The notes beneath the pieces are model-generated. The model saw only the letters and a program-made list of their open reading frames with translations. It was not told the origin of the DNA and searched no databases. Shown in pieces: positions 1 through 64,000 of a stretch of DNA of 64,000 nucleotides (positions are counted from its first letter, which is position 1; the number at the start of each line of letters is the position of its first letter). The position numbers were made by a program, and so were the translations under genes. Origin of the DNA: Hydrogenophilales bacterium 28-61-23 (lineage in GTDB: Bacteria; Pseudomonadota; Gammaproteobacteria; Burkholderiales; Thiobacillaceae); assembly GCA_002281555.1 (NCBI GenBank), contig NCGJ01000004.1:1-64000 (forward strand). Direction: 5' to 3'.

Positions 1-966
1 CCCGGTGAGCAGATGTTCGACCCACAGATCGCCTTCCAGCAAACGGAACACCAGCGAGAAAACCGTCGAGCCGATCAGGATGAAGATGACGAAGCTGGTC
101 AGGCGCGAGGTGGAATCCATCGCCTGTTTGAGCAGATCCAGGCTCAGGCGGCGTTTCGCCAAGGCCAGCACCAAGGCGCCGGCCGCGCCCATGGCGCCGC
201 CTTCGGTCGGCGTGGCGATGCCCAGGAAAATGGTGCCCAGAACCAGGAAAATCAGCAGCAGCGGCGGCAGGATCGACGCGCCGGCCTTGAGCCATAAAGC
301 CTTGCCGCGCAATATCCGCGCCGCTGCCGGCATTGCCGGGACCATTCCTGGCCGCGCCAGCGTGAGCGCAAACACGAAAACCAGATAAAACCCGGCCAAC
401 ATCAGACTGGGCGTCAACGCGCCGCGATAGATGTCACCGACGGAAATGCTCAACTGGTCGGCCAGGATGATCAGCACCAGCGAGGGCGGAATGATCTGGG
501 CCAGCGTGCCGGAAGCCGCGATGACGCCGCAGGCGACCCGCTTGTCATAGCCGTAGCGCAGCATGATCGGCAGTGAAATCAAGCCCATCGCGATCACCGT
601 CGCCGCCACCACACCGGTGGTCGCGGCCAGCAGCGCGCCGACAAAAACCACGGCGTAGGCCAGGCCGCCGCGCAATGCGCCGAACAATTGCCCCATCGCA
701 TCGAGCAACTCCTCCGCCAAACCGCTGCGTTCGAGAATCAGGCCCATGAAGGTGAAGAACGGAATCGCCAGCAAGGTGGCGTTCGACATGATGCCGAACA
801 CGCGCTCGGGCAACGCTTGCAGTTGGGCGAAATCGACATAGCCCATCTGCATGCCGATCAAGCCGAACAACAGGCCGTTGGCGCCCAGCGCAAAGGCGAC
901 CGGATAACCGATCAGCAGGAACACCACCAGGCCGGCGAACATCAACGGCGCCATCAACTCGAACAT
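1..966 (-). CDS. dctM: TRAP transporter large permease DctM (partial, runs off left edge)
   Basis: Inner-membrane large subunit (12-TM type family) of a tripartite ATP-independent periplasmic transporter, which uses an ion gradient and a periplasmic binding protein to import organic acids or similar solutes. Translating from the ATG at 966 gives an almost continuously hydrophobic protein beginning MFELMAPLMFAGLVVFLL; the family motif ASGTLAQIIPPS is visible around 480-520, and the frame is open to base 1, so the C-terminal part is missing from the window. The start overlaps the dctQ stop by one base (TGATG), which implies translational coupling. The periplasmic DctP subunit is not in this window and would be expected further left. 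Substrate cannot be told from the sequence. Confidence 0.9.
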   Translation of the reverse strand, partial: MFELMAPLMFAGLVVFLLIGYPVAFALGANGLLFGLIGMQMGYVDFAQLQALPERVFGIMSNATLLAIPFFTFMGLILERSGLAEELLDAMGQLFGALRGGLAYAVVFVGALLAATTGVVAATVIAMGLISLPIMLRYGYDKRVACGVIAASGTLAQIIPPSLVLIILADQLSISVGDIYRGALTPSLMLAGFYLVFVFALTLARPGMVPAMPAAARILRGKALWLKAGASILPPLLLIFLVLGTIFLGIATPTEGGAMGAAGALVLALAKRRLSLDLLKQAMDSTSRLTSFVIFILIGSTVFSLVFRLLEGDLWVEHLLTG

Positions 967-1517
967 CAGACGATCTCCTCGGCCTGCTCTGAAGCGAACG
1001 GCAGATGCCCGGACAGCATACCGGCGCGCTTGATGATCTCGGCCAGGCCTTGCAGGAACAACAACCCGAAGCCCAACGGCAATGCCAGCTTGATCGGCCA
1101 GCGCAACAGGCCGCCGGAGTCCGCGGAAACCTCCTGGATCGCCCAGGATTCGGCGAACACGCCCCAACTGAACCAGGCCAGCAAGCCGGCCACAGGCAAC
1201 AGAAAAAACACGCCGCCGAGCAGATCGACCCAGGCTTGCGTGCGCGCCGAATAACGCCCGTAAAGCACGTCGATGCGGACATGGCCGTTGTGTTTGAGGG
1301 TATAGCCAGCGCCGAGCAGGAAGATCAGCGCGAACAGATACCACTGCAATTCCAGCCAGGCGTTGGAACTGAGATCGAAGCCATAGCGCAAGCTGGCATT
1401 GGCTGCGGAAACCAGCGTCGCCACCAGCACCAGCCACTTCACCGACTGACCGACTGCCTCATTCAGCGCATCAATGGCGCGGGCGAATCGCACCCCCAAC
1501 GCCAGCAAAGCCCGCAT
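966..1517 (-). CDS. dctQ: TRAP transporter small permease DctQ
   Basis: Small (4-TM) membrane subunit of the TRAP transporter, partner of the DctM that follows. The 183-residue protein shows four hydrophobic segments at roughly residues 27-48, 60-77, 98-120 and 145-165, and the family-typical stretch containing GHVRIDVLYGRYS after the second helix. Length is usual for DctQ. It starts one base inside the pmbA stop codon and ends one base inside the dctM start (TGATG junctions at both ends), so pmbA, dctQ and dctM probably form one transcript. The substrate is unknown; the sequence resembles the dicarboxylate / mannitol-chloroaromatic group only in a general way. Confidence 0.9.
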   Translation of the reverse strand: MRALLALGVRFARAIDALNEAVGQSVKWLVLVATLVSAANASLRYGFDLSSNAWLELQWYLFALIFLLGAGYTLKHNGHVRIDVLYGRYSARTQAWVDLLGGVFFLLPVAGLLAWFSWGVFAESWAIQEVSADSGGLLRWPIKLALPLGFGLLFLQGLAEIIKRAGMLSGHLPFASEQAEEIV

Positions 1518-2887
1518 CAGTCGCCCGCCACGGTCATCTGGTCGATCAGGATCGAGCCGACCCGGCGCGAACCGCGCGTCTCGATATCCGTACCGATTGC
1601 GGCAATACCCTTGAACATGTCGCGCAGATTGCCGGCGATGGTGATTTCCTCCACCGGGTAGGCGATGACGCCGTTCTCCACCCAGAAACCGGCCGCGCCG
1701 CGCGAGTAATCGCCGGTGACCATGTTGAGTCCATGACCGAGCAACTCGGTGACCAGCAAGCCGTTGCCCATTTTCTTCAGCAGCGCGGCGAAGTCTTCGC
1801 CGGTCGAAGGCACGATCAGGTTGTGGTTGCCACCGGCATTGCCGGTGCTGTGCATGCCCAGCTTGCGTGCGCTGTAACTGCCCAGGAAATAACCTTGCAC
1901 GACGCCATCCTTGACCACATCGCGGTCTTGCGTGGCGACGCCTTCGGAATCGAACGGCGATGAAGACAGGCCGCGCGCAATGAACGGCCGTTCCTGGATT
2001 TGCAGGAACGCGGGAAACACCTGGCTGCCCAGGCTATCGAGCAGGAAGGAGGACTTGCGATACAGATGGCCGCCGGAAATCGCCGAAACGAAGCTGGCGA
2101 TCAGGCCGGTCGCGATCGGCGCCTCGAACAGCACCGGGCACTGGCGCGTGCTCAACTTGCGCCCGTTCAGCCGCCGCAGCGTGCGTTCGCCCGCGCGCAG
2201 GCCGACGCTTTCGGCGCTGTCCATATCGGCCGCGGCGCGCGCCGTGGTGTACCAGTAGTCGCGCTGCATCGCGTCATTTTCTTCAGCGATCACCGCGCAC
2301 GACAGGCTTTGCCGGCTGCTCGGATAGCCGCCGGAAAAACCCAGCGAGTTGGCATAGATGAATTGCGAAATCTGGCTCGACAACGAACCGCCCTCGGAAT
2401 TGGTAATGCGCGGGTCCACGCTCAACGCGCTGGCCTCGCAGGCGCGCGCCAGTTCGGCGGCCACCTCCACGTCGATATTCCATGGGTGATAGAGGTCAAG
2501 GCTTGGCACCAGCGTATCGAGCACTTCGGCGCGCGCCAGCAAATCCGGCTCGGCCAGCCCGGCGCATTCGTCCTCGGCGGTATAGCGCGCGATGCTGAGC
2601 GCCTTTTCCACCGTGCGCGCCAGTGCGTCGGCGGAAAAATCGGAGGTCGAGGCATGTCCGCGCCGCTGGCCCAGATAAACGCTGATGCCGATGCCCTTGT
2701 CGCGGTTGTGCTCAATGGTTTCAATCTCGCCATGCCGAACCGAAAGCGACAGCCCGCTGCCCTCGGACACTTCGGCCTCGGCCGCGCTGGCCCCACCGGC
2801 TCTGGCCAGATCGAGCACCTGAGCGGCGAGCCCTTGCAGGGTTGCACGGGAAAAACTGAACGGACTATTGGATTGATTAGTGGACAC
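1517..2887 (-). CDS. pmbA: metalloprotease PmbA (TldE)
   Basis: PmbA/TldE is the partner of TldD; together they form a cytoplasmic zinc protease that matures microcin B17-type peptides and degrades CcdA-like antitoxins. PmbA itself lacks the zinc site, so it acts with TldD, which is not in this window. The 456-residue product matches the family length (about 450) and carries typical stretches such as GHASTSDFS near the N-terminus and DYSRGAAGFWVENG near the C-terminus. The open frame extends back to 3265, but that extension is antisense to darP and has low-complexity Ser-rich composition; I place the start at the GTG at 2887 (VSTNQSNSPF). Divergent from darP, as is common in betaproteobacteria; coupled downstream to dctQ. 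Confidence 0.9.
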   Translation of the reverse strand: MSTNQSNSPFSFSRATLQGLAAQVLDLARAGGASAAEAEVSEGSGLSLSVRHGEIETIEHNRDKGIGISVYLGQRRGHASTSDFSADALARTVEKALSIARYTAEDECAGLAEPDLLARAEVLDTLVPSLDLYHPWNIDVEVAAELARACEASALSVDPRITNSEGGSLSSQISQFIYANSLGFSGGYPSSRQSLSCAVIAEENDAMQRDYWYTTARAAADMDSAESVGLRAGERTLRRLNGRKLSTRQCPVLFEAPIATGLIASFVSAISGGHLYRKSSFLLDSLGSQVFPAFLQIQERPFIARGLSSSPFDSEGVATQDRDVVKDGVVQGYFLGSYSARKLGMHSTGNAGGNHNLIVPSTGEDFAALLKKMGNGLLVTELLGHGLNMVTGDYSRGAAGFWVENGVIAYPVEEITIAGNLRDMFKGIAAIGTDIETRGSRRVGSILIDQMTVAGD

Positions 2888-2969
2888 GGCGGAACCTGAG
2901 GAAATCGGCAAAGTCGTTATGATAGCAACCCCGCCCGATGCACCCGCCAACTCACTCGATATCACCGCC

Positions 2970-3476
2970 ATGCAAGAACAAGAATTTGAAGATGACGAAA
3001 ACATCGTCAGCAAAAGCCAACGCAAACGAGAAAGCACCGCGCTGCAAGACCTGGGCAAGGAATTGTTCGAACTTTCGCGCGACCAGTTGAAGAAGATGGA
3101 TTTGCCGGAGCTGCTGTTGAGCGCGCTGCTGGAAGCGAAACGACTGACCAGCCACGGCGCCATGCGGCGACAGATGCAATACATCGGCAAGGTCATGCGC
3201 GACGTCGAAACCGAGCCGATCGAGCAGCAACTCGCGGTGATACGCGGCGAATCGAATATCGCCAAGGCGGCGTTTCATGCGCTTGAAACCTGGCGTACCC
3301 GACTGATCGAGGACGACCCGGCGCTGAACGAATGGTTGGCGCTGCACCCGGACACCGATGTCCAGCAATTCCGCCAGCTGATCCGCAATGCGCGCAAGGA
3401 GGCGGCCGAGAACAAGCCGCCTAAATCCAGCCGCGCGTTGTTCAAACTGCTGCGAGACATGTCTGGCTCGATCTAA
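2970..3476 (+). CDS. darP: ribosome biogenesis factor DarP (YjgA, DUF615)
   Basis: DarP binds late 50S assembly intermediates and promotes subunit maturation. The 168-residue, all-helical, highly charged protein contains the hallmark AMRRQMQYIGKVMR near the middle and the acidic N-terminal DEN-rich start followed by SKSQRKRES. I chose the ATG at 2970 because the homologous region begins there; in-frame starts at 2880 (GTG) and 2919 would add residues overlapping the pmbA start. The gene is divergent from pmbA with an 82-base intergenic stretch that must hold both promoters. Confidence 0.92.
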   Translation: MQEQEFEDDENIVSKSQRKRESTALQDLGKELFELSRDQLKKMDLPELLLSALLEAKRLTSHGAMRRQMQYIGKVMRDVETEPIEQQLAVIRGESNIAKAAFHALETWRTRLIEDDPALNEWLALHPDTDVQQFRQLIRNARKEAAENKPPKSSRALFKLLRDMSGSI

Positions 3477-3710
3477 CACTGGTTAACACCGGGTAAAGGT
3501 AAGTAACGGCAAGCCAGCCATTTCGAATGGCGCAGCCTTCGTCATAACTGTCGAGCGGCCATCAAGCGGAAAAACCCAGCGTCGGAATTTCTTACAAATC
3601 CACAGCCAATTGTTGGGTGCCATTCCAGAGTCGCCGCGCTGAAAGCCCCGCCCGTCGATGGCACAGACCTTGCTACAACGCCCTTAGCCATCACTTACCT
3701 CCCGTTCTCC

Positions 3711-5666
3711 ATGTCGCTCAACTCCAACGCCCCATCGCAAGCGGATCGGCTGCCTTTTGCCAGCCATCCCGGCGTACTGGCGCGTCTGCTTGCCGAGTTG
3801 GGGGGCGCCGACAGCGTCAGCAAGGAAGCCAGTCGCCTGTTCATGCTCGATCCAGCCTTGGCCCTGCTGGCGCTGGAGGCTATCGCCAATGCCTATCCCG
3901 GCATCCAGTTGGCCGATCTGCAAATTGAACAACAGATCGCCAGCCTCGACCCGGTCACCCTCAAATGCCTGATCATCTCAACAGCGGCGGAACAATTGGC
4001 CGCGCCGGTTGCGTCGCTGGAAGAACTTGAGACGACTTGGCGCCAGTCCCTGGCGACCGCGCATTTCACTCGCGCCCTGGCGGAGCAATCGGCCTATCGC
4101 GGCCTTGATGAGGCCTGGCTGGCCGGGCTGCTGTGCTGGCTGCCACGTTTCGCCCGTCACACCGGCGGCGACATCGATGTCGCCCGTGCCTGCGCTCAGT
4201 CCAATCTTGACCGACTCGGCCTGGATACATTCCTGCCCGACATACTGCGCTATGCGAACGAGCCAGCGCACCGACTCAGGGATGCTGCGCCGCTGCTGCG
4301 CCTGGCCCTGGCCGCCTATCGCCAGACCATGAATTACCCAGCTTGGATTCCCGCCCTGCCGCACCCGGACACCTTGCTCCTGGCCGCGCCGATCGATCGC
4401 GACAACATCCGCGACATCTACCTGAACATGGGCCGCTCGATCGACACCCTTGCCGCTGAAATCGGGCACAAGCCTTCCGGCGAAATCGCGCGCGAATTGA
4501 GCCGCATGGGCCGACTGGAATTGATCGCCGGCGGACGCCAAAATGATCCGGTTGCCGGCGTGAACACGCTGGCGGACAGCCTGGCCAGCCAGGAAGGTTT
4601 GGGACATGCCTTGTATCTGCGGCTCAACCCGCTCGGAGGCGCCCTTGAAGGACTCGCCATCGGCGGTCGTCCACAACCGCCCATTGTCATCCAGCCCGAA
4701 GGCAGCACCACGGCAGCGGCCTGGGCACTGCTGACGCGTTCGCCGGTCGTGGTAACGCTCGATACGGCGGGGGACGCATCGGTGCTGGATCTGCAACTGA
4801 TCCGACAAGCCAATGCCGAGGGCATTGCCGCCATCCCCATCGGCGCGACCCCGCCCATAGGCGTTCTGCTGGTTCGCGGCAGTCGACATGCGTTGAGCCA
4901 TATTGCCGCCAATCCTCAGCATTACACCCGTCTGGGCGAACTGGCCGGCCGGAACATTCCCGCTGCGGTTCCCGCCGAAACCGGCAACAGCACGACAAGC
5001 AGAGATCAGTTCACCGCCCGGGTGCGCCGCGCCGCTCACGAGATCAACAATCCCCTGGGCATCATCAAGAACTATCTGGTCATCATGAAGGCGAAACTGG
5101 GCGATGACGCACCGGTGGCGGACGAATTGCGCATCATGCATGAGGAACTCGACCGCAGCGTGCGCATCATTCGGGGACTGACGCAGGATGAAACCGCGGC
5201 CAGCTCCATCAAGGAGGTCACAGACATCAACGCGCTGATCGAAGACCTGGTCAAAGTCACCTCGCCTTCCTGGCAAGAGAAGGGCGCATGGATCGAGGTT
5301 AAACTTGAACCCGGACTGCCCAAGCTGGCCTGCGATCGTGACAAACTGAAACAAATTGTCCTTAATCTGTTGCTCAACGCACTCGAGGCCTCGCCACTAG
5401 GCGGCATGGTAAAGCTGGAGACGGGCAGCCTGATCAACCATCGCCAGGAACGCATGGTCGAAATCATCGTGTCCGACAGCGGCCCCGGCATCCCGGTGGA
5501 ATTAGTCAATCACCTGTTCAGCCCGGTGGAATCGGAAAAGGGCGATGGCCATGCCGGATTGGGCCTGTCTATCGTCAAATCGCTGACCGAAGCACTGGAA
5601 GGCAGAATCACTTTTAAGACGGGTGCATCTGGAACGACATTCCAGATATCATTGCCCGCGAACTGA
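3711..5666 (+). CDS. sensor histidine kinase with N-terminal HDOD-like domain
   Basis: Cytoplasmic sensor kinase, 651 residues, no membrane segment seen. The C-terminal part is a complete kinase core: H-box with phospho-acceptor His443 (AAHEINNPLG), N-box around Asn556 (LNLLLNALEAS), G1 box DSGPGIP near 589 and G2 box AGLGLSIVKSL near 620. The first ~210 residues are helical and resemble an HDOD output/sensor domain (TLKCLIISTAAEQL, ALAEQSAYRGLDEAWLAGLL), and residues 270-420 may hold a degenerate GAF-like sensor; both are resemblance calls. It lies 62 bases upstream of a REC-PAS-GGDEF-EAL regulator in the same direction, so the two are probably a cognate pair that converts an internal signal into c-di-GMP changes. 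The signal is unknown. Confidence 0.82.
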   Translation: MSLNSNAPSQADRLPFASHPGVLARLLAELGGADSVSKEASRLFMLDPALALLALEAIANAYPGIQLADLQIEQQIASLDPVTLKCLIISTAAEQLAAPVASLEELETTWRQSLATAHFTRALAEQSAYRGLDEAWLAGLLCWLPRFARHTGGDIDVARACAQSNLDRLGLDTFLPDILRYANEPAHRLRDAAPLLRLALAAYRQTMNYPAWIPALPHPDTLLLAAPIDRDNIRDIYLNMGRSIDTLAAEIGHKPSGEIARELSRMGRLELIAGGRQNDPVAGVNTLADSLASQEGLGHALYLRLNPLGGALEGLAIGGRPQPPIVIQPEGSTTAAAWALLTRSPVVVTLDTAGDASVLDLQLIRQANAEGIAAIPIGATPPIGVLLVRGSRHALSHIAANPQHYTRLGELAGRNIPAAVPAETGNSTTSRDQFTARVRRAAHEINNPLGIIKNYLVIMKAKLGDDAPVADELRIMHEELDRSVRIIRGLTQDETAASSIKEVTDINALIEDLVKVTSPSWQEKGAWIEVKLEPGLPKLACDRDKLKQIVLNLLLNALEASPLGGMVKLETGSLINHRQERMVEIIVSDSGPGIPVELVNHLFSPVESEKGDGHAGLGLSIVKSLTEALEGRITFKTGASGTTFQISLPAN

Positions 5667-5728
5667 CCGGGTTGTTGCGTCGAATATAGCCCGCCAAGGT
5701 ATTAACCGATGAATTGAAGGCTTTGCTG

Positions 5729-7903
5729 ATGCACGGTAATGCGGCTCCAGGTTCCAACCAGTCTCTAATCAGCTTGCTGATCCTTGAGGATGAGCCGCGT
5801 TACCTTGAAAGCACCCGCCTGCTGCTCGCGCAGTACGTGAACAGCATCGAGACCGCGCTAACCAACAAGCAGGCTTTGGCGCTTTTGGGCAAACAAAGCT
5901 TTGACCTGGCCCTGCTGGATCTCCATCTGCCCGATGGCAGCGGCTACGAAATCATGGCCTACATCCGCGCGCACCATCCCGATTGCCGGATCATCGTGGC
6001 CAGCGCCGACAGCGAGATCGAATCCGCCATTCAATCGCTTCGACTCGGCGCCTACGATTACCTGCGCAAACCCTACGAACCGGAAGAGCTGATCAAGACC
6101 GTGCGCAACGTCGTGCGCAAGCTGCAACTCGAGCACGATAACGCGCGCATGGTTTATCAGCTCGAACAGTCCGAGCAGTGGCATCGTCTGCTGGTGAACA
6201 CCTCGCCCGACATCATCTATACGCTGGACAAGGATGGTCGCTTCACCTATCTCAACGACAGTGTTGAAGGCGCTCTGGGATACATGCCCGGCGAACTGAT
6301 CGGCCGTGACTACACCACCGTTATCCCGGCTGATCAGCGCGAAGCGGCGTTATATCGCTTCAACGAACGCCGCACAGGCGAGCGCGCCACGCGCAATCTC
6401 GAGTTGCAGCTTCGACGCAAGGAAGATCTGCTCAGCAGCCTTACCGAACGTACTTCGGACCAGCTCGTCGTGGTTGAACTCTCCTCGATGGGCATGTATC
6501 GCCCGACCAGCCTGGGCATGGGCGAATTCCTCGGATCCTATGGCGTTGCCCGCGACATCAGCGCGCGCAAGCAGGCCGAAGCCACCATCGTATTCCAGGC
6601 CTACCACGATCTGCTCACCGGCTTGCCGAACCGGGCCCTGTTCAAGGACCGCCTCGGCCAGGCGATGGTGCACGCCAAACGTCATGGTCAGACCATGGCG
6701 ACGCTGTTTCTCGACATGGATCACTTCAAAGTGGTCAACGACACACTCGGCCATCTGGTCGGCGATGGACTGCTGCAAGCGCTGGCGCAACGATTGCGCG
6801 GCTGCCTGCGCGAGGGCGACACACTGTCGCGCATCGGCGGCGACGAGTTCATGCTGCTGCTGCCGCACATCCGCTCACGCGACAATGCCTCCTACATCGC
6901 CCAGAAAATCATCGCCTCGCTGAAGCAGCCCTTCAATATCGAAGACCACGAGCTGTATGCCAGCATGAGTATCGGTATCGCCCTGTATCCGGATGACGGC
7001 GACAACATCGAAACCCTGATCAAACATGCCGACATCGCCATGTATCACGCCAAGGATCAGGGTCGCAACGACTACAAATTCTTCACCCAGGATCTGCATA
7101 AAACCTTCACCGGCCGTCTGGCCGTGGAAAACGAGATGCGCCATGCCCTGGAAAAGAAAGAATTCGAGGTCTTCTATCAACCCCAGGTCGCGGTACAAAG
7201 CCAGCGCATCCGGGGCATGGAAGCGCTGATACGCTGGAACCACCCGACCCGCGGCATGGTTTCGCCGAACGACTTCATCCCCATCGCCGAAGAATCCGGT
7301 TTGATCACCCCGATCAGCGAATGGGTGCTCGGCGCCGCCTTCCGGCAAGCCAAACTCTGGCGCGAATCGGGTTTGCCGCCGATCACGGTTGCGGTCAATC
7401 TGTCGGCGCGCCAGATCGAGCACCCGCAATTCGTCGAAAAATTCCTGCAGTGCATGCACAAGCACATGCCCGACGGCCACGGCATTGAGATCGAGATCAC
7501 CGAAACCACCTTGATGCGCGACATGGATGGCGCGATCAGCAAACTGCGCAAACTGGCCGAAACCGGCGTCGAGATTTCCATCGACGACTTCGGCACCGGC
7601 TACTCCTCGCTGTCCTACCTGAAGAAACTGCCGATCAACACCATCAAGATCGACCGCAGCTTCATCAACGACCTGACCGGCCACACCAACAACGGCAGCA
7701 CCATCGTCGCCGGCATCGCCGCGATGGCCAAAGGCCTCAAACTCAAAGTGGTGGCCGAAGGCGTCGAAACACGAGAACAACTCGAGTATCTGCAAACATT
7801 GGAATGCGATACATACCAAGGTTTCTATTTCAGTCGCGCGGTCAATGTATCGACCGCCACGGAAATCCTGTCCCGCAAGACCGAGTTGACAGACATTCTG
7901 TAA
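5729..7903 (+). CDS. response regulator with PAS, GGDEF and EAL domains
   Basis: Bifunctional c-di-GMP enzyme under two-component control. Domains in order on the 724-residue product: receiver (about 15-130, phospho-acceptor Asp64 in LLDLHLPDG), PAS (about 145-265), GGDEF (about 285-450, intact GGDEF near 370, so cyclase-competent) and EAL (about 465-710, intact EAL in GMEALIRWNHP near 497, plus DDFGTGYSSL, so phosphodiesterase-competent). The open frame begins with a TTG at 5714, but the ATG at 5729 has a GAAGG ribosome site eight bases upstream and is preferred. The gene follows the histidine kinase directly. Which activity dominates cannot be read from the sequence. Confidence 0.9.
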   Translation: MHGNAAPGSNQSLISLLILEDEPRYLESTRLLLAQYVNSIETALTNKQALALLGKQSFDLALLDLHLPDGSGYEIMAYIRAHHPDCRIIVASADSEIESAIQSLRLGAYDYLRKPYEPEELIKTVRNVVRKLQLEHDNARMVYQLEQSEQWHRLLVNTSPDIIYTLDKDGRFTYLNDSVEGALGYMPGELIGRDYTTVIPADQREAALYRFNERRTGERATRNLELQLRRKEDLLSSLTERTSDQLVVVELSSMGMYRPTSLGMGEFLGSYGVARDISARKQAEATIVFQAYHDLLTGLPNRALFKDRLGQAMVHAKRHGQTMATLFLDMDHFKVVNDTLGHLVGDGLLQALAQRLRGCLREGDTLSRIGGDEFMLLLPHIRSRDNASYIAQKIIASLKQPFNIEDHELYASMSIGIALYPDDGDNIETLIKHADIAMYHAKDQGRNDYKFFTQDLHKTFTGRLAVENEMRHALEKKEFEVFYQPQVAVQSQRIRGMEALIRWNHPTRGMVSPNDFIPIAEESGLITPISEWVLGAAFRQAKLWRESGLPPITVAVNLSARQIEHPQFVEKFLQCMHKHMPDGHGIEIEITETTLMRDMDGAISKLRKLAETGVEISIDDFGTGYSSLSYLKKLPINTIKIDRSFINDLTGHTNNGSTIVAGIAAMAKGLKLKVVAEGVETREQLEYLQTLECDTYQGFYFSRAVNVSTATEILSRKTELTDIL

Positions 7904-7996
7904 CTTGCGCACCGGCGCGGTACGCATGACCTGAAACAGCCGGCCTGGCGCGGCTCGATCGACAAAGCCTAAACCCACCCCACCTCGCCTCACCCG

Positions 7997-9799
7997 ATGT
8001 CTCATCACCGCCTCAGCGCCGACACCATGACCGCGCGCACCACCGCCAGCCAATGGCGCGCCGCCTGGTCGCTGTTCCCCTACGTCTGGCAGTACAAAAA
8101 CCGCGTCATCGCCGCCTTTGGCCTGTTGTTATGCGCCAAGGTCGCCAACGTCTCGGTACCGCTGGTACTGAAGGAAATCGTCGATCACCTGGGCAAACCG
8201 GATGCCAGCAGCCTGATCCTGCCGTTGGCCCTGATCATCCTGTACGGCCTGCTCCGCTTCGGCAACACCGCCTTCACCGAATTGCGCGACGCCCTGTTCG
8301 CCCGCGTGCTGCAACGCGCCATGCGCGGCGTCATCCACGACGTGTTCCAGCATCTGCACGCGCAATCGCTGCGTTTTCATCTCGAACGCCACACCGGCGG
8401 CCTGGCCGTCGATATCGAACGCGGCGCGCGCTCGATCCGTTTCCTGATCAACTTCACGCTGTTCAACATCGGCCCGACGCTGCTGGAAATCCTGATGGTG
8501 GCCGGCGTGCTGTTCGTCAAATACGACCCCTGGTTTGGCGCCATCACCTTGATGACCCTGGCGGTCTACATCGCGTTCACCGTGGCGATCACCAACTGGC
8601 GCATGAAATATCGCCGCGCGATGAACGAAACCGACGCCGCCGCCAACTCCCGCGCGGTCGACAGCCTGCTCAACTACGAAACGGTGAAGTACTTCAACAA
8701 CGAGCAATACGAAGCCGACCGCCTGAAAGCCGACCTGCGCCGCGCCGAAGACGCCTCGGTGCAAAGCGAGATTTCGCTGGCCTGGCTCAACGGCGGCCAG
8801 TCTTTCATCATCGCCATCGGCGTCACCGCCATGATGGGCCTGGCCGCCCAAGGCGTGGCCAACAAGAGCATGACCCTGGGCGACCTGGTGCTGGTCAACG
8901 CCTACCTGATCCAATTGTTCATCCCGCTCAACTTCCTCGGCACCGTCTACCGCGAAATCCGCAACGCCCTCACCGACATGGAAAAGCTGTTCGGCCTGCT
9001 GCACAAACCGCCGGAAATCACCGACGCGCCCGAAGCCCGCACGCTTGCCGCAAGCCAGGGCGAAGTCCGCTTCGAGCGGGTCAGCTTCGCCTACGACCCG
9101 CGCCGACCGATTCTCGACGACGTCAGCTTCACCATTCCGGCCGGGCGCAAGCTCGCCGTGGTCGGCGCCAGCGGGGCCGGAAAATCGACGCTGTCGCGCC
9201 TGTTATTCCGCTTCTTCGACGTCACCAGCGGCTGCATCCGCGTCGACGGCCAGGACATCCGCCAGGTCACCCAGGCCAGCCTGCGCCGCCAGATCGGCAT
9301 CGTTCCGCAGGACACCGTACTGTTCAACGACAGCCTGTATCACAACATCGCCTACGGCCGCCCCGACGCGGCCCGCGAAGAAGTCCTCGAAGCCGCGCGC
9401 GCCGCGCACCTCGACCGTTTCATCGAAGGCCTGCCGGATGGCTACGACTCCAAGGTCGGCGAACGCGGCCTGAAACTCTCCGGCGGCGAAAAACAGCGCG
9501 TCGCCATCGCCCGCGCCATCCTGAAAAACCCGCCGATATTGGTGTTCGACGAAGCCACCTCCTCGCTCGACAGCGGCACCGAACAAGGCATCCAGAACGA
9601 ACTCACCCGCATCTCGGAAAACCGCACCACGCTGGTCATCGCCCATCGCCTGTCCACCGTGGTCGACGCCGACGAAATCCTGGTGCTGGAAAACGGCCGC
9701 ATCGTAGAACGCGGCAACCACGCCGCGCTATTGGCCGAAGATGGCCGCTATGCCGCGATGTGGCGGCTGCAACTCAGGGAAGAGAAGGAAACAAACTAA
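7997..9799 (+). CDS. ABC transporter, ATM1/HMT1-type exporter (fused permease-ATPase)
   Basis: Half-size ABC exporter of the ATM1/ABCB7 class, which in relatives exports glutathione conjugates, polysulfide species or heavy-metal thiol complexes from the cytoplasm; functions as a homodimer in the inner membrane. The 600-residue protein has an N-terminal six-helix permease with the class motif VKYFNNEQYE, then an ATPase domain with Walker A GASGAGKST (about 390-398), signature LSGGEKQ (about 494), Walker B ILVFDEATSSLD (about 514) and the switch histidine in IAHRLST. Length is normal for the class. It stands alone between the GGDEF/EAL regulator and a convergent PEP-CTERM gene. The exact substrate is not determinable here. 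Confidence 0.9.
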   Translation: MSHHRLSADTMTARTTASQWRAAWSLFPYVWQYKNRVIAAFGLLLCAKVANVSVPLVLKEIVDHLGKPDASSLILPLALIILYGLLRFGNTAFTELRDALFARVLQRAMRGVIHDVFQHLHAQSLRFHLERHTGGLAVDIERGARSIRFLINFTLFNIGPTLLEILMVAGVLFVKYDPWFGAITLMTLAVYIAFTVAITNWRMKYRRAMNETDAAANSRAVDSLLNYETVKYFNNEQYEADRLKADLRRAEDASVQSEISLAWLNGGQSFIIAIGVTAMMGLAAQGVANKSMTLGDLVLVNAYLIQLFIPLNFLGTVYREIRNALTDMEKLFGLLHKPPEITDAPEARTLAASQGEVRFERVSFAYDPRRPILDDVSFTIPAGRKLAVVGASGAGKSTLSRLLFRFFDVTSGCIRVDGQDIRQVTQASLRRQIGIVPQDTVLFNDSLYHNIAYGRPDAAREEVLEAARAAHLDRFIEGLPDGYDSKVGERGLKLSGGEKQRVAIARAILKNPPILVFDEATSSLDSGTEQGIQNELTRISENRTTLVIAHRLSTVVDADEILVLENGRIVERGNHAALLAEDGRYAAMWRLQLREEKETN

Positions 9800-9871
9800 C
9801 CCGGCCTCGCACGCCAACCGGCCATCAAGCAGAAATGAAAAAATGTCGGCCCTGGCCCCTGCCGAAAGCGC

Positions 9872-11380
9872 TTATTTCCCTTTTGCAACCTTCAAGCGCC
9901 GAACAGCCAGCAGCAAAAGCCCAGCCGACAGCATCAACCAGGTTTCAGGTTCGGGAACCGGGGTGACATTCCAGGACGCCAAGACCAGGAATTGGGGGGA
10001 ATAGAAGTTGTTCAGGCCGATTTCCCAGACGGCGTTATCGCCATCCAACAGCAACGCGCCGCTGAAGGTCTCGCCGATGTATTCACTATTGCTGGGAGTG
10101 ATGACGCCGTTGCCACTGCTTGAGATAAAGGCCAGGCCGGCTTCCGGGCCGCTCAACACGGTCAGATTGCTATAACTGGCTCGCATCAACGCATGCCGCT
10201 CGGCGGCGGGCAGGTTCAGTATCAGATCGGAACCGTTCGTTTCGCCGTCATAGTAGAAAATCCGTAGTTCCGCCCCAACGGCGCCGAATTGCTCACCGTC
10301 AAGAATCAACATCGGTTGCGTGCTACTGACCAGCGGGGTATCGAGTTCGATGCCAAGCCGGCCGAGAAAACCGGCATCGTCGCCGCTGTTGGAGACGGCC
10401 TGGAACGCCGCGAGTTCGACGCGGTTATCCGGCGCAAATGGATCGGCGGTGGATGCCGCCACGCCACGACCGAGAGTGGGATCACCCAGCGCGGTGACAT
10501 CCCATATGTTGCGCAGCAGCTGGCTACGGCTGGCGAAACTGGTTTCGCCTGACGTTGCAGCGCCCAGCAGTCGCGCTGAATCGCGGCTGTAAACCAGGGT
10601 GGCTTGAGCGGCCTCCAGGTCGATGTTGTCGGCGACACTGGAAACAACGGCGCTGTCGGCGTATGTGCCGTTGCGCAAAGCCGAGATGTCCGTGGCGGCA
10701 TTGCTGAAACGCACGGTGCGGGTTGAAGCGGCGGCGCCGGCGGTGGCGTTGATCGCATCGGCGACATAAGCCTGCGTGGTTTTCGCTTGGTAGGTCGTTT
10801 CCAGCTTCAAGCTGCCAGCCACTTTTATCTGGCTGCTAATGACTGTGGTGCCTGCAAACAACGCTTGGGTTTGCGCTGTGGTGGAAACGTGGAAGCCACC
10901 CATCACCTCGTTGGCATTGGCGAAAGTCGAGTTGGTCAGTGTGGCGGAGGGTTTCGATTGGCCGACCAGCCCGGAAGTACATTTCAGCGTGCCAGCCGGG
11001 CAATGCCACGGCGTACTGAAGGTGGAGGCTACGGCTGTCGCCCCGATCAGCGGACCGCTGAGGGTGGCTTGGGAATCGACCTGCATTAACGGGCGGTCCG
11101 AGGCGGGCGCGACCAGGACACCGGGATCATTCAGCGAGAGGCTGTAACTGTGGACATATTCCAGCGTGGCGGTAGTGCCTTGCCACTCGCCAAGACGCGG
11201 ATTGAACAGGCGTTGCCCTGCCAATACGGCATCGGGAACGACATCCGTCTCGATCGCCTCGCCGAAGCTGCCAAACAAATTGAATGAAGTGGTCTGGTTG
11301 GTGTTGATCGTGCTTGCTTCGGCCGATGCGGAGAGCATCACGGCAAGCGCAAGAGTGCTGAAGATCGGAGGTGCACGCAT
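9872..11380 (-). CDS. PEP-CTERM sorting-domain exported protein
   Basis: Secreted, surface-sorted protein of unknown function, 502 residues. It has an N-terminal signal peptide (MRAPPIFSTLALAVMLSAS, cleavage near SAEA) and a classic C-terminal PEP-CTERM tail: VPEPETWL, a hydrophobic helix and a basic end RRLKVAKGK, the signal recognised by the EpsH/XrtA exosortase. The body is rich in Ser, Thr, Ala and Asn and contains an RLGEWQGTTATLEYVHSYSL-like strand reminiscent of choice-of-anchor beta domains. The frame extends to 11473, but the Met at 11380 begins the signal peptide. No exosortase or exopolysaccharide gene lies nearby. Such proteins are associated with biofilm matrix or floc formation in betaproteobacteria. 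Confidence 0.88.
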   Translation of the reverse strand: MRAPPIFSTLALAVMLSASAEASTINTNQTTSFNLFGSFGEAIETDVVPDAVLAGQRLFNPRLGEWQGTTATLEYVHSYSLSLNDPGVLVAPASDRPLMQVDSQATLSGPLIGATAVASTFSTPWHCPAGTLKCTSGLVGQSKPSATLTNSTFANANEVMGGFHVSTTAQTQALFAGTTVISSQIKVAGSLKLETTYQAKTTQAYVADAINATAGAAASTRTVRFSNAATDISALRNGTYADSAVVSSVADNIDLEAAQATLVYSRDSARLLGAATSGETSFASRSQLLRNIWDVTALGDPTLGRGVAASTADPFAPDNRVELAAFQAVSNSGDDAGFLGRLGIELDTPLVSSTQPMLILDGEQFGAVGAELRIFYYDGETNGSDLILNLPAAERHALMRASYSNLTVLSGPEAGLAFISSSGNGVITPSNSEYIGETFSGALLLDGDNAVWEIGLNNFYSPQFLVLASWNVTPVPEPETWLMLSAGLLLLAVRRLKVAKGK

Positions 11381-11785
11381 GTTGATCTCTGCCCTGTAAT
11401 GGATTGATAAACCTGGATGGTTATTTATCCAGGCGCTCCCAGCCTGATAGCAACATCCATGCCTTGCATGCATGTTGTTGTTAACAATGGAATAACCTAA
11501 TATTCCCGAGCATCCTTGTCAATTATTTCGACAACAACAGGGTGCACCACGGCAAGGGAATGGGAGAGGGGCAGCTCACCGTTGGTCACCCTACATGACG
11601 AAAAATTCAGCGAAGTAGTCCGGTGCGGACAGAATAAGGGCAGGCGGAGCCGCCATTGGTGCGTGCGCTACCTAGGTCAACTATGCATCGCACACCGGCC
11701 ATTGGCGGGGACGTAGGAGTCCATTTCATTGGTTAATACCTATCGGTCATGCCGGTGTAATGATCGAGTGACATGCTTCAAAGTT
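11381..11785. other. intergenic stretch, no gene recognised
   Basis: 405 bases between the start of the PEP-CTERM gene and the first cassette-like gene. Short open frames exist but have no ribosome site or convincing composition. It should contain the leftward promoter of the PEP-CTERM gene. I searched for an upstream attC-like site matching the one at 12129-12206 and did not find one; the composition drops toward AT from about 11480 onward. Confidence 0.5.
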
Positions 11786-12124
11786 ATGCGTTTTAAAAAA
11801 ATACTCTTGCGATTTGTTGGGGCCATTTTCCTCTTGGTCGCCATAATTAACCTCGCAGGGCTAGCGATGCCTGAGCTTCGCGCGCACGTAATTAGTCTTC
11901 CTGCCATATCGATTCGATATCTATTCTTTCTCGCTGCAGGGCTGGGTCTAATTCTCCTGAGGAAATGGGGCGTCTATGCGGTGGTGGCGGGAGTAGTAGT
12001 AAATTGGATTCTGTTCATCGTTGTATACGGGGCGCGCTCAAGTGCATTTCCAATCTGGATTTCTCTTCTTGGCCCTCTGCTGCTCGGAGCTCTGTTCTTC
12101 TATTCATGGGCTGCACTAAGATAG
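11786..12124 (+). CDS. small membrane protein in a cassette-like unit
   Basis: 112-residue protein I do not recognise. It has a basic start (MRFKKILLRF) and four predicted membrane helices at about 9-27, 36-58, 62-82 and 90-108, leaving almost no soluble part. The frame could start earlier at 11729, but that extension is Cys/Arg-rich and unlike coding sequence; the ATG at 11786 immediately precedes the first helix. Base composition is clearly more AT-rich than the neighbouring chromosome. The stop codon lies five bases before an attC-like site, as in integron gene cassettes, so I read it as a cassette gene acquired by transfer. Confidence 0.6.
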   Translation: MRFKKILLRFVGAIFLLVAIINLAGLAMPELRAHVISLPAISIRYLFFLAAGLGLILLRKWGVYAVVAGVVVNWILFIVVYGARSSAFPIWISLLGPLLLGALFFYSWAALR

Positions 12125-12128
12125 CCAC

Positions 12129-12206
12129 ACTCAACACGGCGCTCCAGCCGACCGGCTGCAGTCAGTTTCGCTGGCTTCCGCCGTCGGCTGAGCTTGAAAG
12201 TTGGGC
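12129..12206 (+). repeat. attC-like integron cassette recombination site
   Basis: The 78-base element begins with an inverse core ACTCAAC (fits RYYYAAC) and ends with a core GTTGGGC (fits GTTRRRY). Inside, GCTCCAGCCGAC near the left pairs with GTCGGCTGAGC near the right, leaving one unpaired C, the extrahelical base expected in attC stems. These are the defining structural features of attC sites recognised by integron integrases. It sits between two small genes on the same strand. No integrase gene is present in the window. Confidence 0.7.
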
Positions 12207-12221
12207 AGCAAAGAGGCATCC

Positions 12222-12326
12222 ATGACCTACGATCCATTGTCAGATGTTGTTGACGAAGCGCTATCCATTTCGCCCGAGGCTGTTCATCAGCTCAAAGACT
12301 TTCGAGTGTCCGAAAAGTTCATATGA
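12222..12326 (+). CDS. 34-residue ORF inside a cassette-like unit
   Basis: A short acidic ORF beginning MTYDPLSDVV and ending SEKFI, with a good ribosome site (AAGAGG, five bases before the ATG). It starts 16 bases after the attC core at 12200-12206 and ends 11 bases before the next inverse core at 12337, so it fills the cassette body exactly. No family is recognised. It might be a complete micro-protein or the remaining N-terminal part of a longer gene (the N-terminus resembles those of small RHH/antitoxin-like or cassette proteins only loosely). Confidence 0.4.
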   Translation: MTYDPLSDVVDEALSISPEAVHQLKDFRVSEKFI

Positions 12327-12336
12327 ACGTATTGCT

Positions 12337-12436
12337 GCCCAACAAAGTACTTGCCAAATGGCGAAGGTATTGAAGTCATGGTCAGCAAACTGGCCGAAAA
12401 ACTTAGCCCAGTGAGCAGATGACGCATAAGTTAGCC
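12337..12436 (+). repeat. second, degenerate attC-like site
   Basis: Starts with inverse core GCCCAAC and ends with GTTAGCC, one mismatch from GTTRRRY. The internal stem is not convincing. The best support is that TTGCTGCCCAAC (12332-12343) is the perfect 12-base reverse complement of GTTGGGCAGCAA at the head of the same cassette (12200-12211), which is what is expected when the head and tail of a cassette together form the attC of the excised circle. Confidence 0.45.
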
Positions 12437-12444
12437 GTCTAGAC

Positions 12445-13053
12445 ATGGGCATCCAGGAAGCACCAACGCCACAGCACTGGAACTACTTCCTCGCACTTGA
12501 GGGCGACGTAGTGCGCATGTCCCGCTATCTAGAGCTGACAACCGACAATTTCGAGTCTTACTCTCTGGAGTTGATGCGTATCATCTTTGGTGCGGCATCT
12601 GAGGTCGATGTTGTCTCGAAGCGCCTGTGTCAGAAGCTGAACGAGAAAAGCAAGGCGGACAACATCTCAAAGTACAAGAAGGAAATCCTGGCCGCCTATC
12701 CTCAGATTACTTCAGCAGTTGTCGAGATTCCGCGCTTTGGGCTCACTCTCACGCCTTGGGAGCAGTGGAAGACAGATGCAAGTCCTCTGTGGTGGCGCGC
12801 TTACAACAACGTAAAACACCAGCGCCACACCCATTTCGCCGAGGCATCGTTGAAGCACACCCTCAATGCCGTCGCTGGGCTGTTTGGTCTCTTGCTCTTC
12901 TATTACCGCGAGGAGGGGCAGAACGGACAACTAATCCCGGACCCAGTGATCTTTCGTGCCGGCGCTCCGTTTCACGTCGACAGGTTAGCGTGGGGGCCTG
13001 GTGCCAAGGTCTATCAATTGCTACCCGATGGCGACGGCTCTCAAGAACAATAA
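12445..13053 (+). CDS. hypothetical protein, possibly HEPN-like, in a cassette-like context
   Basis: 202-residue soluble protein, mostly helical. The stretch WWRAYNNVKHQRHTHF (about 114-129) resembles the conserved helix of HEPN-type proteins, where a polar residue and His form an RNase or nucleotide-binding site, but the canonical RX4-6H spacing is not clear, so this is a weak resemblance. The ATG lies nine bases after the cassette core at 12430-12436 and lacks a strong ribosome site, which is usual for cassette genes. Composition is lower in GC than the surrounding chromosome. I found no matching attC at its 3' end; the downstream 13080-13120 region has a GGCTGT/ACAGCC inverted repeat that may be a decayed transposon end. 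Confidence 0.55.
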   Translation: MGIQEAPTPQHWNYFLALEGDVVRMSRYLELTTDNFESYSLELMRIIFGAASEVDVVSKRLCQKLNEKSKADNISKYKKEILAAYPQITSAVVEIPRFGLTLTPWEQWKTDASPLWWRAYNNVKHQRHTHFAEASLKHTLNAVAGLFGLLLFYYREEGQNGQLIPDPVIFRAGAPFHVDRLAWGPGAKVYQLLPDGDGSQEQ

Positions 13054-13218
13054 CTGACCGACCACGACTTTTTGACAAACGTTGAGGCTGTAGAAAAACC
13101 CGATTTTTAAAAACAGCCACTGAAATGACAAAAAATCGACCGCTCAAAATAGCCTGTATTCGACGATCTCGGGTTGGGGCGCGATACAATTTTGTTCGTA
13201 CCTTATCGGAGACCGATC

Positions 13219-13428
13219 ATGAACTTCAGCATCGAATGCGAGGAAGAAGTTGATGGCCGCTGGATCGCTGAGATTCCGCAGCTTCCGGGCGTCTTGTGCT
13301 ATGGCAAGACTGCGGAGGAAGCTATGGCCAAGGCCGAAGTGCTTGCCCTCCGAGCTATGGCCGAGCGTCTCGAGCAGAACGAATCCCGTCCCATCGAAAT
13401 CAATATCTCCCTTCCTCTCGCTGCATGA
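13219..13428 (+). CDS. hicB: HicB-family antitoxin
   Basis: 69-residue antitoxin with the partial RNase-H-like HicB fold: MNFSIECEEEVDGRWIAEIP, then LPGVLCYGKTAEEAMAKAEVLALR, the signature of the family. It neutralises the HicA mRNA interferase and normally represses the operon. The ATG at 13219 is chosen because the earlier in-frame start at 13174 adds a non-homologous segment. The stop overlaps the hicA start (ATGA), so the two are coupled. The order is hicB then hicA, the reverse of the classical hicAB order. No separate DNA-binding domain is present in this short form. Confidence 0.88.
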   Translation: MNFSIECEEEVDGRWIAEIPQLPGVLCYGKTAEEAMAKAEVLALRAMAERLEQNESRPIEINISLPLAA

Positions 13429-13637
13429 GCCAGTGGCCTTCCATCAAAGCCAAGCGGCTGCTTGCGGCGCTGTTTGGCATAGGGTGGAAACTCAAGCGCC
13501 AGTCTGGCTCCCACCGCACGTTATCCCGCGAAGGTTGGCCCGATGTGGTCTTCGCATTCCACGACAGCGAAGAAATCGGTCCTCGAATGCTTGCGCGCCT
13601 TGCCAAACACACCGGCATTACGCCAAAAGACCTGTAG
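13425..13637 (+). CDS. hicA: HicA-family mRNA interferase toxin
   Basis: 70-residue toxin with a dsRBD-like fold; cleaves mRNA independently of, or at, the ribosome. The family core is visible: KRLLAALFGIGWKLKRQSGSHRTL, with catalytic His30 in GSH, followed by ITPKDL near the end, where most HicA proteins have the same motif. It begins at the ATG overlapping the hicB stop. The pair lies just right of the cassette remnant, consistent with a transferred region, although chromosomal hicBA pairs are common. Confidence 0.87.
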   Translation: MSQWPSIKAKRLLAALFGIGWKLKRQSGSHRTLSREGWPDVVFAFHDSEEIGPRMLARLAKHTGITPKDL

Positions 13638-13798
13638 TTTCTCCGGCAGCCTCGGTGCCGCCCAACCCTCCGTTCCAGAAGACCATCGGCAAGCTGCGCT
13701 TGCCAACTCCCTTCGCCTGCGGGCTCCGGCGGCCCCTGAACTAGCACATTGAATGACCGTTCCACCCGATTATGGCGAGAGCCGAGGCCGAAAAGCCC

Positions 13799-14470
13799 CT
13801 ATTGGCGCAAGCTGATCACCGGCCAGCCACGGCTCTCCGCGCACGCCTTCAGCGTCGCATCCGGGTCGACCGCGATGGGGTTTTTCACGATTTCCAGTAG
13901 CGGCAGGTCGTTCAGCGAATCGCTGTAAAACCAGCTTTCCTCGACGTCGGCCCAGCTTTGTCCGCGCGCGGCCAGCCATTCATGCAGGCGGCGCACTTTG
14001 CCTTCCTTGAACGAGGGCAGGCCGTGCGGTCGGCCGGTGAATTCACCGTCGAAATGTTCCGGTTCGGTGGCGATCAGATGCGGCACGCCCAAGTAGGCGG
14101 CGATGGGCGCGGTGACGAAACTGTTGGTGGCGGTGACGATGACGCACACGTCGGCGCGATGTTTTTCCAGCAGGGCGGGCGTGCCGGCGGCAATCATCGG
14201 AATGACCTTGCGCGCCATGAAATCGGCGTGCCAGGCGTCCAGTTGCGCGCGCGGATGGCGCGACAGCGGCTTCAACTGGAAGTCGAGGAATTCGAAGATA
14301 TCCAGCGTGCCGGCTTTGTATTGATCGTAAAAAGTCTGGTTGCGCGCTTCGTAAACTTCGCGGTCGACCACGCCCTTTTCGATCAGGAATTGCGCCCATT
14401 CAAAGTCGGAATCGCCGGCAAGCAGGGTGTTATCGAGGTCAAACAAGGCAAGGCGCATGGCGAGGTCCAT
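13799..14470 (-). CDS. HAD-superfamily subfamily IB phosphatase (SerB/HisB-like)
   Basis: 223-residue cytoplasmic phosphatase. HAD motif I is DLDNTLLAGD (nucleophile Asp and acid/base Asp near residues 11-13), motif II the Thr in VTATNSF, and motif III/IV are the Lys of FKEGKV and the acidic pair in YSDSLNDLP. The IB subtype includes phosphoserine phosphatase and a histidinol-phosphatase-like group; which substrate is used cannot be told. A second possible start at 14458 (MRLALFDLDN) fits the domain equally well. Divergent from the CbiM-like gene with a 46-base spacer. Confidence 0.85.
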   Translation of the reverse strand: MDLAMRLALFDLDNTLLAGDSDFEWAQFLIEKGVVDREVYEARNQTFYDQYKAGTLDIFEFLDFQLKPLSRHPRAQLDAWHADFMARKVIPMIAAGTPALLEKHRADVCVIVTATNSFVTAPIAAYLGVPHLIATEPEHFDGEFTGRPHGLPSFKEGKVRRLHEWLAARGQSWADVEESWFYSDSLNDLPLLEIVKNPIAVDPDATLKACAESRGWPVISLRQ

Positions 14471-14516
14471 CAGCGATATCTAATAGAATGCGGCGGATTG
14501 TATCCGAGGCGAAAAC

Positions 14517-15179
14517 ATGAACATCCTGTCCGCCAACATCCCGCAATACTGGCTCTGGGGCCTGTGGCTGTTCGCCGCCGCTCTGGGCTGGCTGATTTTC
14601 CGCCGCGCCAACTGGCGCATGCTGGCCGATTCCGCCAACCTCAACGTTTTTCTCGCCGCCTGCGTCACCGCGCTGGGCATCTGGTTCATCAAGACCGGCA
14701 TCAAGCCCGGACTGGATTTTCATCTGCTCGGCGCGACCGTGCTGACGCTGATGTTCCGGCCGCTGTTCGCTTTGTTCGGCATCGCCCTGGTCACCGCCGC
14801 GATTACGCTCTGGCATGGGGAATACGCCGCCTTCGCGCCAAACTGGCTGATCATGGGCGCGACGCCGGTGGCGGTGTCTTGGGCCATCTACAGTCTGGCC
14901 GACCGCAAGCTGCCCAATCACCTGTTCATCTACATCTTCATCAACGCCTTCTTCGGCTCCGCCATCGCCATCGCCGCGACCGGCCTGACCGCGACCGGCT
15001 TCGCGGCGGCATCGGGCCTGTATCCGCTCGATTACCTGCTGCAAAGCTACCTGCCGTTTTTCCTGCTCATGGCGTTCAGCGAAGCCTTCCTCACCGGCAT
15101 GCTGATCACGATGATGGTGATCTACAAACCCGAGTGGGTCGCCACCTTCGACGACAAACGCTATCTGCTCGACAAATAG
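14517..15179 (+). CDS. CbiM-like integral membrane protein (ECF transporter permease-like)
   Basis: 220-residue protein with six to seven hydrophobic helices and the feature of the CbiM-like group, several conserved polar residues in late helices (INAFFGSAI, MAFSEAFLTGMLI) followed by a cytoplasmic MVIYKPEWVATFDD end. CbiM proteins form the substrate-binding part of cobalt/nickel ECF transporters, but this stand-alone proteobacterial group lacks the neighbouring CbiQ/CbiO genes and its role is not established. Convergent with the Msr fusion gene, 12 bases apart. Confidence 0.75.
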   Translation: MNILSANIPQYWLWGLWLFAAALGWLIFRRANWRMLADSANLNVFLAACVTALGIWFIKTGIKPGLDFHLLGATVLTLMFRPLFALFGIALVTAAITLWHGEYAAFAPNWLIMGATPVAVSWAIYSLADRKLPNHLFIYIFINAFFGSAIAIAATGLTATGFAAASGLYPLDYLLQSYLPFFLLMAFSEAFLTGMLITMMVIYKPEWVATFDDKRYLLDK

Positions 15180-15191
15180 ACGGCCGGCGCC

Positions 15192-16517
15192 TCAGCGCTG
15201 CGCGTCCGGCACGAACTTCAGCACATTGCCGTTGATGCAATAGCGCTTGTAAGTCGGCGCCGGGCCGTCGTCGAAGACATGGCCGAGGTGGATGCCGGAA
15301 CTGGCGCTGCGCACTTCGACGCGCTTCATGCCTAGCGCCACGTCTTCATGCAACGTGACCGCGCCCGGCACCGGCGCGAAGAAACTCGGCCAGCCGGTGC
15401 CGCTTTCGAACTTGCCGTCGCTGCGGAACAGCGCCGCGCCGGTGATCGGATCGACGAAGGTACCGGGCCGCTTTTCGTCCAGATGCGAGCCGGTGCCGGG
15501 CCGCTCGGTGCCCTCCTCGAAGGCGATCTTCTGTTGCGCCGGGGTGAGCAGATGGAAACCCAGCCATTTCCAGAAACGTGTTTTTTCGCCGGTGTAGCCG
15601 GTGTAGCGCGAGACCTCTTTGCCTTTCTCGAACAGCACGATGGTGGGCGTGGCGAACAAGGCTTTTTCCAGCTTCCAGTCGGTCGGCGCATTCGGGTTCA
15701 GGCTACTGACCACGGCCACTTCGGCCTTCCAGTGGTCGAGCACTTCGGCCTTGAACTGTTTGCAGAACGGGCATGCCTCGGCTTCGAACACCACCAGTTG
15801 CCGCTCGAATGCCAGCGTCTTGCCGTCCAGCCGGGGCGGCGCCGGCTTTTGCGCGGATTTCGAGCCTGGATACTTCACGCCGGTGCCGCCCAGGCCGCAA
15901 TAACCCTTGGGATTCTTCTTCAGGTAATCCTGGTGGTAATCCTCGGCTGCGGTGTAGTTCTTCAACGGCGCGATATCGGTGCTGATCTTGCCGAAACCGC
16001 CTTGCGTCAGCGCCTGTTGGTAAGCCGCGCGGGTTTTCCGGGCGACCTCCAGTTGCGCATCGGAATGCGTGTAGACGGCGCTGCGGTAGTTGCTGCCGAC
16101 GTCGTTGCCCTGACGGTCGCCCTGGGTCGGGTCGTGGCTTTCCCAGAACTTGATCAGCACCGTTTCCAGGCTGGTTTGCGCGGGGTCGAAAGTCACTTTC
16201 ACGACTTCGGCATGGTTGCGTTTGCCGGTCGTGCCGGAACGCACGTTTCGTTCATGCGCGAGCACCGCTTCGTAGTTGCCGGCGATGTCGCCGTTGGCAT
16301 AACCACTTTCGACGTCGACCACGCCGGGAATTTCCGACATGCGTTTTTCCGCGCCCCAGAAGCAGCCCATGCCAAGCACGATGCTGTCGACCTGGGCATT
16401 TGGGTTGCTCACTGCTTTTTTAGCGTGCATTGAGGATTTGTCCTCGGCGCAGGCGCTGACCAGAAAACTCATGCTGAGCGCCAGAAGCAGGCCTTGAATC
16501 GTTCTGCTGATAACCAT
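15192..16517 (-). CDS. msrAB: MsrA-thioredoxin-MsrB fusion lipoprotein (methionine sulfoxide reductase)
   Basis: 441-residue exported repair enzyme. The N-terminus is a lipoprotein signal with lipobox VSAC (Cys23). MsrA occupies about 44-208 with the nucleophile Cys52 in GCFWG and a recycling Cys in GYCGLGG. A thioredoxin-like segment, about 232-320, has CPFC (249-252) and the cis-Pro ATPT. MsrB follows, about 322-438, with SGTGWPSF, GHVF and the catalytic Cys427 in RYCING; the zinc CxxC pairs found in many MsrB proteins are absent. It would reduce both S- and R-methionine sulfoxide in periplasmic proteins, with the internal thioredoxin-like part passing electrons. The known Neisseria PilB has the order thioredoxin-MsrA-MsrB; here the thioredoxin-like part lies in the middle. 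Confidence 0.9.
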   Translation of the reverse strand: MVISRTIQGLLLALSMSFLVSACAEDKSSMHAKKAVSNPNAQVDSIVLGMGCFWGAEKRMSEIPGVVDVESGYANGDIAGNYEAVLAHERNVRSGTTGKRNHAEVVKVTFDPAQTSLETVLIKFWESHDPTQGDRQGNDVGSNYRSAVYTHSDAQLEVARKTRAAYQQALTQGGFGKISTDIAPLKNYTAAEDYHQDYLKKNPKGYCGLGGTGVKYPGSKSAQKPAPPRLDGKTLAFERQLVVFEAEACPFCKQFKAEVLDHWKAEVAVVSSLNPNAPTDWKLEKALFATPTIVLFEKGKEVSRYTGYTGEKTRFWKWLGFHLLTPAQQKIAFEEGTERPGTGSHLDEKRPGTFVDPITGAALFRSDGKFESGTGWPSFFAPVPGAVTLHEDVALGMKRVEVRSASSGIHLGHVFDDGPAPTYKRYCINGNVLKFVPDAQR

Positions 16518-16743
16518 ATTCGTGTCCTTTTTAGCCGTTCAGGCCGAGGTGTTGATGAGCGCGCCGAGACCGCGAAAACGGTCTTGAGGCATCTCTGACA
16601 ACGGTTCCGCGTATCGAGTTGCAACAGTGCGGGAAGAACGAGAAGGAATCGGCGCTTGAACCGGATGCCCGCTGGCATCTGCCTGCACAGCACAAGCGGC
16701 TATTTTCTAAAACCGGTTGGGCTGGCGATGCAAAAAGAACCGA

Positions 16744-19266
16744 TCAATGGTTCAGCAAGTAATTGAAGGCCTCTTCAGGCGGGAGGGGTTTGCTGAACAG
16801 GAAGCCTTGCAGGTAATCGCACCGATGTTCGACCAGGAAGGCGCGCTGGGCTTCGGTTTCGACACCCTCGGCAACGACCACAAGACCGAGGTTGTGGGCC
16901 AGGGCCAGGGTGGCGGCGCTGATCTCGGCATCGCTTGAGTTGCTTTCGATATCTCGGACGAAGGCCCGATCGAGCTTTAGCGCCTGAATGGGCAGGCGCT
17001 TGAGGTAAGCCAGCGAGGAATAGCCGGTGCCGAAATCGTCAATCGCCAACTGGATGCCGAGGTCGCGCAGGGCCTGCAACTGGCGAATGGCGCGTTCCGG
17101 GTTTTCCATGGCCGCCGATTCGGTGATTTCCAGTCCCAGATCGTCGCCCTTCAGGCCATGCCGCTTCAACAGCGTGACCACGTATTGCACCAGATCCGGG
17201 GAACGCAGTTGCTGTGCCGAGAGGTTGACCGCCATGCGAATGCCGGAGACCCCTTGCGCGTGCCAGACACTCAATTGCCGGCAGGCCTCTTCCAGCACCC
17301 AGCTGCCGAGTATCTCGATCAGGCCGGCTTCTTCCGCTATGGGGATGAACTTGAGCGGCGGGATGTCGCCAAGCTCCGGGTGACGCCAACGCGCCAGGGC
17401 TTCCACACCGGAACTTGCGCCATTATCGGCGCGCACCTGCGGCTGGTAGTGCAGATGCAGCTGGCCGTCGCGCAGGGCCAGTCGCAAGTCGCTCTCCAGC
17501 CCCAGGCGCTCACTGGTGGCGGCGTTCATCGCCGCGGTGAAGTATTGGATATTGTTCCGGCCGAGATCTTTGGCGTGATACATCGCGGTATCGGCATTCT
17601 TCATCAGGGTCTGTCCGTCCTCGCCGTCGCCCGGGAAGATGGCGATGCCGATGCTCGGGCTGGAGTGCAGTTCATTGCCATCGATGGCATAGGGTTGGCC
17701 GAGTGAACGCAGGATCTTTTCGGCGATGTGGGCGGCATCCATGGCATCGGCCAAGCCGGTGAGCACAACGATGAATTCGTCGCCGCCCAACCGCGCGACG
17801 ATGTCGCTTTCACGCACACTGTCGCGTAGACGCCGGGCGACTTCGATCAGCAACAGATCGCCGACATGGTGACCCAGCGTGTCATTGATGGTCTTGAAGC
17901 GATCCATGTCGATGAACATCACCGCGACGCGCTTGCCATCGCGTTGGGCGAAGAGCAACACCTGGCCCATGCGGTTTTCCAGGTTGTAACGGTTGATCAG
18001 GCCGGTGAGCGCGTCGTGATGGGCGAGATAATCGATGCGCGCCTCGTTCGCCTTGCGTTCGCTGATGTCGGAAAAGCTGGCGATGTAGAACATGACGGCC
18101 TGCTCGGCATCGCGAATGGCCGAAATCGAGGCGCCCTTGGGATACACCGCGCCAGTCTTGGTCCGGTCCCAAAGCTCGCCGTACCAGTAGCCCTTGTCGC
18201 GCAGACAGCGCCACATCTCCTCATACACCGCCTGGGGTGTCTTGCCGCTGGCCAGCAGTTTTGGATTCTGGCCCCGAACCTCCTCGAGGCTGTACCCGGT
18301 TTGCCGGGTAAAGGCGGTATTGATGTTGATGATTCGATTGGCTCGGTCCGAGATCAGCATGGCCTCGCCGCTGCTGTCGAATGCGTTGGCATATAGACGC
18401 AGTTCTTCCGCGACCCGCTCGGCGTTGCCGCGCGCCCGCTCCAGTTCGCCACGTCCGCGCGCGATGCTTTCGACCATGCCGCGCATCGCATTGGTGAGTT
18501 GACCCACCTCGTCCGCGGCGCCGGAAACAAGGGGATTCGACAGGTCGCCGTCGGCGATTCGCTGCGACCAGCTCAGCAGATCGGCAATCCGCACGCTGGT
18601 TCGCCGCGCGACATAGAAGGCCATGCCAATGAGAACGACACCGCCCAGGATGCCGATGGCAATGGTGATCCGCAAATTGCGGTTGGCCGCGGCGACGAGG
18701 TCTTCCCGACTGGAGGCAATGTCTTCGAAGGTCTGTCGTGTCAGGGCTTGCATCGCCTTCTGGATATCCGTGAGGTGTTGGCTCTCTATCTGGGTCAACA
18801 ACTCGAATGCGGCTTCCTTTTCGAATTCCGCGCTCAGCCGCACGGCCTGATCGATGCCAGCCAGATAGGCATCGAGGGTGTGACGCAAGGTCATGCTCGC
18901 CTGTTGCGCCACTTCGGCCCCGTGCGAACGGAGCTCGGGCGCTGTGGCCATGGAAAGAATCGGCAAATCGGTACTGATCTGTCGCTCGATGAGCGCCAGA
19001 TCGATTCCTATCCGGTGCATGGCCTGCGCGTTCTCACTGGCAAGATGTTTGAGGCTCAAGGCCCGCACATCGGTGACGCCCTTGTCGATGGTCTGCAGGG
19101 TTTTCAAACCTTGACTGCTGGCCGTGTACATCTCCCCCAGGGCCTGGACGGAAGTTTGCAGCGCAAAAGCGGAGACGATGATGGCGCTACTCCCGATGAC
19201 CCCGACCGCGACCATCGGGATGATCAGTTGCTGGAACAGCGAGCATTTTTTGAAGAAGAAAAGCAT
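16744..19266 (-). CDS. membrane sensor with HAMP, PAS, GGDEF and EAL domains
   Basis: 840-residue inner-membrane c-di-GMP enzyme. TM1 lies at about 14-36, a four-helix-bundle-like periplasmic region follows, TM2 at about 202-222, then HAMP, a PAS domain (about 290-410), GGDEF (intact, ARLGGDEF near 493) and EAL (intact, GVEALARW near 621, with DDFGTGYSSL). Both catalytic signatures are complete. It starts 57 bases after the end of a ModA-like periplasmic binding protein on the same strand, so the two probably form an operon; a plausible reading is that the binding protein reports ligand state to the periplasmic helical domain. Product is about average length for such proteins. Confidence 0.88.
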   Translation of the reverse strand: MLFFFKKCSLFQQLIIPMVAVGVIGSSAIIVSAFALQTSVQALGEMYTASSQGLKTLQTIDKGVTDVRALSLKHLASENAQAMHRIGIDLALIERQISTDLPILSMATAPELRSHGAEVAQQASMTLRHTLDAYLAGIDQAVRLSAEFEKEAAFELLTQIESQHLTDIQKAMQALTRQTFEDIASSREDLVAAANRNLRITIAIGILGGVVLIGMAFYVARRTSVRIADLLSWSQRIADGDLSNPLVSGAADEVGQLTNAMRGMVESIARGRGELERARGNAERVAEELRLYANAFDSSGEAMLISDRANRIININTAFTRQTGYSLEEVRGQNPKLLASGKTPQAVYEEMWRCLRDKGYWYGELWDRTKTGAVYPKGASISAIRDAEQAVMFYIASFSDISERKANEARIDYLAHHDALTGLINRYNLENRMGQVLLFAQRDGKRVAVMFIDMDRFKTINDTLGHHVGDLLLIEVARRLRDSVRESDIVARLGGDEFIVVLTGLADAMDAAHIAEKILRSLGQPYAIDGNELHSSPSIGIAIFPGDGEDGQTLMKNADTAMYHAKDLGRNNIQYFTAAMNAATSERLGLESDLRLALRDGQLHLHYQPQVRADNGASSGVEALARWRHPELGDIPPLKFIPIAEEAGLIEILGSWVLEEACRQLSVWHAQGVSGIRMAVNLSAQQLRSPDLVQYVVTLLKRHGLKGDDLGLEITESAAMENPERAIRQLQALRDLGIQLAIDDFGTGYSSLAYLKRLPIQALKLDRAFVRDIESNSSDAEISAATLALAHNLGLVVVAEGVETEAQRAFLVEHRCDYLQGFLFSKPLPPEEAFNYLLNH

Positions 19267-19322
19267 TTAGCCTGGGTGGCCGGGCCGATGGTGGCTGCCT
19301 GGCGATGCGGACGGCGGATGGA

Positions 19323-20096
19323 TCAAGGCGCGCTCACATCGAAGTTTTCAGCCAGGAAGATTTGTTTGACCGCGTCGCTTTGCATGAATTTGAGAAAGTC
19401 GGCGACATCCGCCTTGCCCGCCGAGGTCTTCAGCGGCGCCATGTAGTAGCGAATCGGTTTGTGCAGCGATTTTTTGACTGTGTACAGCGGTCGCAATTGA
19501 GCGGTCAGATTCGATTTGAACAAGATGCCCACCGTGCTTGCGTTAGCGGTCGCGAGCGAGTCTGCAAGCAGTTCGATGTTCTTGCGCGTTTCGATCCTGT
19601 CCTTGACCCGTTCCCATAAACCCGAGCTTTCGAGCGACTCTTTGGCGTGGCGGCCGAACGGCGCGTTGCTGGGGTCGCCGATAAGTATGGTCGTGATCTT
19701 GCCTGAGGCCAGGTCCTTCCATTCCAGGCGTTGTATCGGACTGTCCTTGGGCACCGCCACGACCAGGCTGTTGCCCCAGGGGCTGGTCGCCTGCTTGCGC
19801 TCGACCAGGCCATTGTCGATGGCGAAGTCCATCCATTCCCGGTCGGCGGAAACAAAAATATCCGCGCTCAATGCCCCGCCTTGCAGCCCCTTGGCGAGCA
19901 GGCCGGAAGATTTGCAGATGTAGCTAAATTGCACGGGGCGCCTTGCGCGGTACATATCGCCGACTTTGTTCATCGCATCGCAGGTCGAATTGGCCAGTGC
20001 CAGGGTCAGCTCACTGGCATTGGCCATCGTTGCGGCGGTCAGAACAACGAACAGGGCCGAGGTATTGACGAGAAAAAATCGGAGCAAACCATTCAT
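19323..20096 (-). CDS. ModA-like periplasmic substrate-binding protein
   Basis: 257-residue protein with a signal peptide (hydrophobic 10-24, cleavage near ANA-SE) and the type II periplasmic binding fold of molybdate/oxyanion-binding proteins: ASGL-like SSGLLAKGLQGGALSADIFVSADREWMD, then SPWGNSLVVAVPKDSPI and LIGDPSNAPFGRHAKE, all typical of the ModA family. Key ligand Ser/Thr residues are present but the oxyanion cannot be named. No modB or modC gene is near; instead the next gene is a membrane GGDEF/EAL protein 57 bases downstream. It may therefore serve sensing rather than import. Confidence 0.8.
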   Translation of the reverse strand: MNGLLRFFLVNTSALFVVLTAATMANASELTLALANSTCDAMNKVGDMYRARRPVQFSYICKSSGLLAKGLQGGALSADIFVSADREWMDFAIDNGLVERKQATSPWGNSLVVAVPKDSPIQRLEWKDLASGKITTILIGDPSNAPFGRHAKESLESSGLWERVKDRIETRKNIELLADSLATANASTVGILFKSNLTAQLRPLYTVKKSLHKPIRYYMAPLKTSAGKADVADFLKFMQSDAVKQIFLAENFDVSAP

Positions 20097-20252
20097 TCCG
20101 GGTCATTCCTATTCAGATTGCGTGGACAGGGCACGCATCACGCATCGATTGCCGTCCCGTCTTAAGACGCTCGATAAGGAGGTTGTCTTTGGAATATACG
20201 CAGAAATACACGGCCGGAAAAACAGACTATTAGAATTTACCAATATACGAAC

Positions 20253-20278
20253 GCGCCATCGGTCATGGCCGATGGCGC
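20253..20278. repeat. perfect hairpin GCGCCATCGG / CCGATGGCGC
   Basis: Ten-base perfect inverted repeat with a six-base loop in the 416-base gap (20097-20512) between the ModA-like gene and the small gene at 20513. No T-run follows immediately on the plus strand (TTGGG follows), so it is not a standard terminator. It could be a protein-binding site or a transcript structure. Apart from this and the promoter at 20437, I recognise nothing else in the gap. Confidence 0.5.
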
Positions 20279-20436
20279 TTGGGTATCCGGCGTTTTTTGA
20301 CAACTGAACCAAGCTCGAAGCTGACACATCCGGTACTCGAATTGGAAGGCAAAACGACTGGGCGAGACATTCAAAAGCCATGGAGTGCATTCCAACGCTA
20401 CTCACGCCCATCGAGCCGTCGTTACCTCAGCACCTA

Positions 20437-20464
20437 TTGACCGAGTATTTTAGTCACCTATAAA
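20437..20464 (+). promoter_or_regulatory. sigma-70-type promoter for the small gene at 20513
   Basis: TTGACC (20437-20442) and TATAAA (20459-20464) with a 16-base spacer, close to the consensus. It lies about 45 bases upstream of the ATG at 20513, which also has an AGGAGG ribosome site. Confidence 0.6.
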
Positions 20465-20512
20465 CAAGGGTCTCAGGTAACACAACTGAGGGTCAAAAGA
20501 CAGGAGGCGAAA

Positions 20513-20740
20513 ATGAGCGATGCCATTTCAGATTTCATGGTGCATATGAATGAAAGCTTGAGCGCGGAAGAAATCAAGAAGCTGGAGGACGGCGTTCGGG
20601 AGCATATTTGCGTTATCAGCGCGGACGTTCCGAAACACACCCCCCACCTGATGATGGTTGTATATGACTGCGAATGTACGCACGCCACAAACATACTCGG
20701 CCACGTTCGTTCGACCGGCATACACGCAACCATGCTTTAA
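20513..20740 (+). CDS. conserved small protein, possible HMA/ferredoxin-like fold
   Basis: 75-residue cytoplasmic protein beginning MSDAISDFMVHMNESLS. The alternation FMVHMNESLSAEEIKKLEDGVRE, HLMMVVYDCECTHATNILGHVRSTG suggests a beta-alpha-beta-beta-alpha-beta fold as in heavy-metal-associated domains, but the metal-binding CxxC is not in the usual loop; the only cysteines are in HICVIS and DCEC. Small proteins of this kind occur in many beta- and gammaproteobacteria without known role. Expression signals are strong: AGGAGG nine bases before the ATG and a near-consensus promoter. It stands alone. Confidence 0.7.
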   Translation: MSDAISDFMVHMNESLSAEEIKKLEDGVREHICVISADVPKHTPHLMMVVYDCECTHATNILGHVRSTGIHATML

Positions 20741-21079
20741 ACAGCAAGAGTCAGGCAGGCCGTCGAAATACGACAACGTCAGCCGCAAACCCACTCGCTG
20801 AAGCGTAAATCCATATAGATAGATCGATTGCTTGATAAAACCCTGATTAATTCAAACTTCGCCTGGCTGGCGAATCAATCAGGTTTTCACCGGTCTTCAG
20901 CATTCCCCCCTACGCCCCCCTTGCCGGGGCTTTTTGTTGCGCGCGCTTTTCTTGCCGCGCCCCTGCTTGTTCCCAGCGCGCCCGATCCGGCCGCATCCGC
21001 GGCGGCCGGAATCCAGAACGACAAAACCCGCATCGACCACGTCTTTCTTTCAAGAAGTTTCATGCTAAAACGCCGCCTC
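20741..21079. other. intergenic stretch before hrpA
   Basis: 339 bases without a supported gene. The hrpA reading frame stays open through most of it, but the translation is non-homologous. It contains one terminator-like hairpin at 20914-20935 (listed separately). Confidence 0.5.
20914..20935 (+). terminator. possible intrinsic terminator after the small gene
   Basis: GCCCC and GGGGC pair around a seven-base loop, followed directly by TTTTT. The stem is short (five G-C pairs) and the site is 170 bases after the small gene stop, so this is tentative. Confidence 0.4.
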
Positions 21080-24000
21080 ATGTCCGCCATTCCAGCCAAC
21101 CCCACCACACCCCCGCCCGCGCCGTCCTTCACACCCGAACTGAGCTTCCCGGAGAACCTGCCCGTCTCGGCCCGCCGCGCCGACATCGCGGCGGCGTTGA
21201 ACGCGCATCAGGTGGTCATCGTGTGCGGCGAAACCGGTTCCGGCAAAACCACTCAATTGCCCAAGATCGTGCTGACGGCGGGCCGGGGAACACACGGAAA
21301 AGTCGGCATGACACAGCCGCGCCGGATCGCCGCCAAGAGCGTGGCCAACCGTCTTGCCGAAGAGACCAAGACCCGCCTGGGCGGCTTCATCGGCTGGCAG
21401 GTGCGCTTTACTGATCAAGTCGGGCCGGACACCCGCATCAAGGTGATGACCGACGGCATCCTGCTGGCGGAGACGCAGTCCGACCCGGAATTCCGCGCCT
21501 ACGACACGCTGATCCTGGATGAGGCGCACGAACGCAGCCTGAACATCGATTTCCTGCTCGGCTACCTGAAAACGCTGCTGCCACGCCGGCCCGAACTGAA
21601 AGTGATCATTTCTTCGGCGACGCTGGAGGCGGATCGTTTCTCGGCCTATTTCAACGGCGCACCGGTGGTCGAAGTATCCGGCCGGACGTATCCGGTGGAG
21701 ATGCGCTACCGGCCGCCGGCGGAGTTGGGTGGCAAAACCGTGAACGGCAACAAACCGGAAAGCCCTTTCAGCAAACCCGCCGCCACGGAAGAAGAACCCG
21801 ATTTCGACCTCGCTCTGCTGCACGCCGTCGATGAACTCGCCGCCGAAGGGCCAGGCGACATCCTGGTTTTCCTGCCCGGCGAGCGCGAGATCCGCGACGC
21901 GCAGGAATCGCTGCGCAAGCATCACCCGCCGCACACCGAAATCCTGCCGCTGTTCGCCCGGCTTTCGGTCAGCGAGCAGGAAGAAGTGTTCCGCTCGCAC
22001 AGCGGCCGCCGCATCGTGCTGTCCACCAACGTGGCGGAAACCTCGCTCACCGTGCCGGGCATCCGCTACGTTGTCGATGCAGGCCTGGCGCGGGTGAAGC
22101 GCTATTCCATCCGCAACAAGATCGAACAACTGAAGATCGAAAAGGTCTCGCAGGCCTCCGCCAACCAGCGCGCCGGCCGGTGCGGGCGGGTCGCGGAAGG
22201 CATTTGCATCCGTCTGTATGACGAACAGGACTTCCTGTCGCGGCCGAAATACACCACGCCGGAACTGCTGCGTTCGTCGCTGGCCGGCGTGATCCTGCGC
22301 ATGAAATCGCTACGCCTGCCGGAGATCGAAAGCTTCCCGTTTCTCGACGCGCCCGAGCCGAAACGCATCCGCGACGGCCAACAATTGCTGATCGAACTCG
22401 GCGCACTCGACGACAACGGCAACGGATCTGGCCAACTCACCGGCATCGGCAAACAACTGGCGCATCTGCCGGTCGATCCGCGCATCGGTCGCATGCTGAT
22501 CGCCGCGCGCGACAAGGCCTGCCTGCATGAAGTCTTGGTCATCGCCGCCGCGCTGACCAGCCAGGACCCGCGCGAACGGCCGTTGGAACATCAGGCCGCC
22601 GCCGACCAGAAACATGCGCGTTTCAACGACCCGAATTCCGATTTCATCTCGCTGCTCAAGCTCTGGCACTACCTGGACGAACAGAACGCGCATCGCAAAT
22701 CGCAACGCAAACTGCGCGAAGGCCTAAAGGCCGAATACCTGTCGCCGCTGCGCGTGCGCGAATGGCGCGACGTTTATGGCCAGTTGACGACGCAGGTGAA
22801 GGAACTGGGCTGGCGGGTAGAGGACGAGCGGCATCCGACCGCCTCGGAAGTGCAAAACGAAACCGCCGACGAAGCCTTCAACGCCCAGCTCACCTCGCGT
22901 TATGCCGTAATCCACCAGGCGCTGCTGCCCGGCCTGCTCGGCAACCTCGGCTTTCTGACCGAAGACGGCGTTTATCTCGGCGCGCGCGAAGTGAAGTTCC
23001 TGATTTTTCCCGGCTCCGGCGTCAAGAAAAAACCCAAGTGGTTGATGGGCGCGGAGATCGTCGAGACGAAGCGGATTTACGCGCGCACGGTGGCCAAGAT
23101 CGAACCGGAATGGGTCGAGCACGCCGCCCGCCATCTGCTGAAACTCTCATACAGCGACCCGCACTGGGCCAAGAAGCCGGCGCATGTCGCCGCCAGCCTG
23201 CGCGCGACGCTGTACGGCCTGCCCATCGTCAACGGCCGCAAAGTGCATTACGGGCCGATCGACCCGGTGTTGAGCCGCGAACTGTTCATCCGCGGCGCGC
23301 TGGTCAATGGCGACTTCGAGACGCGCGCACCCTGGTTCGTCCACAACCAGCGCCTGCTGGAAGAAATCGACGATCTGTCGCACCGCTCACGCAACGCCCG
23401 CATCGCGGTCGATGAGGAAGCGATTTACCAGTTCTTCGATGCGCGCATTCCCATGGCGATGCACAACGGCGCGGCGTTCGAGAAATGGCGGCGAGAAGCC
23501 GAGCGCAACAACCCGAAACTGCTGTTTCTTGAGCGCGAAAACCTGCTTTCCGGCGACAAAGCAAACCGCGAGGCCAGCGCGCGCGACTTTCCACCCAGCA
23601 TCGAATTCAACGGCGTGCGTTTTGCTTTGACTTACCGCTTCGACCCCGGCACACCGGACGATGGCGTCACGCTGGAAGCGCCGCTCGCCGCGCTGAATCA
23701 GATTCCGGTGCTGGCCTGCGAATGGCTGGTGCCCGGTCTGCTGGAAGAAAAAATCACCGCGCTGATCAAGAGCCTGCCGCAATCCATCCGGCGCACCTTC
23801 GTGCCGGTGCCGGACTATGCCCGCGCGGCGACGCAGGCGCTGCTCGACGGTAAGAAAACCGGCGCTATAAACACTGCCCTCGCCGACACCCTCGCCGCCT
23901 TCCTGGGCAAGACCAGCGGCACGCTGATCCCGCGCGATGCCTGGCGGCCGGAGGCCCTGCCGGCGCACCTGAACATGCACTTCCGGGTGCAGGACGAGCG

Positions 24001-25030
24001 CGGCAAGACGCTGGCCGAAGGCCGCGACCTGGGCACCTTGCGGCAACAACTCGGCGCCGAAGCGCGGCAGGAACTAGCACGCTCGGTTGCCAACACAACC
24101 GGGCAGTTCGAACGTGACAATGTCACGAAATGGGATTTTGGCGATCTGCCCGAGAGCATGCATGTCGCCACCCGGGGCAAGCCCAACGTCGCAGCCTTCC
24201 CCGCGCTGGAACACGTCGCCGGCCAGGTTCGTCTGGCCCTGTTCGACAGCGCCGAAAGCGCCGAGGCCGCCCACCGCGAAGGCGTCGCGCGCCTGATCTG
24301 GCTTGGCTACCCGGATTTGCTGCGCCAAAGCGAGCGCGACCTGGGCAACAAACTGAAAGCCGCCAGTCTGCAATATGGGCTGATGTTCAAGGGCGCGCCG
24401 GGTTTTGCCAGTCCCGGCGAGTCTTTGGTGCGCGACGTGCTCAACGCCACGGCCTTGGACGTGCTAGGAATAGAAAAGCCTGCACCACGCAACCAGAACG
24501 ACTTCGAAAACGCCGTCAAAGCCGCCCGCCCGCGCCTGCCGGAAGCGGTCGCGCGCATGGCCCAGATCGCCCAGGACTGCATCGCCGCAGCCTTGAAAAT
24601 CGAGCAAACCCTGGCCAAAGCGCCTGTCAACGCAAACCCGGCCTGGAAAGCCGCCGTGCTCGATCTGCGCGGCCAACTCGCCGAACTGGTCTTCCCCGGT
24701 TTCATGGCGCGCCACCCGGCCAACCGGCTGATCCATCTGCCGCGCTATCTGAAGGCGATGGAACTGCGCCTCAATAAACTCGCCAACCAGGCCGCGCGCG
24801 ATCTCGGCGCGATGAACGAGATGGCCAAACTGCTCGCGGCCTGGCGCCAGCGCCGCGAACGCCTGGCCGCGCAAGGCCGCGTGGGCGGCAACATCGAGCC
24901 GGAAATGGAAGACTTCCGCTGGCGTCTGGAAGAACTGCGCGTCAGCCTGTTCGCACAGGAATTGAAGACGCCGGAACCCGTCTCGGTAAAACGCCTGGAA
25001 AAGCGCTGGGCGGAAATCGCGGGGCTTTGA
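21080..25030 (+). CDS. hrpA: ATP-dependent RNA helicase HrpA (DEAH box)
   Basis: Large cytoplasmic DEAH-box helicase; in Escherichia coli HrpA rescues stalled or collided ribosomes by pulling on mRNA. The 1316-residue product matches the family (about 1300). Motif I GETGSGKTT is at residues 50-58, motif II DEAH at 147-150, motif III SAT follows, and motif VI is QRAGRCGR. The long C-terminal half contains the DUF3418 region typical of HrpA. The frame is open back to 20828; I chose the ATG at 21080 because it precedes the Pro-rich tail leading into LPVSARRADI; 21062 is an alternative. It stands as a single gene between intergenic gaps. Confidence 0.93.
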   Translation: MSAIPANPTTPPPAPSFTPELSFPENLPVSARRADIAAALNAHQVVIVCGETGSGKTTQLPKIVLTAGRGTHGKVGMTQPRRIAAKSVANRLAEETKTRLGGFIGWQVRFTDQVGPDTRIKVMTDGILLAETQSDPEFRAYDTLILDEAHERSLNIDFLLGYLKTLLPRRPELKVIISSATLEADRFSAYFNGAPVVEVSGRTYPVEMRYRPPAELGGKTVNGNKPESPFSKPAATEEEPDFDLALLHAVDELAAEGPGDILVFLPGEREIRDAQESLRKHHPPHTEILPLFARLSVSEQEEVFRSHSGRRIVLSTNVAETSLTVPGIRYVVDAGLARVKRYSIRNKIEQLKIEKVSQASANQRAGRCGRVAEGICIRLYDEQDFLSRPKYTTPELLRSSLAGVILRMKSLRLPEIESFPFLDAPEPKRIRDGQQLLIELGALDDNGNGSGQLTGIGKQLAHLPVDPRIGRMLIAARDKACLHEVLVIAAALTSQDPRERPLEHQAAADQKHARFNDPNSDFISLLKLWHYLDEQNAHRKSQRKLREGLKAEYLSPLRVREWRDVYGQLTTQVKELGWRVEDERHPTASEVQNETADEAFNAQLTSRYAVIHQALLPGLLGNLGFLTEDGVYLGAREVKFLIFPGSGVKKKPKWLMGAEIVETKRIYARTVAKIEPEWVEHAARHLLKLSYSDPHWAKKPAHVAASLRATLYGLPIVNGRKVHYGPIDPVLSRELFIRGALVNGDFETRAPWFVHNQRLLEEIDDLSHRSRNARIAVDEEAIYQFFDARIPMAMHNGAAFEKWRREAERNNPKLLFLERENLLSGDKANREASARDFPPSIEFNGVRFALTYRFDPGTPDDGVTLEAPLAALNQIPVLACEWLVPGLLEEKITALIKSLPQSIRRTFVPVPDYARAATQALLDGKKTGAINTALADTLAAFLGKTSGTLIPRDAWRPEALPAHLNMHFRVQDERGKTLAEGRDLGTLRQQLGAEARQELARSVANTTGQFERDNVTKWDFGDLPESMHVATRGKPNVAAFPALEHVAGQVRLALFDSAESAEAAHREGVARLIWLGYPDLLRQSERDLGNKLKAASLQYGLMFKGAPGFASPGESLVRDVLNATALDVLGIEKPAPRNQNDFENAVKAARPRLPEAVARMAQIAQDCIAAALKIEQTLAKAPVNANPAWKAAVLDLRGQLAELVFPGFMARHPANRLIHLPRYLKAMELRLNKLANQAARDLGAMNEMAKLLAAWRQRRERLAAQGRVGGNIEPEMEDFRWRLEELRVSLFAQELKTPEPVSVKRLEKRWAEIAGL

Positions 25031-25142
25031 ATTATTTTTCGATCCGCGCGAGTCGCACTGGCATCCCGTCGTAAACAATTCTCAAGTAATCGATTGCCGT
25101 CGCCGATAGCAACAAACGCGAATCCATATGATGGAGCTTCAA

Positions 25143-26759
25143 ATGGGCCTCAAAATTTTCACTGGCACGGTCACCTCTAAGATTCTCGGCCTAACCTCCC
25201 TGCTCTTCCTGGTATTGCTCACCGCCTCCCTGGTTCATTCCTTCCTCAGTGAAAAGAATCAGGCGGAAGAGTTCACCACTGAAGGGGCCAAGCTGATCGC
25301 CGATAGTTATTTCGACGGCCTCAACAAGCTCATGCTCTCCGGCGGTATGCCCAATCGGGCCGAGGTGCAGCAACAAATTTCCAGCCAGCCGAACGTGCTC
25401 GAAGCCCGCGTCATTCGCGGCGATGGCGTCAACGCTCAATACGGCCCGGGCAATGAACAGGAAAAAGCCCGCGACGAACTTGATCGCTCCGCGCTCAAAG
25501 GAGAAGAAATCACGCGTATCGAGGACTCCGACAAGGGCCGCCGACTGACCGTGATTCGCCCCTACAAAGCCACCGAGCACACCCGCGGCGCCAACTGCAT
25601 GGGCTGCCACAGCGTGCCACCCAACACCGTGATGGGGGCGATTCGCATCAGCTACGACCTGACGCCGATGGATGCGCGCATTCGCAACTCAGGCCTGGAA
25701 AGCCTGGCCATCCACTTGACGCTGTTGATCGTGGGCATGTTATTGCTGCTCCCGGCCCTCAAACGCGTGATCTCGATCCCCATCAATCAACTCGCCGACG
25801 CCATGAGCCGGGTCGAACAGCAGTCCGACCTATCCATTCGTGTTGCGGTCAAGGGCAACGACGAGGTCGCCCGCGTCGGCGCGGCTTTGAACACCATGCT
25901 GGAACGCTTCGGCGGCATCCTGGGCCAGGTCGGCAGCGCAACCCACAACCTGACCCAGGTTGCCAGCCAATTGGTCAATGTCGCCACCCGCACACAGAAC
26001 GGCGTTGAAAACCAACTTGCCGATACCGAATCGCTCGCCGCCGCCCTGCACCAACTGACCGCTACCGTGCAGGAAGTGGCGCGCACCACGCGCGAGGCGG
26101 CGACCGAGGCGGCTCAGGCCGACAGCCAGGCCAGAGAAGGCACCAGCACCGCCTCCAATGCCCTGGGCGCGATTTCCGCGATGTCGGAACAACTGGAACA
26201 GGCCGTCCAAGTCATCCTGCGCCTGGATACCGATAGCCGCGATATCGGCCGGGTCATCGGCCTGATTCGGGATATCGCCGATCAAACCAATCTCCTGGCC
26301 CTCAACGCCGCCATCGAAGCGGCGCGCGCCGGCGAGCAAGGCCGGGGTTTCGCCGTGGTCGCCGACGAAGTACGCACGCTGGCGCAGCGCACCCAGTCCG
26401 CCACCCAGGATATCGAAACCATCATCGTCAAGGTGCAAGGCCGCGCCAATGAAGCGGTCGGCGCAATTCAGACCGCCGAACAAAAAACCGAAGTCAGCGT
26501 GCAAAGCGTGCAAAACAGCGCAGAGGCGCTGGGCACCATCGCCGGATCGGTTGGCGCCATCACGAAAATGAACGCCCAGATCGCCAACAGCTCAAGCGAA
26601 CAAAGCAAAGTCGCCGAGAGCATCAGCCGCAAGATCGGCGATATCGGCTCGGTCGCTCGCGATGCCGCCGGGCATGCGCAGGACACCCAGAATGCCAGCC
26701 AGCAATTGGCCAATCTGGCAACGGATCTGGAAAAACTGGTCGGGCAGTTCAGAATCTGA
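25143..26759 (+). CDS. methyl-accepting chemotaxis protein with periplasmic c-type heme site
   Basis: Transmembrane chemoreceptor, 538 residues. TM1 about 13-33, periplasmic domain about 34-185, TM2 about 186-207, HAMP, then the signalling domain with the conserved hairpin tip [19 protein letters not shown]. The periplasmic domain contains CMGCH at 152-156, a complete CxxCH motif for covalent heme c, so it probably senses redox state, oxygen, NO or a similar heme ligand. No pentapeptide CheR tether is visible at the C-terminus (LVGQFRI). The ATG at 25143 has GGAG seven bases upstream and is preferred to 25128. No che genes lie nearby. Confidence 0.9.
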
Positions 26760-26851
26760 CGTCAAAGCGAGGCGCTCTACGGCCTCGTTTCAATTTGCGC
26801 GAAGGCGCGATTACAGGCGCAAGCCCCGGGATTTCGCCCTAAAATCGACCG

Positions 26852-28471
26852 ATGCAAATCAAGATCGCGCTGGCGCAAATGAACCCCATGCTGGGAGATC
26901 TGGCGGGCAATGCCGCACAGATCGTCAGCTTGGCGCAACAAGCCGCTCAGGCCGGAGCGACGCTGATGGTCAGCCCCGAACTGGCGTTGTGCGGTTACCC
27001 CCCCGAAGACTTGGCGCTACGTCCGGATTTTTACGACGAGAACGCCCGCGTACTGGCCGAACTCGCTGGCCGTCTGCCGCCTAATCTGGCTGTGGTCGTT
27101 GGCCATCCGCTCAGCGAGGGCGGGCAGTATTTCAACGCCGCTTCCGTATTGCGCGGCGGCTATATCGAATCGACCTATCGCAAGCAGAAATTGCCGAACC
27201 ATTCGGTATTCGATGAACTGCGCACCTTTGTCGCGGGCACCAACCCTTGCGTGTTCAACTGCGCCGGCGTGCGTTTCGGCATCAACATCTGCGCCGACAT
27301 CTGGGAGCCCGGCACGGCGACCCAAGCGCGCGACGCCGGGGCGCAAGCCTTGTTGGTGCTGAACGCTTCGCCGTTCCACGCCGGCAAACAGGCGGAGCGC
27401 ATAGCCGTCGCGCGCGCGCGCGTGGCCGAATCCGGCTTGCCTCTGATTTACGTCAACATGACCGGCGGCCAGGACGAACTGGTGTTCGACGGCGCCTCCT
27501 TCGCGCTCGATGCCAGCGGCACGCTCGGCGCGCAATTCCCCGCTTTCGAAACCGGCTTGCGCTTCGTTGAACTGGAAGACATGCTGCCGCGCGGCGAAAT
27601 GGCGACGCTGCCGGAATCGGAGGCTTCGGTTTACCAGGCCCTGGTCTTGGGCGTGCGCGACTATGTCGGTAAAAACGGATTTCCGGGCGTGCTGGTCGGC
27701 TCTTCCGGCGGCATCGATTCGGCCTTGACGCTGACGATCGCCGTCGACGCCATCGGCGCGCAACGCGTACAGGCGGTGATGATGCCGTCCCAGTTCACCG
27801 CCGACATGAGCCTGGAAGATGCCGAGCAACTCGCCTTGAATCTGGGTATCCGCTATGACGTGCAGCCGATCAAATACATGTTCGATGCATTCATGTCCGA
27901 ATTGTCGGACGAATTCGAGAATTTGCCGTTCGACCAGACCGAGGAAAACATCCAGGCGCGCGTGCGCGGCGTGATTCTGATGGCCTTGTCGAACAAATTC
28001 GGCCAACTGGTGCTCACCACCGGCAACAAGAGCGAGATGGCCAGCGGCTATGCCACGCTGTACGGCGACATGGCCGGCGGCTTCGCGGTGTTGAAGGATG
28101 TGGCGAAAACCCTGGTCTGGCGCCTGGCGCGTTATCGAAACTCGATCTGCGACCCGACTGCTCCAGTCATTCCGGACCGCATCATCACGCGTCCGCCCAG
28201 CGCTGAGTTGCGCGCCAATCAATGCGATCAGGACAGCCTGCCGAGTTACGAGATTCTGGATGCGATCATGCAACGCTATGTCGAACTCGACCTGTCCGCG
28301 CGCGACATCGTCGCGGCCGGCTACAGCGAAGCCGATGTACACAAAGTCATCGGCCTGATCGATCGCAGCGAATACAAAAGACGCCAATCGCCGCCCGGCA
28401 TCCGCGTCACCGCGCGCGGTTTCGGCCGCGACCGGCGCTACCCCATCACCAGCAAATATCGCGCCCCCTAG
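26852..28471 (+). CDS. nadE: glutamine-dependent NAD+ synthetase
   Basis: Final enzyme of NAD biosynthesis: amidates nicotinate adenine dinucleotide using ammonia released from glutamine. The 539-residue protein has an N-terminal nitrilase-type amidase domain (Glu in SPELALCGYPPED, Lys in YRKQKLPN, Cys in GINICADIWEPG) and a C-terminal synthetase domain with the PP-loop GSSGGIDSAL and DMSLEDAEQLA. Length is normal for the glutamine-dependent form. It precedes glnB by 36 bases on the same strand, an arrangement common in betaproteobacteria. Confidence 0.95.
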   Translation: MQIKIALAQMNPMLGDLAGNAAQIVSLAQQAAQAGATLMVSPELALCGYPPEDLALRPDFYDENARVLAELAGRLPPNLAVVVGHPLSEGGQYFNAASVLRGGYIESTYRKQKLPNHSVFDELRTFVAGTNPCVFNCAGVRFGINICADIWEPGTATQARDAGAQALLVLNASPFHAGKQAERIAVARARVAESGLPLIYVNMTGGQDELVFDGASFALDASGTLGAQFPAFETGLRFVELEDMLPRGEMATLPESEASVYQALVLGVRDYVGKNGFPGVLVGSSGGIDSALTLTIAVDAIGAQRVQAVMMPSQFTADMSLEDAEQLALNLGIRYDVQPIKYMFDAFMSELSDEFENLPFDQTEENIQARVRGVILMALSNKFGQLVLTTGNKSEMASGYATLYGDMAGGFAVLKDVAKTLVWRLARYRNSICDPTAPVIPDRIITRPPSAELRANQCDQDSLPSYEILDAIMQRYVELDLSARDIVAAGYSEADVHKVIGLIDRSEYKRRQSPPGIRVTARGFGRDRRYPITSKYRAP

Positions 28472-28846
<375 letters not shown>

Positions 28847-28862
28847 TCTCAGGAGTATCGAC

Positions 28863-29633
28863 ATGTTCAAACTATCGCGCCTCAGCCTGTCCCTGGTTAC
28901 GTTGCTCGCCTCCGCCCAGGTTCTCGCTCAGCAACCCGCCCCGATCACGCCCGCCTACGCCCCCAATCCATTCCTGCAATTCACCACGCCAGCACCCGCC
29001 CCCTTCGCGCTGCCCCAGCTCAGCCTGCCTGGCCTGCCCGATCTGCGCGGTCTGCCGATTCCGCTGGTCGGCACACTGGGAGGCGCGCCGACCAGGCCTT
29101 ACACGATACGGCCCGGCATCCCGCAGGCGGCCAAGAAGCAGATGATGCAGATGATGATGCCGATCATGAGCAACGTGATGCGCATGTCGATGCCGGATGC
29201 GATGAACTGGTTCGCGCACAAGATCAAGGCCAAGCCCGGGCTGAGTTTCGACGAGGTGGTCGAATCCATGATGCTGCGGGCCAACAAGCTGAACTTCAAA
29301 TACGTCGGCAACAACCTGATGTACAAGGATTTCCGCGCCGTGCTGGGCGATATGGATGCGCCGCGCATCGAGGTGCACAGCTTCTGTGACATCGCCGTCG
29401 GCCGCGATCTGCTCAAGATCAGCCCCGAATTCCTGGTTTTTCTGCCTTGCCGCATCGGCGTCATGGAAGATGCCGACAAGAACATCTGGGTGATGATGCT
29501 GGACTGGAACCTGGAATGGGTCGCCGGCTATGAAGGCCAGATGGGCGTGACGCCTGAGCTTTCGAAAGGCGCCATCGATATCCGCAACAAGATGGCCGAA
29601 ATCATGCAGGCCGGCGCCGACGGCGACCTTTAA
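28863..29633 (+). CDS. exported DUF302-type protein
   Basis: 256-residue secreted protein. A signal peptide (MFKLSRLSLSLVTLLASAQVLA) is followed by a Pro-rich linker (residues 24-75) and a Met-rich stretch (KKQMMQMMMPIM). The C-terminal ~140 residues match the DUF302 pattern: YVGNNLMYKDF, HSFCDIAVGRDLL, FLPCRIGVMEDADKNIWVMMLD. DUF302 proteins are frequent next to sulfur- and redox-metabolism genes in sulfur-oxidising bacteria, but the biochemical role is unknown. It begins 16 bases after glnB. The frame is open further upstream within glnB; the ATG at 28863 carries the signal peptide. Confidence 0.78.
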   Translation: MFKLSRLSLSLVTLLASAQVLAQQPAPITPAYAPNPFLQFTTPAPAPFALPQLSLPGLPDLRGLPIPLVGTLGGAPTRPYTIRPGIPQAAKKQMMQMMMPIMSNVMRMSMPDAMNWFAHKIKAKPGLSFDEVVESMMLRANKLNFKYVGNNLMYKDFRAVLGDMDAPRIEVHSFCDIAVGRDLLKISPEFLVFLPCRIGVMEDADKNIWVMMLDWNLEWVAGYEGQMGVTPELSKGAIDIRNKMAEIMQAGADGDL

Positions 29634-29642
29634 ACCGGGAAA

Positions 29643-31052
29643 CTACAGGCTCTGCGCAACCTTGCTGCGCGCCAGCGGCGGGTTGCGATCGAAATAGCGC
29701 TTGATACCGGTCACGATGGCGGTCGCCATCTTGTCCTGGTACTCCTCGTCGAGCAGGCGCTTTTCCTCTTCCGGATTCGAAATGAACGCCGTCTCGATCA
29801 GGATCGAGGGAATATCCGGCGCTTTCAATACGGCAAACCCGGCCTGTTCGACATGCGGCTTATGCAACTGGTTGATGCCGCCAATCTCCTCCAGCACCAC
29901 CTTGCCCAGTTTGAGACTGTCGCTGATCTGCGCGGTTTGTGAGAGATCGAGCAGGGTCTGTTTCAGATACAAATCCTTCATCCCGACATTGACCCCGCCA
30001 ATCAGGTCGGCGTCGTTTTCGTTCTTCGCCAACCATTTCGCGGCGGCCGAGGTTGCCCCCTTCTCGGACAGCGCAAAGACCGATGAACCCCGCGCGTGCG
30101 ACTTGATGAACGCATCGGCATGGACGGACACGAACAAGTCGGCCTGTACCCTGCGCGCCTTGTTCACCCGCTCATGCAAGGGAATGAAATAGTCGCCATC
30201 GCGCGTCAGGTAGGCGCGCATATTTTCCTGTTTGTCGAGGAACCCTTTGAGACGGCGCGCGATGGACAACGTGATGTCCTTTTCGAGCGAACCGTTGGCA
30301 CCGCTGGCGCCGGGATCTTCACCGCCATGTCCGGCATCGATGGCGATGGTGATCAGCCGCATGTATTCGAGTTTTCCGGGTTTTTGCGGTTTGGCCGACT
30401 TCTCGGATTTAACCGGCTTCTCGGACTTATCCGTGGCGGATTTGGCCGCCACCGCCCTCTCCACGCCCCGCTTGTCGCTGGCGGCCGGTTTGCCAACTTG
30501 CCTGGGTAAATCCGCATTCTTCTCGGCCGACTCGATTGCGGTTTCAACCTGTTGTTCGATGGCGCCCAGCGAAGCCGGGTAAATATCCATGACCAGACGA
30601 TGGCCGTAGTCGCCCATCGGTTTCAAGGTAAAAATCTGTGGCCGCACCTCGGTCTTCAACTCCACCACCATGCGCGTGACGCCGGGGCGATTGCGCGCCA
30701 CCCGGATGCTGGCGATGTACACATCGGTCGGCGTGACCTTGCCGGCGATCTCGGCCAGCGCGACATCGGGCTCGACGCCTTCGAGATCGATCACGATGCG
30801 TTCCGGATTCTTCAGGCCGAATTGCTTGTAGCTCACCGCCGCATCGAGTTCGATGGTGATGCGGCTGTACTCGGGCGACGGCCATACGCGCGCGGCCTTG
30901 GCATTGATGGCCTTGGCAATCATGGCCTTGCTCTCGGCCTGAGCCACAACAGGCTCGGCGGCGCCATTGCCAGCTTGCGCCCAGGCGGGCGAAACCGCTC
31001 CCGCAAGCAGGGCCAGCAGCCAAACCAAGATCAAATCAATCGAGCGATGCAT
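29643..31052 (-). CDS. amiC: N-acetylmuramoyl-L-alanine amidase (AmiC-type)
   Basis: Periplasmic zinc amidase that cleaves the peptide from MurNAc during daughter-cell separation. The 469-residue protein has a signal peptide (ending SPAWAQ), an AMIN septal-targeting domain (about 55-155), a Lys/Ser/Pro-rich linker (about 180-225) and an Amidase_3 domain beginning ITIAIDAGHGGEDPGASG with zinc His in DAGHGG, Glu in GSLEKDI and His in VSVHADAF. The catalytic Glu is in SILIETAFISN. It overlaps the end of tsaE by 22 bases, the usual tsaE-amiC arrangement. Confidence 0.93.
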   Translation of the reverse strand: MHRSIDLILVWLLALLAGAVSPAWAQAGNGAAEPVVAQAESKAMIAKAINAKAARVWPSPEYSRITIELDAAVSYKQFGLKNPERIVIDLEGVEPDVALAEIAGKVTPTDVYIASIRVARNRPGVTRMVVELKTEVRPQIFTLKPMGDYGHRLVMDIYPASLGAIEQQVETAIESAEKNADLPRQVGKPAASDKRGVERAVAAKSATDKSEKPVKSEKSAKPQKPGKLEYMRLITIAIDAGHGGEDPGASGANGSLEKDITLSIARRLKGFLDKQENMRAYLTRDGDYFIPLHERVNKARRVQADLFVSVHADAFIKSHARGSSVFALSEKGATSAAAKWLAKNENDADLIGGVNVGMKDLYLKQTLLDLSQTAQISDSLKLGKVVLEEIGGINQLHKPHVEQAGFAVLKAPDIPSILIETAFISNPEEEKRLLDEEYQDKMATAIVTGIKRYFDRNPPLARSKVAQSL

Positions 31053-31498
31053 GCGCTTCCCGCCTCTGTCAAACCTTCAATCCAGACCCAGCGACCGGCA
31101 TCCGGAATTTCGAAACGCACGCGTAGATCGGGCGGCGGCAAGCGCCCGCCGGCTTTCTCGGGCCACTCCACCAGACACACGCTGGCCGGATTGAAATATT
31201 CGCGGAACCCTGCGTCTTCCCATTCATCTGGATCTGTGAATCTATATAAATCAAAGTGATATAGATTAAACCTCGACAACTCGTAAAGTTCAACCAAAGT
31301 ATAGGTCGGGCTCTTGACTCGGCCAGAAAAACCGAGTTCCCGCAACACGCCGCGCGTCAGCGTCGTCTTGCCCGCGCCCAGATCGCCCTGAAGCCAGATG
31401 CTCAAGCCAGCCCGCAACGCGCGTGCCAGACGGCCGCCCAGCGCCAGCGTGGCAGCCTCATCGGGCAGATCGAATCGAAATTCGGACGGCTTGCTCAC
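31031..31498 (-). CDS. tsaE: tRNA t6A37 biosynthesis ATPase TsaE
   Basis: ATPase that with TsaB and TsaD makes the threonylcarbamoyl-A37 modification of ANN-decoding tRNAs. 155 residues, with Walker A GDLGAGKTTLTRG, the SPTYTLVELY switch motif and HFDLYRF, all typical. Divergent from queG with a 14-base gap, so the promoters overlap the gene starts, and overlapping amiC downstream. Confidence 0.94.
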   Translation of the reverse strand: MSKPSEFRFDLPDEAATLALGGRLARALRAGLSIWLQGDLGAGKTTLTRGVLRELGFSGRVKSPTYTLVELYELSRFNLYHFDLYRFTDPDEWEDAGFREYFNPASVCLVEWPEKAGGRLPPPDLRVRFEIPDAGRWVWIEGLTEAGSACIARLI

Positions 31499-31512
31499 GC
31501 TATCATCGCCGC

Positions 31513-32607
31513 ATGTTCGCCAAAACCAGCCCGGAAGCCCTGAACGCCCTGAAACCGCACATCCGTGCCTGGGGCCGCGAACTCGGCTTCAACGCCGTTG
31601 GCTTTGCATCGATACAACTGGACGGGGCGGAAAACGAGCTCATGGCTTGGCTGGCGGCGGGCTATCACGGGGACATGGATTATATGGCCCGCCATGGCGC
31701 CACCCGCGCGCGGCCGGCCGAATTGCTGCCTGGCACCGCCAGCATCATCAGCGCGCGCATGGATTACCGGCCCGACGCGGCCGAAGCTTGGGCCAATCTG
31801 GCCGATCCGGAACGCGCCTATATTTCCCGCTACGCCCTCGGCCGTGACTATCACAAGCTGATCCGCAGCCGTTTGCAGCAACTTGGCGAGCGGATCGAAC
31901 AAGCAACCGGCGCTTATGTTTTCCGCGCATTCAGCGACAGCGCGCCGATCATGGAAGTCGAACTGGCGAAAAATGCCGCGCTGGGCTGGAAAGGCAAACA
32001 CACCTTGCTGCTCGACCGTGGCGGCTCCTGGTTCTTTCTCGGCGAATTGTTTGTCGACCTGCCTTTCACACCGGACCCGCCGGCAACCAACCATTGCGGC
32101 ACCTGCCAGAATTGCATCGACATCTGCCCGACCCGCGCGATCCTGGCGCCGTATCTGCTCGACGCGCGCCGCTGCATTTCCTACCTGACCATCGAACATG
32201 CCGGCGCCATTCCGCTGGAGCTGCGTGCGCTGATCGGCAACCGCATCTACGGCTGCGACGACTGCCAACTGGCTTGCCCGTGGAACCGCTTCGCGCAAAC
32301 CAGCGCAGCGCCGGATTTCCAGCCGCGCAACCAGCTCGACACGGCCAGCCTGCTCGAACTGTTCGCCTGGACCGAAGCCGAATTCCTGCGCCGGCATGAA
32401 GGCTCGGCCATACGCCGCATCGGCCATGAGCGCTGGCTGCGCAATATCGCCGTCGCCTTGGGTAATGCGCTTGCCCAAAACGCAAGCAACGCCACCGCCA
32501 TCGTCGCGGCCCTGCAAGCGCGCGCCGATCACCCCTCGGCGCTGCTGCGCGAACATCTACAATGGGCGCTTTCCCAGCAGGGCCGGACACAGAATGACAA
32601 ACCTTGA
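31513..32607 (+). CDS. queG: epoxyqueuosine reductase QueG
   Basis: Cobalamin-dependent 4Fe-4S enzyme performing the last step of queuosine synthesis in tRNA. 364 residues from the ATG at 31513 (MFAKTSPEAL); an upstream in-frame extension runs antisense into tsaE and is rejected. Two ferredoxin-type clusters are visible: CGTCQNCIDICPTRAI and CDDCQLACPWN. The active-site Asp region FSDSAPIMEVELA is present. Overlaps murI by 14 bases. Confidence 0.94.
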   Translation: MFAKTSPEALNALKPHIRAWGRELGFNAVGFASIQLDGAENELMAWLAAGYHGDMDYMARHGATRARPAELLPGTASIISARMDYRPDAAEAWANLADPERAYISRYALGRDYHKLIRSRLQQLGERIEQATGAYVFRAFSDSAPIMEVELAKNAALGWKGKHTLLLDRGGSWFFLGELFVDLPFTPDPPATNHCGTCQNCIDICPTRAILAPYLLDARRCISYLTIEHAGAIPLELRALIGNRIYGCDDCQLACPWNRFAQTSAAPDFQPRNQLDTASLLELFAWTEAEFLRRHEGSAIRRIGHERWLRNIAVALGNALAQNASNATAIVAALQARADHPSALLREHLQWALSQQGRTQNDKP

Positions 32608-33403
32608 CCCGCGCAGCCCCATCGGCGTGTTCGACTCCGGCGTCGGCGGCTTGACCGTGGTACGCGCCCTGATGGAGCGCCTGCCGTTCGAATCGATCCA
32701 TTATTTCGGCGACACCGCGCGCGTGCCCTACGGCGTCAAATCGGTGCAGACCATCGCCCATTACACGACGCAGATCGCCGAATTCCTGCTCGAAAAACGG
32801 GTCAAGCTGCTGATCATCGCCTGCAACACCATGGCCGCCGTGGCCGCGCAAGTGGTGCGCGATCTGTCGCCGACGCCGGTGCTCGACGTCATCGACGCCG
32901 GCGCGCTGGCCGCGCTGGCCGCCACCCGCAGCCGCCGCATCGGCGTCATCGGCACGCCCACCACCATCAACAGCAACGCCTACGCCCGCGCCATCCACAG
33001 TATCGAGCCGGACGCCCGCCTGACCTCGCAAGCCTGCGCCCTGCTGGTGCCGCTGGTGGAAGAAGGCTGGCTGGATCATCCGGTAACCCGCCTCACCGCG
33101 CAGGAATACCTGAAGCCCGTGCTGGCCGAACAGATCGACAGCCTGGTGCTCGGCTGCACGCATTACCCGCTGCTCAAATCGCTGCTGCAAGACGTGGTCG
33201 GCCCCGATGTCACCCTGGTCGACTCCGCCGACGCGATGGCCGAACAAACCGCCGCCCTGCTGACCGACCTCAACCTGCACAACCCGGACCGCGTGCCGCC
33301 CGAATATCACTTCTGGGTCACCGACGTGCCGCTACGTTTCCAGACCATCGGCGAACGTTTTCTCGGCCGCAGCCTGAGCAATGTGCATGTGGTTCAGTGG
33401 TGA
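32594..33403 (+). CDS. murI: glutamate racemase
   Basis: Makes D-glutamate for peptidoglycan. 269 residues with the two catalytic cysteines in IIACNTMAA and LVLGCTHYPLL, and the N-terminal IGVFDSGVGGLTV motif. I place the start at the ATG at 32594, inside the queG end, because it begins the conserved PIGVFDSG region; the longer frame from 32396 lies in queG. Confidence 0.94.
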   Translation: MTNLDPRSPIGVFDSGVGGLTVVRALMERLPFESIHYFGDTARVPYGVKSVQTIAHYTTQIAEFLLEKRVKLLIIACNTMAAVAAQVVRDLSPTPVLDVIDAGALAALAATRSRRIGVIGTPTTINSNAYARAIHSIEPDARLTSQACALLVPLVEEGWLDHPVTRLTAQEYLKPVLAEQIDSLVLGCTHYPLLKSLLQDVVGPDVTLVDSADAMAEQTAALLTDLNLHNPDRVPPEYHFWVTDVPLRFQTIGERFLGRSLSNVHVVQW

Positions 33404-33544
33404 ACAAATCACAGTCGAATCGCGATGTTTTTCAGCCTTGACTTTGATCATCCCTGTATCAGCCGACTCGCATATACTCGCCAACAGACCTACTGGTCTT
33501 GATGACTTTTAGATTTGTGAAATAACTTATTGAAAGGAATGTGC

Positions 33545-33847
33545 ATGAAAACCCTCACCGCCATCGCCCTCGCCGCATCCGTTCTCATCTCCGGTTCGGC
33601 CTTCGCCAGCGCCGATCTGGCCAAGAAAAACGGCTGCGCCGTCTGCCACGACGCCACCGCCAAGAAAATGGGCCCGACCTGGAAAGATGTCGCCGCCAAA
33701 AACAAGGGCCAGAAAGACGCCGAAAAGATGCTTGCCGCCACCATCGTCAAGGGCAGCAAGGGCAAATACGGCAAGATCCCGATGCCGCCCCAAGCCAAGG
33801 CTCAAGCCGACGCCCCGGCTCTGGCCGCATGGATATTGACCCAGTAA
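33545..33847 (+). CDS. periplasmic class I cytochrome c (c551/c552-like)
   Basis: 100-residue monoheme electron carrier. Signal peptide MKTLTAIALAASVLISGSAFA, then heme motif CAVCH preceded by AKKNGC, a MGPTWKDVAAK loop and axial Met in the KIPMPPQ segment, as in cytochromes c551 that feed terminal oxidases or nitrite reductases. A ribosome site AAAGGAA precedes the ATG at 33545. Single gene closed by a strong terminator. Confidence 0.92.
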   Translation: MKTLTAIALAASVLISGSAFASADLAKKNGCAVCHDATAKKMGPTWKDVAAKNKGQKDAEKMLAATIVKGSKGKYGKIPMPPQAKAQADAPALAAWILTQ

Positions 33848-33861
33848 GTTTGTGTACCTAG

Positions 33862-33889
33862 AAAAACGCGGGCCTGGCCCGCGTTTTTT
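33862..33889 (+). terminator. intrinsic terminator after the cytochrome c gene
   Basis: AAAAACGCGGGCC and GGCCCGCGTTTTTT form a near-perfect G-C-rich hairpin with a TG loop and six T residues. The flanking A run also allows function on the opposite strand. Confidence 0.9.
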
Positions 33890-33924
33890 ATTTGGCTTCC
33901 GCGTTATGCGGGGCAAGGAGAAGC

Positions 33925-34830
33925 ATGCTCAGACTCGGCATAGACCTCGGCGGCAGCAAGATCGAGATTGCCGCCTTTGACGACCAAGGCCACGAACTGC
34001 TGCGCCGCCGCATCGCCACCCCGCAAGGCGACTACCGTGCCACGGTCGGCGCGCTGGTCGCGCTGGTGGAAGCCGCGGAAAACGAATTGCACGCGGGCGG
34101 CACAGTAGGCATAGGCATACCCGGCGCGGAATCCCGCCGCACCGGCCTGATCAAGAACGCCAACTCCACCTGTCTGATCGGCCAGCCGCTGCGCCGCGAC
34201 TTGGAAACCTTATTGCAGCGCGAAGTGCGTCTGGCCAACGACGCCAACTGCTTCGCGCTCTCCGAAGCGGTGGATGGCGCCGCCGCCGGCGCCGAAGTGG
34301 TGTTCGGCGTGATCCTCGGCACCGGCTGCGGCGGTGGCGTGGTAATACGCGGCAAAGTGCTGACCGGCGCCAACGCCATCGCCGGCGAATGGGGCCATAA
34401 CCCGCTTTCGTGGCCCACCGACGACGAACGTCCCGGCCCGGCCTGCTACTGCGGCAAACGCGGCTGTCTGGAAACCTGGCTGTCCGGCCCCGGGCTGGCG
34501 CGGGAGTTTTTCGAGATGAGCGGCCGCAACCTCGCCGCCGATGCAATCGCACTTCGCGCCGAAGCCGGCGATAGCGAATGCAATGCCGCCCTGGAACGCT
34601 ACGAAGATCGCCTCGCGCGCGGCCTCGCCCAAGTCATCAACGTGCTCGACCCGGATGTCATCGTGCTCGGCGGCGGGCTATCCAACATCGCCCGGCTGTA
34701 CGCAAACGTGCCGCGCCTGTGGGGTCGTTACGTGTTCTCCGACCACGTCGCCACCCGGCTGGTTGCGCCGAAACACGGCGATTCAAGCGGCGTGCGCGGC
34801 GCGGCGTGGCTTTGGAACGGGGAGGTTTGA
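33925..34830 (+). CDS. ROK-family sugar kinase (fructokinase/GlcNAc kinase-like)
   Basis: 301-residue ATP-dependent hexose kinase. ROK features: LGIDLGGSKIEIA phosphate loop, catalytic Asp in NDANCFALSEA, GTGCGGGVV, and the zinc cluster H...C-x-C-x4-C in GEWGHNPL and CYCGKRGCLETW. AAGGAG lies five bases before the ATG at 33925. Substrate (fructose, mannose, glucose or N-acetylglucosamine) is not decided by the sequence. No sugar transporter nearby. Confidence 0.88.
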   Translation: MLRLGIDLGGSKIEIAAFDDQGHELLRRRIATPQGDYRATVGALVALVEAAENELHAGGTVGIGIPGAESRRTGLIKNANSTCLIGQPLRRDLETLLQREVRLANDANCFALSEAVDGAAAGAEVVFGVILGTGCGGGVVIRGKVLTGANAIAGEWGHNPLSWPTDDERPGPACYCGKRGCLETWLSGPGLAREFFEMSGRNLAADAIALRAEAGDSECNAALERYEDRLARGLAQVINVLDPDVIVLGGGLSNIARLYANVPRLWGRYVFSDHVATRLVAPKHGDSSGVRGAAWLWNGEV

Positions 34831-34942
34831 ACGGGAAAACGGAATCCCGTCTTGAACCTACCGGGTGCAGCGAACTGTTCGTCGAAATCTCGGATACCCG
34901 AGCCTATCGCCGACAGGCGCCGACCCGGAACTGCCGCACGAC

Positions 34943-35131
34943 CTGTCGTGACCGTCGGCTATCTGTAGTTGGCCCGCCATTCGCGAGCTGCAACCTTGAT
35001 TGTTCGCGCCGCAAGCCGATGCGTAGGATGGGTTTCGCTACCGCTCAACCCATCCTACAAAGCCCTCTGAATTGCCGCCCTACGCAAGCTGGCGTGACCG
35101 TCAGCTATCTGGAGTCGGCCCGCCATTCGCC
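34943..35131. repeat. pair of ~43-base direct repeats
   Basis: Copy 1 (34943-34986) and copy 2 (35089-35131) share GTGACCGTC, GCTATCTG, AGT and GGCCCGCCATTCGC with few differences. They flank the palindrome at 35023-35058, giving a repeat-palindrome-repeat layout in the 359-base gap between the ROK kinase and NYN genes. No coding signal is seen there. Confidence 0.6.
35023..35058. repeat. REP-like palindrome GTAGGATGGGTT / AACCCATCCTAC
   Basis: Perfect 12-base inverted repeat with a 12-base loop. Palindromes of the form GTAGG(A/G)TGGGTT...AACCCA(T/C)CCTAC are dispersed in many proteobacterial genomes; this one lies between two direct repeats. Confidence 0.7.
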
Positions 35132-35189
35132 AACTTTCCGCACATTTCAGCTCCTCGGCCCTTTGACGGTCGTCAATTCCAACAACCCG

Positions 35190-35972
35190 TTATTCATGAA
35201 TGTCCGCTTCGCTCTTGGAATTGAGAGCCACCGTGTAATGACCACCATCCTCTTTTTTGAGCACCAAGAGGTCATAAGTTTTAAGCATATCTAGCAGTCC
35301 GGAATGCCCGTAAATATTAGGAGAAAAACCGGGGTCAGTGCGTTTCAGATACTGGCCAAGCGTTCCAAGTCCAACTTTTCCTTCCGATGTATTACTTGTC
35401 AGCAATGACACTGCCTCGATGATGAATTTAGGACGCCGCTTCACTGACGGCTTTTCTAACTGTTTGGTTTTTTCTGACTTTGTAGGGACTGCCTTGGCGC
35501 TGAACTGAGCAACGGCGTCTGAACCAGAATCAGAGGGTAGCCATTCAAAAAACTGATCGCTGGCATTTCGCAATGCGTCTGGCGTTTTCGCTTCACCGAC
35601 GATACAGACGGTAGCTCCACGTTCACGCAGCTTGCGACACAAGTAGGCGAAGTCAGAGTCGCTGGTTACCAAACAAAAGTTATCTGCTCGGTGGTCGAAC
35701 ATCGCTTCCATGGCATCCAGTGCCAAAGCAATGTCAGCGGTGTTCTTGCCCGCAGCGTACTGATATTGCAGGCAAGGTGTGAAGGCCAATCGAACCAGTG
35801 CCTCTTGCCATTTGTTAGCCAAAGTACTGTGGTTGCCATAGCCACGGCGCAGAACAACCCGCCCGAACTGCGCGACTACACGTAGTGCGAATTCCAAAAT
35901 CTCAGGAGCAGTGTTGTCACAATCCACTAGGACTGCGACACGGGATTCTCCGGGTGAGGTTGGGGCAGCCAT
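35190..35972 (-). CDS. NYN-domain nuclease-like protein with C-terminal OST-HTH (LOTUS) domain
   Basis: 260-residue cytoplasmic protein. The N-terminal NYN/LabA (PIN-like) domain shows acidic residues at the expected places: VLVDCDNT (Asp17, Asp19), KNTADIALALDAM and TSDSDFAYL. The C-terminal ~80 residues (EAVSLLTSNTSEGKVGLGTLGQYLKRTDPGF...) resemble the OST-HTH/LOTUS RNA-binding domain, separated by a Lys-rich linker. The combination suggests an RNA-directed endonuclease, but no target is known. Composition is less GC-rich than neighbours. Stands alone. Confidence 0.85.
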   Translation of the reverse strand: MAAPTSPGESRVAVLVDCDNTAPEILEFALRVVAQFGRVVLRRGYGNHSTLANKWQEALVRLAFTPCLQYQYAAGKNTADIALALDAMEAMFDHRADNFCLVTSDSDFAYLCRKLRERGATVCIVGEAKTPDALRNASDQFFEWLPSDSGSDAVAQFSAKAVPTKSEKTKQLEKPSVKRRPKFIIEAVSLLTSNTSEGKVGLGTLGQYLKRTDPGFSPNIYGHSGLLDMLKTYDLLVLKKEDGGHYTVALNSKSEADIHE

Positions 35973-36509
35973 TCATCTCATTCCTAATTTTAAAGTTCAC
36001 ATGATAAACACCGGCATTCTCCGGTGGGCAGAAGGATCGAAAGCAATCGTCCGGTCTGATAACGGATCGCGCAGTGCGCACGGAGGTGCTTGAGAGGATG
36101 ACACGCATGGCCGCCCCAAATTGGAGCAAGCGATGGATGCACAAGACTTTATTTGCCGGTTGCGGATGGCAGAGTGAATTCTGTCAATTCGCCCACTGCG
36201 GTCATTCGCGAACAATTTTCCCGATGCCAGCGATCATCATCTAAGGCCAAAGCCCAGCCATTCGACACGATCAGCCTGACTTAACGTAATAAGCGAAAAA
36301 CCGTCGTCGACGTCTTCTTGAACCCTGTGCAATTCGGCCAGACAGACAGCCGCAGGCATGATTTGGCTGTCTCCAAATCTCGCAAAGAATTACGCCGTTG
36401 CGTGACCCTAGTGTTGCCGTTACCTTCCTGATTTTGCGACGGCGCGGCAAGGTTGAATCGGCCTGGATCGCCGCCCGTTTTCTGACCAACAAGCACCGAT
36501 GAGGCAGAT
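35973..36509. other. intergenic stretch, no gene recognised
   Basis: 537 bases between the divergent NYN and HNH genes. Only short open frames without ribosome sites or plausible composition. A small CACCGG/CCGGTG hairpin lies near 36010. Probably holds both promoters. Confidence 0.5.
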
Positions 36510-36875
36510 ATGACCGTTAAGAATGAGCGCCTGGATCAGGTCGTGCTTGAAGCCCGGCGCAACGCGGAAAAACGGGAAGAGGGCTATCGCGCGCAGGCGC
36601 TGAAGCTGTTTCCGTGGGTATGCGGACGCTGCGCGCGCACTTTCACGCATAGCAATCTGCAACTGCTGGAGGTGCATCACAAGAACAGCAACCACAATGA
36701 CAACCCGCCGGATGGCAGCAACTGGGAACTACTGTGCACCTATTGCCATGAGAACGAGCATTCCAAACTGAAGGACATGGCGGGACGGACACTGAGTGGA
36801 ACCCAGACGCCGGCTTCCACCTTCAACCCGTTCGCGGACCTGAAAGCCTTGCTGGAATCGAAGAACAAGGACTAG
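36510..36875 (+). CDS. yajD: YajD-type HNH nuclease
   Basis: 121-residue HNH-family protein. Two zinc-type Cys pairs (CGRCAR and CTYCHENEH) enclose the catalytic segment LEVHHKNSNHNDNPPDGSNW. Matches Escherichia coli YajD in length and layout; the cellular role is unknown. Convergent with dgkA. Confidence 0.88.
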   Translation: MTVKNERLDQVVLEARRNAEKREEGYRAQALKLFPWVCGRCARTFTHSNLQLLEVHHKNSNHNDNPPDGSNWELLCTYCHENEHSKLKDMAGRTLSGTQTPASTFNPFADLKALLESKNKD

Positions 36876-36921
36876 CAGTCCTGTCCGGTTTTTCCACGCC
36901 GGCAACGCCAGGCGCCGGAAT

Positions 36922-37317
36922 TCAGCCCAGCAACACCAGGCCCCAGACCACCATCACGTTGATCAGGGAAATCAGCACGGCGGCGCTGCCAATGTCCTTG
37001 GCGCGCTTGGCGAGCTTGTGGTTTTCCAGCGAGATGCGATCCACCGTGGCTTCGATCGCCGAGTTGACCAGTTCGACGACCAGAACCAGCATCAGGCTGG
37101 CGATCATCAGCGCGCGTTCCAGCGCGGTCTCGCCCAGAAACAAGGCGAGCGGAATCATGATCAGCGCGAGGATGCTTTCCTGGCGGAAGGCGTCCTCGTG
37201 CTTCCAAGCCGCGCCGAAGCCTTCAATCGAATAAAACAGCGCATTCCAGACCCGCTTCAAGCCGGTCTTGCCCTTGTGCGGGCTTTCCTGCATCGGTTCT
37301 TGCTGGGGCGCGTTCAC
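36922..37317 (-). CDS. dgkA: diacylglycerol kinase
   Basis: Small trimeric inner-membrane kinase that recycles diacylglycerol to phosphatidic acid. 131 residues, three membrane helices, and the family motif [15 protein letters not shown] with catalytic Glu; AFRQE is also conserved. Its ATG overlaps the gcvPB stop (ATGA), so it is the last gene of the glycine-cleavage transcript. Confidence 0.93.
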
Positions 37318-38762
37318 GCCGGTTTCCAGACCAGATCGAGTTCACGCGCGGCTTTGCCGTCGTCGAGCCGGCGCGAGGGCAGTTTGTGCGGCGCGGATTT
37401 GACCAGGTCGGGCTGGCTTTCCGCCTCGCGCTTCACGGCCAGCATCGCCCGCGCGAAGGCATCCAGCGTTTCCTTGCTCTCGGTTTCGGTCGGTTCGATC
37501 AGCAGGCACTCGGGCACCAGCATCGGGAAATAGGTGGTCGGCGCGTGGAAGCCGTAGTCGAGCAGGCGCTTGGCGAAATCCATCGCCGAAATGCCGGTTT
37601 CGTCCTTGAGCTTTTTCAGCGTGACGATGAATTCATGGCTGGCGCGGCGTTCCGGGAAGGCCAGTTCGAAACCCACTTTTTTCAGCTCCGCCGCCAGATA
37701 GTTGGCGTTCAACGCGGCGAATTCGGCGACGCGCTGCATGCCGCGTCCGCCCAGCATGCGGGCGTAGACATAGGCGCGCAGCAACACGCCCATGTTGCCG
37801 CCGAAGGCGCTCATGCGGCCGATGCTGTGCGGCACTTCGGCCTCGGTTGCCCAACGGTAGAACTCGCGCTCCGACAGGACATAGGGAATCGGCAGGAACG
37901 GCTGCAACCGTTCCGACACGCCGACCGGACCGGCGCCCGGGCCGCCGCCGCCGTGCGGCGTCGAGAAGGTCTTGTGCAGATTCATGTGGATCACGTCGAA
38001 GCCCATGTCGCCGGGGCGGACGCGGCCGAGGATGGCGTTCAGGTTGGCGCCGTCGTAATAACTCAAGCCGCCCGCTTCATGCACGATCTTCTGGATTTCG
38101 ACGATGGTTTTCTCGAACACGCCCAGCGTCGATGGGTTGGTCAGCATCAGGCCGGCGGTTTGCGGGCCCACGGCCGCTTTCAGCGCGTCCAGATCGACAT
38201 TGCCCTGGCGGTCGGTCGGGATTTCTTTGACCACGTAGCCGCACATCGTCGCGGTGGCCGGGTTGGTGCCGTGCGCGGCATCCGGCACGATGATTTCGCG
38301 CCGGGCCGTGTCGCCGCGCGCGTCGTGATAGGCGCGGATCATCGCCACGCCGGCGAATTCGCCATGCGCGCCGGCCATCGGCGCCATGCTGACCGCTGCC
38401 ATGCCGGTGACTTCCTTCAGCATTTCCTGCAACTCGTACATGCTGGCCAGGAAACCTTGCCCGGTTTCTTCGGCCGCCAGCGGATGCCGGTTCAGAAACT
38501 GCGGCAACATGGCCAGCGAATTGCAGGCGCGCGGGTTGTATTTCATCGTGCATGACCCGAGCGGATAGAACTGGGTGTCGATGCTGAAATTCTTCTGGCT
38601 CAGGCCGGTGTAGTGGCGCACCACATCGAGCTCGGAGGTTTCCGGCAACAGCGGCGGCGTCTGCCGCAGCATGTCAGCCGGCAGATCGTCGGCGAGCGGC
38701 GCGTTGTAGGGCGCCTGGGCATGGGCGCGGCGACCGGGATGGGCGTGTTCGAAGATGAGCAT
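37314..38762 (-). CDS. gcvPB: glycine dehydrogenase (decarboxylating) subunit 2
   Basis: PLP-containing half of the split P-protein, which decarboxylates glycine and passes the aminomethyl group to GcvH. 482 residues; PLP lysine in [16 protein letters not shown], with [10 protein letters not shown] upstream. Works with GcvPA encoded to the right. Separated from gcvPA by tpx and a GA-rich inverted repeat, yet in the same direction. Confidence 0.94.
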
Positions 38763-38771
38763 GTTGAATAG

Positions 38772-38890
38772 GTAAAGGGAAAAGGGTGAAGGGACCGCGC
38801 TGCGCGCTCAAGGGAGGAGACGGTTTCGGGGGAAGGGCGTTCACCCTTCCCCCTTGAGCGCCACAGGCGCGAACCCTTCTCCCTTCACAG
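38772..38890. repeat. GA-rich interrupted inverted repeat between tpx and gcvPB
   Basis: Left arm has GTAAAGGGAAAAGGGT, a GCGC-rich block and CTCAAGGG; the right arm, read on the minus strand, has GTGAAGGGAGAAGGGT, a GCGC block and CTCAAGGG. About 119 bases in total. It resembles the element at 47634-47742 in composition and layout. Confidence 0.65.
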
Positions 38891-38892
38891 TC

Positions 38893-39405
38893 CTACAGCG
38901 GTTCGCCCTTGGCGGCTGCCAGCGCGGCTTCGTAGTTGGGTTCCTGTTTGATCTCGGGCACCAGTTCGGAATAAACCACCTTGTCGTTCTCATTCAACAC
39001 CACCACGGCGCGGGCGGTCAGGCCGGACAGGGGCGGATCCATGATCATGACGCCGTAGTCCTTGTTGAAATCGCGGCCGCGCATGGTGGACAGCGTGACG
39101 ACACTTTTCAGTCCTTCGACGCTGCAGAAACGGTTTTGCGCGAACGGCAGATCGGCGGAAATCACCAGCACGACGGTGTTGGGAATACTGGCGGCCAGTT
39201 CGTTGAACTTGCGCGCGGAAGCCTGGCAGGTCGGGGTGTCCAGGCTGGGCACGATGTTGAGGATCTTGCGTTTGCCCCAGAACGAGGACAGGGAAACGTC
39301 TTTCAGATCCTTGTCGACCAGCATGAAGGAATGGGCGGAATCGCCAACACGCGGGAAATTGCCACCGACGGAAATGGGTTCGCCGCCAAGGGTTACTGTT
39401 GCCAT
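38893..39405 (-). CDS. tpx: thiol peroxidase
   Basis: Atypical 2-Cys peroxiredoxin reducing H2O2 and lipid peroxides with thioredoxin. 170 residues, peroxidatic Cys60 in [11 protein letters not shown] and resolving Cys94 in NRFCSVEG. Inserted between gcvPA and gcvPB, in the same direction, 48 bases from gcvPA. Its placement inside the glycine cleavage unit may be incidental. Confidence 0.94.
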
Positions 39406-39453
39406 GTCATGTCTCCTTTAGATTGTGAATCGAACTACTACGGGCCGAACTGT

Positions 39454-40863
39454 TTACTTGTACGCACAAGGCGGCACACCGGGTTCGCGCCCGCCGCGTC
39501 GGCTGAGAATACGTTGCAATTGTTGCCGATACTGATCGAGGTCGTCGTCGGTTTTGGTTTCCGTCGCACAGACCAGGATGCAATCGGCCAGTTCCGGATA
39601 GTCGCCGCCAAGCGCATAGCCGCCCAGAATTCCCTGGGCGCGCAAGGCGCGCAGCACATCGTCGACCGGCGTATCCACGCGGATCACCGCCTCGTGGAAG
39701 TACGGCGCATTGAACACTTTTTCGACGCCCGGCACGGTGAGCAGTTTTTCAACCAGGGCGCGGGTTTTCGCATGCGACTCCAGCGCCACGTTTTTCAGGC
39801 CTTCCGGGCCCAGCAGCGACATGTGGATGGTCGCGGCGGTGACCAGCAGGCCCTGGTTGGTGCAGATGTTGGAGGTCGCTTTGGAACGGCGGATATGCTG
39901 CTCGCGCGCTTGCAGGGTCAACGCAAAACCGGGCTTGCCGTCGAGATCGACGGTGCGACCGACGATGCGGCCCGGCATCTGGCGCACCAGCGTCTGGCGC
40001 GCGGTCATGAAGCCGAAATAGGGGCCGCCGGAAGACATCGGCACGCCGAGCGGCTGGCCGTCGCCGACGCAGATGTCGGCGCCCTTCTCGCCCCATTGCC
40101 CCGGCGGCTTCAGCAACGCCAGCGCGAGCGGATTCACCACCGCGATGGCCAGCATGTTGTGCGCATGCGCCCAATCGGTCAGCGCATCGACCGGCTCCAG
40201 CGCGCCGAAGAAATTGGGCTGCGGGATGACCAGCGCGGCGAATTGATTGGCTTCAGCGCCAACCAGGGCATCCAGCGCGGCCAGATCGGTCAAACCGGTG
40301 GCCTTGTCGAACGGCACGGTCACCAACTCGATATCCTGGTTCTTCACCGTTGTGCGCGTCACCGCCAGATAGCGCGGATGCACCGTTGCCGGCACCAGCA
40401 CGCGGCGCACACCGGCCTTGTTGGCGCGCACCGCCATCAGCACCGCCTCGGCCAGCGCGGAAGCGCCGTCGTAGAGCGAGGCATTCGACACATCCAGCCC
40501 GGTCAGGCTGGCCATCATGGTCTGGTATTCGTACAGCAGTTGCAGCGTGCCCTGGCTGGCTTCGGCCTGATACGGCGTGTAGGCGGAATAGAACTCGCCG
40601 CGCGTCACAATGGCCCAGACCGCGGCCGGAATATGGTGCTCGTAGGCGCCGGCACCGATGAAGTTGCTGTAGAAGCCGTCCTGCGCCGCGCGGCCCTGCA
40701 TCAGACGCGAGACGTGCATTTCAGACAAACCTTCCGGAATGCCGGGCAAGCCGCCGCAATTCAGGTCGGCGGGAATTTCATCGAACAACGCATCGGTGGA
40801 GGGCGCACCGATGCTCGCCAGCATGGCGGAAACATCGGCTTCGGTATGCGGAATGAAGGGCAT
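39454..40863 (-). CDS. gcvPA: glycine dehydrogenase (decarboxylating) subunit 1
   Basis: Non-PLP half of the split P-protein. 469 residues, beginning [19 protein letters not shown], with the family stretches [22 protein letters not shown] and [24 protein letters not shown]. Forms the heterotetramer with GcvPB. Lies 19 bases after gcvH. Confidence 0.94.
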
Positions 40864-40882
40864 GGCAGCTTAGCGGCGAGGT

Positions 40883-41275
40883 TCAGTGCGACTCGGAAGC
40901 GACGTGCGCTTCGTAGCCGGCGGCATCGAGCAGGCCATCGAGATCGGCGGCATTGGCCGGCTTCAGCGTGAACATCCAGGCCGCATACGCGTCCTGGTTG
41001 ATGCTTTCCGGGCTGGCTTCGACATCGGCATTGGCGGCCAGCACCACGCCCGCGATCGGCGCATAAACGTCGGAAGCGGCTTTCACCGACTCGACCACGG
41101 CGCATTCCTCGCCGGCGGCCAGTTCGCGGCCGACCACGGGGGTTTCCACGAACACCATGTCGCCCAGCAGATCCTGGGCATGCTGGGTGATACCGACGGC
41201 AACGCTGCCATCCGCTTCCAGACGCACCCATTCGTGCGACTTGGTGTATTTCAGATTATTGGGAATGTTGGACAT
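40883..41275 (-). CDS. gcvH: glycine cleavage system H protein
   Basis: Lipoyl carrier protein, 130 residues from the ATG at 41275 ([17 protein letters not shown]). Lipoylated Lys65 is in [13 protein letters not shown]. The longer frame to 41314 adds a non-homologous leader. It sits 25 bases after the vapC stop. Confidence 0.95.
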
Positions 41276-41300
41276 TGCGGGGCTCCAGAAAAATAACGGA

Positions 41301-41699
41301 TTAAGGTGTTTCAAACGGATTCAGCAGGCCGATGCCGCAGCCTTCGAAATCCTTGCTGTTACGGGTAACCAGGGTCAAACCGTGCGCCTGCGCGGTGGCG
41401 GCGATAAGCATGTCGGGCTGGTCGCGCACGATGCCGCGCAGCGAAAACGCGCCGCGCAATTGACCGGCACGCCGAGCCACATCTTGATCGATCGGCAGCA
41501 CCTTATGGCTATTCAGATAATGGGTCAGCCAAGCATCCAGTTCCAGCATCGGCCGGCGTGAAATGCCATACCAAAGTTCATCCACGCTGATGGCTGAAAC
41601 ATGATGCACAGCCACCGATTGCGACCACGCCAGGACAGCGGCATTCGGCCGACGGCGGGTCAACTCGCTGATCACATTGGTATCGACCAGAAAACTCAT
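41301..41699 (-). CDS. vapC: VapC-type PIN-domain toxin
   Basis: 132-residue PIN endoribonuclease. Conserved acidic residues: Asp6 in [11 protein letters not shown], Glu in SVDELWYG, Asp in [11 protein letters not shown] and Asp in TRNSKDFEG. The YgjH/FitB-like group cleaves tRNA or rRNA. Starts at the ATG overlapping the antitoxin stop. Placed between gcvT and gcvH, an unusual position. Confidence 0.9.
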
Positions 41700-42010
41700 T
41701 GGCCGGCGGCCTCCGGATACTCTTCATCCAGCATCTCGACAAAAGCGTTGCGGCGGGTGGAGCGCGGCGGAATGAACAGGCCGTCTTCATAGCCTGCTGC
41801 CGCGAGTAACTGCCGCAACTCGGCAAATTCTTCACCCAGCGTTTTCGGCTGCTTTTGCGACGCCTTCCAGGCCTGATATTCCGCCATTTCTTCCGCCGCG
41901 ATCAACGCCGCGACCGGCGTTTTACGGTTGTAGATCCATTGCGGCTCGTTGTGGGCTTGCTTCACGACTTCCGAGAAACGCTGTTTGGCTTCGGCAATAT
42001 TCCAGTTCAT
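41696..42010 (-). CDS. phd: Phd/YefM-family antitoxin
   Basis: 104-residue antitoxin from the ATG at 42010 (MNWNIAEAKQRFSEVVKQAH, the Phd DNA-binding/dimer domain); the C-terminal part should bind the toxin. Overlaps vapC (ATGA). The 52-base gap after gcvT contains, on the minus strand, a TATAAT box (42043-42048) flanked by CATGTC and GACATG half-sites (42023-42028, 42049-42054), a plausible autoregulated promoter. An upstream ATG at 42031 is possible but overlaps that region. Confidence 0.85.
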   Translation of the reverse strand: MNWNIAEAKQRFSEVVKQAHNEPQWIYNRKTPVAALIAAEEMAEYQAWKASQKQPKTLGEEFAELRQLLAAAGYEDGLFIPPRSTRRNAFVEMLDEEYPEAAGQ

Positions 42011-42062
42011 GATGGCCTCACTCATGTCCATAAGTTGAGTCGATTATAGACATGTAATAGGT

Positions 42063-43148
42063 TCAGACCAGCGCCTGGCCATTGCGGACGAACGGATATT
42101 TCACCACCGCCGCTTTCATGCGTTTTTCGCGGATTTCCACCTCGACGCTATCGCCGATGTTGACGCCGGCCGGCACGCGCGCCAGCGCAATCGAACCGTT
42201 CAGCGTCGGCGAAAAGGAACCGCTGGTGATCTCGCCCTCGCCGTGTTCGGTGAACACCGACTGGTGATTGCGCAACACGCCACGGTCGAGCAACTTGAGT
42301 CCGACCAACTGGCGCGCGCGCGGCAAATGCAGCAAGGCTTGCCTGCCGATGAAGTCGCGTTCGGATTTCAGATCGACCGTCCAGGCCAGGCCGGATTCCA
42401 GCGGCGTCGTCGCCTCGGTCATGTCCTGGCCGTACAGATTCATGCCGGCTTCCAGCCGCAGCGTGTCGCGCGCGCCCAGGCCGCAGGGTTTGACGCCGGC
42501 GTCCAGCAAGGCCTGCCAGAAGAACGGCGCGGCTTTCGCCGGCAGCATGATTTCGAAGCCATCCTCGCCGGTGTAGCCGGTGCGGGCGACGAACATGTCG
42601 CCGACCACCACCGCGAAGAACGGCTTCATCGGCGCCGCCAGTTCTTCCATGCCGGGCATGGCCTGCCAGAGTTTGGTCGCGGCATTCGGGCCTTGCACGG
42701 CGATCATGGCCAGGTCGCGACGCGGCGTGAGGCTTAGGTTCGGCGCGTATTTCGCCAGTTGCACCTCCATCCAGGCGATGTCCTTGTCGGCGCAACCGGC
42801 GTTGACCACGATGCGGAACCAGGCTTCGTTCAGGAAGTAGATGATCAGGTCGTCCACCACGCCGCCACCTTCGTGCAGCATGCAGGAGTACAAGGCCTTG
42901 CCGGTGGTTTGCAACTTGTCGACGTTGTTGGCGACCAGCTTCTTCAGAAATTCACGCGCGCCTTCGCCTTTCAGATCGACCGGCAGCATGTGCGAGACAT
43001 CGAACATGCCGGCGTCACGCCGCACGATATGGTGTTCCTCGAGCTGAGAACCGTAGTGGATCGGCATTTCCCAGCCGGAGAAATCGACCAGCTTGGCGTT
43101 GGCCTCGCGATGTTTATAGATGAGCGGAGTCTGTTTCAGATCAGCCAT
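42063..43148 (-). CDS. gcvT: aminomethyltransferase (glycine cleavage T protein)
   Basis: Transfers the methylene group from GcvH to tetrahydrofolate. 361 residues from the ATG at 43148 ([20 protein letters not shown]). Family motifs: [15 protein letters not shown] and [15 protein letters not shown]. The start overlaps the last eight bases of lipA, indicating coupling. The in-frame extension to 43340 is lipA antisense-frame sequence and is rejected. Confidence 0.95.
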
Positions 43149-44103
43149 ATCGTTTTCCTTGTTGTATCTCTTCGGCGTAATAGGAACTGCGCACCAGCGG
43201 CCCGGCCTTGACCCAGGCGAAACCCATCTCGCGCGCGGCGATTTCATATTCGGTGAACTCTTCCGGCGGCACATAACGCGCCACCGGCAGATTTTCCAGG
43301 GTCGGGCGCAGATACTGGCCCAAAGACAAGCGTTGCACACCGGCCGCCCGCAAGTCGCTCAGCACGTCCAGCACTTCCGCCCGCGTTTCGCCCAGGCCCA
43401 GCATCAGCGACGACTTGGCCTCGATTTGCGGCAGCGTGTTCGACAACCCGGCGGCAATTTCCAGCAAACGTAGCGAGCGTTCGTACTTCGCGCCTTTGCG
43501 CGCTTCCTTGTACAAACGCGGCACGGTTTCGATGTTGTGGCCCCAGATCAGATCGCGCCGCGTTTTGATCTCACCTCCGTCCGGCAGCGCCGCCAGCGTT
43601 TCAACGAACAGGGCGGCGGCGGCACCCTGCACCTGGCGGAAATCGGGCGTCAGGAACTCCACGCCGATGTCGACGCGACGTTGGCGCAGTTCGCGCAGCG
43701 TCTCGGCAAAACAGCCGGCGCCGCCATCGGCCAGATCGTCCCGGTTGACCGAGGTCAGCACGACGAAATTCAGTTTCAGGTCGATGCAGGCTGCCGCGAC
43801 GCGACGCGGCTCGTCGGTGTCAAGCCAGGTCGGCCGGCCGGTCTTCACCGAACAGAACGCGCAAGCGCGGGTACAGGTATCGCCCAGCAACATGAAGGTC
43901 GCGGTGCCCCGGCTCCAGCATTCGCCCCGGTTCGGGCAGCGCGCCTCTTCGCACACGGTATGCAGGCCACGGCCATGCACGGCTTGCGCGGTATCGGGAT
44001 ACTGCGCTTCGCGTCCCAGGTTCTGGCGTATCCAGACCGGCATGCGGGCGGCATTGCGCGCTTGGGTAGACACATGCGGCTGGTAGGTCGTATCAATTTG
44101 CAA
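43141..44103 (-). CDS. lipA: lipoyl synthase
   Basis: Radical-SAM enzyme inserting two sulfurs into octanoyl-GcvH or E2 proteins. N-terminal cluster cysteines in [12 protein letters not shown], radical-SAM CTRACAFC, and the C-terminal serine motif RSSYYAEE. The open frame runs from 44154, but that first part lies in an intrinsic terminator hairpin (44117-44155). I choose the TTG at 44103, preceded six bases upstream by GGAG (44110-44113); this gives 320 residues, the normal length. As first gene after the glycine riboswitch, it supplies lipoate for GcvH. Confidence 0.88.
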
Positions 44104-44116
44104 ACCAGACTCCAGA

Positions 44117-44155
44117 AATAAAAAAGGTGAACGCGATTTCGCAATCGCGTTCACC
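44117..44155 (-). terminator. intrinsic terminator between glycine riboswitch and lipA
   Basis: On the minus strand, GGTGAACGCGATT and AATCGCGTTCACC form a perfect 13-bp stem with a four-base loop, followed by TTTTTT. It begins two bases after the P1 strand of the second aptamer and ends 14 bases before the lipA start, so it is well placed as the expression platform of the riboswitch. Confidence 0.85.
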
Positions 44156-44156
44156 C

Positions 44157-44321
44157 CTCTGTCCGGTTACCTGAGAGATTTGCCCCATCGGTGTCCACGG
44201 CATCAAAAATGCGCGGCGCTCTCCAGAGTTGCCCAATTCTCGCGGTCCTTTTTGCCTGAGCGGTTGCGGGTGGCGTTGCGCCTTCGGCGGCCAGTCATCG
44301 ACTGGCACTCTCCCGCGAGAA
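44157..44321 (-). promoter_or_regulatory. tandem glycine riboswitch
   Basis: Two glycine aptamers in series on the minus strand. Aptamer 1 (about 44238-44321) shows CGGGAGAG, GCCGCCGAAGGCGCAA and GCTCAGGCAAAAAGGACCGC; aptamer 2 (about 44157-44228) shows CTCTGGAGAG, CACCGATGGGGCAAA and CTCTCAGGTAACCGGACAGAG. These are the conserved gcvT-motif blocks. In known cases glycine binding turns glycine-cleavage genes on; a terminator follows here, fitting control by antitermination. Confidence 0.93.
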
Positions 44322-44380
44322 CGATAGCGGGGCGGACTATACCGGGCGGGCCAGGTCGCGACAATCCATACGCATACCGT

Positions 44381-45343
44381 TCATGGATAGTCCAGCCTGA
44401 GCGCGTAGCCCGAGGCGACCAGATTGCCGATTTCAAAATCGAGCCGGATCTCGCGCTCGCTGTTTGCCGGCATGCCGGCGGAGACTTTCACGCCTTTGGG
44501 CAGATAGGTTTGCGGCTGGAAAACCTGCTGCGCGACCGGCGCTTCGCGCAGATCGCTCAAGATCAGCATGATGCGCGGCCAGGCCTGGGTTTGTCCGCTG
44601 CGATTGGCCAACAGGAATGACAAGCGGATACGCGATTTCTGTTCCGGATCGTGCTCCAACGAGGAGGCTGCGATGGCGTCCTGGCCCAATTGGCGCGGCA
44701 ACGGCACGACACAATTCAACGGCTGGCAGAGCCATTCCAGCGCGGGCCTGGTGTCGGGAGCGAAGACCGCCAATTCGGCGCGCAGGAAGTAGGCGGTTTG
44801 CAGCAGGAGCAGGCCGACCAGCAGGGTAGCCAGGGCGGCGCTGAACAGCGCTTTCCAGGCGCGCGCGGGCTGCGCCGGTTTGGTCGGCAACGGTTGCAGC
44901 AGGATGTCCGGCTCGGATTCCCGCGCCTTGGTTGGGTCAGTCGCGACCGGCGGCACCGGTGCCGCCGGCGCATGCAGCGTCACCGCGTCGGCGACCGACG
45001 ACTCGGCCAGCGTGGCCGCGATCTGTTCGGCCTGTGCAGGCAAGTCGGCCTGGGCATAGGCTTCGGCGAGCATGACTTCGGACGTTCGCTCCAGCTCGTC
45101 CGAGTCCGCGCCGACGACGGGAACGGGAACGGGTTCGTACACGACGAATTCGGCAGATTCGGCCGGATCATCCAGGCTCGCCGCCGCGTTTTCGGCGGGC
45201 GCTTCCTCCAGCTCAGGCAGCAGCGTGTCGTAGGCGTTGAACACCGCGTTGCAGGTGCCGCAACGCACCAGGCCGCGCCGCGCGCCGAGATGATCCTGGC
45301 TGACCCGGAAGGTGGTACGGCATTCGGGGCAGGTGGTTTGCAT
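44381..45343 (-). CDS. zinc-ribbon (MJ0042) and DUF3426 membrane protein
   Basis: 320-residue single-pass membrane protein of unknown role. N-terminal zinc ribbon CPEC...CGTC (residues 5-31) of the MJ0042 type, a long acidic Ala/Pro/Glu-rich linker, a membrane helix at about 176-195, and a C-terminal DUF3426 beta domain with PRIMLILSDLREAPVAQQVF and GVKVSAGMPANSEREIRLDF. Follows prmA by nine bases, the usual betaproteobacterial neighbour. Confidence 0.88.
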   Translation of the reverse strand: MQTTCPECRTTFRVSQDHLGARRGLVRCGTCNAVFNAYDTLLPELEEAPAENAAASLDDPAESAEFVVYEPVPVPVVGADSDELERTSEVMLAEAYAQADLPAQAEQIAATLAESSVADAVTLHAPAAPVPPVATDPTKARESEPDILLQPLPTKPAQPARAWKALFSAALATLLVGLLLLQTAYFLRAELAVFAPDTRPALEWLCQPLNCVVPLPRQLGQDAIAASSLEHDPEQKSRIRLSFLLANRSGQTQAWPRIMLILSDLREAPVAQQVFQPQTYLPKGVKVSAGMPANSEREIRLDFEIGNLVASGYALRLDYP

Positions 45344-45352
45344 GCGGCGAAT

Positions 45353-46255
45353 CTAGTTTTTCGTGCCTGTCAGGCAAACCCAGCCGTCTTCCGTCGCCCA
45401 CAGGCGCATGTCGAAAAACTGGCCGTAGAGGGCGATCACCTCGTTGGCCTGCTCGGCCAGAATGCCGGACAAGGCGATGCGGCCGCCGGTTTTCACCCGC
45501 CCGGCCAACAAGGGCATCAGCGCCTTGAGCGGGTTGGTCAGGATGTTGGCGACCAGCACATCGAACTCGCCGGCGGGCAACGCATCGGGCAGGAAAAATG
45601 CGGCCTCGACGCGGTTGCGTTCCGCGTTATCGCGCGAGGCAGTGATGGCTTGCGCATCGACATCCGTGCCGACAACTTCTCCCGCACCCAGTTTCCTGGC
45701 GGCAATCGCCAGAATGCCGGAGCCGCAGCCGTAGTCGAGCACACTGGTTTTTCCACGCTCAGCGCCTTTCAGATTCTGTTCCAGCCACTTCAGGCACAAA
45801 CGCGTGGTCGGATGGCTACCGGTGCCGAAGGCGAGGCCGGGATCGAGCACCAGCACGACGGCATCCGGCGTGTTTACAAAATCGGCGGCGTCGTGCCAGG
45901 ACGGCACGATCCAGAGCCGGTCTGAAATCGGGATCGGCTCGAACTGGGCTTGGGTCAGCCGCACCCAGTCCTGCTCGGGCACGATTTCGACCTCATGTTC
46001 GATGTTGGCAGGCAGTTTCAGCTGTGCAATCAGCGCAGAAACATCCGCATCGGCGTCCAGCAAGGCGACGACCCAGTTGCGCTGCCAGGCTTTCGGATCG
46101 TCCAGTCCGGGCTCGCCGAACTGGGCCTGCTCCGCCGCCGTTCCGGCATCGCGGTCTTCGATCGAGACGGACAGCGCGCCGGCTTCCATCAAGGCATCGG
46201 CCAGCGCTTCCGCGCCTTCGCCGTCGGCGGCCAGTTTCAGGGAGACCCAAGCCAT
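45353..46255 (-). CDS. prmA: ribosomal protein L11 methyltransferase
   Basis: SAM-dependent trimethylation of ribosomal protein L11. 300 residues, with an N-terminal L11-recognition domain and the Rossmann motif [18 protein letters not shown], then [10 protein letters not shown] (NxxxxPL catalytic-loop region). Follows accC by 16 bases. Confidence 0.94.
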
Positions 46256-46271
46256 GGCCGCGCTTCTCCGA

Positions 46272-47621
46272 TCAGTGCTTGTTGATGCCGAGCTTGTTTT
46301 CCAGGTAATGAATGCTGAAACCGCCCTCCAGCACGACCTGGTCGACCAGCAGTTCCTGATGCAACGGAATGTTGGTCTTGATGCCTTCCACGATCATCTC
46401 GGACAGCGCGATGCGCATGCGGGCGATGGCCTGTTCGCGCGTGGCGCCGTAAGTGATCAGCTTGCCGATCATCGAGTCGTAATGCGGCGGCACGTAGTAG
46501 TTCTGAAAAACGTGCGAATCGACGCGCACGCCGGGCCCGCCGGGCGCGTGATACAGCGTGATGCGACCGGGCGACGGCACGAAGGTATGCGGGTCTTCCG
46601 CGTTGATGCGGCACTCGATGGCATGACCGCGGAAATGAATTTCCTTCTGCGTATTCGCCAGCGGCAGGCCGGCGGCGATGCGGATGCTTTCCTGGACGAT
46701 GTCGACACCGGTAATGAATTCGGTGACCGGATGCTCAACCTGCACGCGAGTGTTCATTTCGATGAAGAAAAACTCGCCATCCTCGTACAGAAACTCGAAC
46801 GTGCCGGCACCGCGATAACCGATCTTGCGACAGGCCTCGGCGCAGCGTTCGCCGATCTTGTTGCGCAATTTCGGGTCAAGGCCGGGGGCCGGCGCTTCTT
46901 CGATCACTTTCTGGTGGCGGCGCTGCGTGGAGCAATCGCGCTCGCCCAGGTGGATGGCGTTGCCGTGCGTGTCGGACAACACCTGAATCTCGATATGGCG
47001 CGGGTTGCCGAGGAATTTTTCCATGTACACCATCGGATTGCCAAAGGTGGTTCCGGCTTCGTTCTGCGTCATCTGCACGGCCTGAATCAGCGCCGCCTCG
47101 GTATGCACCACTCGCATGCCGCGACCGCCGCCGCCGCCTGCCGCCTTGATGATGATCGGGTAGCCGATATCTTTGGCCTGGCGTATCCATTCATCCTGAT
47201 CTTCGCCCAGCGCGCCTTCCGAACCCGGCACGCAGGGCACGCCAGAGGCTTTCATCGCATCCTTGGCGGAGACCTTGTCGCCCATCAGGCGGATGGTTTC
47301 GGCGCGCGGGCCGATGAACACGAAACCCGAGTTTTCCACCCGTTCGGCGAAATCGGCGTTTTCGGACAGGAAGCCGTAGCCCGGGTGGATCGCTTCCGCG
47401 TCGGTGACTTCGGCGGCGGCGATGATCGAGGGAACGTGCAAATAGCTTTTGGCGGAAGGCGCCGGGCCGATACAGACCGACTCGTCGGCCAGGCGCACAT
47501 ATTTCGCTTCGGCGTCGGCTTCGGAATGCACCGCCACCGTCTTGATGCCCATCTCGCGACAGGCGCGCTGAATCCGAAGGGCAATTTCGCCGCGATTGGC
47601 GATCAGAACTTTTTCAAACAT
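46272..47621 (-). CDS. accC: acetyl-CoA carboxylase biotin carboxylase subunit
   Basis: Carboxylates biotin on AccB, first half-reaction of fatty acid synthesis. 449 residues, ATP-grasp loop [14 protein letters not shown], bicarbonate/ATP site [12 protein letters not shown], and N-terminal [16 protein letters not shown]. Downstream of accB, separated by the GA-rich repeat. Confidence 0.96.
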
Positions 47622-47633
47622 GGTTTAACCCCA

Positions 47634-47742
47634 GTGAAGGGTGAAAGGTGAAGCGGCTACGCCGCTGGTGAAACGTGAAAAGTGAAGGCGGGTTCACGTT
47701 TCACTGAAGCCGCGCGGCGGCGAGTCACCCTTCACTTTTCAC
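47634..47742. repeat. GTGAA-rich inverted repeat between accB and accC
   Basis: Left arm: GTGAAGGGTGAAAGGTGAAG, a GCGGC-TAC-GCCGC mini-hairpin, GTGAAACGTGAAAAGTGAAG. Right arm on the minus strand: GTGAAAAGTGAAGGGTGA, a GCCGC block and GTGAAACGTGAAC. It overlaps the accB stop codon by four bases. Related in style to 38772-38890. Confidence 0.65.
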
Positions 47743-48185
47743 GCAATGATGAACAACGGCTGACCGTATTCCACAGGCTGACCGTTTTCGATCAGGATGG
47801 CTTTGACGACGCCGGCGACATCCGACTCGATTTCGTTCATCAGCTTCATCGCTTCGATGATGCACAAGGTCTCGCCGTCCTTGACGGTCTGGCCGACTTC
47901 GACGAAGGCCTTGGCGTTGGGCGACGGCGTGCGATAGAAGGTGCCGACCATCGGCGACTTGACGACATGGCCTTCCGGTTGCGCCGGTTCGGCATCGACC
48001 ACGGCCAGTGGCGCGCTGGTGGCGGCTGGAGCCGTGGCGTGCATCATTTGCGGCGAGGAATACATCATCTGGCCGGCGAGCTTGCTGGTAATGCGGACTT
48101 TTTCTTCGCCCTCGGTAATTTCCAGTTCGGCGATGCCGGAATCCTGCACCAGATCGATCAGTTTCTTGAGCTTGCGTAAATCCAT
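47739..48185 (-). CDS. accB: biotin carboxyl carrier protein
   Basis: 148 residues from the ATG at 48185 ([18 protein letters not shown]). Biotinylated Lys114 in [12 protein letters not shown]; Ala/Pro-rich flexible linker at about 48-75. A longer frame to 48227 is non-homologous. Lies four bases after aroQ. Confidence 0.95.
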
Positions 48186-48189
48186 GAAT

Positions 48190-48711
48190 TCAATCCTCCA
48201 AAGCGTGAAGGGCATAGCCCAGAGCAAAGAGATAACCCATCGCCCCTAGTCCGGAAATCACGCCGACCGCCTTGTCGGAAAAATACGAATGCTGGCGGAA
48301 GGCTTCGCGTGCATGGACATTGGACAAATGCACCTCGATAAACGGAATGGTCACCCCCGCCAGCGCATCGCGCAAAGCCACGCTGGTGTGCGTAAAGGCG
48401 GCGGGGTTGATGATGATGAAACCGGTATTGTCGGAACCCGCGGCATGCACGCGTTCAACCAGAAGGTGTTCGGCGTTGCTTTGAAAGCAGCTGACATCGA
48501 CGCCGATGGCCGCGCCCTGCTCGATCAGCGCGGCGTCGATATCGGCCAGCGTCTGATCGCCATAGTGCTCGGGTTCGCGCGTGCCGAGCAGGTTCAGATT
48601 GGGCCCGTGCAACACCAGCACACTCTTGCCGGCGCGCTTGCCGGCGAATTCGCCGGCGGCGTCGGAGACGGTCTCGGCTGCGGGTTTTTTAGACGATCGC
48701 TTACGATTCAT
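48190..48711 (-). CDS. aroQ: 3-dehydroquinate dehydratase, type II
   Basis: Third step of the shikimate pathway. 173 residues; [16 protein letters not shown] with catalytic Tyr, [17 protein letters not shown], and the His in IEVHLSN. The first ~27 residues ([20 protein letters not shown]) are a basic extension not seen in most relatives, so a later start is possible, though no better ribosome site is obvious. First gene of the accBC-prmA run. Confidence 0.93.
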
Positions 48712-48831
48712 TGGTATTCAACTCGACAGTTGTTTTGCAGACTGCCAGTTGTGGAAACGGCGGCGATTGTGCCGGAATCCCCACCCAAAAGTCCACAATT
48801 GCGCACAGATTCGGCGTCCTTCTCGCGAGGA

Positions 48832-48943
48832 CAGCGGAGTCGTTGTCGCTTTGGCGACTTACGAATCCGGCGTACCCTTTACGGGTGCAGCGGAGTCGTT
48901 GCCGCTTTGGCGGCTTACGAATCCGGCGCGCCCCTTGCGGCTT
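48832..48943. repeat. two tandem 56-base repeats
   Basis: Copies start at 48832 and 48888 with CAGCGGAGTCGTTG(T/C)CGC and continue to the end with few changes. Each copy has a small hairpin (GTCGCtttgGCGAC in copy 1, GCCGCtttgGCGGC in copy 2) in which paired bases have changed together, suggesting selection for the structure. They lie in the 352-base gap between divergent aroQ and the MFS gene; nothing else is recognised there. Confidence 0.6.
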
Positions 48944-49063
48944 GAAAAGTCTCGCCAACGCCATCGGAGCCCAATTCGAGACACGGCCCGCGCGGGGAAA
49001 GCGGCTAATATGGCGGGCCATTTTATCGACTCCGTTTCGTCCGCAAAAAACGCACCCGCCCTC

Positions 49064-50440
49064 ATGTCCCGCTCCGATCCGAACCCCATGACCGCCACCG
49101 AACGCCGCGCCGCCGTTTCTCTGGCCGGCATCTTCGGCCTGCGCATGCTGGGCATGTTCCTGATTTTGCCGGTCTTCGCGCTGTATGCAAAAACCTTGCC
49201 GGGCGGCGAAAACCACACCCTGGTCGGCCTCGCACTGGGCGTGTACGGCCTGACCCAGGCGGTTCTGTTGATTCCTTTCGGCATGGCATCGGACCGATTC
49301 GGCCGCAAGCCGGTCATCATCGCCGGCTTGCTGATCTTCGCGCTGGGCAGCTTCCTCGCCGCCTCGGCCGACGACCTCTGGGGCGTGCTGCTCGGTCGCG
49401 CGCTGCAGGGTGCCGGCGCGATTTCCGCCGCGGTCACCGCGCTGTTGGCCGACCTGACCCGGGAAGAAAAACGCACCCAGGCGATGGCCATGATCGGCAG
49501 CACCATCGGCCTGGCCTTCGCCTTCTCTCTGGCCGCCAGCCCGGTGTTCTACCGCTGGATCGGCGTGCCGGGCATGTTCGCGATGACCGGCGTGCTCGCC
49601 CTGCTGGCCATCGTCGTGGTCAAGTTCGTCACCCCCACCCCGGGCAAGACCGCCTTCCACTCCGATGCCGAAACCAACCCGGCGCGCCTGAAGGATGTGT
49701 TGCGGCAACCTGAACTGTTGCGCCTGAACTGGGGCATCTTCGCGCTGCACGCGGCGCAGATGGCGATGTTCATGGTGGTTCCCTTCGCGTTGATCGAAGG
49801 CGGTCTCGACGCCCAGCACCACTGGCAGGTTTATCTGCCGGTGATGCTGATTTCGCTGATCGTCCTGGTGCCGGCGATCATCTACGGCGAAAAGCACGGC
49901 GGCCTGAAGAAAGTCTTCGTCGGCGCCATCGCCCTGATGCTGGTCGCGCAAATCGGCCTGGCGGTCTCGATACATGAGTTCTGGGGCGTGGTCGCGGCGC
50001 TGCTCGCCTACTTCGTCGCCTTCAACATTCTCGAAGCCAGCCTGCCCTCGCTGGTCTCCAAGATCGCACCGCCCGAGGCCAAGGGCACGGCGATGGGCGT
50101 TTACAATACTTCGCAAGCGCTCGGCCTGTTTTTCGGCGCCGCCGCGGGCGGTTGGCTGGCGCAAGACCACGGCATGGTATTCGCGTTCTGCTCCGTATTG
50201 ATGGCGATATGGCTGATCCTGGCCGCGCGCATGACGCCGCCGCCGCGCGTAAAGACTCAGATGTTCCATATCGGCATCATTTCCGCCGAAGAGGCACAAC
50301 GACTGGCGACCCGGCTGACCGTGTTTACCGGCGTGGAAGCGGTCACCGTGCTGCCCGAGGAAGGTTCGGTGCTGCTGAAAGTGGCGCAAACCGGCTGGGA
50401 CGAAGAAGGAATTCGACATTTACTGCAAGGAGAAAACTAA
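49064..50440 (+). CDS. yajR: MFS transporter of the YajR type
   Basis: 458-residue exporter-like major facilitator with 12 membrane helices, the motif A loop GMASDRFGRKPVII between TM2 and TM3, and a soluble C-terminal domain of about 65 residues (MFHIGIISAEEAQRLATRL...LLKVAQTGWDEEGIRHLL) matching the ferredoxin-like YAM domain of Escherichia coli YajR. Substrate unknown. The ATG at 49064 is preferred; the frame is open upstream through the repeats. Ends directly against ssb. Confidence 0.88.
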   Translation: MSRSDPNPMTATERRAAVSLAGIFGLRMLGMFLILPVFALYAKTLPGGENHTLVGLALGVYGLTQAVLLIPFGMASDRFGRKPVIIAGLLIFALGSFLAASADDLWGVLLGRALQGAGAISAAVTALLADLTREEKRTQAMAMIGSTIGLAFAFSLAASPVFYRWIGVPGMFAMTGVLALLAIVVVKFVTPTPGKTAFHSDAETNPARLKDVLRQPELLRLNWGIFALHAAQMAMFMVVPFALIEGGLDAQHHWQVYLPVMLISLIVLVPAIIYGEKHGGLKKVFVGAIALMLVAQIGLAVSIHEFWGVVAALLAYFVAFNILEASLPSLVSKIAPPEAKGTAMGVYNTSQALGLFFGAAAGGWLAQDHGMVFAFCSVLMAIWLILAARMTPPPRVKTQMFHIGIISAEEAQRLATRLTVFTGVEAVTVLPEEGSVLLKVAQTGWDEEGIRHLLQGEN

Positions 50441-50917
50441 ATGGCTTCGGTTAACAAGGTAATTCTGGTCGGCAATCTGGGAAAAGACCCGGAAACCCGC
50501 TACATGCCGAATGGCGACGCGGTCACCAACATCACGCTGGCCACCACCGATTCATGGAAAGACAAAAACAGCGGCGACAAGCGCGAAGCCACCGAATGGC
50601 ATCGCGTCGTCTTCTTCCGAAAGCTGGCCGAAATCGCCAGCCAGTACCTGCGCAAAGGTTCGCAGGTCTATATCGAAGGCTCGCTGAAGACGCGCAAATG
50701 GCAGGACAAGGACGGCCAGGATCGCTACACCACGGAAATCGTCGCCGATGAAATGAAGATGCTCGGCTCGCGCCAAAGCGGCGCCACCGGCGGCATGGCC
50801 GATTACGACGCGCCGCCGGCCGACCATGAGCCATCAAGCGCACCACGCGGAGGCAAGCCTGCGACCGCTAGCAACACTGGCGGTATGAGCGACATGGACG
50901 ACGATATTCCGTTCTAG
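50441..50917 (+). CDS. ssb: single-stranded DNA-binding protein
   Basis: 158-residue SSB with the OB fold ([53 protein letters not shown]), a disordered linker and the acidic tip MDDDIPF that binds partner proteins. Starts at the base after the yajR stop with AAGGAG just upstream. Last core gene before the accessory region. Confidence 0.96.
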
Positions 50918-50947
50918 CGGGTACCTAGGCACTTTATGTTAACAACT

Positions 50948-50979
50948 ACCCAGCAGGCCTTGTGTTTGCTGGGTTTTTT
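50948..50979 (+). terminator. intrinsic terminator after ssb
   Basis: CCCAGCA (50949-50955) pairs with TGCTGGG (50967-50973), followed by TTTTTT. It marks the end of the core block; the accessory sequence starts within about 20 bases. Confidence 0.85.
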
Positions 50980-50999
50980 ATTTGTGGACACCATTCCTG

Positions 51000-51185
51000 G
51001 TTGACTCGAGATGATTGGTTAGCATCTACCTCAAGAAGGTGTAAACAAAACATAACTTACCGCGTCACCGGCCTTAACGGAGAGGTCGCCTATTCCTTCA
51101 GGACTTGGGCTGGTCGTCCCATGGCCAACCGGCCCTCTACTCCCTGGCCGAGTTCAGGACCAGAAATCAGGCCAGCAACCAGCCT
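51000..51185 (+). pseudogene. decayed copy of the 5' end of the adjacent tyrosine recombinase gene
   Basis: The stretch repeats, with gaps, the start of the recombinase gene at 51357. Shared landmarks in the same order: CTTACCGCGT (51056 and 51361), GGAGAGG, GGTC-x2-CCCATG, CTAC-CTG-CCGAG-TCAG and GGCCAGCAAC (ends 51179 and 51494). The spacing is 10 bases shorter and the frame is lost. The upstream TTGAC...GGTTAGC also echoes the promoter region of the intact gene. Confidence 0.65.
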
Positions 51186-51293
51186 GTTAAGCGCACACAC
51201 AGTGCAGTCATTTAATGCAGTCACATTGACTACCAGCTCATACCAGTGCAGCATCAGTTCATATAACACATTGTTTATTAAGGAACTTTTACG

Positions 51294-51322
51294 TTGACAT
51301 AGTTCTGTGTGGGCTAGACTAT
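51294..51322 (+). promoter_or_regulatory. candidate promoter of the recombinase operon
   Basis: TTGACA at 51294-51299 is a perfect -35 element; TAGACT (51315) or GACTAT (51317) could serve as -10 with a 15- or 17-base spacer. The ATG at 51357 follows 35 bases later. Confidence 0.4.
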
Positions 51323-51356
51323 TCGCCGCCTTCTCACATGAAATCGTCAACATGAC

Positions 51357-52628
51357 ATGGCTTACCGCGTTACCACCCTAAAGATGACCTCAGGGGAGAG
51401 GCTGCCAATTCTTCGGGACGGGAATGGTCTGCCCATGTTCAAACCCACCGTCTACGCACTGACCGAGCTCAGAGCGCGGAATCTGGCCAGCAACACCCTC
51501 AACCAAGCCCTGCGCAGCATCATGGTCCTCCACCTGTTCCTGAGTGAACGTGGGATAGCGTTAGAGTACCGGATGGCAGAGGGGAAGCTTCTGTCGTTGG
51601 CTGAACTAGAGGCGTTAACGCGACTGTCCCGGCTCCCCCTCGAACAAGCGGTCCATCTGAGTGACACAGTGAGCCTTACGGCCAGACCCAAGGTGGTCTC
51701 CCTGGAGGCGGTTCGCATGCGGAGTCAGCAGCATTCCCCGCCGGAAATAAGCTCGGATGTGGCCGGCACCCGTATGCGTGCCATCCGAGACTATGTTGTC
51801 TGGCTTGCCAGGGTGCACTTGAGCCAGCATGGACTCGAGCAGGCCACGGAAAGGGGACTGAGAGACGCATCAGAAAGCCTGGTAAAGGCGATAAACGCAC
51901 GCATTCCGCAGAAATCCCGCGGAAATCTCACCGGTGCGCCCGAAGGCCTATCTGAGGAAGTTGTCGCAGAATTACTTAGGCTGATAGACCCCCACTTGGA
52001 CGACAACCCATGGCGTTTTGAGCACGCTCGCTATCGCAATGAACTCATCATCCTTTGGTTGTTATTCCTGGGGCCGCGGCGAGGTGAAGTGCTTGGTGTT
52101 CGCGTGGGAGACATCAATTTCCAGAAAGGCACAGTCACCATCCACCGCCGTGCGGACGACCCGGAAGACCCCAGGGCAGACCAACCCCAAACGAAAACGA
52201 ATCCGCGCGAGATACCTGTGATGCCACAGCTACTCCTGTTGACCCAAGCCTATGTATTGAACCATCGCAGGAAATTACCTGAAGCCCGCAAGCACGAGTT
52301 CTTGTTTGTGGCAAGCAGAACAGGAATGCCCATGTCGATTTCTGCAGCCAACAAGCTCTTTAGTGTCTTGCGGGCCAGATGCCCATCGTTGCCGGATTCG
52401 GTACGGGCGCATGTATTGCGGTACACGTGGAACGAGCGCTTTTCCCAAGAAATGGATAAGCAAAAGATGGCTCCGGAGGAGGAGAAAAGAATCCGTTGTT
52501 ATCTCATGGGCTGGTCTAACACCTCGAAAATGGCTGCCATCTACTTAAGACGCCATATCAGAAGAAGAGCCAAGGAGGTTTCTCTCGAAATGCAAAACAA
52601 GCTCTTTTTCGAAAGGAATACGAAATGA
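51357..52628 (+). CDS. tyrosine recombinase 1 of a three-recombinase module
   Basis: 423-residue tyrosine-type site-specific recombinase. Catalytic residues: Arg in GPRRGEVLG (241/242), HxxR in AHVLRYTW (His352, Arg355), and Tyr396 in AAIYLRRH. The N-terminal ~200 residues should be the core-binding part. Its stop overlaps the start of the second recombinase (ATGA). First gene of a four-gene overlapping operon with the layout of Tn554 tnpA-tnpB-tnpC or RIT-type recombinase trios. The 5' end exists in a second, decayed copy upstream. Confidence 0.85.
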   Translation: MAYRVTTLKMTSGERLPILRDGNGLPMFKPTVYALTELRARNLASNTLNQALRSIMVLHLFLSERGIALEYRMAEGKLLSLAELEALTRLSRLPLEQAVHLSDTVSLTARPKVVSLEAVRMRSQQHSPPEISSDVAGTRMRAIRDYVVWLARVHLSQHGLEQATERGLRDASESLVKAINARIPQKSRGNLTGAPEGLSEEVVAELLRLIDPHLDDNPWRFEHARYRNELIILWLLFLGPRRGEVLGVRVGDINFQKGTVTIHRRADDPEDPRADQPQTKTNPREIPVMPQLLLLTQAYVLNHRRKLPEARKHEFLFVASRTGMPMSISAANKLFSVLRARCPSLPDSVRAHVLRYTWNERFSQEMDKQKMAPEEEKRIRCYLMGWSNTSKMAAIYLRRHIRRRAKEVSLEMQNKLFFERNTK

Positions 52629-54139
52629 ACACTGTTCCGGAGTTGCCAGAAGTTGCCAGAAGCAGGTCGGGTGTCGAATTCGACCCAAGAAGCGAAAGGT
52701 GGTCGTATCGTGATACCAGTCGAACCGTGAGCCTTAATTTTAATCGTCTAACCCATGTTACAGAGCAATTCATCTCTTGCACCAAGTTGGTGATGCTTTG
52801 GTATGCCGAAAATAAGGCCCCGGCACATTTGGTAAATATGTTCAGCATGCTCGTGCATTTTCTGAAATTTATGCCTAACAACCCTAATGTTTTGCTTTCG
52901 GAAATAACGAGTACAGACCTTATCAACTACAAGGCTTCTCTCGGCAAGAGACAAGCGTGGTATCTCGGCAGCCTTTCGGGGTTGCTCCAGAAATGGCACG
53001 CGCTGGGCTACCCCGGAGTTACCGATGATGCTGAGGTCCTGCTCAGAAACCTGCGTGTCGGGGGCAATCTCAAAGGCGAGGCGGTCCTGACCATGGACCC
53101 GGAACAAGGCCCCTTCACGGATATTGAGCTGTTAGCACTGCAGGCCGCGTTAGACAGGGCTTTTGCCGAGGGCGAGCTGAATGTGGACCACTATCTGCTT
53201 GCATACCTCTACATGCTCTTGGGACAGCGTTCGATACAGTATGCCGCCCTGAAGGTCAGGGATGTCGCAGTGAGCCGCGCCAAGGACGGGACCCCGGTAT
53301 ATTCCCTGCGCGTTCCCCGCGCCAAGCAGCGTAACCAGTTGTCGCGAGAAACCTTCAAGGACCGGGTCATCATCCCTCAAGTAGGCGAACTGCTGGTCAG
53401 GTATGCAGACGAGGTGTGCGAGCAGTTCGCAGACATGCTGGATGACCCTGCGGATGCGCCACTCTTTCCGGCAAAACAAAGACGGGGTAATGAACCGGCC
53501 GGGTTCAAGTACCACCGCACTCCGCAGGCCTTGGCGCACACCCTCAAACAAAGATTTGAAAAGCTGAAGGTCCCATCCGAGCGCACCGGCAAGCCGATTC
53601 ACATTACACCAACCCGGTTCCGGCGCACGATTGGGACCCGGGCGGCCGCTGAAGGCCACGGCGAACTCATCATCGCCGAGCTGCTGGACCACAATGACAC
53701 CCAAAATGTGGGCGTTTACGTGGAAGCCGTGCCCGAAATGATTGAGCGCTTCGACTGGAATATGGCCATGAGCCTAGCAACTCTTGCGCAGGCCTTCGCG
53801 GGAACCATCATCGAGAACGAGTCCCAAGCCACGCGTGCTGGCGACCCAAGCAGCCGCATCTGCGACCCGCGCTTCGATTCCTCAATGAAACCGCTCGCCA
53901 ATTGTGGCAAGCATGGTTTCTGCGGATTCATGGCGCCCATTGCTTGTTACACCTGCGTGAGTTTTGAGCCTTGGCTGGATGGGCCACATGAAGCCGTGCT
54001 CGACCACTTGCTTCGCGAGCGGGAGAGGCTATTGGCCAACCATGACCAGCGCATCGCGTCCATCAACGACCGAACCATTTTGGCGGTCGCGGAAGTGATT
54101 CGCCGTTGCGAGGAGATTCGAAAAAACAACCATGGCTGA
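52625..54139 (+). CDS. tyrosine recombinase 2 of the module
   Basis: 504 residues. Arg I is Arg202 in LLGQRSIQY; the second box reads TPTRFRRTIGTR, with the catalytic Arg but Thr in place of the usual His; then LLDHNDTQNVGVYVE supplies the late His and the Tyr nucleophile. The C-terminus has a Cys cluster (CGKHGFCGFMAPIACYTC), probably a zinc finger, as in TnpA/TnpB-like recombinases of Tn554. Overlaps both neighbours by a few bases (52625-52628 and 54132-54139). Confidence 0.82.
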   Translation: MNTVPELPEVARSRSGVEFDPRSERWSYRDTSRTVSLNFNRLTHVTEQFISCTKLVMLWYAENKAPAHLVNMFSMLVHFLKFMPNNPNVLLSEITSTDLINYKASLGKRQAWYLGSLSGLLQKWHALGYPGVTDDAEVLLRNLRVGGNLKGEAVLTMDPEQGPFTDIELLALQAALDRAFAEGELNVDHYLLAYLYMLLGQRSIQYAALKVRDVAVSRAKDGTPVYSLRVPRAKQRNQLSRETFKDRVIIPQVGELLVRYADEVCEQFADMLDDPADAPLFPAKQRRGNEPAGFKYHRTPQALAHTLKQRFEKLKVPSERTGKPIHITPTRFRRTIGTRAAAEGHGELIIAELLDHNDTQNVGVYVEAVPEMIERFDWNMAMSLATLAQAFAGTIIENESQATRAGDPSSRICDPRFDSSMKPLANCGKHGFCGFMAPIACYTCVSFEPWLDGPHEAVLDHLLRERERLLANHDQRIASINDRTILAVAEVIRRCEEIRKNNHG

Positions 54140-56189
54140 CATCATTGTTTTCCAACCCAAAGCCGAGCTGGACGCCCAGTCCAACCTAGATGGATTCATT
54201 GAGTCTTGCCGATACGACCTGACCATATTTGGTGCGGACCTGGACTTTGACGCTCCTGCTTGGGACCTGACGAAATACTTGGAGCGCCGCACGGTCAGGA
54301 ACTCACGGGCCGCGGTGACCTTTTCCACGTGGGGAACCCGCAACAAAGTCCATCCGGAAAGTTTGGCGCAACCCTTCCAGTCATTTGCAAAAGCCTATCT
54401 GCGCTACATGCATGGCCTGCGCCCGACAAAGATTATCGATTTCAGGTTAGCCGCCCTGCGCGCCCTGGAATTCGCACTGACGGAAAACAACGGTGAGGCT
54501 AATCCGGTCCTCCTGGATGCCAGTCACTTTAATCGTGCAGCCCAAGCCATCGGGCTCGAATTGGGCGACGCGACAGCCTATCGAATTGGCAGCCAGCTAG
54601 AGATGGTGGGTGAGTTTTTAGCTGAAAACCGGTTGACGAAAGTGCCGGTGCACTGGAAAAACTATATAAAACGGCCAAACGACACAACTCGTGTGGGCAA
54701 AGAAGCGGACGAACGCCGCAAAGAGAAGCTTCCCTCTGAATCCGCGCTTGATGCCCTGCCGAAGGCTTTCCGACTCGCAACCAATCCGGCCGATGTAATC
54801 GTCACTGCCACGGCAGCCATACTCTGTTCCGCGCCGGACCGCGTCACCGAGGTAATGACCCTACCTGTTGACTGTGAGCACTGGGGCAAGCACAACGGCA
54901 AGGAGGTCTACGGGATTCGCTGGTGGCCGGCGAAGGGGGCTAAGCCCATGGTCAAGTGGGTGGTGCCCTCGATGGCCAGTGTCGTGCAAGAGGCCTTGGC
55001 AAAAATACGAGCCTGTACCGAGGAAGCACGGCGCGTAGCGAAATGGTACGAGGACCATCCCCGCCAAGTATACCTACCGGCCGATAAGGAACACTTGCGG
55101 CATCAGGAATGGCTCAGCATGTCTGCGCTGGCAGAGTGGCTTGGGTCGGCAGGCGGAAGCTCAGCGAGCGGTTGGTGTGAACGCAATGATGTGCAGAAGA
55201 CAACTCGAGAAGGCAGCGGAAGAACAATTTATGCCCGTTTTTCCGATATTGAGGCAGCAATCATCAGGATGCTGCCATCTGAATTTCCGGTATTCGACAA
55301 ATCCACTGGACTGAGATACAGCGATGCCCTTTTTGTGGCCCGAATCAACGAAATAAACAGGCAGAAGGGCATGTTTTCCTCCATGGTCAAGCCCATTTCC
55401 ATCCAGCAGATTAGTGATGGGCTTGGAGCCCGGGTCGAACATGGTTTTCCCTCTGTTTTCAGCCTTATGGGATTTACCGCCCCGGATGGAAGCCCGATAC
55501 AAATTAAAACTAACCAGTTTCGACATTATCTGAACACGTTGGCCCAGCTCGGCGGGATGAGCCAATTGGATATTGCCAAATGGTCAGGCCGAAAGGATAT
55601 CCGCCAGAACGCCGTCTACGACCATGTCAGCCCCGACCAAATGCTCCAGAAAGTCCGAGATGCTATTGGCGACGACAGCCAGATGTTTGGGCCGTTGGCC
55701 GAGTTGCCAAAGCGCGTATTGATACCCCGCGACGAGTTTGCACGGTTGCTGGTGCCAACCGCGCATACCACTGACTTCGGGTTCTGCATCCATGACTACA
55801 CCATGTCACCCTGCCAGCTGCATGCCGACTGCATTCATTGCCAGGACCTGGTGTGCGTCAAAGGGGACGAGGAGCGGGCTGTGAAGCTGCACCGGCTACT
55901 AGAGGAAGCCAAAGCCTTACACGAACAATCGCTGGCGGCGGTGGATGAAGGGTATGCCGGGAGTGACCGATGGATGCAACATCAGAAAACCACAGTGGAG
56001 CGCCTGACGCAGCTATGCGGCATCCTCGATGACTCTTCAGTGCCGAACGGTGCGGTCATCCAGCTTTCAACACCAAACATGGCGTCCAGGATTACACAGG
56101 CGGTCGAGGCGCGGCTTGGTCATGAGTTGTCAGGGAGCAGCAGCGAGATGAAACTGCTGTCAAGGCTGATGGATTCCACGGAGTCTTGA
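54132..56189 (+). CDS. tyrosine recombinase 3 of the module (TnpB-like)
   Basis: 685 residues, similar in length to Tn554 TnpB. Recombinase boxes are present: Arg in SAPDRVTEVMTL, the Arg-His in NQFRHYLNTLAQ, and Tyr in GRKDIRQNAVYDHVS. A C-terminal cluster (HDYTMSPCQLHADCIHCQDLVC) suggests zinc binding. The longest of the three and the most divergent; whether it cuts DNA or acts as a structural partner is unknown. The stop is directly followed by the next gene. Confidence 0.8.
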   Translation: MADIIVFQPKAELDAQSNLDGFIESCRYDLTIFGADLDFDAPAWDLTKYLERRTVRNSRAAVTFSTWGTRNKVHPESLAQPFQSFAKAYLRYMHGLRPTKIIDFRLAALRALEFALTENNGEANPVLLDASHFNRAAQAIGLELGDATAYRIGSQLEMVGEFLAENRLTKVPVHWKNYIKRPNDTTRVGKEADERRKEKLPSESALDALPKAFRLATNPADVIVTATAAILCSAPDRVTEVMTLPVDCEHWGKHNGKEVYGIRWWPAKGAKPMVKWVVPSMASVVQEALAKIRACTEEARRVAKWYEDHPRQVYLPADKEHLRHQEWLSMSALAEWLGSAGGSSASGWCERNDVQKTTREGSGRTIYARFSDIEAAIIRMLPSEFPVFDKSTGLRYSDALFVARINEINRQKGMFSSMVKPISIQQISDGLGARVEHGFPSVFSLMGFTAPDGSPIQIKTNQFRHYLNTLAQLGGMSQLDIAKWSGRKDIRQNAVYDHVSPDQMLQKVRDAIGDDSQMFGPLAELPKRVLIPRDEFARLLVPTAHTTDFGFCIHDYTMSPCQLHADCIHCQDLVCVKGDEERAVKLHRLLEEAKALHEQSLAAVDEGYAGSDRWMQHQKTTVERLTQLCGILDDSSVPNGAVIQLSTPNMASRITQAVEARLGHELSGSSSEMKLLSRLMDSTES

Positions 56190-56660
56190 TTGGCCAAAAA
56201 ACCGTTAGCACGCAGAAGGGCGAAGAACCTCGACGACAAAGCCATCGAGGCCATCATCGGGATACTGGATGGCTGGGCCGAAGCGCTGACATGGGAAAGA
56301 CTCATCGAAGCAATCGAAGGGCGGCTTTATGCCCGTTACACCCGGCAAGCCCTTTTCAAGCACGAACGTGTCAGGGCGGCGTTTGTGCTCAGGAAAGAAG
56401 CTCTATCGCAAATGGGTACTAAGCGGGCCCGTCAGGGGCCACCTGAACTGGTAGCCGCCGTGGAGCGTATTGCTCGCCTTGAGGCCCAGGTCCAGCGGTT
56501 AGACGCAGAGAACAAGCAGTTACTTGAGCAGTTCGTGCGTTGGGCTTACAACGCGTTCACAAGGGGGCTGGACCAGGATTTTCTAAACCGACCACTACCC
56601 CAGGTTAACCGTGGCCAGACTCGGCAGCCTTTGAGAGCGATGAAGAGCGCGAGAAAGTGA
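56190..56660 (+). CDS. small coiled-coil protein of the recombinase module (TnpC-like)
   Basis: 156 residues, start codon TTG at 56190 immediately after the stop of recombinase 3. Basic N-terminus (MAKKPLARRRAKN), a helical region resembling a winged-helix segment (ALTWERLIEAIEG...YTRQALFKHERVRAAF) and a coiled coil at about 90-120 (RIARLEAQVQRLDAENKQLLEQF). Tn554 TnpC has the same size range, position and helix plus coiled-coil make-up; sequence similarity cannot be checked here. Confidence 0.7.
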   Translation: MAKKPLARRRAKNLDDKAIEAIIGILDGWAEALTWERLIEAIEGRLYARYTRQALFKHERVRAAFVLRKEALSQMGTKRARQGPPELVAAVERIARLEAQVQRLDAENKQLLEQFVRWAYNAFTRGLDQDFLNRPLPQVNRGQTRQPLRAMKSARK

Positions 56661-56870
56661 CTGGACTTTCCCGGGTCCAAGGGAATGCGGGCCTACCGGC
56701 TTACGGACGAGCTCATCGAGACAATGGTGGCCAAGATATCAAACGAGACACCGTCCCTCCGCAGCTTGACCGAGCCGACAACTTCAAGCTGTTTTGCCAG
56801 GCTTGTTCCGGTTGCCCGTATATCCTGCGGTGCGACATGCAGAAATCGAGAGTTCAGGAGAACGCAAGTC

Positions 56871-57371
56871 ATGATTAGCATCAAGACCTACCGTGCCACC
56901 AGCGTCACACACGACCTGGGCGGGAACGAACAAGAAAGCAAGCCATTTATATTTCAGTACGTCGTCCGGGATACGGACCTAGACCTCACCCTTGGGGTGT
57001 TTACCATCGATGACGACGGCACGGCAGAGGAAATCAAGGCCAAAGCTGAGGCCTGCAAAGCCAAGTACGAAGCTGAGCCCTGGTCCTCCCCCTTCGTGAA
57101 GTATCGCGAAATTCTGTTAGCCGGGCATGGCGGGGCAATGCGGCTCGGTCGCCTGGCGCTGAGCCTGTACAACGGGCGAGTCTTCCCTATGGATGCCGGC
57201 GACCTCGGGGGGCTCGACAAGCACTATCTGGAAATCGCCATCGAGCTTATCCGTTCGTATCACCAGTTCGGCGAAAACGACCGGGATTTTTTAGCGGTGT
57301 GCGATGACATTAAAAAGTCCTGGGAGGTCGGGCAGTACGCAGAGTCTGAAGCTCTATCCGAGGCTGACTGA
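56871..57371 (+). CDS. hypothetical protein of the accessory region
   Basis: 166-residue soluble protein I do not recognise. It begins MISIKTYRATSVTHDLGG and has an acidic, alternating alpha/beta composition with a helical C-terminus (EIAIELIRSYHQFGENDRDF). CAGGAG lies ten bases before the ATG at 56871. The frame continues open to 56685, and that 62-residue extension (RLTDELIETMVAKISNE...) could be coding, but the second half looks non-coding. Two bases before the ParA-like relic, so they were probably one transcript. Confidence 0.6.
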   Translation: MISIKTYRATSVTHDLGGNEQESKPFIFQYVVRDTDLDLTLGVFTIDDDGTAEEIKAKAEACKAKYEAEPWSSPFVKYREILLAGHGGAMRLGRLALSLYNGRVFPMDAGDLGGLDKHYLEIAIELIRSYHQFGENDRDFLAVCDDIKKSWEVGQYAESEALSEAD

Positions 57372-57373
57372 CC

Positions 57374-57823
57374 ATGGCCCGCATCATTGCCTTTAGCACG
57401 CACAAAGGCGGCTCTGGCAAGACCACGGCAGCGATGTCACTCGATGGTGCATTGGCCCGGAAACACTCCGTCCTGGTGGTCGACGCTGACGAACTGCAAA
57501 CTGCAACGAAGTGGGCAGCGCAGGCAGACGACGCCAAGCCTTTTCCTTGCCCTGTCGTGGGTCTTGCCGGCGCTGGCGCAAAAATCCATCGTGAGCTGCA
57601 ACGATTGGCTGACCCGCCGTCAGTGACATCCCCAGTGCCACAAAGCGTGCTCTTGGTCGCAGACCTGGTAGTCATCCCAACCAGACCGTCCCTCGCTGAC
57701 ATCTGGGGAGTTCGCGAACAGTTGAATGCAGTGCAGAAAAATAACCAACATTCCCCGGAATGGCTTAATACCCGAATGCCTGTTGGCAGCCAGCGCTCAA
57801 GGCCTGAGTACACGCTCAAGTAG
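57374..57823 (+). pseudogene. ParA-family ATPase, internally deleted and truncated
   Basis: 149-residue frame starting with the deviant Walker A of ParA/MinD proteins, FSTHKGGSGKTT (Lys11, Lys16). The expected Walker B segment is missing: ELQRLAD runs straight into PPSVTSPVPQSVLL, where normal ParA proteins have a hydrophobic strand ending in D-C-PP. After VIPTRPSLADIWG the homology fades and the C-terminal third is absent. No ParB is present. I read it as a nonfunctional remnant of a plasmid or mobile-element partition gene. Confidence 0.65.
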
Positions 57824-57905
57824 CTTTCCACACAGGAAAAGTCGTAGACCACAGCGTGGGGTGCGGTATAGCTAGACTGCGGAACCTCCTACTATCGTTG
57901 CCTAC

Positions 57906-58934
57906 ATGACCGTCCTGCGCCTCCCCTTCGCCATCCGCCTGAGCGATAACCAACTCGTTTCGGCTGTAGAGGTTCCGCGCGGCGCGGCCTGCAACTGCAT
58001 CTGCCCCGGTTGCCGCAATCCCCTGCTGGCCCGGCAAGGTACCGAACGCGAATGGCATTTCGCCCATGTCCACGCCAGCGATTGCGCGGATGGCTATGAA
58101 AAGTCGGTCCACGAACTCGCCAAGCAGCGCATCCAGCAGCAGAAACTGCTCCTGCTCCCGGCCATTGAGGTATCTGCACAGGGCTGGGATGCGTACGGAC
58201 GTCTAGTTGAGGAAAAGCAGTTGGTCATGGAAGCGCGGTCTGTGTCGCTCGATGACTGCAAGAAGAGCCTGCCGCATGGCGTTGTCACCCCGGACCTCAC
58301 GGGCCGGCGGCAGGACCGGGAAATCCTGGTCGAAATCACGGTGTTCCACCGACTGATGCCCGATAAGCAAGCACGCCTTGTTGAAACCGGGGTGCCTTCC
58401 TTCGAGATTAACCTTGGCGTGTTTCAAATCCAGCAAGCCACCCTGGAACGGCTGGACGCGGAATTGTTCGAGAATCCCAAGAACCGTCTCTGGATATGGC
58501 ATCCTAAACAGGAAGCGGCCCAGACCACAGTAGAAGCCGCAGTGGAAGCGCGTATCAGCGCGGTACGGATGCAATGGGAGGCCGAGGAGCGGCTGCGGCC
58601 ACCCCCGGTGCCACGGCCCGCAGCCCCGGTCTATTCCATGTGGCGGCAGCGGGAGGAAGCCCTGCCCCCGCAGCCACAGCGAACGCCTTTCGATAGCCGC
58701 AGATGGCGGGCAGGATTGCCTATGCCTGAACAGGTCGCCCTGGCCGCTTATGCGCTGTCTGGACGCACCGGCGTGCCCGCCACCGAAGTTCTCTCCCTGA
58801 CCGGGGCTTTAACGAGTCGTGGAATGCTGGTGGAAGTAACACCGACTGAACTGGCCGCCCGCTGGGCACAGCAACTCCAAGTACCCGAACACGAAATGGT
58901 CATGTTCCTCATTGAGGCGGATTACCTGCTCTAA
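57906..58934 (+). CDS. CoiA-like competence/nuclease-fold protein
   Basis: 342-residue protein. N-terminal zinc-type segment CPGCRNPLLARQGTEREWHFAH matches the start of the CoiA family, followed by YEKSVHELAKQRI and a nuclease-like strand pair VTPDLTG...ILVEITVFHR that fits a PD-(D/E)XK site with a Thr replacing the Lys. The Pro-rich middle (about 230-265) leads to a helical C-terminus. CoiA helps process transforming DNA in Gram-positives; in proteobacterial islands such proteins are of unknown role and may be defence nucleases. It stands between the ParA remnant and hsdM. Confidence 0.7.
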   Translation: MTVLRLPFAIRLSDNQLVSAVEVPRGAACNCICPGCRNPLLARQGTEREWHFAHVHASDCADGYEKSVHELAKQRIQQQKLLLLPAIEVSAQGWDAYGRLVEEKQLVMEARSVSLDDCKKSLPHGVVTPDLTGRRQDREILVEITVFHRLMPDKQARLVETGVPSFEINLGVFQIQQATLERLDAELFENPKNRLWIWHPKQEAAQTTVEAAVEARISAVRMQWEAEERLRPPPVPRPAAPVYSMWRQREEALPPQPQRTPFDSRRWRAGLPMPEQVALAAYALSGRTGVPATEVLSLTGALTSRGMLVEVTPTELAARWAQQLQVPEHEMVMFLIEADYLL

Positions 58935-59132
58935 CCCAAGGCGTTCAGCCAACATGTTGATGGTTTTGTGCCTTGATTATTGAGCTTGGCCTACCGGGGA
59001 AGGCCGCGCGCTATGAACTGACAAGAGATGTTCAGTACTAGCTGACCGGGGCCGTCTCAGCGGGTAACTATGCAAATTTTCGATGTGCTTAACTAGTAGC
59101 TACACTGTCCGCTAAAACATCGATATTCCCCA

Positions 59133-60938
59133 ATGAACTTCTCAGAACTCGCAAATTTCATCTGGTCCGTCGCCGACCTCCTGCGCGGCGATTACAAACA
59201 AGCAGACTACGGCAAGGTCATCCTCCCTTTCACCCTTCTGCGCCGCCTGGACTGCGTTCTGGAGCCCACCAAGAAGGAAGTGCTGGCCGAATACGCCAAG
59301 CGCAAGGAAGAAGGCGTCAACCTCGACATCTTTTTGAAGCGGAAGAGCAAGCAGTCCTTCTATAACGTAAGCCCCTTCACGGTCCCAGGCCTGTTGGCTG
59401 ACCCAGGCAACATCCGCCAAAACCTCATTGCCTACATCGGTGACTTTTCTGCCGATGCCCGGGAGGTGTTCGAGCTCTTCAAGTTCAACGAGCGGATTGC
59501 GGAACTGGATGACCGGAACCTGCTGTACATGCTGGTTCAGAAGTTCGCATCTATCGACCTGCACCCCGATACCGTGCCGAACGAAACCATGGGCCTGGTG
59601 TTCGAAGACCTTATCCGGCGATTTGCAGAAGCATCAAACGAGACGGCCGGCGAACACTTCACCCCAAGAGACGCGATTAAGCTGATAGTTCAGTGCCTTT
59701 TCGTGGGAGATAGCGACGCGTTATCGAAGCCTGGCGTGGTTCGTTCCCTCTACGACCCCACTGCAGGCACCGGCGGCATGCTCTCCGTTGGTCAACACGA
59801 ACTGCACAAGATGAATCCAGGCGCCAAGCTCGCGCTGTTCGGCCAAGAGCTGAATGACGAGTCATACGCTATCTGTAAAGCGGACATGCTCATCAAAGGG
59901 CAGAACCCGGGCAACATTCGTCGGGGCAACACGTTGTCGGCAGATGGCTTCCCGTTCGAGAAATTTGACTACTCGTTATCAAACCCGCCGTTTGGCGTGG
60001 ACTGGAAGAAGGTGCTCGACTTCATCAAGACCGAGCATGAGAAGAAGGGCTATGGCGGGCGATTCGGCCCAGGACTGCCGCGCATCTCAGACGGCGCGAT
60101 GCTGTTCCTGTTACACCTCATCTCCAAGATGCGTCCACCTGCCGAAGGCGGCTCCCGTATTGGTATCGTCCTCAACGGGTCTCCGCTGTTCACGGGGGAC
60201 GCAGGTTCTGGCGAATCAGAGATACGCCGGTGGATTCTAGAGAACGACCTACTGGAGGCCATCATCGCGTTGCCAAATGACCTGTTCTACAACACCGGCA
60301 TCGCAACGTACGTCTGGATTCTGGACAACGATAAGCGGCCTGACCGTAAGGGCAAGGTTCAGCTGATAGACGCCTCGCGCATGTATCAGAAGATGAAGAA
60401 GTCCCTGGGCAACAAGCGAGTGGAGGTCTCTGATGCCCAGATTGCCGAAATCGTCGAGGTCTACGCAGGCCGGAAAGTGGGTGCGGTCTTCGAGAACGAG
60501 TTCAAGGTGCCGTTGAAGAACAATGGCAGGGATGCCGAGCCTGAGGCCCCACGCGTAGTCAGCAAGGAGTTCGACACCAAGTTCTTTGGCTACCGGAAGG
60601 TGACGGTTGACCGTCCGCCTGCAGAGGGCAAGGTAGTCAAGGTCAAGAAAGGCCAGAAGCCCTATGACCCAGACCTCCGCGATACCGAGAGCATCCCCCT
60701 GACCGAGCCCATCGAGGCCTACTTCAAGCGGGAAGTTCTACCGCATGTGCCGGATGCATGGGTGAATCCCGACATTAAGGATGAAAAGGACGGGCGGGTC
60801 GGCAAGGTTGGGTACGAAATCAATTTCAACCGGTACTTCTACGTCTATAAGCCGCCACGCAAGCCGGCGGTCATCGCCGAGGAAATCCGGGAGATGGAGA
60901 AGCGCTTCCTGGAACTGATGAAGGGGGTGGTGGCGTGA
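59133..60938 (+). CDS. hsdM: type I restriction-modification methyltransferase subunit
   Basis: 601-residue N6-adenine methyltransferase. N-terminal HsdM domain (MNFSELANFIWSVADLLRG), SAM motif DPTAGTGGM at 208-216 and catalytic NPPFG at 284-288. A charged C-terminal region (470-600) probably contacts HsdS. Overlaps hsdS by four bases (GTGA at 60935, hsdS starting at GTG). The 198 bases upstream hold its promoter, which I could not place. Confidence 0.94.
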   Translation: MNFSELANFIWSVADLLRGDYKQADYGKVILPFTLLRRLDCVLEPTKKEVLAEYAKRKEEGVNLDIFLKRKSKQSFYNVSPFTVPGLLADPGNIRQNLIAYIGDFSADAREVFELFKFNERIAELDDRNLLYMLVQKFASIDLHPDTVPNETMGLVFEDLIRRFAEASNETAGEHFTPRDAIKLIVQCLFVGDSDALSKPGVVRSLYDPTAGTGGMLSVGQHELHKMNPGAKLALFGQELNDESYAICKADMLIKGQNPGNIRRGNTLSADGFPFEKFDYSLSNPPFGVDWKKVLDFIKTEHEKKGYGGRFGPGLPRISDGAMLFLLHLISKMRPPAEGGSRIGIVLNGSPLFTGDAGSGESEIRRWILENDLLEAIIALPNDLFYNTGIATYVWILDNDKRPDRKGKVQLIDASRMYQKMKKSLGNKRVEVSDAQIAEIVEVYAGRKVGAVFENEFKVPLKNNGRDAEPEAPRVVSKEFDTKFFGYRKVTVDRPPAEGKVVKVKKGQKPYDPDLRDTESIPLTEPIEAYFKREVLPHVPDAWVNPDIKDEKDGRVGKVGYEINFNRYFYVYKPPRKPAVIAEEIREMEKRFLELMKGVVA

Positions 60939-62263
60939 GCCTCTGGATACACCAACTTCCGAATGGATGGGAAGAAGCACCGCTAAAAACTCGTCTAGCG
61001 CGAAATGACGGTGGGGTTTGGGGCGACGACCCTGACGGCGATGGAGACACAATTGTTCTTCGTTCTACTGAGCAAAAGGTGGATGGGACTTGGTCTATTG
61101 AAGAGCCTGCTGCCCGCAAGTTAACGGCTGCTGAAGTTGCCGGTTCTTTCCTCGAGGCTGGCGACTTAGTGGTGACCAAATCCAGCGGCAGTGAGCTGCA
61201 CATCGGCAAAACCAGTTTGGTTTCACCGGAAGTCGCGGCTCTCCGTGCCTGCTATTCAAACTTCATGCAGCGCCTACGTGTTGATGGCCGCACAGAACCA
61301 AGGTTTGTTCATTACTGGCTTAACAATTCATTATGCCGAGAGCAATTCTCATACCTATCTAACAGCACAAGCGGGCTGTCAAACCTTAATGCCGGCCTCA
61401 TAGGGAGTGTCTGGCTGGCCTTTTCGGATAGAGCCGAGCAAGTCCGCATCGCCGACTTCCTCGACGCGCAGACGGCGCGGATTGACGCGCTGATTGCGGA
61501 GAAGGAGCGGCTGGCCCAAAGCCTTTCTGAGTACCAATACAGCTACGCATCCAGTCTGATGACGCGTGGAATGAACCCTGACGCCGAGTTTGAGAGCACC
61601 AGTTTTCCTGAAATTGGCTCCATTCCGAAACACTGGACCACAAAAAGGCTAAAGTTCCTGGGAAATGTGCGGTCCGGAGTCGCAAAGGGCAAAGATAACG
61701 GGGAAAAGAACACGGTTTCCCTACCCTATCTACGGGTTGCCAACGTTCAAGATGGTTTTGTTGACCTAACGGAGGTATTGGAGATTGAAGTCGCGCAGTG
61801 CGAAGCTGCCAGGTATTTCCTACAGAAAAACGATGTTTTGATGAATGAAGGCGGCGACAACGATAAGCTTGGCCGTGGCACAGTCTGGGAAGGCCAGATT
61901 GCCCCTTGTATCCACCAGAATCACGTCTTTGCGGTTCGACTTTTTGATACGTCGCTGGCTGAGTGGGTGGCTCGGTTTACTTCTACAGATGCCGCGCGGT
62001 CGTATTTCTTCTTACGCTCGAAACAGAGCACAAACCTGGCTTCAATAAACCAGTCGAACGTTCTCGAATTGCCAGTGCCAATGCCGCCCGATGAGGAGCG
62101 AACAACAATCCTCGAAGAAGTCCGGCGCTCGGCCAAAGCTACTACGGAGCTTATCCAGCATGTTCAGGAACACATAGAACGCCTTCGCGAGTACCGCTCC
62201 TCCCTGATTTCAGCGGCAGTCACAGGACAGCTCGACATCAGTACGTTCAAGGAGGCCAACTGA
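60935..62263 (+). CDS. hsdS: type I restriction-modification specificity subunit
   Basis: 442-residue specificity subunit with two target-recognition domains (about 1-150 and 215-380), each followed by a conserved coiled-coil spacer: QVRIADFLDAQTARIDALIAEKERLAQSLSEY and the C-terminal TTELIQHVQEHIERLREYRSSLISAAVTGQLD. Recognition sequence cannot be predicted. GTG start inside the hsdM end. Its stop overlaps the start of the CD-NTase gene by one base (TGATG). Confidence 0.93.
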   Translation: MSLWIHQLPNGWEEAPLKTRLARNDGGVWGDDPDGDGDTIVLRSTEQKVDGTWSIEEPAARKLTAAEVAGSFLEAGDLVVTKSSGSELHIGKTSLVSPEVAALRACYSNFMQRLRVDGRTEPRFVHYWLNNSLCREQFSYLSNSTSGLSNLNAGLIGSVWLAFSDRAEQVRIADFLDAQTARIDALIAEKERLAQSLSEYQYSYASSLMTRGMNPDAEFESTSFPEIGSIPKHWTTKRLKFLGNVRSGVAKGKDNGEKNTVSLPYLRVANVQDGFVDLTEVLEIEVAQCEAARYFLQKNDVLMNEGGDNDKLGRGTVWEGQIAPCIHQNHVFAVRLFDTSLAEWVARFTSTDAARSYFFLRSKQSTNLASINQSNVLELPVPMPPDEERTTILEEVRRSAKATTELIQHVQEHIERLREYRSSLISAAVTGQLDISTFKEAN

Positions 62264-63144
62264 TGGGAGTGGCCGACTGGTTTTCTGCGTTTTGTACGTC
62301 TATACGGATTGGGACTGACTTGCGTTCCTCGATTGCGTACCGGACAAAGCGCATCACAAAGCAGCTCAACATGGACTCACGGAGTTCGTCCTCTGATACT
62401 GCGAATAGCTTTTATGCAGGGTCATATGGAAGAAGTACTGCGGTTCCCAGCGTCAGCGATATAGACCTTGTCTACGTGCTGCCTTATGAAGTTTACGAGC
62501 AGCACGACAAACTCAAAGGCAACAAGCAATCCACCCTGTTGCAGGCAGTTCGCAACACAATACGCAAGACCTACCCAACGTCAGCGATTTCTGGAGATGG
62601 ACAAGTTGTTGCCATCGTGTTCAACGATGGCATTACATACGAAATTCTTCCCGCGTTTCTAAACAAAGACGGGAGCTACACCTACCCAGATTCGAACAAT
62701 GGCGGCTCCTGGAAGGTCTGCAAGCCGAAGCATGAATTGGATGCGTTCTTGACGCGAAATGCGGAGTGCAATGGGAACTTAGTTGAGCTTGGACGGATGG
62801 CCCGTGCTTGGCGTGACTATAACAATGTGCCAATGAGCGGCATGCTGATTGATACCTTGGCATATCAGTTCATTGCTGCGTGGAGTCATCGAGACAAGTC
62901 CTACCTTTATTACGACTACCTGACGCGGGACTTCTTCAATTTTCTGGCCGCTCAGTCAGAAGCGCAAACGTACTGGCTTGCACCAGGCAGCAACTCGTAC
63001 GTCTGGAGAAAGGGTAAGTTTGAGTACAAGGCCCGTCAGGCTGAGTTGCGGGCCTTGGAGGCTATCGAGCATCAAGCCAATAACCGCGAATGGTCGGCCA
63101 AACAAAAATTCCGGGAGATATATGGAACAGCCTTCCCCGATTGA
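62263..63144 (+). CDS. CD-NTase (CBASS cyclic-oligonucleotide synthase)
   Basis: 293-residue nucleotidyltransferase of the cGAS/DncV-like superfamily. Active-site features: GSYGRST (Gly53, Ser54), the metal-binding pair Asp66 and Asp68 in VSDIDLVYV, and third acid Glu127 in TYEILPAF. Such enzymes sense phage infection and make cyclic di- or trinucleotides that switch on an effector. Its ATG overlaps the hsdS stop by one base, and it overlaps the SLATT gene by 23 bases, so it is embedded in the hsd operon. The nucleotide product is unknown. Confidence 0.88.
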   Translation: MGVADWFSAFCTSIRIGTDLRSSIAYRTKRITKQLNMDSRSSSSDTANSFYAGSYGRSTAVPSVSDIDLVYVLPYEVYEQHDKLKGNKQSTLLQAVRNTIRKTYPTSAISGDGQVVAIVFNDGITYEILPAFLNKDGSYTYPDSNNGGSWKVCKPKHELDAFLTRNAECNGNLVELGRMARAWRDYNNVPMSGMLIDTLAYQFIAAWSHRDKSYLYYDYLTRDFFNFLAAQSEAQTYWLAPGSNSYVWRKGKFEYKARQAELRALEAIEHQANNREWSAKQKFREIYGTAFPD

Positions 63145-63709
63145 AAGTAAAGCCACGCCTTCAGCAATGACAGTGGAGGGTCAACTACGCGAAATGTATG
63201 GCCGAGTTGCCTATACGCATAAAACCCACGAAAAGATGGCGGACAGTTACATCGCCCGATATAAGTTCATCAAAACGGTCGAGATAGCGCTCTCCGCCAT
63301 TACTACAGGCAGCCTGCTGTTGGCGGTCTTCGGTGACTCCCATGAAGGGGCCGTCGTAGGGGCATTTCTTTCAACGGTGCTGCTTGGGCTTACGCTGTAC
63401 TTCAAGGAGGGCAACCTAGGGGAGCAATCGCAGAAACACACAGTTGTCGCATCTAAGCTCTGGGGCATCCGAGAGCAACTCTTAAGCCTACTGGTTGATA
63501 TGCGGGATGGTCGAGCAGTTGAAGATATTCGTGTAGCCCGCGACGCTATCAATGGCGAACTTGAGGCAATTTACAAGAGCGCACCAAGAACTACACCTAA
63601 AGCCTACGCTGCTGCGCAGAAGGCTTTGAAGGAGGCCGAAGAACTGTATTTCTCTGAGAATGAGCTTGACCACTTGCTCCCTGAGAAGCTCAGGTCAATG
63701 AGGCAATAG
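63122..63709 (+). CDS. SLATT-type two-helix membrane effector
   Basis: 195-residue protein from the ATG at 63122 (MEQPSPIESK). Two adjacent membrane helices at about 53-71 and 77-95 are followed by a helical cytoplasmic part (EQSQKHTVVASKLWGIREQLLSLLVDMRDGR), the SLATT layout. SLATT proteins are effectors in CBASS, thought to form membrane pores upon binding the cyclic nucleotide. Translationally linked to the CD-NTase through a 23-base overlap. No ubiquitin-like Cap2/Cap3 or HORMA/TRIP13 genes are present, so this would be a minimal two-gene (type I) CBASS. Confidence 0.82.
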   Translation: MEQPSPIESKATPSAMTVEGQLREMYGRVAYTHKTHEKMADSYIARYKFIKTVEIALSAITTGSLLLAVFGDSHEGAVVGAFLSTVLLGLTLYFKEGNLGEQSQKHTVVASKLWGIREQLLSLLVDMRDGRAVEDIRVARDAINGELEAIYKSAPRTTPKAYAAAQKALKEAEELYFSENELDHLLPEKLRSMRQ

Positions 63710-63737
63710 AATCAACTATAAGATTGGCGAGAATGGA

Positions 63738-63824
63738 ATGAAAAAATTGGCGGAAGCAATATTTGGCTGGACGATGGCTACCTGGGTGTCGCTATACCGC
63801 TTCATTCGTCAACACGGTATCTAA
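63738..63824 (+). CDS. possible 28-residue hydrophobic peptide
   Basis: Short ORF with sequence starting MKKLAEAIFGWTMATW and ending RQHGI: a basic N-terminus, an amphipathic or membrane-seeking helix and a basic C-terminus. It fills the 121-base gap between the SLATT gene and hsdR, ending six bases before the hsdR ATG. The upstream GGCGAGAATGGA provides only a modest ribosome site. It may be a real small protein, a leader for hsdR translation, or chance. Confidence 0.35.
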   Translation: MKKLAEAIFGWTMATWVSLYRFIRQHGI

Positions 63825-63830
63825 TAGTTA

Positions 63831-64000
63831 ATGCCCACCACCTCCAACGTCCATACCGAAAAAGTCTTCGAAGACGAGCTCTGCGCTCATCTGGCCGCCA
63901 ATGGCTGGTCCGTCCGCACCCACCTGAAAAACGCCACCGCCTACAGCCGCGAACTGGCCCTATTCCCTGATGACCTGCTTTTATATGTACAGGAGACACA
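63831..64000 (+). CDS. hsdR: type I restriction endonuclease subunit HsdR (partial, runs off right edge)
   Basis: The first 56 codons from the ATG at 63831: MPTTSNVHTEKVFEDELCAH, then LAANGWSVRTHLKNATAYSR and ELALFPDDLLLYVQET, the typical N-terminus of HsdR before its PD-(D/E)XK nuclease domain. The ATP-dependent translocase part lies beyond the window. Placement after the CBASS-like genes shows that the CBASS unit is inserted between hsdS and hsdR. Confidence 0.85.
   Translation, partial: MPTTSNVHTEKVFEDELCAHLAANGWSVRTHLKNATAYSRELALFPDDLLLYVQET

Follow-up and report, generated by a model that had tools for sequence, protein, structure and literature searches.

Type I restriction-modification (R-M) operons that enclose a defence module other than CBASS have been described. 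In the RRDM island, DarTG2 lies between hsdS and hsdR, with the gene for the RptR repressor upstream (PMC12255303), and in V. cholerae VPI-2 the two-gene defence system TgvAB lies inside a type I operon (PMC11411939). Protection by TgvAB is independent of HsdR cleavage; TgvAB alone is 10- to 100-fold weaker against several phages than the whole cluster, a shortfall for which the authors invoke a possible imbalance in stoichiometry (PMC11411939). Two further reports describe PrrC as a guard of the type I R-M system EcoprrI and propose a guard role for Ronin towards type I R-M (PMC12707154, PMC12409349). Since nested defence modules and the restriction-guarding PrrC are published, the kind of arrangement analysed here is already known; the first-pass annotation of this locus, which knew of no described functional link of such a kind, had overlooked the link of PrrC with EcoprrI and the role proposed for Ronin. 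We found no published case, in the literature searched, of CBASS as the payload inside a type I R-M operon.

We analysed a 64,000-nucleotide stretch of DNA (the window), which ends in a run of forward-strand genes in the order hsdM, hsdS, CD-NTase, SLATT, a 28-codon ORF and hsdR. This order, and overlaps of 4 bases between hsdM and hsdS, 1 base (TGATG) between hsdS and the CD-NTase gene and 23 bases between the CD-NTase and SLATT genes, had been claimed in the first-pass annotation and were confirmed base by base. The hsdM gene (59133-60938, 601 aa) encodes HsdM_N and N6_Mtase domains (PF12161, PF02384; PADLOC MTase_I, E 4.5e-256), with the motifs DPTAGTGG at residue 208 and NPPF at 284. The hsdS gene (60935-62263, 442 aa, GTG start) encodes a Methylase_S domain (PF01420; PADLOC Specificity_I, E 4.9e-79). 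The 5' part of hsdR occupies 63831-64000, where the window edge truncates it; on the contig its reading frame is open to 66914 (1027 aa), and its product was identified from TIGR00348 (E 5.9e-55, under the model's own cut-off), PADLOC REase_I and motifs. Together, HsdM, HsdS and HsdR have the catalytic and motor motifs of a type I system (DPxxGTGG, NPPF, E-x-K, Walker A and DEAH). The operon is, judged by these families and motifs, a type I R-M system, with predicted methylation and restriction activity. The gene 3' of hsdR encodes a PDC-M36A-like protein of 494 aa. We found no tRNA genes within the window, and the recombinase genes at 51357-56660, which we considered as a presumptive Gamma-Mobile-Trio island, matched only integrase_1 and Xer-type models in NCBIfam, with two of the four genes unmatched.

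The CD-NTase gene (62263-63144, 293 aa) encodes a predicted SMODS cyclase, the CBASS signal synthase, with strong matches to SMODS (PF18144, E 8.2e-47) and to the PADLOC Cyclase model PDLC00786 (E 2.6e-135). Residues G53-S54, G56-R57, D66/D68 and E127 are kept in all 27 aligned cyclases, nested and lone copies alike; the DxD of P. aeruginosa CdnD, mutated to D62N/D64N in a solved entry, falls on D66/D68 in the alignment, and E127 would be the third acidic catalytic residue. The GS...DxD signature and a putative third acidic residue of SMODS are thus present, and loss of the active site, which would have spoken against the original reading, was not seen. Our structure model of the cyclase is weak (pLDDT 57); all 50 listed matches in a fold search were CD-NTases or cGAS, but with TM-scores of at most 0.35. 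The adjoining gene (63122-63709, 195 aa) encodes a membrane effector matching SLATT_4 (PF18186, E 3.2e-63) and the PADLOC 2TM Effector model PDLC00696 (E 1.5e-73), a known class of CBASS effector. Hydropathy gives two hydrophobic stretches, at about residues 53-71 and 76-94, and the structure model is fair (pLDDT 76) and all-helical, its best PDB match having an E value of 0.24. A type I CBASS is defined by having no Cap2/Cap3, HORMA or TRIP13 genes alongside; none stands beside this pair, which is flanked directly by hsd genes and the 28-codon ORF. The pair is therefore, by prediction from its genes, a standard minimal type I CBASS unit of cyclase and effector, and the sequence families bear out the earlier view that a minimal CBASS lies within a type I R-M operon.

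The closest described systems resemble this locus in part. Type I CBASS with a two-transmembrane (SLATT) effector likewise consists of adjoining SMODS CD-NTase and SLATT genes with no ancillary genes seen, but is free-standing in most loci that we examined, whereas the window's pair lies in the hsdS-hsdR gap, with junctions that overlap. The RRDM island has an independent defence module in exactly the same slot; its payload, however, is the toxin-antitoxin pair DarTG2 rather than CBASS, and the present locus shows neither a fitting RptR gene upstream nor an M48 peptidase gene after hsdR. In the ORF list, no ORF directly upstream of hsdM fits RptR, the sole ORF of at least 28 aa wholly within 58955-59133 being one of 32 aa on the opposite strand. 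TgvAB carries a Type IV, GmrSD-like nuclease where the window carries cyclase and SLATT. PrrC and Ronin are likewise, in the reports cited above, abortive-infection genes found with type I R-M; PrrC, however, is there an anticodon nuclease complexed with EcoprrI, whereas the window's payload is a nucleotide-signalling pair (SMODS and SLATT_4) that is not known to form such a complex.

The first-pass annotation held that the overlaps imply co-expression. Co-expression is likely, since the cyclase start codon and its putative ribosome site, a Shine-Dalgarno-like AAGGAGG (62249-62255) 7 bases ahead of that start, sit within the 3' end of hsdS. A promoter scan of the forward strand from 58900 to 64000 found none, even upstream of hsdM; the scan is thus blind here, and the CBASS pair may have a promoter of its own. 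The 28-codon ORF (63738-63824) ends 6 bases ahead of hsdR, for which we looked for a Shine-Dalgarno-like site and found none. This orphan ORF has no family match in Pfam or PADLOC and no credible relative among the matches listed in a search of part of the fetched loci; it is perhaps a translational coupler for hsdR.

We then asked how often a related pair is nested, in a hand-picked thinning of 41 other cyclase loci: 19 from plasmids (18 of 149 records, and 1 of 78 in a second set), 2 of 13 E. coli records, all 10 viral contigs found, 6 sampled genomes and 4 genome_contigs loci. Scanning viral_contigs with the window cyclase as query returned nothing, and the 10 viral loci came from a scan that used eight aligned long cyclases; in phage records, two Listeria records matched in part. 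In 5 of the 41 loci (L008, L009, L022, L029 and L105; Arcobacter, Aeromonas, Methylomonas, E. coli PM22 and one viral-collection contig), the CBASS pair is nested in a type I operon, always in the hsdS-hsdR gap. The search for this gene order elsewhere thus yielded independent cases, and the arrangement is not unique to the window. It is also not due to chance, since the overlaps connect strongly family-matched genes and other organisms have the same gene order. In 35 of the 41, no R-M operon encloses the pair within the flanks examined; hsd genes in unannotated loci were sought by phmmer with queries from the window and named nested systems, which very divergent R-M could escape, and flanks are short in G442, G116 and L113, the last of which breaks off inside the cyclase gene, before SLATT. 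Nesting is a minority state, absent from all 6 other genome-sampled loci and all 4 genome_contigs loci. The 23-base overlap of cyclase and SLATT genes recurs in 13 of 14 short-form loci (the exception is L026), mostly non-nested, which indicates that the two genes travel together.

Five changes of the nested state, which spans three R-M types, are needed on a tree of 39 rows, and strongly supported branches force at least four of them; nested labels cluster no more than when shuffled (141 of 500 shuffles were as low). These changes may be gains or losses of nesting, both of which fit the tree. The HsdR proteins of nested systems fall into three groups and are 21-42% identical (one pair, 91%), with that of the window 21-26% identical to the others over partial lengths. 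Recurrence on this scale hints that the pairing may be useful.

Relatives of the window's R-M system carry nothing or other genes between hsdS and hsdR, so this gap appears to be a general cargo slot. In L063, whose HsdR is 77% identical to that of the window, the gap is 67 bases with no CBASS; in L062 it holds a 106-aa ORF. Among the 35 related loci in which an hsdS was called, 22 have a forward-strand ORF of at least 60 aa in the gap, and the contents vary. PM22-type hsdR occurs in 550 of 5426 E. coli genomes, PM22 included; PM22 has CBASS in the slot and, as in an RRDM-type island, an M48 peptidase gene after hsdR, and three other such genomes have YecA with or without a cold-shock-domain gene in the slot. 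GC3 is 0.59 for the CD-NTase gene and 0.56 for SLATT, against 0.74 for hsdM and 0.76 for hsdR; composition cannot date the capture, because GC3 of hsdS is low also in the CBASS-less L062 and L063. The window HsdS shares only about 30% identity with HsdS of these two relatives, against 70-80% for HsdM and HsdR. We considered hsdS and CBASS as one mobile cassette; the low hsdS GC3 of both relatives does not support this, and in L079, where HsdS matches at 52% over nearly its full length, the slot is occupied by a GIY-YIG gene.

We consider it probable, on balance, that an autonomous type I CBASS cassette was captured in the swappable hsdS-hsdR slot, where it is co-expressed with R-M and acts as a second line when restriction fails. 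A single transcript would yield methylase, specificity subunit, CBASS and HsdR; the ribosome site within the 3' end of hsdS would couple cyclase translation to hsdS, and the 23-base overlap would couple effector translation to the cyclase. When a phage evades restriction and replicates, the cyclase would be activated by its own infection cue and make a cyclic oligonucleotide, and membrane damage by SLATT would halt the cell before phage release. Through nesting, the first and second lines of defence would share dosage and induction and be transferred jointly, with no obligatory molecular link between CBASS and R-M.

The first-pass annotation allowed that the abortive-infection arm may depend on restriction or back it up. 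Backup is a reasonable supposition. Dependence, which our results do not support, could follow if, as in a PrrC-like guard, the R-M complex restrained the cyclase and phage inhibition of R-M (of the Ocr or Stp type) freed it so that CBASS fired, a reading that we regard as unlikely. Its logic would be that of PrrC in EcoprrI and of the proposal for Ronin, the nested state changes repeatedly on the tree, and overlapping junctions would preserve stoichiometry. However, the 35 loci without an enclosing R-M operon in the flanks examined suggest a module that does not need R-M, the nested cyclases share their active-site residues with lone ones and those scanned have the usual domains with none added, and a specific contact with such different HsdR proteins would need to have arisen repeatedly; no molecular link is therefore singled out. 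More doubtful again is the full version, in which nested cyclases came to be gated by type I R-M state several times independently, with phage anti-restriction proteins triggering cyclic-nucleotide suicide.

Passive hitch-hiking, in which the slot accepts insertions, R-M mobility spreads the slot and the position brings CBASS no benefit, is likewise improbable. The occupied gaps and varied contents described above, and the minority status of nesting, speak for it, but in all six nested cases, the window included, the cyclase starts anywhere from 4 bases before to 7 bases after the point where the preceding gene ends, and several of the slot contents that could be identified are defence genes (Septu in L065, AbiLi-like in L094, HEC-06-like in L075). 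It is very improbable that the cyclase-SLATT pair tunes restriction, for example by damping HsdR during R-M establishment, rather than serving as an antiviral suicide arm: it does precede an hsdR with no Shine-Dalgarno-like site found, but many copies have no surrounding R-M operon and both genes match CBASS models.

Capture of an autonomous CBASS cassette would extend the known defence payloads of the hsdS-hsdR slot to a signalling system; according to the tree, CBASS has joined or departed from operons of this sort on several occasions. If R-M-gated nested CBASS were real, it would be a counterpart of the PrrC and Ronin guards that works by signalling. Natural pairs, of nested against lone cyclases from one family and of related R-M systems that have or lack CBASS, allow a direct test of functional coupling between nested defences and restriction.

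The six + strand reading frames of the unit (hsdM 59133-60938, hsdS 60935-62263, CD-NTase 62263-63144, SLATT 63122-63709, a 28-codon ORF 63738-63824 and hsdR from 63831) and their overlaps matched the first-pass annotation exactly; hsdR extends beyond the window end, and its frame stays open in the contig. HsdM, HsdS, the SMODS CD-NTase (cyclase) and the SLATT_4 effector were recognized with strong scores by Pfam and PADLOC. HsdR matched NCBIfam and PADLOC HsdR models, with an NCBIfam score below the curated cut-off, and HsdM and HsdR carry catalytic and motor motifs. By sequence the cyclase active site is intact: G53, S54, G56, R57, T59, S65, D66, D68 and E127 are invariant across 27 aligned cyclases, and its two DxD aspartates line up with those of P. 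aeruginosa CdnD. All 50 rows listed in a fold search were CD-NTases or cGAS, at low TM-scores and with a weak query model (pLDDT 57). The effector has two hydrophobic stretches and an all-helical model of fair quality, for which we found no relatives in the PDB. The source for SMODS and SLATT is reportedly a 2015 paper.

Using cyclase or SLATT queries that contained no R-M protein, we gathered 41 other cyclase loci (19 from plasmids, 10 from viral contigs, 6 from sampled genomes, 4 from genome contigs and 2 from E. coli chromosomes), with SLATT seen in 40 and the remaining locus, L113, cut. The hsdS-CD-NTase-SLATT-hsdR order, which had been proposed as worth seeking elsewhere, recurs in 5 of the 41 (6 of 42 including the window): an Arcobacter plasmid (L008), an Aeromonas veronii plasmid (L009), an unannotated Methylomonas plasmid (L022), the E. 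coli PM22 chromosome (L029) and a viral-collection contig (L105). In all six, the cyclase start falls between 4 bases upstream and 7 bases downstream of the point where the preceding gene ends; in PM22 this preceding gene is a small DUF2188 gene itself overlapping hsdS; the L022 start is a mechanical TTG. Counted separately is a Microcystis plasmid (L012:4451-12781), where a type IIG-like methylase gene and a PLD/SNF2 helicase gene flank the pair; this is nesting within another kind of defence operon. For the remaining 35 loci, no R-M operon encloses the pair within the flanks covered, which are short for G442 (L125), G116 (L126) and L113. Some of these non-nested pairs have an R-M gene nearby: a C5 methylase gene precedes the pair in G116, an AlwI-type endonuclease gene follows on the opposite strand in L013, and hsdM lies ~6.8 kb downstream in L007. 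Four relatives (L021, L023, L024 and L114) have the reversed order, SLATT then cyclase.

At the window junctions, the hsdS stop is overlapped by the cyclase start codon (TGATG), and the last hsdS codons encode a near-perfect ribosome site (AAGGAGG). SLATT starts 22 bases ahead of the cyclase gene's final base. Of 14 short-form loci, 13 share the resulting 23-base overlap (all 11 in one junction set, plus L123 and L124 from printed junctions), with TTG as start codon in L016 and L123; the exception, L026, is distant. Because the window is the sole type I operon case among the 13, the overlap of cyclase and effector is a property of the module, and that of hsdS and cyclase a property of the nest. 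A scan of + strand 58900-64000 gave no promoter-like or terminator-like site, and says little, since it also misses any hsdM promoter.

In a tree of 39 cyclases (the 42 minus L010, L026 and L113), the window cyclase falls in the short clade, where its neighbour is a lone copy from a member of its own order (G830; support 100/99). The long clade takes in the five remaining nested rows; L009, the long cyclase scanned, is SMODS plus AGS_C. The nested label requires 5 changes on the tree (5 to 5 across bootstraps), at least 4 of them being forced by strongly supported branches, and its clustering does not exceed that of shuffled labels (141 of 500 shuffles gave as low a value). The tree does not separate gains from losses. 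The window HsdR is 21-26% identical to the other nested HsdRs over partial lengths; L009 and L105 are 91% alike, and L008, L022 and L029 are 38-42% alike. Thus, CBASS is carried by three or more R-M groups, and its effectors belong to two SLATT families: SLATT_4 in the window and, by phmmer, L009 and L105, and SLATT_6 in L008, L022 and L029.

Of 300 genomes of the order, 41, counting the window's own, have an HsdR relative at E up to 1e-100. Apart from the window, 45 places matched; we took 40 regions, representing 42 of them (G892, G927 and G801 were left out), and two plasmids; hsdS was called upstream of hsdR in 35 of these 42 loci. The hsdS-hsdR slot held at least one + strand ORF of at least 60 aa in 22 of the 35 and none in 13; the ORFs are mechanical, some surely spurious, and the 22 include L061, whose hsdS is 7 kb off. 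Of the ORFs displayed for the HsdR-relative loci (up to seven ahead of hsdR), none was labelled as cyclase or SLATT, and in the nearest relative, G977 (L063; HsdR 77%, HsdM 80%), 67 bases separate hsdS and hsdR. Sixteen accessory proteins, a subset of those existing, were scanned. Payloads comprise a Septu pair (L065), an AbiLi-like ATPase with a PDC-M38B partner (L094), an Orf5/HEC-06-like protein (L075), Schlafen-AlbA proteins (L087, L090, L095), GIY-YIG (PDC-S14; L079), RhuM (L097) and a lactamase-like protein (L096); another HEC-06-like protein, a type termed GmrSD-like in the available parts of published work, is located in the hsdM-hsdS gap of L092. Pfam gave no match for the accessory proteins of L064 and L062, and PADLOC none for those of L077 and L084; in the Variovorax slot (L062) lies a 106-aa ORF that encodes two hydrophobic segments.

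The PM22-type hsdR is present in 550 of 5426 E. coli genomes, PM22 included (in 536 the match spans 80% or more of the query). In three further E. coli genomes that were read, the slot carries YecA, accompanied or not by a cold-shock-domain gene; that of PM22 holds CBASS. A DNA search of the 5426 genomes with the Aeromonas pair gave a cyclase match in 1 and a SLATT-only match in 12 more, and the one of those 12 that was read has a lone pair. In the Methylomonas plasmid, an AbiD/Abi_2 gene (L022:5987-6985) follows the CBASS pair within the same slot, so a single slot can hold two payloads.

Beyond the window, a complete type I Zorya set (ZorA, ZorB, ZorC, ZorD; L002:7335-15583, contig 69335-77583) lies on the opposite strand ~2.4 kb after hsdR, placing the unit within a defence island. 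A 494-aa gene (L002:4911-6395) that overlaps hsdR by 4 bases matches the PADLOC candidate PDC-M36A and no Pfam family, and is likely a further member of the operon. Inside the window, upstream of the defence genes, a 156-aa gene is preceded by three large genes that overlap one another (51357-56660 in all); two of the three are tyrosine-recombinase-like and the other has no family match. This is perhaps the island's mobility module. In the Aeromonas plasmid, a WYL-domain regulator gene (L009:3357-4268) 8 bases ahead of the nested hsdM is a candidate shared repressor.

Similar arrangements are described in the available parts of published papers. The RRDM island has DarTG2 between hsdS and hsdR (PMC12255303); PM22 (L029:4237-13900) shares its hsdM-hsdS-slot-hsdR-M48 layout, with a PDC-S16-like gene and CBASS in the slot. 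TgvAB is embedded in a type I operon of V. cholerae and works without cleavage by HsdR; on its own, its protection against several phages was 10- to 100-fold lower than in the cluster context (PMC11411939). PrrC in EcoprrI is freed upon R-M inhibition by T4 Stp, PARIS senses Ocr, and sensing of anti-restriction proteins has been proposed for Ronin (PMC12707154, PMC12409349). None of the literature matches listed, outside which most subscription papers fall, reports a CBASS lodged within a type I operon in its title or in the opening of its abstract. Two of the papers above cite a preprint by Payne and others on genetically embedded defences, which may include CBASS cases.

The simplest account of the nesting is capture of a mobile CBASS cassette by a slot that accepts many payloads. 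The first-pass annotation had suggested that CBASS may depend on or back up restriction; an obligatory link is not supported, the main evidence against it being that the same cassette is used outside R-M operons. Those lone cassettes also weigh against a model in which the R-M complex restrains the cyclase until phage inhibits R-M, but that model keeps some plausibility from the precedents of PrrC and Ronin, the overlapping starts and the recurrent use of one slot. With a captured cassette, the gain from nesting would be shared expression and joint transfer, and the order of defence may be restriction first, with suicide upon its failure.
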